Positions 1 to 39,195 of a stretch of DNA of 39,195 bases are shown here, piece by piece. Both the position numbers and the translations under genes were made by a program. The stretch is from contig JALVVN010000024.1 of NCBI GenBank assembly GCA_027023405.1, forward strand, positions 65,585 to 104,779, in the 5' to 3' direction. The notes under the pieces are model-generated. The model was not told the DNA's origin. It made no database searches and was given only the letters and a program-made list of their open reading frames with translations. The first letter of the stretch is position 1; the number at the start of each line of letters is the position of its first letter. The DNA comes from Campylobacterales bacterium (lineage in GTDB: Bacteria; Campylobacterota; Campylobacteria; Campylobacterales; QNZT01).

Positions 1-65
1 TTCCTAATGACCTTGAGGATATTTATCGTATCGATCAAGAAATTCGAAAATTTTTAAAAGATTGA
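1..65 (+). CDS. C-terminal end of an unidentified protein (partial)
   Basis: Frame 3 is open from the window edge and ends at a TGA at 63-65. It encodes a charged C-terminus, PNDLEDIYRIDQEIRKFLKD, with an amphipathic helix pattern typical of a real protein end. The first two frames stop sooner or are less protein-like. A hairpin follows about 55 bases downstream. Only 20 residues are visible, so no family can be named. Confidence 0.5.
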   Translation, partial: PNDLEDIYRIDQEIRKFLKD

Positions 66-118
66 CTACTTTTATCTTTTGTTTTATAAATCAAATTTTT
101 TGTATTTTTATCTCTTTT

Positions 119-141
119 AAAGCCTAAAAATAGGGCTTTTA
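119..141 (+). terminator. Probable intrinsic terminator after the upstream gene
   Basis: AAAGCC (119-124) and GGCTTT (134-139) form a 6-bp stem that continues into a short T run. It lies between the end of the partial gene and the histidine kinase, where a terminator is expected. The AT-rich stem makes it a moderate-strength call. Confidence 0.5.
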
Positions 142-216
142 TCGCATCACACGATTAAAACTTTTTTAGCACTTTCCGATCTTTTCTTGAAGCATTATTT
201 AGTAAGGGAAAGCAGA

Positions 217-1614
217 ATGAGCAACAAGTCCAACTCTTTTTTGACACACTTTAGCATTGCCAAACAAACTGCATTGCTAATGGTAGTTATTACATTGGGC
301 GTGTTGCTGATAGGGGCGATTGCAACATATAGCATAGAGAATCTTCGAAAAGCTGATGATGCTCTCTATCAAAAAGCACACCATTCAATGGTGTTGCTTG
401 ATAGATTTCAAGATCAAGCGATCGTGCTTCTGCAAAAGCCTCACTCTAAAAATTATATTCAAGCGCTCAATCAAACCTGGGAACTTTATGTGAACGATTT
501 TCATAAAAATTATGGAGTCAAAAACAGTGATCTTGATAAAATATCTGAAATTTTGACAAAAATAAGTCGTTTTGCAAATGATCCGTATAACTCTATAGAA
601 AAGTTGCAACCATATATCAAGCATCTGAGAGATTTTTCACAACAGATGCTTGACAAGGAGAGGGTTGTGAACAATTCTCAGATGAGAATGCTAAAGTATG
701 CTCTATTTGCCTTGACACTTTTTGTACTTTTACTCTCTCTTGCCATTGCCTATTTTGTGATGAGACAATTTAAAAAACTGATGGAGTCGTATGCGCAAAC
801 ACTCGAAGAGCGAGAGAAAGAGAGTAGAGAGATCGAAGCGGAAGTGATGCAACGGGTCGAGCAGACTATCAAAGAGGTACGAGAAAAAGATCAGATCATC
901 TATCAAAATGCCAGACTTGCATCAATGGGTGAAATGATCGGTAATATTGCACACCAATGGCGACAACCGCTCAATGCTTTGACACTTTTGATTCAGAGTT
1001 TTGGTACAAAATCGATGACGGGTAATTTGACGCAGGAGTTTATCGACAAACAGGTTGAGGAGGGAATGCGACTGGCTGTCTCTATGTCCGATACGATTGA
1101 GGATTTTAGAAACTTCTTCTCCACAGAGAGAGAAAAAGAGCGCTTTAGTCTCAAAGAGTCGATCGAGCATGCGTTGGATATCAGCTCTTTTTATCTCAAA
1201 GAGGATCAGATCGCCGTGCAAACCGATCTCGATTCTGATCTAAAGATTTATGGATACTCTAATGAGTTTTCGAGGGTTATCTTAAATTTGATCAACAATG
1301 CCCGTGAAAATTTCAAACATCAGGGAAAAGAGAAATCGAAAGAGATTACTATAACACTCAAGAAAGTGAATAATAAAATTAAATTTGAGTTTATTGATAA
1401 TGGGGGTGGCATCGAAGAGGAGATTTTAGATCGTATTTTCGAGCCCTACTTTACAACCAAGCACAAGGCGATCGGAACGGGGATAGGACTCTATATGTCT
1501 AAACATATTGTCGAGACACAGATGGGAGGAACCATCCTTGCCAAAAATATCGTATGTGATGAGCAAAATCAATCCCGTTGTGCAAAATTTACGATAATTT
1601 TTCCTCTTTCTTAA
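217..1614 (+). CDS. Membrane sensor histidine kinase
   Basis: This 465-residue protein is an inner-membrane sensor kinase that autophosphorylates on His and passes phosphate to a response regulator, probably the next gene. Membrane segments lie near residues 21-40 and 161-182 and flank about 120 residues of periplasmic sensor. A charged coiled coil (about 185-235) follows. The H-box reads GNIAHQWRQPLN with the phospho-acceptor His near 246. The ATPase has an N-box (LNLINNARE, 357-365), G1 (DNGGGI, about 394), F-box (FEPYFTTK) and G2 (GTGIGLYM, about 420). The ATG at 217 is preferred over an upstream in-frame TTG at 187 because AAGGGAAAG sits just ahead of it. There is no HAMP, PAS or known sensory motif, so the signal is unknown. 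This H-box style is common in Campylobacterota kinases. Confidence 0.9.
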   Translation: MSNKSNSFLTHFSIAKQTALLMVVITLGVLLIGAIATYSIENLRKADDALYQKAHHSMVLLDRFQDQAIVLLQKPHSKNYIQALNQTWELYVNDFHKNYGVKNSDLDKISEILTKISRFANDPYNSIEKLQPYIKHLRDFSQQMLDKERVVNNSQMRMLKYALFALTLFVLLLSLAIAYFVMRQFKKLMESYAQTLEEREKESREIEAEVMQRVEQTIKEVREKDQIIYQNARLASMGEMIGNIAHQWRQPLNALTLLIQSFGTKSMTGNLTQEFIDKQVEEGMRLAVSMSDTIEDFRNFFSTEREKERFSLKESIEHALDISSFYLKEDQIAVQTDLDSDLKIYGYSNEFSRVILNLINNARENFKHQGKEKSKEITITLKKVNNKIKFEFIDNGGGIEEEILDRIFEPYFTTKHKAIGTGIGLYMSKHIVETQMGGTILAKNIVCDEQNQSRCAKFTIIFPLS

Positions 1615-1772
1615 CAATTTACAGAAATTTTTTCCATTGTGATCATATGGGTACAATAAATTTGTAAAAATTGCTATATTTGCTTCTTTTTTTCACTTTT
1701 TTTATTAAAGTTTTATAAAACTATTGATATAGTTATTTAGATTACTTAAAGATATTTATAAAGGAGTCGGTA

Positions 1773-2426
1773 TTGGATCTCAATAGTCTAAAGAATTTGG
1801 AGCTTCTCTATGTCGAAGATGAAGCGAATGTGATGAGTCAGACGAAGCTAATCTTAGATGACTTTGTGAAAGAGGTACACACGGCAAAAGATGGTGAAGA
1901 GGGGCTCAAAATGGCGCTGGAGTTGCCGATAGATATTGTGATCGCCGATATCAATATGCCCAAAATGAATGGTATTGAAATGATCCGTTCTCTGAAACAG
2001 GAACACAATAAAGAGATTCCGTGTATTATCACTACCGCACATACCGACACAGAGTATCTTCTTGATGCAATTAATCTCAAGGTTGACGGATATATTGTCA
2101 AGCCTATCAATATTAAAGATCTTATCAATACGATCTATAGTGTGATGCTTCCAATCTTGCAAAAGAAGGAGATCGAAGGGTGTGCACATGTCGTAGAGTC
2201 ACTTGCCGCGTTAGTGGGTGGTAAAAAGATTGAGATTTTGAAGTATATCATTGAAAAGTTGGATGATGAAAATGTCTTTCACGGTTCCTATCAAGATATA
2301 ATGGATGCACTGGATGTCAGTAAGCCGACGGTAGTAAATATGTTTAAGCAGCTTATCGGTGCGGGTATTTTGGAAAAAGTAAAAAATAAAGTCTATCGCT
2401 TTAAGCGTACAGATTTGATTACATAG
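1773..2426 (+). CDS. Response regulator with RepL-like winged-helix output domain
   Basis: This 217-residue protein has an N-terminal receiver domain (about 8-120). The acidic pocket E15-D16, phospho-acceptor D59 (IVIADINMP), T88 and K110-P111 are all present. The C-terminal part (about 138-215) is not an OmpR, NarL or Fis output domain. It reads like the winged helix of plasmid replication protein RepL: a GGKK motif (149-152), a helix-turn-helix ([20 protein letters not shown], 172-191) and a wing ending KNKVYRF. It probably binds DNA as a transcription regulator controlled by the kinase 158 bp upstream. The TTG start is supported by AAGGAG at 1761-1766. The intergenic gap holds an AT-rich stretch and a possible -10 (TACAAT, 1652-1657), so it may have its own promoter. 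The RepL comparison is from memory of the family. Confidence 0.85.
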
Positions 2427-2436
2427 GAGGGAAATA

Positions 2437-3006
2437 TTGAAAAAGATTACATGGATAGTGGTATTTATGGTTGTAGGACTCTTTGCGAAAGAGTCAAGCC
2501 AAGCACATAAAGATTTGTTAGCAGGCGACAAGAGTGATCCAATCGTTGTGATGCAGACCAATGAGGGGAATATTACACTGGAGCTTTTCCCAAAGATAGC
2601 ACCAAAAGCGGTGAAAAACTTTGTAGAGCTCTCTAAAAAGGGATACTATAACGGCGTCACCTTTCATCGTGTGATCAAAAACTTTATGATCCAAGGCGGT
2701 GATCCTACGGGTACCGGTCGAGGTGGAGAGTCGATCTATGGGAAAGTATTTGAAAATGAGTATGCGCCTAATGTCACCTTTGATCGTCCCGGACTCTTGG
2801 CAATGGCAAATGCAGGACCAAATACGAATGGAAGTCAATTTTTCATCACGGTAAAACCGACACCGTGGCTAAACGGCGGTTATACGATCTTTGGAAAGGT
2901 GATCGATGGATTTGATACCGTAAAAAAGATTGAAAACTGTAAAACATTACCGGGAGATAGACCTGCGCAAAAGCAAGTAATTGAGAAAGTTGTTGTGAAG
3001 AAATAG
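2437..3006 (+). CDS. Periplasmic cyclophilin-type peptidyl-prolyl isomerase
   Basis: This 189-residue protein should catalyse cis-trans isomerisation of X-Pro bonds in exported proteins. A short signal peptide (KK then a hydrophobic stretch to about residue 18) precedes a complete cyclophilin domain from about residue 34. Its hallmarks are [19 protein letters not shown], with the catalytic Arg and Gln, then GSQFFIT and the [12 protein letters not shown] loop. The TTG start is preceded by AGGAGGG. The gene follows the response regulator after only 10 bp, so it is probably co-transcribed with it. Cyclophilins of this size with a leader are common in Campylobacterota. Confidence 0.92.
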
Positions 3007-3030
3007 AAGCGGAAATCCGCCTCTATTTTA
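3002..3030. terminator. Bidirectional terminator between the convergent cyclophilin and cold-shock genes
   Basis: AATAGAAGCGGA (3002-3013) pairs with TCCGCCTCTATT (3016-3027) with a single mismatch. T-rich sequence follows on the + strand, and the A-rich start gives a U tract on the - strand. It overlaps the stop codon of the cyclophilin gene and ends 4 bp before the cold-shock stop codon. Confidence 0.8.
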
Positions 3031-3033
3031 AAC

Positions 3034-3252
3034 TTATTGTGGAGTTACATTCTCCGCTTGGGGACCTTTTTGTCCTTGACCAATCTCAAATGTAACAATT
3101 TGACCGTCATTTAGAGAGACTCTTCCCCCACTCTCGTTATTGACTTGACGAAAATGTACAAATACATCATCCCCTCCATCGTCTGGTTGGATAAATCCGT
3201 AGCCCTTCTCATCATTGAACCATTTAACGGTTCCTCTTAGCAAATCTGCCAT
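3034..3252 (-). CDS. Cold-shock-domain protein (CspA family)
   Basis: This 72-residue single-stranded nucleic-acid-binding protein acts as an RNA chaperone. The RNP1-like motif KGYGFI and RNP2-like VFVHF are both present, and the [11 protein letters not shown] signature is intact. The ATG at 3252 is chosen because AAGGTG lies 6 bases upstream. An in-frame GTG three codons earlier has no ribosome site. The C-terminal [12 protein letters not shown] is standard for bacterial Csp. The promoter is at 3330-3358, giving a leader of about 70 nt. Confidence 0.93.
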
Positions 3253-3329
3253 GTGTAACACCTTGTATAAAATATCTTGAATAAAATCTGGGGAGAAAAA
3301 TTTCTAGCCGTCAGTAGTATTCGATGTGT

Positions 3330-3358
3330 ATTATAACGAAATTTTTGAGAAACTCCAA
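3330..3358 (-). promoter_or_regulatory. Promoter of the cold-shock gene
   Basis: On the - strand, TTGGAG (3353-3358), a 17-bp spacer and TATAAT (3330-3335) form a good sigma-70 promoter. Transcription would start near 3323 and leave a leader of about 70 nt before the ATG. Confidence 0.6.
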
Positions 3359-3371
3359 ATCAGCTTTTTTG

Positions 3372-3377
3372 TATAAT
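3372..3377 (+). promoter_or_regulatory. -10 element of the pyrC promoter
   Basis: TATAAT sits 54 bp ahead of the chosen pyrC start. A clear -35 is lacking, although TTGAGA at 3345-3350 is 21 bp away. This candidate lies back to back with the cold-shock promoter. Confidence 0.4.
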
Positions 3378-3431
3378 CTTTTTTTAAAGATAAGCATCTA
3401 CTTTATTAGAGGGTGCCCTAAAAGGATTAAC

Positions 3432-4439
3432 ATGACAATATCACTCAATTCACCGTTGGATATGCACCTTCATCTGCGTGATCAGGAGATGCTCAAAGTT
3501 GTAGCGCCGTTGAGTGCCGAGATATTTGCGGGTGCTGTCATCATGCCCAATCTTGTTCCGCCGATTACAACTATCGAAGTGTTGGAGAGCTATCGTGATC
3601 GTATTGTTGAGAGTATCGGTGATTCAAAGTTTGCACCATGGATGACACTCTTTTTCAAGTCCGACTATGACAGGGAGTTTTTGGAAAGTGCCAAAGAGCA
3701 TATTAAAGCGATCAAGCTCTATCCTGCGGGGATCACGACTAATTCCGAAGGCGGTGTGAGCGGTATCGATCCCAAAAGTTTGGCGCAGACTCTGGGTGCG
3801 ATGAGTGATCTGGGGATTCCACTGTTGGTACACGGTGAGAGTAACGGATTTGTGATGGATCGGGAAAAGGAGTTCGGTGCAGTTTATGCACAGTTAGCAG
3901 AGGCTTTTCCTGATCTCAAAATTGTGATGGAGCATATTACCACCAAAGAGAGTGCCAAACTCTTGGAACGCTATGAGAATCTCTATGCGACGATCACATT
4001 ACATCATCTTCTCATTACCCTTGATGATGTGGCGGGTGGAATGTTGCAACCGCATCTCTTTTGTAAACCGATCGCCAAACGACCGGAGGATCGAGAGGCG
4101 CTACTGAGATTGGCACTGGAAGCACATCCTAAAGTGATGTTTGGTAGTGATTCGGCACCGCACCCTCAAAGTGCGAAGGAGAGCTACGGTTGTGCGGCAG
4201 GGGTCTTTACTGCACCTATCGCTCTTCAAGCACTTACAGGGCTTTTTGAGGCTCACAACGCACTAGATCACATACAAGCTTTTGTGAGTGACAATGCTCA
4301 GTCGATCTATGGCGTAAAACCGCCTCAGAAGATCGTGACGCTTGAGAAGAAGCCTTTTGAAGTGCCTGACAACTACGGTGAAGTGGTGCCGATGTTTGCC
4401 GCAGATGTGCTGGAATGGAGTATCCAATCTATCGATTGA
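3432..4439 (+). CDS. pyrC: Dihydroorotase
   Basis: This 335-residue amidohydrolase interconverts carbamoyl-aspartate and dihydroorotate in pyrimidine synthesis. The metal-binding HxH is at H12/H14 (DMHLHLRD). The bridging Lys that is normally carboxylated is K95 (KLYPAG). Further ligands are H134 (LLVHGE) and H168 (MEHIT), and the catalytic Asp is D240 (FGSDSAPH). Length and motifs fit the short class II enzyme of Gram-negative bacteria. The ATG at 3432 is preferred because AAAGGA precedes it and homology starts there. The open frame runs 36 codons further upstream through the promoter region. The 3' end overlaps the next gene by 25 bp. Confidence 0.95.
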
Positions 4440-5125
4440 TCTTACTGTTTTTAGTAGTGTCACTTTATGGTGCTGATCTCGATCGTGTCGCACGACAAAT
4501 CTATCACAACGAGTGTGGCGGTAGAGTAAAAAATCTCATACACTGGAATAAGGGAGAGTCATTTCCTTCGCTAGGGATTGGTCACTTTATCTGGTATCCA
4601 AAAGGTGTCAAAGAACCCTTTGTGGAGAATTTTCCAAAGTTGATCGACTATATGGATGCAAGAGGTGTCAAAGTTCCTTTGTGGCTTCATGGATTTGCAC
4701 CGTGGCAAAATGAAACCCAAATGAGAAGCGATCCAAGAATCGGATTGTTGCGCCGTTTTTTAGAGCGGACAATGTCGATTCAAGCGGATTTTTTGCGTTT
4801 TAGATTGGAGCGCAGTTTATTATCACTTAAACCTCTCAAAGCTCCTTATCGTGCAATTTCACAAGTACCTAATGGACTCTATATCTTAATCGACTATCTC
4901 AACTTTAAAGGACTCGGGAATAATCCCAAAGAGCGTTACAAAGGAGTAGGGTGGGGATTGATCCAAGTGCTGGCATGTATGCAATCTCCCTATTTGCATC
5001 CCAAAGCGCAATTTCGAGCTTGTGCGAAAAAAGTATTAAAAGATCGTGTACTACATGCACCGTCGTCAAAAAATGAGCAGCGTTGGCTCAAAGGATGGTA
5101 TAATAGAATAAATACCTATCGATAA
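4415..5125 (+). CDS. Secreted lysozyme-like protein of unknown substrate
   Basis: This 236-residue protein has an N-terminal signal peptide (hydrophobic 6-19, ending SLYGA). The mature start contains NECGG with E33, then about 20 residues later SLGIGHF (52-58). That spacing, Glu followed by a GIGH loop, resembles the active site of T4-type (GH24) lysozymes, where the catalytic Glu precedes an IGIGHL segment. This suggests a periplasmic muralytic enzyme, but the rest of the sequence is not recognised and the missing family match makes it an inference. It starts inside the end of pyrC, implying translational coupling, and is followed after 10 bp by another gene in the same direction. Confidence 0.75.
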
Positions 5126-5135
5126 GGAGGGGCAA

Positions 5136-5576
5136 ATGTTTAAACAGGTAGAGATAGCAGAGGGTGATACTTTGGCTCAAATGGTTGAACGCATCTTTGA
5201 TGCATCGCTTGAGATTGAAGGCGGTTGGGGATATTCAAAAGAGTGCGCAACAATGATTAGCGATGAACGATACCCGATTCATCAGATTGAACACAATCTT
5301 GCACATATGCGCAGTTATATTGAGATGAGTTTGATGCAGGATGGTACAAACCGCTACGGTAGTATCAATCTCATCGAAAAGGGTCGAGAATCGATAGATA
5401 AATATGAAAAAGTACTCTATGAAGTCAGTGCAATGTTAGAGAATGATTATAATCGTTTAATAGAGGAGTACAAAGAGGGCTACGAAAAGGCGGGATTTGA
5501 TATCGAAGGGCACTTTCGAAAACGAAAAGAGGCAATGCTTACGAGAAGAGTTGAATATTGGTTCCTACGCTCATAG
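5136..5576 (+). CDS. Conserved-looking hypothetical protein
   Basis: I do not recognise this 146-residue soluble protein. It is acidic and helical with no signal peptide or membrane segment. Notable stretches are EGGWGYSKECATMISDERYPIHQIEHNLAHM, a Trp/Cys/His-rich patch cited only to its first 20 residues as EGGWGYSKECATMISDERYP (28-47), and a charged C-terminal helix. AAGGAGG sits 5 bases before the ATG, so translation is well supported. It follows the lysozyme-like gene by 10 bp and is probably in the same transcript. A 7-bp hairpin covers its stop codon. Confidence 0.7.
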   Translation: MFKQVEIAEGDTLAQMVERIFDASLEIEGGWGYSKECATMISDERYPIHQIEHNLAHMRSYIEMSLMQDGTNRYGSINLIEKGRESIDKYEKVLYEVSAMLENDYNRLIEEYKEGYEKAGFDIEGHFRKRKEAMLTRRVEYWFLRS

Positions 5577-5582
5577 AGCGTA
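5566..5582. terminator. Hairpin between convergent genes, possible terminator
   Basis: TACGCTC (5566-5572) and GAGCGTA (5576-5582) form a perfect 7-bp stem with a 3-base loop over the stop codon of the upstream gene. No T tract follows on either strand, so it may be a transcript-end stabiliser and not a true intrinsic terminator. Confidence 0.4.
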
Positions 5583-5595
5583 AGAAATGACGAAC

Positions 5596-6180
5596 TTAGA
5601 GGTCGTCTCCTGTTGCAGCGGCATCCATAGCGCCATACATAGTGTCTTTTACATGGTTTGCAGATTTGAGCATATCTTCAGGAAGTGGTTTACCACCGTG
5701 AATCATGAGCTCCATTGCCATTGTATAGAGTCTGAGTTTTCCGTCTTTCCCTTCTCGAATCATAATTCGACACGGCATAAATGCACCAAAATCTTCAGAG
5801 TAATTTAGAAATTTTTTCGCAATTGATCGTGAGCAAATCGACACAATACGAGTATATTGAGTCTTTTTGCCATCCTCATCTTTTGAGCCGTCAAACATTG
5901 TCGTATCACCGACAACTTGCATATTGTTCTCTTCTGAGACCTCTTTGATAGTGTCAACAATATCATCAGGTGTGATACCGTCCTTTACTTCCACAACTCG
6001 TGTCATTGCTTTGGCAGATTCACCGGTTTTGATGACATCTTGGAACATTTTCATATAGAGTCCCATCGCCTGTGAATCAAGACCCGAAACACCTTTTGCC
6101 AAACCTCCAAACTTGACAAATGCAAAGATTAGTCCGGCAACTGCAATTGTACCAATTAACGCTAAAAGATTTTTAATCAT
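5596..6180 (-). CDS. DUF302-domain membrane-anchored protein
   Basis: This 194-residue protein has an N-terminal membrane anchor or signal (about 5-25). Its C-terminal half resembles the DUF302 fold, with the pattern FGAFMPCRIMI followed by a GK-rich turn and an LYTMAMELM strand. DUF302 proteins are small alpha/beta domains of unknown function found often with sulfur and redox genes in Campylobacterota. AAGGAG precedes the ATG. It lies 66 bp downstream of the MOSC gene on the same strand, so it could be a distal member of the sox transcript. No catalytic residues can be named. Confidence 0.7.
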   Translation of the reverse strand: MIKNLLALIGTIAVAGLIFAFVKFGGLAKGVSGLDSQAMGLYMKMFQDVIKTGESAKAMTRVVEVKDGITPDDIVDTIKEVSEENNMQVVGDTTMFDGSKDEDGKKTQYTRIVSICSRSIAKKFLNYSEDFGAFMPCRIMIREGKDGKLRLYTMAMELMIHGGKPLPEDMLKSANHVKDTMYGAMDAAATGDDL

Positions 6181-6246
6181 CTTTTCTCCTTCCTATAAAT
6201 TTAATTTATAATAAAACATTTTCACTTTATCTTAGTTGAAATAACA

Positions 6247-6681
6247 CTACCGATTTATGATTATGACGGGATCTGTTGAGTTGATAACGCCCGCCTTGAT
6301 GACTTTTGCAAAAATACCTCGATCATGCTTGAGAAGTTTTGGTAAGCGACTATCAAGAGCGGTCAAACTTTTGCATAGAGTACTCATTTGTGTAATTTCG
6401 ATGATCGATTCACCCATTTGCAATTGTGTGCCCGGCTTCAAGCTATAAGGATTAAAGTCTACTAAAATATTTTCACCTAAATCACCGGTCTGAAGTGCGA
6501 TTTCTCTCTCTTGTGCCATGTCATAGCTATGTTTTGCTGTGATAAGCAGTGAGCGATTTTGATCTTTTCCATAGTGTTTATCACCCATGATACCTTGCGG
6601 ATCGAGGTGCAGTTGTTCAACTCTCTCATTTGATTGAAAAAGTGCGATAATATGACCTAGTGTTTGTGATTTATTTTTCAT
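6247..6681 (-). CDS. MOSC-domain protein linked to sox genes
   Basis: This 144-residue protein matches a stand-alone MOSC beta-barrel domain. It has GIMGDKHYG near the start, a GDLGENILVDF segment, an ITQMSTLCKSL strand with the conserved Cys, and the closing pattern GIFAKVIKAGVINSTDPV. MOSC domains are related to the C-terminus of molybdenum-cofactor sulfurase and are thought to carry sulfur. Here the gene follows soxZ, in the same direction, in an operon whose SoxC needs molybdopterin. The ATG at 6681 is chosen because homology starts near it. A TTG at 6714 is also in frame, and neither start has a good ribosome site. The GGAGG upstream is locked in a hairpin. Confidence 0.8.
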   Translation of the reverse strand: MKNKSQTLGHIIALFQSNERVEQLHLDPQGIMGDKHYGKDQNRSLLITAKHSYDMAQEREIALQTGDLGENILVDFNPYSLKPGTQLQMGESIIEITQMSTLCKSLTALDSRLPKLLKHDRGIFAKVIKAGVINSTDPVIIINR

Positions 6682-6696
6682 ATGAGATGGTGTTTC

Positions 6697-6712
6697 GCCT
6701 CCGAGAGGAGGC
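6697..6712 (-). promoter_or_regulatory. Stem-loop between soxZ and the MOSC gene
   Basis: GCCTCC and GGAGGC form a perfect 6-bp GC-rich stem with a 4-base loop, 9 bp past the soxZ stop codon. No U run follows in the direction of transcription, so it is more likely an mRNA processing or stability element, or an attenuator of the MOSC gene, than a terminator. Confidence 0.45.
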
Positions 6713-6720
6713 AAAAAGTT

Positions 6721-7023
6721 CTATTTGATCTTTGCTTTTTTAGTGTCTGTATTACCCTTGAGATCGACCCAAGTTACCTCTAGTTCATCTCCACTCTTTG
6801 CACCTTTAAATGCAAATTTAAAGAGAGGGTTCTTTGAAAAGAATTGGCTTGAAGAGAGATCATACACTACTTTACCGTTCGCTTTTGCAGAGATATGAGT
6901 GATAAAGTTTGCCTCTTTTCCTTTTTTCTTTGCTTGATCATAAGTAAGCATATCATGCTTGACCAATACTTTTGCCTTTACTACATCACCTTTAACTTTT
7001 GCTTTTACTTTAGTTTTTCCCAT
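6721..7023 (-). CDS. soxZ: Sulfur carrier subunit SoxZ
   Basis: This 100-residue protein is the Ig-like partner of SoxY. The SoxYZ heterodimer carries sulfur intermediates through the periplasmic Sox cycle. Family traits are the early basic strand KVKAKVKG, the DQAKKKGKEANFITH segment and FFSKNPLFKFAFKGAKSGDELEVTWVD, seen here as FSKNPLFKFAFKGAKSGDEL. There is no signal peptide, as expected, because SoxZ is exported together with Tat-borne SoxY. AAAGGA precedes the ATG, and the gene lies 38 bp after soxY. Confidence 0.93.
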   Translation of the reverse strand: MGKTKVKAKVKGDVVKAKVLVKHDMLTYDQAKKKGKEANFITHISAKANGKVVYDLSSSQFFSKNPLFKFAFKGAKSGDELEVTWVDLKGNTDTKKAKIK

Positions 7024-7061
7024 TTTTATTCCTTTTTACTATCTTAATAATTTAATTGAAA

Positions 7062-7508
7062 TTAACCTTCACATCCACCAAGTGCGACTTTAAAGTGGTT
7101 GCTTGCTTTATAAAATTTACCGTCTGTACCCTCAAGAATAACTGTAACAGTTCCGGTTTTTTTCATTTTAATTTTGATCAAATAGTCTACAGGTTGTCCC
7201 TCAGGTACAGTAAAGACACCTACAGCAGCTTCAGGGTTTACATCTTCAAATACCGCTACTGTTTTTGCAGGGATGTCACTTTTGATTCCGATGGGAATTT
7301 GTCCACCGTTGTTTGCAACTTCCGGAGTTTTAAGTTTGATACCTTTCTCTTCAGGTTTGATGTCGCCGTAAAGCTTTTTAATAGCATCATCAACAGTTTT
7401 TGCTTTCCATACATCAGGCTTCTCTTTTCTGAAATCTTTTGCGCTTAGGATTGCCGGAGCCGCTACCAGTGCAGCTGCTGAAAAACCTAAAAATTTTCTT
7501 CTTTGCAT
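7062..7508 (-). CDS. soxY: Sulfur carrier subunit SoxY (GGCEG variant)
   Basis: This 148-residue protein is the thiol carrier of the Sox pathway. A Tat signal (QRRKFLGFSAAALVAAPAI) opens it. The C-terminus is the swinging arm whose Cys binds the sulfur substrate. Here it ends LGGCEG, where the usual motif is GGCGG, so the penultimate Gly is Glu. The reading was checked codon by codon (GGT GGA TGT GAA GGT TAA at 7062-7079). The Cys itself is kept. The gene lies between soxD and soxZ, and is likely the SoxY copy dedicated to the soxCD cluster. Campylobacterota commonly have a second soxXYZAB cluster elsewhere. Confidence 0.92.
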   Translation of the reverse strand: MQRRKFLGFSAAALVAAPAILSAKDFRKEKPDVWKAKTVDDAIKKLYGDIKPEEKGIKLKTPEVANNGGQIPIGIKSDIPAKTVAVFEDVNPEAAVGVFTVPEGQPVDYLIKIKMKKTGTVTVILEGTDGKFYKASNHFKVALGGCEG

Positions 7509-7612
7509 ATTTTTTCCTTTTTATAAATTTTGTACGATTTTAACAGAAAAGGAGCATTTGCCCCTGTTCCGCTTGAATTATATATTATTTTTGTGAATTA
7601 AAAGTGAACAGC

Positions 7613-8746
7613 CTACTTCGCTTGATCGAAGAGATAGTCCACCACCGCCTTGACTTCATCATCTTTGAGTGAAGGTTTTCCACCTTTTGCAGGCATTGCC
7701 CCTTTTCCGTGAATGGCAATGTCGTATGCTTTATCTTTACCCTCTTTAAGAATCTTTGCCCATGCACTTTTGTCACCTTTGACAGGTGCACCAGCGGCAC
7801 CGGAGTCGTGACACATTGCACAAGTAGAAGCATAGATTTTAGCGCCTACATCAGACTTACTGCCTTTGCCTTGAGGCTCTTTGGGAAGATCTCTCTTGGT
7901 TGACATCGGTGGTAAAAAGTCATTGATGAGTGTTTGGATACGAACAATTTTCTTCGGTTTTCCACATCCCTGCATACATCGTGTACCGTTTCCGTAGTTT
8001 TTAGGATCACTGAGGAACTTTCGAACATTATCTGTACCGTTGGGTCCATCGATATTTGGCACAAAACCATCTTTATTTGGTAGTTCAATCTTCAAAAACT
8101 TTGCTCGATCGAGTACATAATCATCATCAAGCTCTTGTCCATCAATCTTGAGTTCATTAAGACTCATGATATAAGCGACAAGCGCATAGACTTGATCGTT
8201 GGTAAGACTCATCGGCGCATTATGAGGCATTCCGGTTTTGATATACCACCAAAGTGTCGATACGCGTGGCCAGTATGTACCAAAGACACGAACCGGACCA
8301 TCTTTATCCGGAGTTGTTCTTTGGTTGGTAAGAGTTTTATGTAGCTCATAAGCATTTCCTTTTGAAAGCGCGGGATATCCGTTCATTCCTGCACCAAAGT
8401 CGCTATGACATGCGATACATTTCTCTTCGTAGATCTCTTCACCTTCTGAGACACTACCTTTACCTTCAGGTAGTCCTGTTCCGTCAGGCATGACATCGAT
8501 ATCCCATGCTTTTATTTCATTAGGTGTCGCAGGGCGTCCATAGTGGAACTCTTTCTTTTGTGTATTGACATAGTAGGGACCGGTTTTACCGTTTTTGACA
8601 GGATAGACCACACCGCCGTCAATAACCCGCTTGCCGTTTGCATAGGTTTTACTACCTTGGTAATTTGGCGTCGTACCGGCATAGAGTGTGGTACCGGCGA
8701 TTACAGAAGCGAGTAGTACCTGCTTTAATTTATCGAACTTGTACAT
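7613..8746 (-). CDS. soxD: Diheme cytochrome c subunit SoxD of sulfane dehydrogenase
   Basis: This 377-residue periplasmic protein accepts electrons from SoxC. The signal peptide ends near residue 23 (TLYAG). Two c-type heme sites are visible: CIACH at 110-114 and CAMCH at 309-313, each in its own cytochrome domain. Likely axial Met residues lie in GMPHNAPMS (about 183-190) and GKGAMPAKGG near the C-terminus. An extra Cys pair (CMQGC, 257-261) lies between the domains. The start overlaps the end of soxC by 17 bp, which suggests translational coupling and tight stoichiometry. Confidence 0.93.
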   Translation of the reverse strand: MYKFDKLKQVLLASVIAGTTLYAGTTPNYQGSKTYANGKRVIDGGVVYPVKNGKTGPYYVNTQKKEFHYGRPATPNEIKAWDIDVMPDGTGLPEGKGSVSEGEEIYEEKCIACHSDFGAGMNGYPALSKGNAYELHKTLTNQRTTPDKDGPVRVFGTYWPRVSTLWWYIKTGMPHNAPMSLTNDQVYALVAYIMSLNELKIDGQELDDDYVLDRAKFLKIELPNKDGFVPNIDGPNGTDNVRKFLSDPKNYGNGTRCMQGCGKPKKIVRIQTLINDFLPPMSTKRDLPKEPQGKGSKSDVGAKIYASTCAMCHDSGAAGAPVKGDKSAWAKILKEGKDKAYDIAIHGKGAMPAKGGKPSLKDDEVKAVVDYLFDQAK

Positions 8747-10031
8747 TGTTCACCTCTCCTTTCTCTGTAACTTCCCATGTTGTGATTGCATTTCTATGAT
8801 AGACAGATTCGACACCTACAGCCGCTATCTCTTCGTTGACTGTCGGTTGAACATGCCCAGCATCGTCTCTTGCGCGGCTTTGAAGTAGCAACGGCTTTCC
8901 TTCATATTTGTAGTAGTAGCTAAATCGCGTCCATGCTTTTGGAAGCACAAGACCTTTGAGGTTTGCCTCTACCCAGTTGTCTCCACCGTCAAATGAGATA
9001 TCCACGCCCTCAATCGTACCTTGTCCGCTCCACGCAAGTCCTTGAATCTCAACCATATCGCCCTTTTTGAGGTCTGTCCACGGTTTCTCAGGACAAGGTG
9101 TTGTGATAACTGAGTTGACTTCGAGTGGATAGAAGTGCTGAATCGCTTTGCCACTTGGGAGGAGAGCTGTATATTTTGCTGTTTCCTCTTTGGCATACCA
9201 TGGTTTATCGCTAAATTCAAGCCGTGCGAGCCACTTCACGCAAAGGTTTCCTTCCCATCCTGGAAGCAATAGTCGAATCGGATACCCCTGTTCTGGTCTA
9301 AGAGCTTCACCGTTTTGTCCCCATACGATCATTGCATCGTCAAGAACTTTATCCACAGGAACTGTTCGTCCCATATGTGAACTATCACCACCTTCAGCCA
9401 GCATCCACTTTGCATTAGGTTTGAGACCAAGATCTTTGATGATATCTTTGATATAGACACCGGTCCACTCCGCACAACTTACCATACCTCTAGCAAATTG
9501 AAGTGAATTAAATTGTGGTCCTCTCCACTCCGGTCCACCATTGGCAGGACATTCGATAAAGTGAATGCGACTGACACTCGGATATCGCTTTAGCTCATCC
9601 ATAGTAAGCACGATAGGCTTTTCGACCAATCCGTGAATCATCAATCGATGTTTATTTGGATCGATTGTAGGGATACCACCGTGACATCGACTGAAAAAGA
9701 GTCCGTTTGGTGTGATATTTCCATAGAGTTCGTGTAGCGGACACATCGCGATAGATGCTTGCCAGTTACCTGATTGTAATAGTTTGGCATTTCTTCTAAG
9801 CACATTGTGCTCATAAGGCGATGGTAATCCATATCTGTTTTTGGTTACCGGATCACCTAGTGCGGTTGCCCAAGGCTGCTCCTCCATGATAGCGGGATCA
9901 TCAGCCCGCATTTTGACCGGCGATAGTGCCGATGCAGCTGCAACGGCACCTACGGCAGCCGTTTTAAAAAAATTTCTTCTACTAGATTGCATTTCTGAGC
10001 TAGTAGAAGAATTTTCTCTTTGATTGCTCAT
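8730..10031 (-). CDS. soxC: Molybdopterin subunit SoxC of sulfane dehydrogenase
   Basis: This 433-residue enzyme of the sulfite-oxidase family oxidises SoxY-bound sulfane sulfur with SoxD. A Tat signal (SSRRNFFKTAAVGAVAAASA) matches cofactor-loaded export. The molybdenum-ligating Cys is C161 in HFIECPANGG. The domain continues through a dimerisation Ig-like part (VEIQGLAWSGQGTIEGVDIS) near 330-350. The length matches SoxC, and its pairing with soxD separates it from other sulfite dehydrogenases. GAGGAGGAG lies just before the ATG. It is first in the operon and sits under the promoter at 10079-10108. Confidence 0.94.
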   Translation of the reverse strand: MSNQRENSSTSSEMQSSRRNFFKTAAVGAVAAASALSPVKMRADDPAIMEEQPWATALGDPVTKNRYGLPSPYEHNVLRRNAKLLQSGNWQASIAMCPLHELYGNITPNGLFFSRCHGGIPTIDPNKHRLMIHGLVEKPIVLTMDELKRYPSVSRIHFIECPANGGPEWRGPQFNSLQFARGMVSCAEWTGVYIKDIIKDLGLKPNAKWMLAEGGDSSHMGRTVPVDKVLDDAMIVWGQNGEALRPEQGYPIRLLLPGWEGNLCVKWLARLEFSDKPWYAKEETAKYTALLPSGKAIQHFYPLEVNSVITTPCPEKPWTDLKKGDMVEIQGLAWSGQGTIEGVDISFDGGDNWVEANLKGLVLPKAWTRFSYYYKYEGKPLLLQSRARDDAGHVQPTVNEEIAAVGVESVYHRNAITTWEVTEKGEVNNVQVR

Positions 10032-10078
10032 CTCTCCTCCTCTAAAATTTTAAGCTACGGAAACTCCGCTAAGCAATC

Positions 10079-10108
10079 ATTATAGTATAATTTTTGTATA
10101 AAAGTCAA
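10079..10108 (-). promoter_or_regulatory. sigma-70 promoter of the soxCDYZ operon
   Basis: On the - strand, TTGACT (10103-10108), an 18-bp spacer and TATAAT (10079-10084) give a near-consensus promoter. A start near 10072 leaves a leader of about 40 nt before soxC. The 244-bp gap to ybiT is otherwise very AT-rich. I saw no clear operator in it. Confidence 0.65.
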
Positions 10109-10275
10109 TTTATTGTAAAAAAGTTGAAATTTATTAATAATAATTATTTTATTGAGTAATAATAATCTATTTTAAGAGCGATCTTTTGGCATTGTAAAAA
10201 GCAATACTTTATCTGACTTGTATGAATAGTGCAGACAAAATATTGTGAAAGTTTTATAGAAGTGTTAACGAAGTG

Positions 10276-11868
10276 TTACCCCTCTTGCGCTACAAACTCT
10301 TCATAGTTGCCATGAAAGTCTGTGATTGATCCATCCTCTTCGATTTTGATGATACGATTGGCAAAGGCATCGATGAGCTCCCTGTCGTGCGTGACACAGA
10401 TGACATTGCCCTCATAGTTGTAGAGTGCCTCTCCGAGTGAGACGATCGCTTCGAGATCGAGGTGGTTATTGGGCTCATCAAAGATCAGGAAATTGGCACT
10501 ATCCATCATCATTTTACTCATCATCAAGCGGTGCTTCTCTCCTCCGGAAAGACTATCGACGCTTTTTTCCTGCTCCTCTCCCGAAAAGAGCATACGCCCC
10601 AAACACTTTCGGATCTCATCGATATGCCACTTGGCATCGTGATTTTGAACCCAAGTGTAGAGGTTCATTTCACCTTTAACAATATCAGTAGTATTTTGTG
10701 GAAAGTAGGAGGTGAAGATCGTTTGCCCCCATTCAACACTTCCCGTGTCGGGTGTGAGATTTTGTGTGAGGATCTCTAGGAGGGTGGTTTTACCCACTCC
10801 GTTTGATCCGATAAGGGCGATCTTTTCGCCTTTGTTTACCTTGAAATTTACGCCCTCAAAGACTTTGTGATCTCCATACGATTTGCTGAGATTATCCGCC
10901 GTTAAAACCTCTTGTCCAATTTCTCGGCAAGGCTTAAACATAATACTCGGATCGCGTCTGCTAGAGACTTTGATCTCCCCGATATCGAGTTTTTCGAGTT
11001 GTTTTTGTCGGCTGGTTGCCTGTTTGGCTTTAGAAGCGTTGGCGGAAAATCGGCGGATAAAGTTCTCTAACTGCTCCTTTTCTTTGAGCTTTTTGCTTCG
11101 ATCCGCTTCCTGCTGTTTGGCGATGAGATTGGCAGCGATGTACCACTCATCATAGGTTCCGGTAAATTCACGAATGGTTGAAAAGTCCAGATCGAGGATA
11201 TGGGTGACAACATTGTTAAGAAAGTGTCTATCGTGTGAAATGACGATCATCGTACCTTCATGCTGTTTGAGTCGATTTTCCAGCCACGCGATCGTTTCGA
11301 TATCGAGGTTGTTGGTCGGCTCATCGAGCAGGAGTACATCGGGCTTGGGGAAAAGCACTTGGGCAAGGAGGATCTTAAATTTGTCCCCGCCCGTCAAAGA
11401 GCTCATCAGATCCTCGTGACGACTCGCCGGAAAACCTAACGCTTCGAGTAGTTTTTCGATATGCACATCCGACTCATAAGTAGGGTCCTCTTCGGCGCAG
11501 ATGATCTCAAGTTCGGCAAGTCGGTTATTGACCGCTTCATCGTCAAAATTCCCCTCCATATAGAGCTTCTCTTTCTCTTTTTGTGCGTCGTAGAGGCGTT
11601 TATTGCCGTAGAGTACCGCATCTTTGAGGGTAAAATCTTCAAAAGCATACTGGTTTTGGCTCAAAACACCCATCTTGAGACCCCCTCGAAGCACCACTTC
11701 ACCGCTAGTCGGCTCTATTTCACCTGAAAGAATCTTCAAAAAGGTACTTTTACCCGCACCGTTGGCGCCGATGAGACCGTAGCGTTTGCCTTGATCGAGT
11801 GTAAGGTTGATCTTGTCAAAAAGGACGCGTTTTCCGTATTGTTGTGTAATATTGATCGCTTTTAACAT
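10276..11868 (-). CDS. ybiT: ABC-F family ATPase (YbiT type)
   Basis: This 530-residue soluble protein has two tandem ABC ATPase domains and no membrane segment. ABC-F proteins bind the ribosomal E site and aid translation. Walker A motifs are GANGAGKST (34-42) and GSNGVGKTT (second domain). The signatures are LTGGDKFK and LSGGEKHR, with LLLDEPTNNLD and LIFDEPNNHLD as Walker B. The inter-domain linker contains RFSANASKAKQATSR, as in E. coli YbiT, which has the same length. Its ATG directly abuts the arsC-like stop codon, so the two are translated from one mRNA. Confidence 0.92.
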   Translation of the reverse strand: MLKAINITQQYGKRVLFDKINLTLDQGKRYGLIGANGAGKSTFLKILSGEIEPTSGEVVLRGGLKMGVLSQNQYAFEDFTLKDAVLYGNKRLYDAQKEKEKLYMEGNFDDEAVNNRLAELEIICAEEDPTYESDVHIEKLLEALGFPASRHEDLMSSLTGGDKFKILLAQVLFPKPDVLLLDEPTNNLDIETIAWLENRLKQHEGTMIVISHDRHFLNNVVTHILDLDFSTIREFTGTYDEWYIAANLIAKQQEADRSKKLKEKEQLENFIRRFSANASKAKQATSRQKQLEKLDIGEIKVSSRRDPSIMFKPCREIGQEVLTADNLSKSYGDHKVFEGVNFKVNKGEKIALIGSNGVGKTTLLEILTQNLTPDTGSVEWGQTIFTSYFPQNTTDIVKGEMNLYTWVQNHDAKWHIDEIRKCLGRMLFSGEEQEKSVDSLSGGEKHRLMMSKMMMDSANFLIFDEPNNHLDLEAIVSLGEALYNYEGNVICVTHDRELIDAFANRIIKIEEDGSITDFHGNYEEFVAQEG

Positions 11869-12225
11869 CTACTTCTCCAACAGATCGATAATCTTTTCGA
11901 TAGGACGACCGATAGCGGCTTTGCCATCCTTGATGACGATAGGGCGCTCAATAAGACGAGGATGTGCTACCATCGCTTCGATGAGTTTCTCCTCATCAGT
12001 TTCGTTTTTGAGATCAAGTTCTTTGTAGATCTCCTCTTTGGTTCGCATCAACTCTCGTGCGCTCTGAAAACCTAACATCTTGAGAAGCGCCTTGATCTCC
12101 TCTTTGGTATGTGGGACATCAAGATATTTTACTACCTCCGCATCGATATTTTTTTCTTCCAAAAGCGCGAGTGCGTTGCGAGATTTTGAGCAACGCGGAT
12201 TGTGCCAGATTTGAATTTTTGACAT
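11869..12225 (-). CDS. arsC: ArsC-family reductase (arsenate reductase-like)
   Basis: This 118-residue thioredoxin-fold protein fits glutathione/glutaredoxin-type ArsC. The catalytic Cys is C12 in NPRCSKSR. The substrate-binding Arg residues are all present: MRTKE, LIERPIV and GRPIE. This argues for true arsenate reductase chemistry over the YffB/Spx branches, but no arsenite pump or ArsR is nearby, so a general redox role remains possible. It stops exactly where ybiT starts. The ATG is preceded by AAGGTATC, a modest ribosome site. Confidence 0.8.
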   Translation of the reverse strand: MSKIQIWHNPRCSKSRNALALLEEKNIDAEVVKYLDVPHTKEEIKALLKMLGFQSARELMRTKEEIYKELDLKNETDEEKLIEAMVAHPRLIERPIVIKDGKAAIGRPIEKIIDLLEK

Positions 12226-12260
12226 AGTTAAGATACCTTCTGTTTTTTAGTGAAGTGTAC

Positions 12261-12284
12261 AAAAAAAGCGATTAAAAACGCCCC
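12261..12284 (-). terminator. Weak terminator-like hairpin before the arsC-like gene
   Basis: Read on the - strand, GCG and CGC flank an AT-rich loop and are followed by seven T residues. The stem is short, so termination would be partial. It follows the 64-residue membrane gene. Confidence 0.3.
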
Positions 12285-12478
12285 TATTTTTTACAGCTTG
12301 GTCGTCGAAAACTATCGATGATGAGCCAAGCGCAGTAGAGCCAGAGTGCATCCATAATGTAATTATTTTTGTAATCTAGTTCAAAATATAGTACCGGCAA
12401 CCCCAAAAAGATCGGCCATTTGAGATAGTGAAAAAAGAGGATCCACGATCCGTAGAGATCTTTGGCTACCCGCATCAT
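12284..12478 (-). CDS. Small membrane protein of unknown function
   Basis: This 64-residue protein has two hydrophobic segments (about 10-32 and 40-55) rich in Trp and Tyr, and ends in a basic tail (RRPSCKK). It starts at the base next to the stop codon of the DUF4395 gene, so the two are almost certainly co-translated. I recognise no family. Confidence 0.65.
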   Translation of the reverse strand: MMRVAKDLYGSWILFFHYLKWPIFLGLPVLYFELDYKNNYIMDALWLYCAWLIIDSFRRPSCKK

Positions 12479-13204
12479 TTAAAGATCCTCATTTTCAAAC
12501 TCTTCATCCAGTTTCTGATCTTCTAGTTGTTTTCTCTCTTCATCACTCATCATAAGTTGTTTCATCTTTTTGACAAAAGGGGTACGATCAGGGAGCTTGG
12601 TAAAGTAGGCATAAGTGCCATAAAGTGCGGTTAATACCGTCAAGATCAAGATCGACTTTTGGGCAGGCGTAAAGGTTTGGATCGGATCTTTTGTCTTGAT
12701 TTCACAGATGCCCCCGGGACAGTGGCGTGCTTGCTCTTTGCTAAAAAGATTAAACAATTTACACCCAAGACAGATAGAAAATGCAGACTCAAAAAAGAGG
12801 AGTGCCATACAGATGAGACAGACAAGGACTTTGAGAGGATTAGGTTGAAAATCGATGACCAAATAGTAAAACATTGGAATAGCGATAATAGCGCCAATCG
12901 CCCATGCAAAGCGCTTTTGCACCGCACCGACATATTCGGGCGTTTGGTTGCGTATAAACCAGCGTCCTAATAGAAGTGAGGGTGAGTAGCGCGGCTGAAT
13001 GACACGAATGATAAAGTCAATCATAAAAAAAGTGACAAAATATTCAGAAAATTTTGCTGTACCGAGCATGACGCCGTTAGTCAAGCCTAAAAAGGCACCG
13101 ATAAAGAGGATACCCGCCGCCGCTCTGGCTTCTCGCTCATTGAGCACACGCACATCGTAGCCGGGTACCTTTTCACCGTAGGCGAAAAACTCTTTGAGGC
13201 TCAT
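12479..13204 (-). CDS. DUF4395 multi-pass membrane protein
   Basis: This 241-residue inner-membrane protein has about five hydrophobic helices. The N-terminal VRVLNEREARAAAGILFIGA matches the DUF4395 opening, and the LGCKLFNLF and CPGGICE stretches carry clustered Cys residues in the central part. Its C-terminus is a charged tail rich in Glu and Asp. The function is unknown. It lies 2 bp downstream of the Cys-rich small gene and just upstream of another small membrane gene, forming a three-gene unit. Confidence 0.75.
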   Translation of the reverse strand: MSLKEFFAYGEKVPGYDVRVLNEREARAAAGILFIGAFLGLTNGVMLGTAKFSEYFVTFFMIDFIIRVIQPRYSPSLLLGRWFIRNQTPEYVGAVQKRFAWAIGAIIAIPMFYYLVIDFQPNPLKVLVCLICMALLFFESAFSICLGCKLFNLFSKEQARHCPGGICEIKTKDPIQTFTPAQKSILILTVLTALYGTYAYFTKLPDRTPFVKKMKQLMMSDEERKQLEDQKLDEEFENEDL

Positions 13205-13206
13205 CG

Positions 13207-13374
13207 CTATTTATCTTTGGGTAGAAACTTTCCGCACCCTTTTTCAGGCGTACCGCCAAATGTCTTGACCTCTACTGCTTTCCCCTCTTTTGCAATCTGA
13301 TTGCGTTTGCAGTTATCTTTCTCAAAACACTCTTGGTTGTCGCATCCTACATTTTCCGGAACTTTATTTGCCAT
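13207..13374 (-). CDS. 55-residue Cys-rich small protein
   Basis: This short gene encodes 55 residues, starting MANKVPENVGCDNQECFEKD and ending GCGKFLPKDK. Four Cys (11, 16, 22, 47) suggest a small metal-binding or redox protein. AAGGAG lies 7 bases ahead of the ATG and the stop is 2 bp before the DUF4395 start, so this is a well-formed gene at the head of that unit. There is no signal peptide. I believe similar short proteins occur in related genomes, but I cannot confirm it here. Confidence 0.75.
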   Translation of the reverse strand: MANKVPENVGCDNQECFEKDNCKRNQIAKEGKAVEVKTFGGTPEKGCGKFLPKDK

Positions 13375-13402
13375 TGGTAACTCCTTGCTTTGTTATTGTT
13401 AT

Positions 13403-13421
13403 ATAAATCGGGGCGATTTTA
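13403..13421 (-). terminator. Possible terminator after mqnA
   Basis: AAATCG (13405-13410) and CGATTT (13414-13419) form a 6-bp stem with a 3-base loop overlapping the mqnA stop codon. It is followed on the - strand by AT-rich sequence without a clean U run. Confidence 0.35.
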
Positions 13422-14060
13422 TCCTAAAAATCTTTTAAGTCCCCTCATCGCTTTGGGATCGATCTCGTAAGAGACGAGTTTGAGATAGGACCTGATCTGA
13501 TTTGGGGTGAGAGATCGCGAGGCAGCATAGCGTTGAAGAATGTAGTACGGGATGCGCGATCTTGCGCGTAAAAATCGTTTGGAAAGTGTGTGATAGAAGT
13601 GGTAGTGTCGATTGATGCAGAGACGGGCAAAGACAAAAGGAGTGTGGTATTTTTCGTGCCACATTTGGGCGAGATCGAGGTAGGCGTCGGGGTTTTGGTG
13701 ATAGGCACGAAGCGCTTTGTCGCCGATGATCACTTCCCCCTCTAATCCCAATTTTTTTGCCAATCGATTGGAGCTTGCGGAGTGCGAATCGGCTTTGAAT
13801 TTACCCCGCCTGAGCAGGACACTTCGGATCTCTTTTTTTGCGATGATACCACTAGAGGTGCAGCGAAAATTTCCCCGTTTGCTTTGGATGGAGGAGATGA
13901 AAGCGGCATCGATAGAACGGCGTTTAAATTTGCGATTGATAGCGGTGGGAAAATCTTTTTGGTAGTGCATCGATTGTTTAAATTGACTATTTTTAACGGT
14001 GCGCTTGACAAAGAGATAGAAAGGGAGGAGGTTGATGTAGTCGATTTTTCCAAATAGCAC
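13419..14060 (-). CDS. mqnA: Chorismate dehydratase MqnA (futalosine menaquinone pathway)
   Basis: This 213-residue protein fits MqnA, which makes 3-enolpyruvyl-benzoate from chorismate. It opens with FGKIDYINLLPFY, the family start, and has GDKALRAY in the second lobe of the periplasmic-binding-protein-like fold. The sequence contains a very basic middle (KFKRRSIDAAF, KKEIRSVLLRRGKF). GTG is used as start, with AAGGA 9 bases ahead. A TACAAT -10 candidate on the - strand lies at 14095-14100. The futalosine route is normal for Campylobacterota. No other mqn gene is in the window. Confidence 0.85.
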   Translation of the reverse strand: MLFGKIDYINLLPFYLFVKRTVKNSQFKQSMHYQKDFPTAINRKFKRRSIDAAFISSIQSKRGNFRCTSSGIIAKKEIRSVLLRRGKFKADSHSASSNRLAKKLGLEGEVIIGDKALRAYHQNPDAYLDLAQMWHEKYHTPFVFARLCINRHYHFYHTLSKRFLRARSRIPYYILQRYAASRSLTPNQIRSYLKLVSYEIDPKAMRGLKRFLG

Positions 14061-14176
14061 GCTGATGATTCCTTCGGTTCCTTTTGAGTGCGGTATTGTA
14101 GCAGAGAAATTAAAAGGATTGCTTGAGATGCCGATTTTGTTTTAATGGGTTTTAAACAGTGTAATGAAGGAAAGAG

Positions 14177-15610
14177 ATGCCAGATCGTTTTAAAAGTCAT
14201 AATCAGTCGATTAAGCGACGGTTGATTTGGGTACCGATCATGATGATCACAATGGTGGCGGTTGTTGTCGCCTTGTTGAGTGGATGGATCATGCAGAGTA
14301 CAGATATAGGTTTGTGGTGGAAGATGGGGGGAATGGTGCTGGGAGTTGTAGCTCTATTCTCTTTTATAACGGTGTTACTCGTTCGTAAAAACTTCATTGC
14401 AAGGTTGGATAAGTTAGAGAAGGGGCTTTTTCACTTTTTGGACTATTTGGCGCTTAAGCGATCAGATCCGGGACGCATCGAAGAGGGTGTCGGATCAATG
14501 AGTGATGCGATTAACAAAAGGATCGATATTATCAGTGCCAATAAGGCACAAAATCAACAATTTCTACAAGTGCTCAAAGAGGTGATGAAGCAGGTTGAAA
14601 AGGGGGATTTTCAAAAGAGAATTGAAGTAGAAACTAAAGATGCGTTATTGCAAGAGATTAAAACGCAAATCAATACAATGATTCAAGCATTACAAGAGAA
14701 AGTAGGCAAAGATCTTCCTCAGATTTTATCCGTTTTAGATCACTACTCCAAAGAGGATTACACCCACAGCATTGCCAACCCTCAAGGAGAGATTGAACAG
14801 GCGATTATGCGACTGCGTGAGGCGGTCGTGGAGATGCTTCAAGCTTCTCTTTTGATGGGGACAGAGTTTCAGCAGGCGGCAAGTCGTGTCAATCAAAAAG
14901 TACAAAAAGCATATGAGACGATCGATGTCGATATTGTGCGGGAGCTTGCGACGGTCATCTATGCGATTGATGAAATCACGGCACATATCAAAGCCAATGT
15001 CGAGAGTGCATCTTTTATACGAAGCTATAGTGACGGTGTGGCGGAAGCGGCGCATGAGGGCGAGATACTCGCTAAAGAGACAGCAAAAGCGATGAGTGAG
15101 ATCGATGAAGAAGTCAATAAGATCAACGAAGCGATTAGTGTCATCGACAAGATCACCATGCAGACCAATATCCTCTCGCTCAATGCCGCGGTGGAGGCAT
15201 CCAGTGCGGGTGAGAGCGGTAAAGGGTTTGCGGTAGTGGCTCAAGAGGTGCGAAACCTTGCTTCACAAACTTCGATCGCCTCCAAAGAGATTCAGTCGGT
15301 GGTGGATATTGCCAAAGAGAAGGTTCAAGTCGGTAATGAAGTCTTGACGAAAATGATCAACGGATATCGTCAGCTTGTCGATCAAGTCTCCAACAGTACC
15401 GATTTGATCCAAAATATTGTCACACACTCCAATCTCCAAGATGTTCAAATCCAAAAGATCAACGATCTTGTCAAGCATATGCAAGAGCTCATCACCCTTT
15501 CACTCGGGGAGTTGAAAGAGGCGGAACAATTTTCTAGTCAAAACAGAGATCGCGCACGAGAGCTTGTAGCCTTTAGTAAAGAGAAGAAATTTATCGACAG
15601 TAATGTTTAA
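14177..15610 (+). CDS. Methyl-accepting chemotaxis protein without periplasmic sensor
   Basis: This 477-residue chemoreceptor has two membrane helices (about 17-38 and 48-69) separated by only about ten residues, so it has no periplasmic ligand domain. HAMP-like coiled segments follow (about 127-230). The signalling hairpin is intact: [20 protein letters not shown], then [19 protein letters not shown]. It would couple CheA/CheW to an internal or membrane signal. AAGGAAAG precedes the ATG. It is divergent from mqnA and stands alone, with no che genes nearby. A short ATGTTT/AAACAT hairpin covers its stop codon. Confidence 0.9.
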
Positions 15611-15657
15611 AAACATTTCAATTTGAAATATTTTTAGCATAGATTTCCAAAAGGGGC

Positions 15658-15663
15658 TACAAT
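15658..15663 (+). promoter_or_regulatory. -10 element very close to the dinB start
   Basis: TACAAT ends 7 bases before the dinB ATG (15671). Transcription would begin at or just before the start codon, giving a leaderless mRNA. A clear -35 is absent. AAGGGG (15650-15655) and CCCCTT (15665-15670) also pair across it. Confidence 0.4.
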
Positions 15664-15670
15664 TCCCCTT

Positions 15671-16945
15671 ATGATACTCCATCTTGATCTTGACTCCTTT
15701 TTTGCTTCTGCACATCGATCACGAGATAAACGCTTGTTGCATCGTCCTATTGCCGTTGGAGGCAGGAGCAATTTGAGGATTTTTGATAGAGCCAAGAGGG
15801 GTATCAGACTTTACAATCATAATTCCGGTGCCTTTGTCAATCCTGTTTTTTATCATCAGCACCAAGAGGATTTTGAGCGATTTTTTGTCGATCACATCAA
15901 TGGCAAACGAAAGATTAGGGGGATCATCACAACCGCTAGCTATGAGGCGAGAGCCTACGGCATCAAAACGGGGATGAGTGTCGCTGAAGCGCTTCGGCTC
16001 TGCCCCGATCTCATTGTACTTGTTCCTGACTACCTGCTCTACCACGAACTTTCACACGCCATTTACCAATTTTTAGAGCTTGAAATACCTGCCGTCGAGC
16101 AGTATAGCATTGATGAATTTTTTGGAGATGTAAAGGGATGGATCTCCGATAGGGAATTGTTGGCGTTTGCTTATCGTTTGCAGAGAGAGATCAGAGAGCG
16201 TTTTGAACTACCCATTTCTATCGGTATCGCCGAGGGAAAGTGGATCGCTAAATTGGCAACCGAATATGCAAAACCGAACGGTATTTGCTTGATCCCCCAA
16301 GGGGAGATTGGACGATTTATTCATGAGATACCGATCGAAGAGTTCCCGGGAATTTCCAAAGGGTATAAAAAGCGACTCGAACGCTATAAGATCGAGACAT
16401 TGGGCGAAGCGCTAAAGCGCAAAGATCTCTTTTACGGTTGGGGAAAACCGGGAAAGATGCTCTATCATCGTATCAAGGGGGATGACGGAGAGGGGATCAG
16501 TGTAAAAAATAGTCGCAAATCGATAGGACTCTCCCGCACCTTTGACCCGATTCGATCGCGGGAGGAGATCAGACGGCGTATCGTGATTTTGGCAAGACAT
16601 ATCGTCTATATGGTGCAAAAGATCGGCGCCAATCCGACCACCTACTATGTAGGGATTCGGTATGATTTCGGGCAACGAGTCAAGGGGAGAAAAACGGTGG
16701 ATCGTCTCTTTAGTGAAGCGTTGTGCAAGGCAATCTTTGTAGAGATTTTTGAGGAGATTGATCTTGGGGTAGGCTCAGTGACAAAACTCTCGGTACGCGT
16801 TTCAAACTTTAGCGATCAAAAGTGCAAAACCCTTTCACTCTTAGAATGGAATCGGGATATATCGGCGCAACAACTCTCCCGATCGGTACAGCGGATGCGG
16901 GAGAAATATACCCTTGATGTGATCAAGGGGGCGAATGAGCTATAA
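15671..16945 (+). CDS. dinB: Y-family DNA polymerase (DinB-like) with N-terminal insertion
   Basis: This 424-residue translesion polymerase keeps the metal-binding LDLDSFF (D6, D8) and YSIDEFF (D148-E149) motifs and ITTASYEARAYGIKTGM. The thumb helix-hairpin-helix (EEFPGISKGYKKRLERY) and the little-finger region continue to the end. Between VGG (near 31) and the ITTASYEAR strand lies an insertion of about 50 residues (33-92), containing LYNHNSGAFVNPVFYH and a DFERFFVDHIN segment, that canonical Pol IV lacks. No Shine-Dalgarno is visible ahead of the ATG. It is likely a stand-alone gene. Confidence 0.9.
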   Translation: MILHLDLDSFFASAHRSRDKRLLHRPIAVGGRSNLRIFDRAKRGIRLYNHNSGAFVNPVFYHQHQEDFERFFVDHINGKRKIRGIITTASYEARAYGIKTGMSVAEALRLCPDLIVLVPDYLLYHELSHAIYQFLELEIPAVEQYSIDEFFGDVKGWISDRELLAFAYRLQREIRERFELPISIGIAEGKWIAKLATEYAKPNGICLIPQGEIGRFIHEIPIEEFPGISKGYKKRLERYKIETLGEALKRKDLFYGWGKPGKMLYHRIKGDDGEGISVKNSRKSIGLSRTFDPIRSREEIRRRIVILARHIVYMVQKIGANPTTYYVGIRYDFGQRVKGRKTVDRLFSEALCKAIFVEIFEEIDLGVGSVTKLSVRVSNFSDQKCKTLSLLEWNRDISAQQLSRSVQRMREKYTLDVIKGANEL

Positions 16946-16952
16946 ATTTTCC

Positions 16953-17246
16953 CTAAAAATTTTTGGCGTTTTGGAACTCCGCAATCTCATTTTCGACCAT
17001 TTCATCGATCATGATGCGGTAGATTTGGGCAACCATATTTGGATTGACACCGAGCGTGAGGGCTAAGTGTCTTGCACGATCGATGACAAAATCGACGCGT
17101 TCATCCGCCTTGATTTCTTCAATGGAGTGTTTGAATTTGGCAGCTTGCTTGATGAGATCTTTACGCTCTGCAATGCGTCGTAAAATCTCCTCATCCACAC
17201 GATCGATCTCCTGTCGAACTTCCTCTAACGAATCACACTGTTTCAT
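16953..17246 (-). CDS. AroQ-type chorismate mutase
   Basis: This 97-residue all-helical protein matches monofunctional chorismate mutase or its close relative isochorismate-pyruvate lyase. The pattern is LEEVRQEIDRVDEEILRRIAER, quoted here in part, then AAKFKHS and the conserved IDEMVENEIAEF tail. The usual catalytic Arg and Lys residues are present in the first helix and KFK. It would feed prephenate for Phe and Tyr synthesis. Short length and the missing prephenate dehydratase fusion distinguish it from PheA. AGGAGGCG precedes its ATG. Confidence 0.85.
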   Translation of the reverse strand: MKQCDSLEEVRQEIDRVDEEILRRIAERKDLIKQAAKFKHSIEEIKADERVDFVIDRARHLALTLGVNPNMVAQIYRIMIDEMVENEIAEFQNAKNF

Positions 17247-17314
17247 AAAAATCGCCTCCTGATATTGATGCGCCTATTTTACCTTAAATCGACATAGACA
17301 AAGCAACTCTTTAA

Positions 17315-17320
17315 TATAAT
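17315..17320 (+). promoter_or_regulatory. -10 element upstream of bcp
   Basis: TATAAT lies 39 bp before the bcp ATG, with no strong -35 at the right distance. It is the most likely promoter for bcp and queH. Confidence 0.45.
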
Positions 17321-17358
17321 ACTGCAAAGTGACGGTAAAACAATAGGAGGAGGGAAGT

Positions 17359-17826
17359 ATGTTGGAAGTTGGAACAAAAGCGCCGGAGTTTTGTCTGCCA
17401 AATCAAGATGAGGTGGAGATGTGTCTGCGTGATCTGAAAGGGAAGTGGATTGTGCTCTACTTTTATCCTAAGGATAACACCCCCGGTTGTACGACGGAGG
17501 CGTGTGATTTTACCGAAGCGTTGCCTGATTTTAGCGCGTTGGATGCGGTGATCATGGGTGTGAGCCCTGATAGTCCGAAGAAGCATCGAAACTTTATCGA
17601 GAAAAAGGATCTCAAGATCACCCTTTTGAGCGATGAGGAGAAAGAGGTGTGTGAGCTGTATGATGTTTGGAAGCTCAAAAAGAATTACGGACGCGAATAT
17701 ATGGGTGTGGTACGCACGACCTATATCATCGATCCGGACGGCAAGATCGTTGCGGCGTGGGATAAAGTGCGTGTCAAAGGGCATGTCGAAGCGGTCAAAG
17801 AGAAGCTGAAAGAACTTCAGGGCTGA
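17359..17826 (+). CDS. bcp: Thioredoxin-dependent peroxiredoxin Bcp
   Basis: This 155-residue AhpC/TSA-family peroxidase reduces organic and hydrogen peroxides. The peroxidatic Cys is in PKDNTPGCTTEACDF, with a second Cys five residues on, as in typical bcp. The VGVSPDS-like motif is GVSPDSPKKH. Strong AGGAGG precedes the ATG. Its TGA overlaps the queH ATG by one base, so the pair is translationally coupled. Confidence 0.94.
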   Translation: MLEVGTKAPEFCLPNQDEVEMCLRDLKGKWIVLYFYPKDNTPGCTTEACDFTEALPDFSALDAVIMGVSPDSPKKHRNFIEKKDLKITLLSDEEKEVCELYDVWKLKKNYGREYMGVVRTTYIIDPDGKIVAAWDKVRVKGHVEAVKEKLKELQG

Positions 17827-18911
17827 TGCTCGTTCATATTTGCTGCGCGGTCGATAGCCACTACTTTTTGCAAAAGCTTCGAGAACACTACCCAGAAGAT
17901 GATCTTGTCGGCTACTTTTATGATCCCAATATCCACCCTTATAGCGAATATTATTTGCGTCTTTTGGATGTGCGTCGTAGCTGTAAGAAGCTGGGGATTT
18001 CTCTGATCGAGGGAGATTACAACTACCGCGGATGGTTGGAAGCAGTCAAAGGGTATGAAGATGAGCCGGAAAAGGGTGCAAGATGTGATCTCTGCTTTGA
18101 TAATCGACTCGAATCGACGGCACAAAAGGCACAAGAGTTAGGGATCGGAAGTATTACGACGACACTGCTTACCAGCCCCAAAAAATCACTCGAACAACTT
18201 CGATCGGCAGGTGAGGCAGTAAGTGAGCGCTACGGTGTGCGATTTGAAGCGCCTGACTTCCGCGTCAAGGGAGGAACGCAAGAGCAGTTTGCGATGGCAA
18301 AAGAGGAGAAGCTTTACCATCAAGACTATTGTGGGTGTATCTATGCACTCACCAAACAGCGGGAGAGTCAAGATCGGCTTGCCGATGAGCTCTTTTCGCC
18401 GATTACTAAACAAATCCAGCCCGAATCGATCGAGGATAGGATTCGTCTCTATGAGACGCGAGAGGAGCTAGAGGATCGAGGAGGGTTGTATGAGATCATT
18501 CGAGAATCATTTTTGAACTATCGTCTTTTGCGATCGTGGGTCAAGATTGACAAGCAGATCGTACCCTCCTATATCCTTCCCTATTCGCAAATGCGAAGAA
18601 AATTTTTAAAGAGTCGGATCGATAAAAAGATAGAAAATATTTATTTGAGCCGACATGAAAATATTTACTTCTTAGATCTTGAAGCCTTTAATCAATTAGC
18701 TAAGTCTAAATACAAAAATGTTAAAGATATTTTACAAAATCCGCTTGATTTTGAGGATGAATTGGGGATTAGAAGTCAAATAGTTCAAAATCCCTATGCA
18801 CTCACACCTATCATTATCGTTGATAAAATTGAAATGGAGAGTAAGTTTGAACTCTATCTGGAGGCGAAGAACTACCAAGATACAAGGGAGCATTTAGTAA
18901 AATTAAGTTAA
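17826..18911 (+). CDS. queH: Epoxyqueuosine reductase QueH with C-terminal extension
   Basis: This 361-residue protein catalyses the last step of tRNA queuosine synthesis, reducing epoxyqueuosine. The N-terminal 190 residues hold the metal-binding Cys sets: C6-C7 (HICCAVDS), C87/C90 (CDLCFDNRL) and C169/C171 (YCGC). About 170 residues follow that ordinary QueH (about 200 residues) lacks. They are rich in charge and end without a recognised domain. It overlaps the bcp stop codon by one base. Confidence 0.88.
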   Translation: MLVHICCAVDSHYFLQKLREHYPEDDLVGYFYDPNIHPYSEYYLRLLDVRRSCKKLGISLIEGDYNYRGWLEAVKGYEDEPEKGARCDLCFDNRLESTAQKAQELGIGSITTTLLTSPKKSLEQLRSAGEAVSERYGVRFEAPDFRVKGGTQEQFAMAKEEKLYHQDYCGCIYALTKQRESQDRLADELFSPITKQIQPESIEDRIRLYETREELEDRGGLYEIIRESFLNYRLLRSWVKIDKQIVPSYILPYSQMRRKFLKSRIDKKIENIYLSRHENIYFLDLEAFNQLAKSKYKNVKDILQNPLDFEDELGIRSQIVQNPYALTPIIIVDKIEMESKFELYLEAKNYQDTREHLVKLS

Positions 18912-18944
18912 TATGGGCGTTGATCAAATAAAGGAGCCTCCTAA

Positions 18945-19391
18945 ATGTTGAATGTAGTGGAGATTCAAAAAATTTTACCACATCGTTTCCCCTTTTTGCT
19001 TATCGATAGAGTAGAAAAGCTTGAGTGTGAAAAGTCGATAGTGGGGTATAAAAATGTCTCAATTTCCGAGCCTGTTTTTCAAGGGCACTTCCCTGATCAT
19101 CCCATCTATCCGGGTGTGATGATTGTTGAAGGGATGGCGCAAGCCGGCGGTGTGTTGGCATTTAAGAGTATGAGTGCTGAAGATCAAGAGGGTGCGAAGG
19201 ATAAAGTTGTCTATTTTATGAGTATCGACAAATGTAAATTTCGCTCTCCCGTCACACCCGGTGATAAGCTTGAGTATCATATCGATGTCATTAAGCATCG
19301 CGGAAATATTTGGGTGCTTGAGGGTAAAGCGGTGGTCGATAACAATATTGTCGCTGAGGCTGAACTCAAAGCGATGATCGTGGATAAATAG
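18945..19391 (+). CDS. fabZ: 3-hydroxyacyl-ACP dehydratase FabZ
   Basis: This 148-residue hotdog-fold enzyme acts in fatty-acid elongation. [12 protein letters not shown] and [20 protein letters not shown] carry the catalytic His (48) and Glu (62). AAAGGAG lies upstream of the ATG. It is followed immediately by lpxA, as in most proteobacteria, coupling fatty-acid and lipid A synthesis. Confidence 0.96.
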
Positions 19392-20186
19392 ATGCCAAAT
19401 ATCCATCCAAGCGCCATTATTGAAAAGGGTGCTAAGATTTCTGAAAGTGCCATGGTTGGTCCCTATACTTATATCGGTAAAGATGTTACACTTGAAGCGG
19501 GTGTTGAAATTTTGCAAGGGGCACAGATCTGGGGAGTGACACGGATCGGAGAGGGGACGAAGGTCTATTCGTGCGCTGTCATAGGTCAAGTACCGCAAGA
19601 TCTCAAGTATCACGGTGAACGGGTTGAACTCATTATCGGGCAAAATAACACCATCAGAGAGTTTGCATTTTTCAATCCTGGCACCGAGCACGATAAGGGC
19701 GTGACAAAGATTGGCGATAACAATCTTTTTATGGCATACACCCATGTCGCACATGATGTGGTGATCGGTGATCACAATATCTTTGCCAATAATGTTGCTC
19801 TAGCGGGGCATGTAGAGGTGGGTGATTATGTCGTGATTGGCGGTCATACACCGGTGCATCAATTTTGCAAAATCGGTGATTACGCGATGATTGGCGGAGC
19901 GAGTGCATTGACGCAGGATATTCCCCCGTTTTGTTTAGCGGAGGGAAATAAGGCGAAAGTAAAGAGCTTAAACCTTGTCGGAATAAGGCGAAATCTTGAT
20001 AAAGCGGATGTGGAAGAGATCAGTAGAGCCTATAAGCAGCTCTTCCGATCTTCAACACCACTCAAAGAGAGTGCTAAAATATTGTTAGAAAGCACACAAA
20101 ATTCAAAAGTGCAAGCGTTGTGCCAATTTATATTAGAAACCAAACGGGGAATACCCTACGAGAGGAATAGTGAAAATGTCAAATAG
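19392..20186 (+). CDS. lpxA: UDP-GlcNAc acyltransferase LpxA
   Basis: This 264-residue left-handed beta-helix enzyme adds the first acyl chain in lipid A synthesis. Hexapeptide repeats run from about residue 4 to 190. The catalytic His lies in [14 protein letters not shown], and [19 protein letters not shown] closes the helix. It starts on the base after the fabZ stop codon and overlaps clpX by 11 bp, so all three are co-translated. Confidence 0.96.
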
Positions 20187-21402
20187 ATGTAGTTTTTGTA
20201 AAGCGCAAGAGAGTATAGATAACCGCATATTAGCAGGAGAAGATGCGTATATCTGTGAAAACTGTGTTGTTTCTGCGTATAAAATCTTCTTTGGTGAAGA
20301 GAGTGAGCAGAGTGAAGTAAGCAAAGAGGTTGATCTCGAACTTTTTACACCCAAAGAGCTCAAAAGTGTGCTAGATAACTATGTTATCGGACAAGAACAG
20401 GCAAAAAAGGTCTTTTCTGTTGCTGTTTACAACCACTACAAGCGAATCTTAAAACAGAATTCCGTCGAGGGTGACGATACGGAGATCCAAAAATCAAATG
20501 TTCTTTTCATCGGACCGACAGGTAGCGGTAAAACACTGATGGCACAAACTTTGGCAAAGCATTTGGATGTGCCGATTGCCATTACCGATGCAACGAGTCT
20601 CACAGAAGCGGGATATGTGGGTGAGGATGTGGAGAATATCTTGACACGCCTACTCCAAGTGGCTGACAACGATATCGAAAAAGCGCAAAAAGGCATTGTC
20701 TTTATCGATGAGCTGGACAAGATTGCACGAGCGGGAGAGAACCGATCGATTACACGGGATGTATCGGGTGAAGGTGTGCAACAGGCACTCTTGAAGTTGA
20801 TCGAGGGTAGTGTGGTCAATATCTCACCCAAAGGCGGTCGAAAGCACCCCAATCAAGAGTTTACGCAGATCGATACTTCCAATATCCTCTTTATCTGCGG
20901 CGGTGCGTTTGCCGGGCTAGAGGAGATCATCGCCAAACGATTGGGTGGAAATGTCTTGGGCTTTGGACAAGAGAAAAAAGGTGAAGCGGAGCGCGAGAAG
21001 CTGTTGAGTGAGGTGGAACCGGATGACTTGGTGCATTTTGGTTTGATTCCCGAGTTGATTGGACGATTGCATGCGATTACGACACTAGAGCCGATCAGTG
21101 AAGAGGCGATGGTAGAGATTTTGACAAAGCCAAAAAATGCGATTGTGAAGCAGTACAAAAAGCTCTTTGCGATCGACAATGTCAAGCTCACTTTTGAAGA
21201 GAAAGCGCTTAGAGCGATAGCGAAGTTGGCGATTGCACGAAAGACCGGTGCAAGAGGGTTACGAACGATTATGGAAGATATTATGCTCGATATCATGTAT
21301 GAGCTACCGGAATTGAGCGGTTATGAGATTGTTATTACGGAAGAGGTAGTCAATAACGGAGCGAAACCACTCTATATAGAAGCGATTAAAAAAAGCGCGT
21401 AA
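20176..21402 (+). CDS. clpX: ClpX unfoldase subunit of the ClpXP protease
   Basis: This 408-residue AAA+ protein unfolds substrates for ClpP. The N-terminal zinc domain has Cys 5, 8, 27 and 30. Walker A is GPTGSGKT, Walker B FIDELDKI, the pore loop GYVGED and the sensor-2 region [10 protein letters not shown]. The ATG at 20176 is chosen because AGAGGA precedes it. A GTG two codons earlier is also in frame. The gene starts within the end of lpxA. Confidence 0.95.
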
Positions 21403-21431
21403 CGGCATGAAATAGATAAAAGGATAAAGCG

Positions 21432-22469
21432 GTGTTGTGGGATAAACTTTTGGGACTCTTTTCGGATGATTTAGCGATTGATCTGGGTACGGCAAATACG
21501 ATCGTGATCGCCAAAGGCAAAGGCATTATTATCAGTGAGCCTTCTGTGGTTGCCCTGCGTATTGAACCAAATGGCGAGAAAAGCGTTTTGGCGGTTGGTA
21601 AAGAGGCAAAAGAGATGCTAGGACGAACACCTGAAAATATCGAAGCGATTCGTCCTCTCAAAGAGGGTGTAATTGCAGATTTTGATGTGGCGCAGGAGAT
21701 GATTCGTGCTTTTATTGCAAAAGCACATAACGGCAAGCGTTGGGTGCGACCTCGTGTGATTATCTGCGTACCATATGGCTTAACGCAGGTGGAGAGAAAA
21801 ACGGTAGAAGATTCCGCACAATCAGCAGGCGCACGGGAAGTGATTTTAGTAGAAGAGCCCAAAGCTGCTGCAATTGGTGCCGGACTTCCTGTCAAAGATC
21901 CCAAAGGAAGCATGGTAATCGATATCGGAGGTGGTACCACAGAGATCGGTATTGTGTCACTGGATGGTCTAGTCAAGAGTAAATCTCTCAAAGTAGGCGG
22001 TGATCGCTTTGAGGAAGAGATTGTTGAGCATATTCGAAAAAAACATAAATTAATTGTCGGAGAGCAGACCGGTGAAGAGATCAAGATTACGATTGGTACA
22101 GCAATCGAGCTCGATGAGCCTAAAAAGATGCAGATTAAAGGGAGAGATGAATCAACCGGACTGCTTAAAGAGGCAGAGATCAGTAGTGAAGATGTCAGAG
22201 AGGCGATAGCGAAACCGCTTGAGGAGATCGCAAATGCTGCGCAAGAGGTATTAGAAGAGGTCTCTCCTGAGCTTGCCGGTGATATCATAGAGAGTGGTAT
22301 TGCGTTGACGGGAGGCGGTGCGCTGTTAAACGGTTTGGATGTCTATCTAAGTAAACGATTACAGTTGCCGGTTTTTATCGCGGAAGATCCATTGCTCTCT
22401 GTCGCGAAGGGAACCGGTGCGATGTTAGAAAATATCGACTCTTATAAGCACTTTATGAGCGACAGATAG
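21432..22469 (+). CDS. mreB: Rod-shape actin homologue MreB
   Basis: This 345-residue actin-like ATPase organises lateral cell-wall synthesis. The phosphate loops are DLGTANTIV and [16 protein letters not shown]. The membrane-binding amphipathic start is [14 protein letters not shown] start is used, with AAGGA about 8 bases ahead. The gene follows clpX by 29 bp. No mreC follows, and carB begins 58 bp downstream. Confidence 0.95.
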
Positions 22470-22495
22470 ACTCCCTCTTATAAGTCCTTTTTTGA

Positions 22496-22501
22496 TATAC
22501 T
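22496..22501 (+). promoter_or_regulatory. -10-like element ahead of carB
   Basis: TATACT lies 26 bp before the carB ATG and could give carB its own start site. No convincing -35 was seen. Confidence 0.3.
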
Positions 22502-22527
22502 CCCAAGCAAAATCTATAAGGAACTCT

Positions 22528-25500
22528 ATGCCAAAAAGAGAGGATGTAAAAAATATCTTACTAATAGGCTCTGGTCCGATTGTGATCGGGCAAGCATGTG
22601 AATTTGACTACTCCGGAACCCAAGCCGCAAAGACACTCAAAGAGTTAGGTTACCGTGTCGTACTGATTAACTCCAACCCCGCTACCATTATGACCGATCC
22701 GGAATTTGCCGATCGTACCTATATCGAGCCGATCACAACAGAAACGATCGCACGCATTATCAAATCGGAGAAGATCGACGCGATTTTACCGACGATGGGT
22801 GGGCAGACCGCTCTGAATGTCGCAATGGAGATGTATGAAAAAGGGATGCTAGATGGTGTAAAATTTCTAGGTGCACATCCCGATGCGATCCGAAAAGGAG
22901 AGGATCGACAAGCTTTCAAAGAGGCGATGATCAAGATCGGTATCGATCTTCCCAAAAGCAAATATGCTTACTCGATGAAAGAGGCGTTAGAGGCGGCGGA
23001 GGAGATCGGCTTTCCTTTAATTATCCGCGCCTCCTATACTCTTGCCGGTGGCGGAAGTGGCGTAGCATACAACATCGATGAGTATAAAGTGTTGGCGCAA
23101 AACGGTTTGGATGCAAGTCCGATCAACGAAATCCTCATCGAAGAGTCGCTTTTGGGTTGGAAAGAGTATGAGATGGAGGTGATTCGTGATTGCAAAGATA
23201 ACTGTATCATTGTTTGCTCTATTGAAAACTTCGATCCGATGGGAGTCCATACAGGAGATAGTATCACTGTCGCACCCGCTTTGACACTGACCGATAAAGA
23301 GTATCAGCATATGCGAAATGCCTCTTTTGCGATTTTGCGAGAGATTGGTGTCGATACAGGTGGAAGTAATGTGCAGTTTGCGATCAATCCCCAAAATGGG
23401 CGGATGACGGTTATTGAGATGAATCCTCGAGTCTCACGATCTTCAGCTTTGGCATCCAAAGCGACAGGATATCCGATTGCCAAAGTGGCAACGCTTTTGG
23501 CGGTGGGCTATACACTCGATGAGATCAGCAATGACATCACCGGTACCCCGGCTTCTTTTGAACCGACCATTGACTATATCGTGACCAAAGTGCCACGATT
23601 TACTTTCGAAAAGTTTCCGTGTGCCGATTCGACCTTGACCACTTCGATGAAGAGTGTGGGAGAGGTGATGGCGATAGGGCGCACTTTTAAGGAGTCTATT
23701 CAAAAGGCGCTCTGTTCACTTGAGACGGGATTGAGCGGTTTTGAGAAGATGGAGGGAGATGAAGAGTGGATCAAAAAAGAGCTCAGACGCCCTAATGAAA
23801 ATCGTATCTTGATAATTGCTGAAGCCTTTAGACGGGGTATCGAACTTGAGGAGATCTATGAGTGTTGCAAAGTTGATCGCTGGTTTTTGTATCAGATCGA
23901 AGAGATTGTTGCATTTGAGTCTCAGATAGATAAGACCATTATGATCGACAAAGAGCGATTGCGATTAGCCAAATCATACGGCTTTAGCGATGCGATGCTT
24001 GCCAAGCTCACCGGATATCATGAGGATGATATCTATCAAAATCGTAAAGATATGGGGATCGAGCTTGAACACAATGAGGTCGATACTTGTGCGGCAGAGT
24101 TTGAAGCGCTTACTCCTTATCTCTATTCGACAACGCCTATCACTCCAAGAGAGAGAGAAACAAAGCAGGAGAGTGATCCCAAAGTAATGATTATCGGTGG
24201 CGGTCCCAACCGGATCGGTCAGGGGATAGAATTTGACTACTGCTGTGTGCATGCCTCTTTTGCGCTCAAGGATCTTGGGGTCAAAACGATTATGTACAAC
24301 TGCAATCCCGAGACGGTTTCGACCGATTATGATACAAGTGATATTCTCTACTTTGAGCCGATCGATTTTGAGCGGGTACGCACGGTAATCGAGCATGAAA
24401 ATCCTGATGGGGTGATTGTGCACTTTGGTGGACAGACACCGCTCAAACTCTCCGGTGATCTTGATCGTGTCGGGGCGAAGATTATCGGTACGAGTGCCGC
24501 AGTCATCGATCTTGCCGAAGATCGGGAGAAGTTTTCAAAGTTTATCAAAAAGATTGGACTCAAACAGCCGGACAATGCAACTGCAACCACCAAAGAGGGA
24601 GCACTCAAAATCGCTCAGAAGATCGGTTATCCGGTATTGGTGCGACCGAGTTATGTCTTGGGTGGACGGGCGATGCGTACGGTTTACAGTGATAGTGAAT
24701 TGAGCCAATATATGGATGAAGCGGTAAGCGTGAGCAATGAATCTCCCGTGTTGATTGACAAATTTTTGGATGCAGCGATCGAGGTGGATGTAGATGCGAT
24801 CAGTGACGGTAAAGATGTCTATATCGGTGCAATTATGCAACATATTGAGGAGGCGGGTATTCACAGTGGTGACAGCGCCTGTTCACTACCGCCTATCTCA
24901 CTGGATGAGCGGATCATTTCCGAAATCGAACAAAAGACCAAAGAAATAGCACTAGGGCTTGAGATCAAAGGATTGCTCAATATCCAGTATGCCGTCTATC
25001 ATAATGAGATCTATATGATCGAAGTCAATCCACGGGCAAGTCGAACGGTACCGTTTGCTTCCAAGGCAACCGGCATTCCACTTGCAAAAGTGGCGACACG
25101 GGTGATGTATCAGGGTAATTTGAGAGAAGCGCTGAAATTTTACGATCATTTCGGTGTCGTGATAGAATCGGAAGGAATCCTAAAACCGAAGATCAAGGAT
25201 CATGTCGCGGTCAAAGAGGCGGTTTTCCCGTTTAAAAAGCTTGGCAGAGCCGATCTAATTTTGGGACCGGAGATGAAATCGACGGGAGAGGTAATGGGGA
25301 TCAGCCGAACTTTTCCCTTCTCTTTTGCCAAGTCGCAAGAGGCGAGTGACAATGTACTACCGTTAGAGGGAACGATTTTTATTTCACTAACCAATAACGA
25401 TAAACGCTATGCGCAAGAGATTGGCAAGCTCTTTTTGGATGCGGGATTTGAGATCGTGGCAACAAGCGGTACACGCGATGCACTCAAAGAGGCGGGAATC

Positions 25501-25767
25501 GAGAGTCAAAAGGTACTCAAGATCAGTGAAGGTCGTCCCAATATCGAGGATATGATCCGAAACAATGAGATCGATTTGGTGCTCAATACCAGCGATTCTA
25601 AAGCGAGTAAAGATGATGCAAAGATGATTCGCCAAAGCGTACTTAAGCAAAATATCCCTTACTTTACAACTATCGCAGCGGCTAAAGTGGCGGCGGAGGC
25701 TATCATAGCGCTACAAAATGCCAAAGATCTCACACCTAAAGCGCTTCAGGACTATTTAGGCTCTTGA
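22528..25767 (+). CDS. carB: Carbamoyl-phosphate synthase large subunit
   Basis: This 1079-residue enzyme makes carbamoyl phosphate for pyrimidines and arginine. Both ATP-grasp halves are complete, opening with [20 protein letters not shown] and [20 protein letters not shown]. The C-terminal MGS-like allosteric domain begins near residue 940. The start at 22528 has AAGGA 5 bases upstream. An ATG at 22492 in the same frame lies in the promoter region and is less likely. The TGA overlaps the start of the following YrdC-like gene by one base. Confidence 0.96.
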
Positions 25768-26201
25768 TGATCTATTTGGCGCAAACCGATACCACTGTCG
25801 GTCTCTTGAGTCGATCCAAAGAGGCGTTGGCAAAGGTAAAGGGGAGAGAGCCGTGCCAGCCGACAATCGCCTGTGTGAGTAGCTTTCGAAAGCTCAAAAA
25901 GCAGACACGAATTCCCAAAAATTTTCGATGCCTTATTCGTAGATCGCGCAAAACGACCTTTGTCTATCCAAACGGACAAGCCTATCGCGTCGTTTTTGAT
26001 CCAGAACACAATCAACTTTTAGATCGCTTTGATTTGCTCTATTCTACTTCAGCAAATCCACATGGTCAACCGCTCGATATCGATTGGGCAAAGGGGGTTG
26101 CGGATGTAGTGATTACTCCACCGCATGGGTTTGAGTCACGCAAAGCCTCTAAGATCTGGAGGTTGGGCAAAAATCGGCGATATCTTTTGAGAAAACTTTA
26201 G
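25767..26201 (+). CDS. Short Sua5/YciO/YrdC-family protein
   Basis: This 144-residue protein fits the YrdC/Sua5 fold, whose best-known members make threonylcarbamoyl-AMP for the t6A tRNA modification. IYLAQTDTTVGLLS matches the family start, and YSTSANPHGQPLD the conserved binding motif near residue 94. The usual length is about 190-200 residues, so it lacks about a quarter of the fold, apparently the central region. It could be the organism's reduced t6A enzyme or a paralogue. The ATG overlaps the carB stop by one base. Confidence 0.75.
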   Translation: MIYLAQTDTTVGLLSRSKEALAKVKGREPCQPTIACVSSFRKLKKQTRIPKNFRCLIRRSRKTTFVYPNGQAYRVVFDPEHNQLLDRFDLLYSTSANPHGQPLDIDWAKGVADVVITPPHGFESRKASKIWRLGKNRRYLLRKL

Positions 26202-26314
26202 GAAAATTGTACAAATCTTTTCAAAATCAGATACTTTTGTGAGTATTAGTAACAAAAATTACTCTATTTTCTTAAATTAGTCAATAATTATTTACTTCAA
26301 TCTTGAAATATAGC

Positions 26315-26320
26315 TAGAAT
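26315..26320 (+). promoter_or_regulatory. -10-like element upstream of the EF-hand-like gene
   Basis: TAGAAT lies 28 bp before the ATG, with TTACTT as a weak -35 at a 17-bp spacing (26292-26297). The AT-rich gap has no other gene. Confidence 0.4.
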
Positions 26321-26347
26321 AGATCCAGTTTAAAACATTGGAGAAAC

Positions 26348-26926
26348 ATGATGAAAAAAATAGTACTACTGCCCGCTTTACTTGTGATCTCATCTTTTGC
26401 AAGTGTGCAAATATCAGATGCAAAGTGGGTAAATGATTATGAAGTATTGGTTGCACTTAACGGCGGAACAACAAGTTCAGATCTAAAAGGGTTAGATTTG
26501 AATAAAAACGGTATTCGTGATGATGTGGAATATTATGTCATGCATAAGTATGGAGATAAGCCCTTTGAAAAAGAGATATTCTTAGATGCCGCCAAAACAT
26601 TGCAGAAGATCATATCATTACCCCCAAAAGCACCACAGGAAGAGCGTGTCGCACTGGATAATAAGCTCATCAATCTTTATACTTGCAGAGATTATATGCT
26701 CTATAAGTTAGATGTACCCAATATCACCAAAAAGCTACGAGAAAAGATGATCTTTAAATCCAAAGTGCTCAATACCAACCTTAGGCTCCGCACCTATATC
26801 GAGCACAAGGAGAAGCTACCGCTAGTCGAAGAGGATATTGACAAAATGGATGTTGATGAAGCGCGGATCGACTGTGAAAAACGATATCAGCAGAGTTTGA
26901 ATCACGACATCGCATCTTCTAAGTAA
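26348..26926 (+). CDS. Secreted protein with an EF-hand-like calcium loop
   Basis: This 192-residue protein has a clear signal peptide (KKIVLLPALLVISSFA). Residues 50-61 read DLNKNGIRDDVE: D50, N52, N54, I56, D58 and E61 match an EF-hand or dockerin-type calcium loop. The rest is charged and helical with a Cys pair (C93 region and C175 region) that may form a disulfide. I recognise the DLNxNGxRDDVE motif from exported proteins of Proteobacteria but no named function. GGAGAA precedes the ATG. Confidence 0.7.
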   Translation: MMKKIVLLPALLVISSFASVQISDAKWVNDYEVLVALNGGTTSSDLKGLDLNKNGIRDDVEYYVMHKYGDKPFEKEIFLDAAKTLQKIISLPPKAPQEERVALDNKLINLYTCRDYMLYKLDVPNITKKLREKMIFKSKVLNTNLRLRTYIEHKEKLPLVEEDIDKMDVDEARIDCEKRYQQSLNHDIASSK

Positions 26927-26946
26927 GATATGCTACACTCTCTTTT

Positions 26947-27663
26947 ATGAAGCAGAGAGTGATAGTATATGGTGACATTCACGGATGTTTGCGTGAATTT
27001 GAAAAACTACGAAAAAAGATAAAACCTCATAAAAAAGATATCGAGATAAGTGTCGGAGATTTTCTCAATAAGGGACCACAATCCCTCAAGACATTGCGCT
27101 ATATCGAAAAAAACAATATTCTCTCAGTAGTTGGAAATAATGAGGAGAAGATTGTAAAACTTTACAAACGCTACAAGAAAAAAGGTAAGAAAGCATTCGA
27201 TGGAGTACGAGAGAGTGAAAAAAAACTGGTAAAGAAGATGGGACGGCGCGACTACCACTTTCTCAAATCACTCCCCTATTATTTGAAAATAGACAATCTG
27301 ACGGTTGTACACGGCGGTATTCGTTTGGGATTGAGGCTAGATAAGCATCTAAGCAAAGAGGATCGTCGATCCTTGACACTACTTCGTTTTTACAACAAAG
27401 CATTAGAGCCGATTCCGTACAGCGACAAGGAGAATCGTTATAAATTTTGGAGTGAACTCTATGGTGGACGAGAGGGGTTTGTGGTATTTGGACATCACCC
27501 GTTCCCAAAGCCAAAAATTGAGAAGTGGGCGATAGGGATCGATACAGGTTGTGTCTATGGCGGTAAACTTACAGCGATAATTTTTGAGAAGAATAACAAG
27601 GGCGTGACTACTCGACATTACACTCTTATCAACCAAAAGGCAGTCAAGAAATACTTTTGCTAA
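26947..27663 (+). CDS. PP1/ApaH-like metallophosphatase
   Basis: This 238-residue phosphoesterase has the ordered metal motifs GDIHG (D10, H12), GDFLNKG (D38), GNNEEK (N62 region), VVHGG and GHHP. The motif after GN is normally His but is Asn here. Substrates could be phosphoproteins or dinucleoside polyphosphates, and the sequence does not decide. No ribosome site is visible. A TACACT -10 lies 7 bp upstream of the ATG. Its 3' end overlaps the convergent hydrolase gene by 20 bp. Confidence 0.8.
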   Translation: MKQRVIVYGDIHGCLREFEKLRKKIKPHKKDIEISVGDFLNKGPQSLKTLRYIEKNNILSVVGNNEEKIVKLYKRYKKKGKKAFDGVRESEKKLVKKMGRRDYHFLKSLPYYLKIDNLTVVHGGIRLGLRLDKHLSKEDRRSLTLLRFYNKALEPIPYSDKENRYKFWSELYGGREGFVVFGHHPFPKPKIEKWAIGIDTGCVYGGKLTAIIFEKNNKGVTTRHYTLINQKAVKKYFC

Positions 27664-28552
27664 GAGCTTGAAGTGTGACATCAACACTCTTGATGAGAGA
27701 ATCGAGATCGTATCCTCCCTCCAGTACACACGCGATCGGTAGATGATAATAACGAGAGATGATACGATCAAGCATTTCTGCAAGCCCTTCAAATGTAATA
27801 TTGGCGCTTGAGATTGCTTCATCTTTCATCAAATCATATCCCGCTGAAATGAGCACGATATCCGGGTTAAAATCATCGGGAAGTGCGTCAAAGAGCGCGA
27901 GAAACTCTTCGTCGTTGATACCGTTTTTATACGGCATATTGCGTGTATAGCCTTCGCCTATTCCTTCCCCTTGTTCATCAGCGGTACCGGTGAAAGGGTA
28001 ATTGTGCGCTTCATGTGTGCTAAAATAGAAGACGCTATTGTCCTTGTAAAAGATATCTTGTGTACCGTTGCCGTGATGGACATCAAAATCGATAATGAGT
28101 ACCTTCTGATAGCCTACATCTTGGGCATAACGCGCCATGAGAGCGATGTTATTAAAGATACAAAACCCTTGACCGGTAATGATCTCAGCATGATGCCCCG
28201 GCGGACGGAGATTTAAAAAGGCACGAACCCCTTTGCCTTCTTTAAAAGCATCGATGACACTTTTTGTGCTACATGCAGCACGCTTGGCAATCTTGTAACT
28301 CCCTTTGCTCAAAATAGTATCGCTACTAATAATCATACGCACACCATTCTCATATCCTGTTTCAACCCAATCAACATAACTTGGATCGTGAATACGATAA
28401 AGCTCCTCTTTACTTCCCTCCCGAAGAGTGAGAGATTGGAGTTCATATTTTTCTGTTGCAATTGTGTGAATACTCTCAACACGCGCATTGATCTCAAGAT
28501 GAGTACCTGTATCATGTTCGTAAGAGTGGGGATCGTGTAGATAAAGTAGCAT
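27644..28552 (-). CDS. Histone-deacetylase-family hydrolase (acetylpolyamine amidohydrolase-like)
   Basis: This 302-residue zinc hydrolase belongs to the arginase/deacetylase fold. The tandem His are H120-H121 (RPPGHHAE), the zinc ligands are D157 and H159 (IIDFDVHHGNG), and SAGYD carries the third Asp. Bacterial members remove acetyl groups from polyamines, acetoin or short-chain amides, but the substrate here is unknown. AGGAG precedes the ATG. The 3' end overlaps the phosphatase gene. Confidence 0.88.
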   Translation of the reverse strand: MLLYLHDPHSYEHDTGTHLEINARVESIHTIATEKYELQSLTLREGSKEELYRIHDPSYVDWVETGYENGVRMIISSDTILSKGSYKIAKRAACSTKSVIDAFKEGKGVRAFLNLRPPGHHAEIITGQGFCIFNNIALMARYAQDVGYQKVLIIDFDVHHGNGTQDIFYKDNSVFYFSTHEAHNYPFTGTADEQGEGIGEGYTRNMPYKNGINDEEFLALFDALPDDFNPDIVLISAGYDLMKDEAISSANITFEGLAEMLDRIISRYYHLPIACVLEGGYDLDSLIKSVDVTLQALSKSIS

Positions 28553-28698
28553 ACTTTTCTCCTGTGTTATAAAGCGTATAGTAAATTTTACAATAAAATT
28601 GGAAATTTTTATAAAATTAAATCATTTAATTTATTAACCGATTATCATTAAAATGCGATATAGAATCGTAACATTTCAACTATTTATTAGTTGGTATT

Positions 28699-28710
28699 GA
28701 GTTTAAACTC
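28699..28710 (+). promoter_or_regulatory. Perfect 12-bp palindrome abutting the SGNH lipoprotein promoter
   Basis: GAGTTTAAACTC is a perfect palindrome that ends at the base before the -35 hexamer at 28711. This is a likely position for a regulator-binding site, but the binding protein is unknown. Confidence 0.45.
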
Positions 28711-28739
28711 TTGACAAAATTAGTGAGTTGTGCTATCTT
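28711..28739 (+). promoter_or_regulatory. sigma-70 promoter of the SGNH lipoprotein gene
   Basis: TTGACA (28711-28716), a 17-bp spacer and TATCTT (28734-28739) form a strong -35 with a fair -10. Transcription would start near 28746, 27 nt before the ATG at 28773. Confidence 0.65.
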
Positions 28740-28772
28740 AGATCAAACCTAAACTTAAAGCAGGATATTAGA

Positions 28773-30110
28773 ATGAAAATATTATTTATAGGAGTTATCC
28801 TATTTTTAACACTTGTAGGTTGTGGAAGCAATGATACTAATAGTTCAACAGATTCAACAACAACAAAACAGACAAAAAGCACTTATTCAAAAGCTATACA
28901 ACCACAACAGACAATCGTTTTAGAATATCCGGATAAATCTGCCGTATCATATAAGTGGTGGAGTGAAGATGGCGGTCTCTTGGGGACAAGTGATAGTATA
29001 GAGTGGACAGCACCTAAGAAACCGGGTGAGTATACGATTAGCGTTGATGCTTATTATGCTAATAAGTCCAAAAAGAGTTTATCTATTACGCTTAGGGTTG
29101 TTTCTGATTCAAATAGTTCTGATGTAAACAATACACCAAGCAACAGTGCGCCGACAATCACTCTAAAAGGTGCGAAAGAGATGACAATTACTCTCGATCA
29201 AGCTTTTAACGATCCCGGTGCTGAGGCGACAGATAAAGAGGATGGAAATTTAACTAATGCGATTCAAGTAAGCAGTGATGTCGATACCCATAAAGAGGGT
29301 AGATATCACATTACCTATCGTGTTGAAGATAGTGAAAAAGCGACAGCACAAGTGATGCGTACTGTGATTGTCAAAGCACCGACACTGCATACACCAGCGA
29401 GAAGCTTTGCCGATATCAAAGCGATGATTCAAGCATCTAAAGATGGATTGATGAATGATCTTACCTATATCATAGTAGGGGATAGTACGAGAGCAGATAC
29501 GCACACTGCGCCTGCCGACAAGGATAACAACTCTCAACTCTATTTTGAAACATTACAAGCGAAACTGAATGACTACAATGTCAATACCATCTTGATGGCG
29601 CGTGGTTCACATGAGATTAAGCAGTTTTTGGATGGAAGTAATAATCCAACCGTTGATCAAGTGATTGACTTGATTCCAAATGACGGAGAGGAGGCGATTA
29701 TCGATTTCTCTCTTGGGGTTAATGACTTTTTTGAGCTCAATGATGAGAGAATTCAGAATAATTCCGGTTCATTTGCTGAAAATAGAGCAAACTGGAAAAA
29801 GATCATTAAGGATCGATTGATAGAAGCGATTCAGAGAATTTGGAATGCAAAACCTAAAACCTCCATCGTGCTTGTGACTCCCAACGCTATAAAAAACTGG
29901 AAAGATGGAACCGATTTGATGAAAGAGATCTACAAAGAGGTCGCCAAAGAGCAGAACTTGCCGTTAGCTGACTTTGTAGATGATAAAATGGATGGCGGTG
30001 CGACTGAAAATAACCCAGCCTATGATGATTGGTACCGTGACGGTATCCACTTTTCAGATAAAGCGCTTAAGATACTCTCAAATTATATGCTTAACAACAT
30101 CCTGCCGTAG
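28773..30110 (+). CDS. SGNH-hydrolase lipoprotein with Ig-like domains
   Basis: This 445-residue protein is predicted to be lipidated at C17 (lipobox LTLVGC). Two Ig-like regions follow: about 40-110, and 125-200, the second resembling DUF5011 (AFNDPGAEATDKEDGNL). An SGNH hydrolase domain holds GDST with Ser 238, LGVND, and DGIH (D423, H426) near the C-terminus. It is probably a surface or periplasmic esterase acting on an acylated polymer. The start at 28773 has AGGA 8 bases ahead and gives a clean leader. The open frame continues upstream across the promoter. The TAG stop is formed by TA plus the first base of the palindromic element at 30110. Confidence 0.85.
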   Translation: MKILFIGVILFLTLVGCGSNDTNSSTDSTTTKQTKSTYSKAIQPQQTIVLEYPDKSAVSYKWWSEDGGLLGTSDSIEWTAPKKPGEYTISVDAYYANKSKKSLSITLRVVSDSNSSDVNNTPSNSAPTITLKGAKEMTITLDQAFNDPGAEATDKEDGNLTNAIQVSSDVDTHKEGRYHITYRVEDSEKATAQVMRTVIVKAPTLHTPARSFADIKAMIQASKDGLMNDLTYIIVGDSTRADTHTAPADKDNNSQLYFETLQAKLNDYNVNTILMARGSHEIKQFLDGSNNPTVDQVIDLIPNDGEEAIIDFSLGVNDFFELNDERIQNNSGSFAENRANWKKIIKDRLIEAIQRIWNAKPKTSIVLVTPNAIKNWKDGTDLMKEIYKEVAKEQNLPLADFVDDKMDGGATENNPAYDDWYRDGIHFSDKALKILSNYMLNNILP

Positions 30111-30271
30111 CCCAAATCTCGAAATAGAAATTCATGACTTTGTATCATCATCGCATCCTTGGGCTTTGCATAAAATTATCGCCGAACCTACGGGTGCGAC
30201 GCAAATTTGATGTAAACCCCACGAATACGAGCATAATACAAATTCAAAGAATTCTATTTCGAGATTTGGGC
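30110..30271. mobile_element. Palindromic MITE-like element
   Basis: The left arm (30110-30133) and right arm (30249-30271) are inverted repeats of about 23 bp that differ by one inserted base. Both read GCCCAAATCTCGAAATAGAA from the outside in. Weaker inverted similarity continues inward for about 20 bp (TTTGTAT side). A nested imperfect repeat (CATCGCATCC at 30149-30158, GGGTGCGACG at 30192-30201) lies inside. No open frame of note is contained. No target duplication is clear. The size and folding fit a miniature inverted-repeat element mobilised in trans, or a large transcript hairpin. Confidence 0.6.
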
Positions 30272-30286
30272 ATAGGTGGGATGCAA

Positions 30287-30661
30287 CTAGCACTTTTTCA
30301 CATCCCCGTCAAAACTCAATTTATTATAGCCGTATAGTTTGCTGTTGGCGCATATAAGCGCATCCACAAAGTCTATATTTTCATTCTTAATGATATTGAG
30401 TGTTTCGATATGTAGTATTTTATCACCCACAACTCCACGCAAAGCGATGATCTTCTTTAAGTCCCCGATTACCTCTTTTTTTGGAATCCGATAAAAATTC
30501 GTCATCACAAAAAAGACTTCCATAAGCACACTATCAAGTATCTTCACTTCTCTTTCGCCTCTTTCTATCTCTTGAAAAATGTCAGATGCAATTTTTAAGA
30601 GTTCCTCGTGATCTCCTACCAAAAAACGGATAATCACATTGGCATCAATAAGATAAACCAT
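30287..30661 (-). CDS. vapC: VapC-type PIN-domain toxin
   Basis: This 124-residue PIN-domain ribonuclease would cleave RNA when freed from its antitoxin. YLIDANVIIRFL has the first Asp, FVDALICA the later one, and SFDGD the C-terminal Asp. The ATG at 30661 is chosen, with GGTGAG just ahead, and earlier TTG/GTG codons give four extra residues. It overlaps the antitoxin end by 17 bp. The product is short but appears complete. Confidence 0.85.
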   Translation of the reverse strand: MVYLIDANVIIRFLVGDHEELLKIASDIFQEIERGEREVKILDSVLMEVFFVMTNFYRIPKKEVIGDLKKIIALRGVVGDKILHIETLNIIKNENIDFVDALICANSKLYGYNKLSFDGDVKKC

Positions 30662-30896
30662 ACTTCTCACCAAAAGCCTCTTTTAAAGCTTCTTCTTTGG
30701 CACTTTCTAGGTCATTTATACTTTGTACGCGCCCTTTATATTTCCCGGCTAATGAAGAAACAATAGAGTGTTGCTTTGTGGGATAAACAACGGCAACACT
30801 CTTGTTTCTCCGCTTATCTACTATCGTAATAGGTTCTTCAAGCTTTGTCAAAAGTGAGATATTTTTTTGTATTTCACCGATAGAGATGCTATCCAT
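30645..30896 (-). CDS. Phd/YefM-like antitoxin
   Basis: This 83-residue protein opens MDSISIGEIQKNISLLTKL, a Phd/YefM-type DNA-binding start with EEPITIVDKRRNKSVAVVYP after it. The charged C-terminal helix would mask the PIN active site. AAAGGAG precedes the ATG. It is upstream of the toxin, as in vapBC-type modules, and the promoter at 30926-30954 carries palindromes suited to autorepression. Confidence 0.82.
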   Translation of the reverse strand: MDSISIGEIQKNISLLTKLEEPITIVDKRRNKSVAVVYPTKQHSIVSSLAGKYKGRVQSINDLESAKEEALKEAFGEKYGLSY

Positions 30897-30904
30897 AGAG
30901 ACTC

Positions 30905-30918
30905 CTTTTATATAAAAG
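30905..30918 (-). promoter_or_regulatory. Palindromic operator candidate of the toxin-antitoxin pair
   Basis: CTTTTATATAAAAG is a perfect 14-bp palindrome at the expected transcription start. A second inverted repeat, CTTTAT/ATAAAG, spans the -10 region (30922-30943). Antitoxins of this class usually repress their own promoter through such sites. Confidence 0.5.
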
Positions 30919-30925
30919 TTACTTT

Positions 30926-30954
30926 ATTATATATAAAATAAAGGGGTTTGTCAA
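30926..30954 (-). promoter_or_regulatory. Consensus sigma-70 promoter of the toxin-antitoxin pair
   Basis: Read on the - strand, TTGACA (30949-30954), a 17-bp spacer and TATAAT (30926-30931) form a perfect consensus promoter, the best in this window. Transcription would begin near 30919, 23 nt before the antitoxin ATG. Confidence 0.75.
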
Positions 30955-31123
30955 ATTTTATCTCTGCTTTATATATATATCATTGTGAACACTTTGGGCA
31001 TTTATGGGCTTGAGGCGGTTGAAGTATCATTGTTTGTCCTTTTGAATTTGAAGTTATATGTCAAATAAATTGTATTAGTCACAACATAATCTGACAACTG
31101 TTAAACAAACAGAGCTACAATTT

Positions 31124-31146
31124 CTCCTAGACAAATTGTTTAGGAG
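31124..31146 (+). promoter_or_regulatory. SD-masking hairpin in the transposase leader
   Basis: CTCCTA (31124-31129) pairs with TAGGAG (31141-31146), extending inward to about nine pairs including one G-U. TAGGAG is the ribosome-binding site of the transposase ATG at 31152, so the hairpin would hide it in any transcript reading in from upstream. Confidence 0.6.
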
Positions 31147-31151
31147 AGACA

Positions 31152-31556
31152 ATGAATCTACATACACAAGAGAAAATTATCAAAAACAAGTTAGGGTTGC
31201 TCAACCTTGCTAAAGAGCTGGGCAATGTATATGAGCTCTATCTGAGTATCGAAGATATCGAACACTCCTTTACAAAAGCAAAATCACCACAAACCAATGG
31301 TATCTGTGAACGCTTCAATAAAACGATACAGCAGGAGTTCTACGCTGTCGCCTTTAGAAAGAAAATCTATACATCAATTGAAGAGTTGCAACATGACTTA
31401 GACGAATGGCTATATCATTACAACAATGAACGAACACACCAGGGTAAAAACTGTGAGGGAATGACACCTATGTAGTGCTTTGAAAAAAGCAAGCATCTTG
31501 CACAAATCAAGATGATAGATTATAATTCTGACAAATCGAAGGTGGTGGCTACATAG
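31152..31556 (+). pseudogene. Deleted and nonsense-broken IS481 transposase
   Basis: The frame starts MNLHTQEKIIKNKLGLLNLA, the usual N-terminus of IS481-type transposases. After about 26 residues it jumps to the C-terminal integrase core (SPQTNGICERFNKTIQQEFY, then DEWLYHYNNERTHQG). The first catalytic Asp residues and the DNA-binding domain are missing, an in-frame loss of roughly two-thirds of the protein. A TAG at 31473-31475 interrupts the C-terminus. Reading on in frame gives CFEKSKHLAQIKMIDYNSDK, a normal-looking tail, to a TAG at 31554-31556. The TAG probably arose from CAG. Confidence 0.85.
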
Positions 31557-31620
31557 CCATCTGACACAAAATTTCGGGAGAAATTGTAGAGTGTCAGATT
31601 AAGTGTTGGTTAGTACAATC

Positions 31621-32808
31621 TCAACTTTTCATAATCTTTTCCAGCCACTCATTCAAATTTTTCTCAAACCCTATCCCCTTGCTCTCATAAAATCGTAGTG
31701 GCTTTTCAAGGTACTTTTGCTTGACCCATCCGCCAAAGTCGTGTGGATAGAGGTAGTTTTGGGGTGAGGGGGATTTGAGGTGAGGGGGGACGGAGAGTTT
31801 GGGTTGGGTTTTGACATAGTCGAGTGCTTTGTTGATCGCTTGATAGGCGGTGTTGGATTTGGGTGAGGAGGCGAGATAGATGACGCATTGAGAGAGGATG
31901 ATACGGCTTTCGGGGTAGCCGATCTTGCTTGTTGCAAGCATCGTGGAGGTGGCGAGATTGAGGGCGTTTGGGTTGGCGTTGCCGATATCTTCACTGGCAA
32001 AGATCACCAGTCGTCTTGTGATAAACTCGACACTCTCGCCCCCGTCGATGAGTCGTGCCAAGTAGTAGAGCGCTGCATCGACATCACTTCCTCTCAGGCT
32101 CTTAATCAATGCCGATGCTAAGTTGTAGTGTGTATCGTCACTGCTGACACCATCTTTGAGCATTGTGGGGCGGAGGGCTTTGAGAGTGGGGAGTGTGAGT
32201 GGATTTTCGACTTTGAGTCCATATTCAAGGAGATTGAGTAGGGCTCTGCTGTCTCCCGCACTCGAATCGATGAGATAAGCTTCAGCCTCTTTGTCGATTT
32301 CAAAATCGATCTCCGTTTTGACGCGATCGATAAGAGCACGCATATCTTCTTGTGATAGCGGATAAAACTCAAAGAGCATCGAACGCGATCGGATACCTGC
32401 CGTGAGCGAAAAGTAGGGATTTTCTGTCGAAGCGCCGATAATGATCGCTTCATTTCGCTCCATTGGGACGAGGAGTACCTCCTGCTGTGTTTTGCTGAGT
32501 TGATGTACCTCATCCACAAAGATCAGAGGTTTGATAAGCGTACCTTTGTGTTTGGCAAAAATCTTGCGAAACTCTTCGACCTTGAGGCTGGTCGCATCCA
32601 TCTCATAAAAGGGTGCATCGAGTTCACTCGCGACGATCTTCGCCATCGTCGTTTTACCCGATCCCGGTGGTCCAAAGAAGAAGGCATGGGGCATCTGTCG
32701 CTGTTGCACGAGCTTGTAAAAGGGGCTACTGGGGGAGACAAGATGCTTTTGCCCGACCACCTCTTCGAGTCGTTTTGGGCGGAAGTGATCGGCTAAGTGG
32801 TTGATCAT
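31621..32808 (-). CDS. rarA: Replication-associated recombination protein A (MgsA/RarA)
   Basis: This 395-residue AAA+ ATPase acts at stalled forks with SSB. Opening RPKRLEEVVGQKHLV, Walker A GPPGSGKT, Walker B FVDEVHQL and the sensor GASTENPYFSL are all typical of RarA. The C-terminal oligomerisation part is complete, ending NEWLEKIMKS. The ATGA overlap with the upstream pseudouridine synthase gene shows translational coupling. The IS481 element ends just past its stop codon without damaging it. Confidence 0.94.
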   Translation of the reverse strand: MINHLADHFRPKRLEEVVGQKHLVSPSSPFYKLVQQRQMPHAFFFGPPGSGKTTMAKIVASELDAPFYEMDATSLKVEEFRKIFAKHKGTLIKPLIFVDEVHQLSKTQQEVLLVPMERNEAIIIGASTENPYFSLTAGIRSRSMLFEFYPLSQEDMRALIDRVKTEIDFEIDKEAEAYLIDSSAGDSRALLNLLEYGLKVENPLTLPTLKALRPTMLKDGVSSDDTHYNLASALIKSLRGSDVDAALYYLARLIDGGESVEFITRRLVIFASEDIGNANPNALNLATSTMLATSKIGYPESRIILSQCVIYLASSPKSNTAYQAINKALDYVKTQPKLSVPPHLKSPSPQNYLYPHDFGGWVKQKYLEKPLRFYESKGIGFEKNLNEWLEKIMKS

Positions 32809-33563
32809 CTCTTTTGTGCGGCTAGAAATGTGTGTAGAGAGTGGTATTCGCCTTTGGTTAAAAAGCGGTGTTTCCCCTCCTTGAGCGTATCAAGGCTGAT
32901 TCCGCCAAACTCCACGCGTTTGAGATCGGTGACTTCACTATCGAAGTAACCGAAAAAACGCCTTAGTTCACGGTTTTTCCCCTCATTGATCGTTACGCGA
33001 AGTCGAGAGAATGTAGGGCTGTTTTTGATGATCTTATATTCAACAAAGGGGGCGAAAGTCATCGAAGTGATTTGGCTCTTTTCATGCCCGCCCTTGCTTG
33101 CATCCTCGGCGACAAATCCCTCCTGCATCGCTTTTTCCATCGCCGGTGTCACCGATCCTCTGATCTTGAGGTAGTAAACCCTCTCTAGTGAACTCTGCAT
33201 CAAGATCGTCGCAACCTCAGGTGAATCAGTGAGCAAAAGCAGACCGGTACTGGTAAAATCGAGTCTGCCGATCGGTAGAAAGTGGTGATAGCGTTTGGAG
33301 AGGTTATCGTAGATCGTTTTGCGCCCTCTGTCATCTTTTTTGGTGACAAGTTCTCCCTTTTGTTTGTGATAGACAAGTACGGTAAACTCATTTTTTCGAT
33401 GGACAAAGCGCCCTTTGAGATAGACCTTGTCATCAGGCTGAACTTGGTAAGAGAGATCGGTGATGATCTTGTTCCTGATTTTTACATGACCGTTTTTGAT
33501 GAGCTCATCTGCCTCTCTTCGGGAGTATTTGGTGTTGTGTGAGAGAAATTTGTTGATTCGCAT
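32805..33563 (-). CDS. RsuA/RluB-family pseudouridine synthase
   Basis: This 252-residue enzyme isomerises uridine in rRNA. An N-terminal S4 RNA-binding domain (RINKFLSHNTKYSRREADEL) precedes the catalytic domain, whose Asp lies in IGRLDFTSTGLLLLTD. EGKNRELRRFF is the usual RsuA-family motif. The start at 33563 is preferred because homology starts there and GGGGA lies ahead. It is one base after the kdsD stop codon. Which rRNA position it modifies cannot be read from the sequence. Confidence 0.9.
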   Translation of the reverse strand: MRINKFLSHNTKYSRREADELIKNGHVKIRNKIITDLSYQVQPDDKVYLKGRFVHRKNEFTVLVYHKQKGELVTKKDDRGRKTIYDNLSKRYHHFLPIGRLDFTSTGLLLLTDSPEVATILMQSSLERVYYLKIRGSVTPAMEKAMQEGFVAEDASKGGHEKSQITSMTFAPFVEYKIIKNSPTFSRLRVTINEGKNRELRRFFGYFDSEVTDLKRVEFGGISLDTLKEGKHRFLTKGEYHSLHTFLAAQKR

Positions 33564-33564
33564 A

Positions 33565-34527
33565 CTATTTGATCCCCATTTCGACAAGATCGTGAATATG
33601 AATAATACCAAGTATTCGGTCATTTTCATCTGTGACGATGAGATGTTGAACCTTTTGTGATTCGATGATCTTGAGTGCGTCGCTTGCTAGCATCGCGGTA
33701 TTGTTGATAGTTTTGGGTGAGGTGGTCGCGTAGTCTAGCACCGGTAGATCAAGGCTAAAATCCTCTCTCATGAGCGCTCGTCGCAGATCCCCGTCGGTAA
33801 AGATCCCCGCAAGTTTTCTATCGCCGTTTTGGAGGATCACTGCCCCCAGTCGTCCTTCACTCATCGTAATGATAGCCTCTTTGAGCGGTGTCTCTTGTGT
33901 AACGATCGGCAGATCCTCTTTTCGCATCACATCATCGATCTTGACAAAGAGTCGTTTGCCCAGTGACCCTCCCGGATGAAAAGAGGCAAAATCCTCTTTT
34001 TGAAAATCTCGTCGATTCATCAAAGCTACCGCCAACGCATCGCCTAGTGCCATCGTAAGTGTGGTCGAGGAGGTGGGAGCGGCATTGAGCGGGCATGCCT
34101 CTTTTGTAACATGAATGCTTAAAAAGAGATCGCTGTTTTTTGCCAAAGTCGAATCGGGATTTCCCGCCATGCCGATCAGTTGGACACCGAGGCGCTTGAT
34201 GTGCGGAACCATTTTGATAAGCTCTTCACTCTCCCCACTGTAACTGATCGCCAAGACACAATCCTCTCTATCGATCATTCCCAGATCACCGTGCATCGCT
34301 TCGGTTGGATGCAAAAAGAAGCTACTCGTTCCCGTACTGGCAAAGGTTGCCGCCATTTTCGATCCCACTAGACCGCTTTTGCCTACGCCTGTGATAATCA
34401 GCTTGCCTTTTGTGTGGTAGATCGTCTCGATGATAGCATCGAGATCGCTACCGAGATTGGTAGCGGCTCGTTCAAGCTCTTTGGCTTCGGTGAGGAGAAC
34501 CTCTTGTGCGATTGCTTGATAATTCAC
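33565..34527 (-). CDS. kdsD: Arabinose-5-phosphate isomerase KdsD/KpsF
   Basis: This 320-residue enzyme converts ribulose 5-phosphate to arabinose 5-phosphate, the precursor of Kdo in LPS. The SIS domain has GVGKSGLVGSKMAATFASTG and AISYSGESEEL. Two CBS domains follow, with DGDLRRAL in the first. GTG at 34527 is chosen because AGGAG lies about 6 bases ahead, while TTG at 34530 is only 3 bases away. The ribosome site overlaps the rnj stop codon. Confidence 0.93.
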   Translation of the reverse strand: MNYQAIAQEVLLTEAKELERAATNLGSDLDAIIETIYHTKGKLIITGVGKSGLVGSKMAATFASTGTSSFFLHPTEAMHGDLGMIDREDCVLAISYSGESEELIKMVPHIKRLGVQLIGMAGNPDSTLAKNSDLFLSIHVTKEACPLNAAPTSSTTLTMALGDALAVALMNRRDFQKEDFASFHPGGSLGKRLFVKIDDVMRKEDLPIVTQETPLKEAIITMSEGRLGAVILQNGDRKLAGIFTDGDLRRALMREDFSLDLPVLDYATTSPKTINNTAMLASDALKIIESQKVQHLIVTDENDRILGIIHIHDLVEMGIK

Positions 34528-34536
34528 CAAACGCTC

Positions 34537-36576
34537 CTACATCAAAAAGATAGTCGGAACGATGGTCGGATACTTCTTCTTTTTGCGGAAGATATGTTTG
34601 CGTACGATTTGGCGAATGGAGTTTTCGATCACTCTCTGGTCGCGCATCACATCATCGTTGGCATTGATGAGGAAGTTGTCCAAGATATCCTCAATCTCTT
34701 TGGAGAAGGCTTTGTCTCGCTTATCAGGTACGATGCCGTAGGTACGCACGATCGCTTTATTGATAAGTTTTTTGGACTGTTTCTCGATCTGTGCGACGAT
34801 CATGACAACGCCGTTTTCTGCAAGATTTTGACGATCGATGATGATGTCGTCATCAATCTGCTTGTTGAGTTGGTTGTCAATATAAGTTTTGCCTGATTTG
34901 ACACTCCCCACTTTTTTAATATATCGCGGGGTGATTTCTATCTGATCGCCGTCACTCATTAGATAAGTATTTTTAGGATTGACACCGCATGCGACACCGG
35001 TGGCTCTGTGTTTGTGGATGTGGTTGTATTCACCGTGAACCGGCAGGAAAAATTTCGGCTTAACAAGGCGCAACATCAACTTTTGCTCCTCCATCGCGGC
35101 GTGACCGGAGACATGGATCTCGCTAAAGTCTTGATAAGCCACTTTCGCACCCGCTTTGATGAGGTGGTTCATCACGCGTGAGACACTCGCTTCATTGCCG
35201 GGAATCGCTTTAGCGGAGATGATGATCTGATCGCTGGGTTTGATCTTGATATGGCGATGTTCATTGATACTCATACGATAGAGTGCACTCATCGTCTCGC
35301 CCTGACTTCCTGTGGTAACGATCAGTACTTCACGATCGTCGTAGGTATTGACCTCGTGAGGTTCGATAAAGATTCGCTTATCGAGATCGACATAGCCGAG
35401 TTCGATCGCGATATCGAGGTTTCGCTCCATACTTCGCCCGATGACACACACTTTTCTGCCATATTTGATACCGTGCTTGATCGCTTGATAGACCCTGTGA
35501 ATGTTGGAGGAGAAGGTGGACATGATGACACGCCCTTTTGCTCCTGAGAAGATTTTGTCAAAAGTAGGACCGACAGTGGCTTCCGACTTGGTAATTCCTT
35601 CGCGATAGGAGTTGGTACTATCGCTAAAGAGTGCGACAACACCCTTTTCGCCGTAGTAGGCAAAGCGTGCCAGATCGGTAGGATAGCCGTCGATCGGTGT
35701 ATGATCGATCTTGAAGTCACCGGTATGAATAATCGTTCCCATCGGTGTTGTAATCGCTAGTGATGAGGCATCGATGATGGAGTGGGTGACATGAATCCAC
35801 TCGATCTGAAACTCGCCAATCTCATAGACTTTCCGCTTCTCGATCGGCACAAAGTAGTTTTTCTCTTTTTTGAGTCCATGTTCATTAAACTTATTGGCGA
35901 TCATTCCTAGCGGAAGCGGTGTACCGTAGATGGGAAATTGAAACTGCTTAAAAAAGTAGGGAACCGCACCGATATGGTCTTCATGTGCATGTGTGATGAT
36001 AATCGCTCTCACCTTATCCTTGATCTTTTTGATGTAGGAGAAGTCCGGCACCAAAATATCGACACCGTGCATATCTTCACTTGGGAAACTCATTCCGATA
36101 TCGATAATGATGGCATCCTTCTCTGTCTCCATCACCATAAAGTTTCCACCAATCTCACCCAAACCGCCTAGCGGTGTGACTTTGAGTGTCGCTTTGGTGT
36201 TGAGATTAAAGTTGTCATAGGGTTGCAGTACCTTTTTGTGCACCTCTTTGTTGGCGGCAATCGCCTCTTTCATGCGCATTTCCCAATTCTCATTGCCGAG
36301 TTTTGCAGAAAATTTTTGTGGTTTGCGACGGTTTTTACTGTTGGGTCGGTTGTTGCTATTGCTACTATTATTGCTTCCACCATTACGATTGTTTGGGTTG
36401 TTTTGCCCACCTCTATTGCTGTTGTTTCTGCTTCTGTTTTGATTCGGATTTCTTTTGGCATTTGCCCTAGGTCTTCTATTTTGTCCCGATCGGTTGCCCT
36501 GATCTGAGCTATTTTTTGGTTCTGAAGCGTTATTTTGGGATGCAGAACTGGTTTGGTTGTTATTCTCTTCTTGCAT
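34537..36576 (-). CDS. rnj: Ribonuclease J with long low-complexity N-terminus
   Basis: This 679-residue metallo-beta-lactamase/beta-CASP nuclease processes and degrades RNA, with both endo- and 5'-exonuclease activity in the family. The catalytic motif is HAHEDH (196-201). The first 90 residues are extremely rich in Asn, Arg, Ser, Gln and Gly (RNNSNRGGQNNPNNRNGGSN), probably disordered. Helicobacter RNase J also carries an N-terminal extension. AAGGAAAG lies before the ATG, which directly follows the ksgA stop codon. Confidence 0.94.
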   Translation of the reverse strand: MQEENNNQTSSASQNNASEPKNSSDQGNRSGQNRRPRANAKRNPNQNRSRNNSNRGGQNNPNNRNGGSNNSSNSNNRPNSKNRRKPQKFSAKLGNENWEMRMKEAIAANKEVHKKVLQPYDNFNLNTKATLKVTPLGGLGEIGGNFMVMETEKDAIIIDIGMSFPSEDMHGVDILVPDFSYIKKIKDKVRAIIITHAHEDHIGAVPYFFKQFQFPIYGTPLPLGMIANKFNEHGLKKEKNYFVPIEKRKVYEIGEFQIEWIHVTHSIIDASSLAITTPMGTIIHTGDFKIDHTPIDGYPTDLARFAYYGEKGVVALFSDSTNSYREGITKSEATVGPTFDKIFSGAKGRVIMSTFSSNIHRVYQAIKHGIKYGRKVCVIGRSMERNLDIAIELGYVDLDKRIFIEPHEVNTYDDREVLIVTTGSQGETMSALYRMSINEHRHIKIKPSDQIIISAKAIPGNEASVSRVMNHLIKAGAKVAYQDFSEIHVSGHAAMEEQKLMLRLVKPKFFLPVHGEYNHIHKHRATGVACGVNPKNTYLMSDGDQIEITPRYIKKVGSVKSGKTYIDNQLNKQIDDDIIIDRQNLAENGVVMIVAQIEKQSKKLINKAIVRTYGIVPDKRDKAFSKEIEDILDNFLINANDDVMRDQRVIENSIRQIVRKHIFRKKKKYPTIVPTIFLM

Positions 36577-37422
36577 TCAACTTTCCTTATTATTTATTTT
36601 TCTATTTCTATATTCTATTTTGTTAAACAATAAGTGATAATGCTCGATTGAGAGTTGATGTGGTCTAACACTCTGAGGGAGATCCTGCGCTTGCAAAAAT
36701 GCTACAAGCGTCTCTTTGGGAGCGAGGGGTTGGAGATTTTTGAGTAGGGTCTTTCTCGGGGCGCTAAACGCCTGCCGTAAAAACCGCTGAAACGCTTCAA
36801 AACTCTCCGGCGAGTCAAACAACCCGCTCTCATTCTCTTTGCCTTTGACAAAGGCAGTTCTTTTTTGGATCCTCAGTATGGATGAGGTCACTTTCGGTGG
36901 GGGCTCGAATGCATCGGGCTCTACATCAAAAAGCACCTCAACCTTTGCAATACTATTTGCCAAGATTGCCAGCGAAGAAAAGTTGCGATCACCGCTAGAT
37001 GATGCAAATTTCAATGCTACCTCTTTTTGTACCATCACAAGGATAGACGCACAATTTGTGTCTTCCAGCGCCTTGAGTATGATAGTCGTCGCTATATAGT
37101 AAGGCAGATTTGCAATCAGATGATACTTGCCGGGCAAAAGCAAATCTTGCCACTGCTCAAGCACATCTCTACAAACCAGTGTTAGCTCTCCTGATGCGAT
37201 CGCTTCAGAGAAGTTTCGCTTCAAGATATCACATAACTCTAAGTCAATCTCAAAAGCACTCACGCGTTTTTTACGCTCAAGTAGCTTTTGTGTCAAATCA
37301 CCTAAGCCAGGTCCAATCTCCGCGACAGGCATCGCATCGTTGGGCATCGCTTGGATGATTTTACTCTTTACAGACTCATCTTTGAGAAAATTTTGTCCAT
37401 ATCGCTTCTTTGCTTTGATCAA
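36577..37422 (-). CDS. rsmA: 16S rRNA dimethyladenosine transferase KsgA/RsmA
   Basis: This 281-residue enzyme dimethylates two adjacent adenines near the 3' end of 16S rRNA. The SAM site is EIGPGLGDLTQ and the catalytic NLPYYIAT is intact. YGQNFLKDES is the family opening. A TTG start is used, with AAGGT about 8 bases upstream. It is first in the ksgA-rnj-kdsD-pseudouridine synthase-rarA transcript. The ksgA-rnj-kpsF order resembles that of Helicobacter. Confidence 0.94.
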   Translation of the reverse strand: MIKAKKRYGQNFLKDESVKSKIIQAMPNDAMPVAEIGPGLGDLTQKLLERKKRVSAFEIDLELCDILKRNFSEAIASGELTLVCRDVLEQWQDLLLPGKYHLIANLPYYIATTIILKALEDTNCASILVMVQKEVALKFASSSGDRNFSSLAILANSIAKVEVLFDVEPDAFEPPPKVTSSILRIQKRTAFVKGKENESGLFDSPESFEAFQRFLRQAFSAPRKTLLKNLQPLAPKETLVAFLQAQDLPQSVRPHQLSIEHYHLLFNKIEYRNRKINNKES

Positions 37423-37572
37423 AATCGAGACCTTTATAAAGAGATGGTAACTGTATCAAAAAATTACTTATGTTTTTATAAAATTACAAAATATGCATAA
37501 GATTTGTGTAAGAATTGTCAATATTTTTGATACAATGCTATACTAACACATTATTCTAACAAGGAAGTAAAT

Positions 37573-38082
37573 ATGCTTGACAATCAAGAGATCGAACGCA
37601 TCAAAGCCTATATCAACAAACCCCAATCTGAGCAATTTTATATCGATGCCTTTGAAGCCTATACTACCGGCGGTGTGGAGCAGTTTAAGTGGAAGTGGTC
37701 TTGGTGGGCATTTGGTGGTAGTATCTTTTTTCTCCTCTATCGAAAACTCTATATCGAGGCATTTATCTTCTTTTTGCTTTCATGGCTGATGACTGGATTT
37801 CCGATCGGATCTCTTGTAATATGGGTAGCAAGCGGTGCGGTTTTCCCTTATTTGGTCTTTAAGCGCTACAAAAAAGGCAAAGAGATGATCTTGCAGCGTT
37901 TTGGTGAGGATGAGCCACAAGTATTGTCAGCTTTGAGAGAGTATGGTGGTTATAATCAATGGGCAATCTATCTTGGTGTGTTTGTGAATCTATTGCTACT
38001 TATCGGTTTTGTCTATATGCTGATACTCTTTAGCGGCGCTCCAATGGGAGCAATGCCTATGGGTATGGATATGCCGATCTAA
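37573..38082 (+). CDS. DUF2628-like small membrane protein
   Basis: This 169-residue protein has a soluble N-terminus followed by about three hydrophobic helices (about 45-58, 62-95, 133-152). The WWAFGGSIFFLLYRKLYIEAF segment (quoted to 20: WAFGGSIFFLLYRKLYIEAF) matches DUF2628 membrane proteins. The C-terminus is Met/Pro/Gly-rich (MGAMPMGMDMPI). Function is unknown. AAGGAAG precedes the ATG, and a TACAAT -10 candidate lies at 37531-37536. It is followed by a strong hairpin. Confidence 0.7.
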   Translation: MLDNQEIERIKAYINKPQSEQFYIDAFEAYTTGGVEQFKWKWSWWAFGGSIFFLLYRKLYIEAFIFFLLSWLMTGFPIGSLVIWVASGAVFPYLVFKRYKKGKEMILQRFGEDEPQVLSALREYGGYNQWAIYLGVFVNLLLLIGFVYMLILFSGAPMGAMPMGMDMPI

Positions 38083-38102
38083 TAACTCTCTAGTGTTTCA
38101 GA

Positions 38103-38126
38103 GCGCCAACCGAGTTGGTGCGTTTT
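38103..38126 (+). terminator. Intrinsic terminator after the DUF2628-like gene
   Basis: GCGCCAAC (38103-38110) and GTTGGTGC (38114-38121) form an 8-bp stem with one G-T pair and a 3-base loop, followed by GTTTT. Confidence 0.7.
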
Positions 38127-38342
38127 GTTGCAATGATTAGAGTGCTCTTGGGACATCTTGGAAGAGTTCTCTGAAGGTTCTGTTATAAATAAATGAGTCA
38201 TTGGTTTTTTAGATTTGCAAACAGTTTATATCTCAAAGATATTTTGCTCTAAATAGAGTCAATGAGCGAAAATGTTTTTGAAAGCATCATTGAAAAATAT
38301 GCAGAGATGAACATTGCTCATCCTTCTAATCATAGGCATCTT
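38127..38342. other. Gap with a possible decayed gene
   Basis: No intact gene is supported between the terminator and the rnhB stop codon. One short + strand frame begins at an ATG at 38262 (MSENVFESIIEKYAEMNIAH) and runs 46 residues into the rnhB end. It has no ribosome site. It looks like the start of a lost gene or a chance frame. Confidence 0.3.
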
Positions 38343-38894
38343 TTAAAAATCAAACAAATTCGGCTCCAACTCCTTTACCCGAAATGTCCTTCTGTGTAGT
38401 GCGCAGTAGCCGTGCTTTTTGATCATTTCGATGTGTGCTTTGGTGCCGTAGCCTTTGTGGTTTTCAAAGCCGTATTGGGGGAATTGCTTTGATTGTTCGA
38501 TGATATAGCGATCACGGCTCACTTTGGCGAGGATGCTGGCGGCGGAGACGGCGGGGATGAGGGAGTCGGCTTTGATGAGGGTTTCGATGCCGTCGATACC
38601 AAATGAGGTGTTGCCGTCAAAGATGGTTCGGGTGGGTTTGAGGCGATGGAGGATCTGCTCTATCGATTGTCGGATCGCTTTGGAGAGACCGATCTCATCG
38701 ATGGTGTGGTTGGAGGTAAAGACGATCTCATATCGGCTGTGTGTGGTGATCTCGTCAAAGAGCGCTTCTCGTTTTTTGGGAGTGAGTTTTTTGGAGTCAT
38801 CAAGTGCCTTGATCTCCTTTTGGAGGATCACCCCCGCTACGACTAGTGGTCCCGCCAAACATCCACGCCCCGCTTCATCGATCCCACATACCAT
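38343..38894 (-). CDS. rnhB: Ribonuclease HII
   Basis: This 183-residue enzyme cleaves RNA in RNA-DNA hybrids and at single ribonucleotides. VCGIDEAGRGCLAGPLVVAG carries the catalytic DEAGRG. The later acidic residues lie in IFDGNTSFG and SILAKVSRDRY. HRRTF is the normal C-terminal motif. No clear ribosome site is seen. It is divergent from the AMMECR1 gene. Confidence 0.95.
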   Translation of the reverse strand: MVCGIDEAGRGCLAGPLVVAGVILQKEIKALDDSKKLTPKKREALFDEITTHSRYEIVFTSNHTIDEIGLSKAIRQSIEQILHRLKPTRTIFDGNTSFGIDGIETLIKADSLIPAVSAASILAKVSRDRYIIEQSKQFPQYGFENHKGYGTKAHIEMIKKHGYCALHRRTFRVKELEPNLFDF

Positions 38895-38910
38895 ATTTTA
38901 CGCCCTTTAC

Positions 38911-38940
38911 TTGTTCAATCATTTGAATTTTTGGTATAAT
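38911..38940 (+). promoter_or_regulatory. Promoter of the AMMECR1-domain gene
   Basis: TTGTTC (38911-38916), an 18-bp spacer and TATAAT (38935-38940) precede the ATG at 38975. A start near 38947 leaves a leader of about 28 nt. Confidence 0.55.
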
Positions 38941-38974
38941 TATAGTAGCCAAATCCGACATAAAGGAGGATGAG

Positions 38975-39195
38975 ATGAGAGGGCACTATTTGATAGAGAT
39001 CGCCAAAGAGGCGATCGCGGAGGAGTTGTACAAAAAGCCTCAGATCGACCGAGTCGATCTGCTACACAAATATCCCGATCTTGCACAGCAGGGTGCAGTT
39101 TTTGTCACTATTCAAAAGCGCGGAAATTTGAGAGGGTGTATCGGAAGTCTCGTGGCACATCGTACTCTATTGGATGATCTCATCGCCAATGCCAA
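38975..39195 (+). CDS. AMMECR1-domain protein (AmmeMemoRadiSam protein A-like), partial
   Basis: The frame runs off the window edge after 73 complete codons. It opens MRGHYLIEIAKEAIAEELYK and contains VTIQKRGNLRGCIGSL, the signature of the AMMECR1 domain with its invariant Cys. AAAGGAGG lies 5 bases before the ATG. AMMECR1 proteins often sit with a Memo-like protein and a radical-SAM enzyme, which may follow beyond this window. The function is not established. Confidence 0.85.
   Translation, partial: MRGHYLIEIAKEAIAEELYKKPQIDRVDLLHKYPDLAQQGAVFVTIQKRGNLRGCIGSLVAHRTLLDDLIANA

Follow-up and report, generated by a model that had tools for sequence, protein, structure and literature searches.

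The window analyzed in this study, a stretch of 39,195 nucleotides from a Campylobacterales genome, carries near its left end a histidine kinase gene, a promoter-like gap, a response regulator gene, and a gene for a peptidyl-prolyl isomerase. The following features were assigned.

187–1614, + strand: membrane histidine kinase (HATPase_c E 1.9e-19; HisKA 4.6e-4, below cut-off)
1615–1772, + strand: kinase–regulator gap of 158 bp, promoter-like, with a conserved block across related Campylobacterales
1651–1666, no strand assigned: imperfect inverted repeat GTACAATAAATTTGTA, a weak operator candidate that aligns with GTTAAATWATTTAAAC, conserved in relatives
1701–1720, no strand assigned: TTTATTAAAGTTTTATAAAA, counterpart of TTTATTA-N5-TAATAAA, an element that relatives conserve immediately before the −10
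1726–1734, + strand: −10-like GATATAGTT, assigned by its position in the kinase–regulator gap
1773–2426, + strand: response regulator of 217 aa with a receiver and a RepL-type output domain (REC-RepL), open frame with TTG start
1806–2135, + strand: receiver domain, residues 12–121 (Pfam Response_reg, E 2.2e-25, 89.4 bits)
2112–2210, + strand: long alpha5/linker helix leading from the receiver to the output domain, residues 114–146 (AlphaFold2 model)
2187–2399, + strand: RepL-type winged-helix output domain, residues 139–209 (Pfam RepL, hhalign 98.9%, models)
2437–3006, + strand: peptidyl-prolyl isomerase with a signal-like N-terminus (sequence resemblance)

The TTG start of the regulator is preceded by a ribosome-binding site (AAGGAG, 1761–1766), and in the alignment the same residue is the first one in its relatives, where the codon is ATG or GTG. 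The receiver, which a sequence-only reading of this DNA had called ordinary, is canonical. A motif scan located the acidic pair E15/D16, the phospho-acceptor D59, T88, and K110 in its pocket; D59, K110, and P111 are invariant among the aligned relatives and T88 is nearly so (alignments A1 and A4). The domain hence combines a score above the PF00072 cut-off with the acidic pocket, phosphorylatable aspartate, threonine/serine, and lysine of that family. NCBIfam returned partial response-regulator matches alone, far below their cut-offs and mostly on the receiver. In the AlphaFold2 model (36 sequences; mean pLDDT 89.8, pTM 0.66) the protein consists of the receiver, the long helix, and a winged helix, and the modeled helix is consistent with signaling via alpha5.

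The kinase predicted just upstream is present as well. Its likelier start is the ATG at position 217, and it possesses two transmembrane segments enclosing a periplasmic part of ~110–130 aa (motif and hydropathy scan), the H-box HQWRQPL, and N, G1, and G2 boxes. The isomerase gene begins 10 bp 3′ of the regulator and is probably co-transcribed with it; a homologue occupies the same place in close relatives and in most Sulfurospirillum. Upstream of the kinase, the genome of the window has a dxr-like frame where many relatives have a binding protein, and no binding protein is encoded at the locus. At L071:15184-15642 the dxr-like frame before the kinase includes a masked stretch (run of N). The contig of 104.8 kb carries, by resemblance, housekeeping genes (dxr, pyrC, purM) and does not qualify as a plasmid, and the conservation of the regulator's neighbors in relatives also argues against a plasmid location. 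The whole genome contains a single match to PF05732.

The output domain had been likened to the plasmid replication initiator RepL, and the profile searches bear this out. Pfam RepL (PF05732) matched with E 6.9e-7 and 29.4 bits (cut-off 20.3) and was the sole helix-turn-helix family above its Pfam cut-off in this protein. The domain lies where it had been placed (about residues 138–215), the matched part being slightly shorter at 139–209, and the GGKK motif (149–152), the helix-turn-helix with its recognition helix (~184–196), and the KNKVYRF wing (200–210) are all found at the positions described. Trans_reg_C, GerE, and AAA+/Fis outputs gave no Pfam match at E ≤ 10, a search in which the HMMER filters discard most very weak matches; this agrees with the earlier placement of the domain outside the OmpR, NarL, and Fis/AAA+ families. 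When a profile of 28 output domains was compared by hhalign with 14 RepL proteins, the probability was 98.9 and the score 101.7 over 73 columns, versus scores of 40.3 for MarR and 41.6 for ArsR sets from the same phylum. The RepL set comprised 11 proteins from plasmid records (ten annotated as RepL and one as ‘putative plasmid replication protein’), the other three being strong matches to PF05732 from Campylobacterota genomes. The aligned region includes the GGKK helix N-terminal to the helix-turn-helix, which is shared with RepL of S. aureus (GGKKLKIVNYIL), and BLASTP against a Priestia plasmid RepL yielded 36% identity over 73 residues. The similarity is confined to the DNA-binding core (profile positions 45–114 of 164), and the protein is not a full-length RepL.

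The same architecture recurs across the phylum. PF05732 was matched in 179 of 298 Campylobacterota genomes, the fusions occurring in frames of ~210–290 codons, and all 24 relatives scanned contained both Response_reg and RepL. A kinase lies directly upstream of the fusion gene in 90 of the 96 loci with at least 1.5 kb of upstream sequence (some genomes enter this count twice, from two collections); these loci belong to Helicobacter, Sulfurospirillum, Sulfuricurvum, and other Campylobacterota, a recurrence that the sequence-only reading had named as support for its idea. When 84,980 species genomes were scanned, 80 loci were obtained, whose titles read Epsilonproteobacteria/Campylobacterota, Helicobacter, Sulfurospirillum, or Sulfuricurvum except for one labeled Proteobacteria; the apparent restriction to Campylobacterota rests on this single scan with patterns derived from Campylobacterota. 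Genomes of family f3, probably Campylobacteraceae, mostly carry a stand-alone version of the domain (frames of ~80–125 codons). In a tree of 87 columns with an arbitrary root, the fusions formed one clade (support 0.95) beside the stand-alone domains (0.93), among the plasmid RepLs. The stand-alone f3 genes encode a chromosomal RepL-type winged helix of ~80–90 aa that is sister to the fused domain (L014, L016, L018, L020, L029, L033, L034, L036, L037, and L059-L063), and no kinase adjoins them in the five longer loci examined (L059-L063). Two RepL genes in tandem were observed at G215:C22:2870-3585 and likewise on the Helicobacter suis plasmid pNHP194003_2 (L160).

In the loci of Sulfurospirillum, Sulfuricurvum, and family f7 (probably Sulfurimonadaceae, by inferred assignment), the gene before the kinase encodes a protein the size of a binding protein, and those scanned were Peripla_BP_6 proteins. 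Upstream of this binding-protein gene, an 18-bp inverted repeat, RGTAAA-N6-TTTACY, recurs in Sulfurospirillum (type A) and in paralogous type-B operons. Exact copies numbered 35 in 1.29 Mb, versus 1.4 expected. The exact repeat was found no more than 160 bp upstream of the binding-protein gene in 13 of 22 type-A operons (0.01 in shuffled sequence) and 7 of 12 type-B operons (about 0 in shuffled sequence); these promoter counts are partly circular and therefore descriptive, because these very promoters had supplied the motif, and the repeat statistics are not independent, since loci overlap and some genomes enter twice. The stronger point is that the repeat precedes two diverged paralogous operons as well as other genes. 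In Sulfurospirillum its distance to a TATTAT −10 falls into two classes, 18–19 and 28–30 bp, about one helical turn apart (two TATTAT matches attributed to chance, one in L103 and one in L118, were excluded). Genome-wide, the exact repeat exceeded the backwards-read control in six of six f7 genomes searched and in neither of the two genomes searched from the Sulfurospirillum family. The sites are AT-rich, which we counted against the regulatory reading given below, and no copy was present near the operon in the Helicobacter loci. An earlier half-site model, GTNAAAT, exceeded shuffled sequence only slightly and gave way to the present one.

The promoter of the window's own regulator does not contain RGTAAA-N6-TTTACY. 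In this genome (G000) the repeat was not enriched, with 30 sites at no more than one mismatch versus 39 in the control and one exact copy, and the motif of the window's clade, GTTAAATWATTTAAAC, showed no clear genome-wide excess over control in G000 or G248. Because neither motif clearly exceeds the control in G000, we claim no regulon for the window's organism. One site in the window, AGTCAATAATTATTTACT at 26279–26296, is a single mismatch away from the repeat and belongs to a class that is not enriched in the genome. selD is present in this genome on another contig.

In the f7 loci the exact repeat also lies upstream of selD, of yedF, and of an operon encoding transglutaminase, MerT-like, and CopZ-like proteins. 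It is found, too, at the start called for selA, a gene followed by selB; where selA truly begins is uncertain. The cluster divergent from the f7 binding-protein gene encodes a 4Fe-4S protein, a TorD-like chaperone, and a formate dehydrogenase alpha frame. The position of these predicted sites suggests a type-B regulon of selenium and formate genes. The type-B systems adjoin selD, selA/selB, yedF, MerT/CopZ-like, and formate dehydrogenase genes, not every gene at each locus, and the repeat precedes several genes (L041:3503-13453, L042:2866-13065, L043:10518-13907, L044, L055, L068, and L069). The alpha frame of formate dehydrogenase at L043:13347-13907 stops after 186 codons, a place at which one could expect a TGA coding for selenocysteine. 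SelD is itself probably a selenoprotein in G164, G121, G193, and G034, because the selD matches there contain one in-frame TGA.

From this anatomy we infer, with good confidence, that kinase and regulator are a two-component pair in which a predicted, phosphorylation-controlled transcription factor uses a RepL fold recruited once in Campylobacterota. The membrane kinase would sense a periplasmic signal and phosphorylate D59, which would alter pairing of the regulator through the long alpha5 helix; two RepL-type winged helices could then bind an inverted repeat near the promoter and control transcription, in either direction, of presumptive targets. The output domain would descend from a RepL-type plasmid replication initiator, the presumed direction of transfer being from plasmid to host. 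Of the corresponding proposal in the sequence-only reading, the RepL core and the pairing with a kinase stand, and the role as a transcription factor is deduced from anatomy plus promoter repeats in relatives only.

Were the output domain instead a generic winged helix of the MarR/ArsR kind, its RepL label would be a database accident. This we consider improbable. Foldseek did match the isolated domain best to ArsR/SmtB and CodY winged helices (E 2e-3), and Pfam gave weak matches to ArsR (HTH_5; 18.0 bits, cut-off 22), MarR (17.0, cut-off 24.6), and TrmB (16.2, cut-off 25.6), all under their own cut-offs. However, a sequence-profile search found no RepL structure in the PDB, so that these fold matches can identify a winged helix and cannot favor RepL; in the viral library, where three matches reached E 0.001 or below, one match was named RepL (E 5e-3). 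RepL alone passed its cut-off and was matched in 24 of 24 members at E ≤ 0.01, and the RepL profile score was more than twice those of the controls, in an alignment extending to the GGKK helix. A best match to MarR or TrmB without relation to RepL, named beforehand as the outcome that would overturn the assignment, was thus not obtained.

A retained replication role, in which phosphorylation would control binding to a chromosomal origin or an integrated element, would accord with the RepL ancestry, and HP1021, an orphan response regulator of H. pylori, has been linked to the control of replication initiation. The regulator is, however, a conserved chromosomal gene with a kinase, a binding protein, and metabolic genes as neighbors, and the candidate sites in relatives lie upstream of genes with helical-step spacing to the −10, which makes such a role highly improbable. 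It is less far-fetched, albeit still rather unlikely, that the repeat of the relatives serves a different regulator and REC-RepL binds elsewhere, an alternative that concerns the operator and not the identity of the domain. The lack of a match in the window's promoter and in the Helicobacter loci speaks for it, whereas the occurrence of the same repeat before the diverged type-A and type-B operons, which share the binding protein, kinase, and REC-RepL regulator, speaks against it. Returning to the two-component reading, we tentatively extend it to an undescribed class of response regulators, spread over the phylum, whose common ancestor would have captured the DNA-binding domain of a plasmid initiator once. 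Many members of the class may bind RGTAAA-N6-TTTACY, and its type-B branch, acting alongside a kinase and a periplasmic binding protein, might regulate selenocysteine synthesis and formate dehydrogenase; taken as a whole, this wider proposal is possible and somewhat doubtful.

We found no description of RepL or PF05732 joined with a response regulator in the open-access literature searched. Since Pfam models recognize both domains, InterPro may already allow the architecture to be counted. PceP of Sulfurospirillum was rejected as OmpR-type. For BumSR of C. jejuni, considered as a described relative, searching its paper by terms yielded no details of the output domain. Response regulators are classed by their output domains, and a RepL output stands outside the standard classes. 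If the single origin from a plasmid initiator holds true, it would clearly exemplify how a replication fold from a mobile element can be converted to host gene control. For the selenium and formate genes of free-living Campylobacterota, REC-RepL is a candidate regulator and the repeat a candidate operator. An automatic ‘RepL’ label on a chromosomal gene need not imply plasmid replication.

REC-RepL shares with RepL (PF05732) of small Staphylococcus and Priestia plasmids the winged-helix core with its G-x-K-K helix, recognition helix, and wing, but is chromosomal, fused to a receiver, and devoid of both the region found N-terminally in RepL and its C-terminal NP-x-x-IFKG part. Like the OmpR/PhoB, NarL/FixJ, and NtrC regulators it combines a receiver with a C-terminal DNA-binding output and a kinase partner, yet its output matches none of their families; Foldseek matches of the whole model, to receivers and NarL/FixJ-type regulators, have high rmsd and arise chiefly through the receiver. 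HP1021-type proteins, likened here by description only, are also Campylobacterota regulators outside the standard output classes, but are orphan and larger. Three-part sensing, in which a periplasmic binding protein feeds a kinase, is known from systems of the LuxPQ and TorTS kind. Those relatives resemble them in which a single operon encodes the regulator, a Peripla_BP_6 protein, and a kinase, the latter in some cases with a 4HB sensor; the REC-RepL systems differ from them in their RepL output, and the window's locus in having no binding protein.
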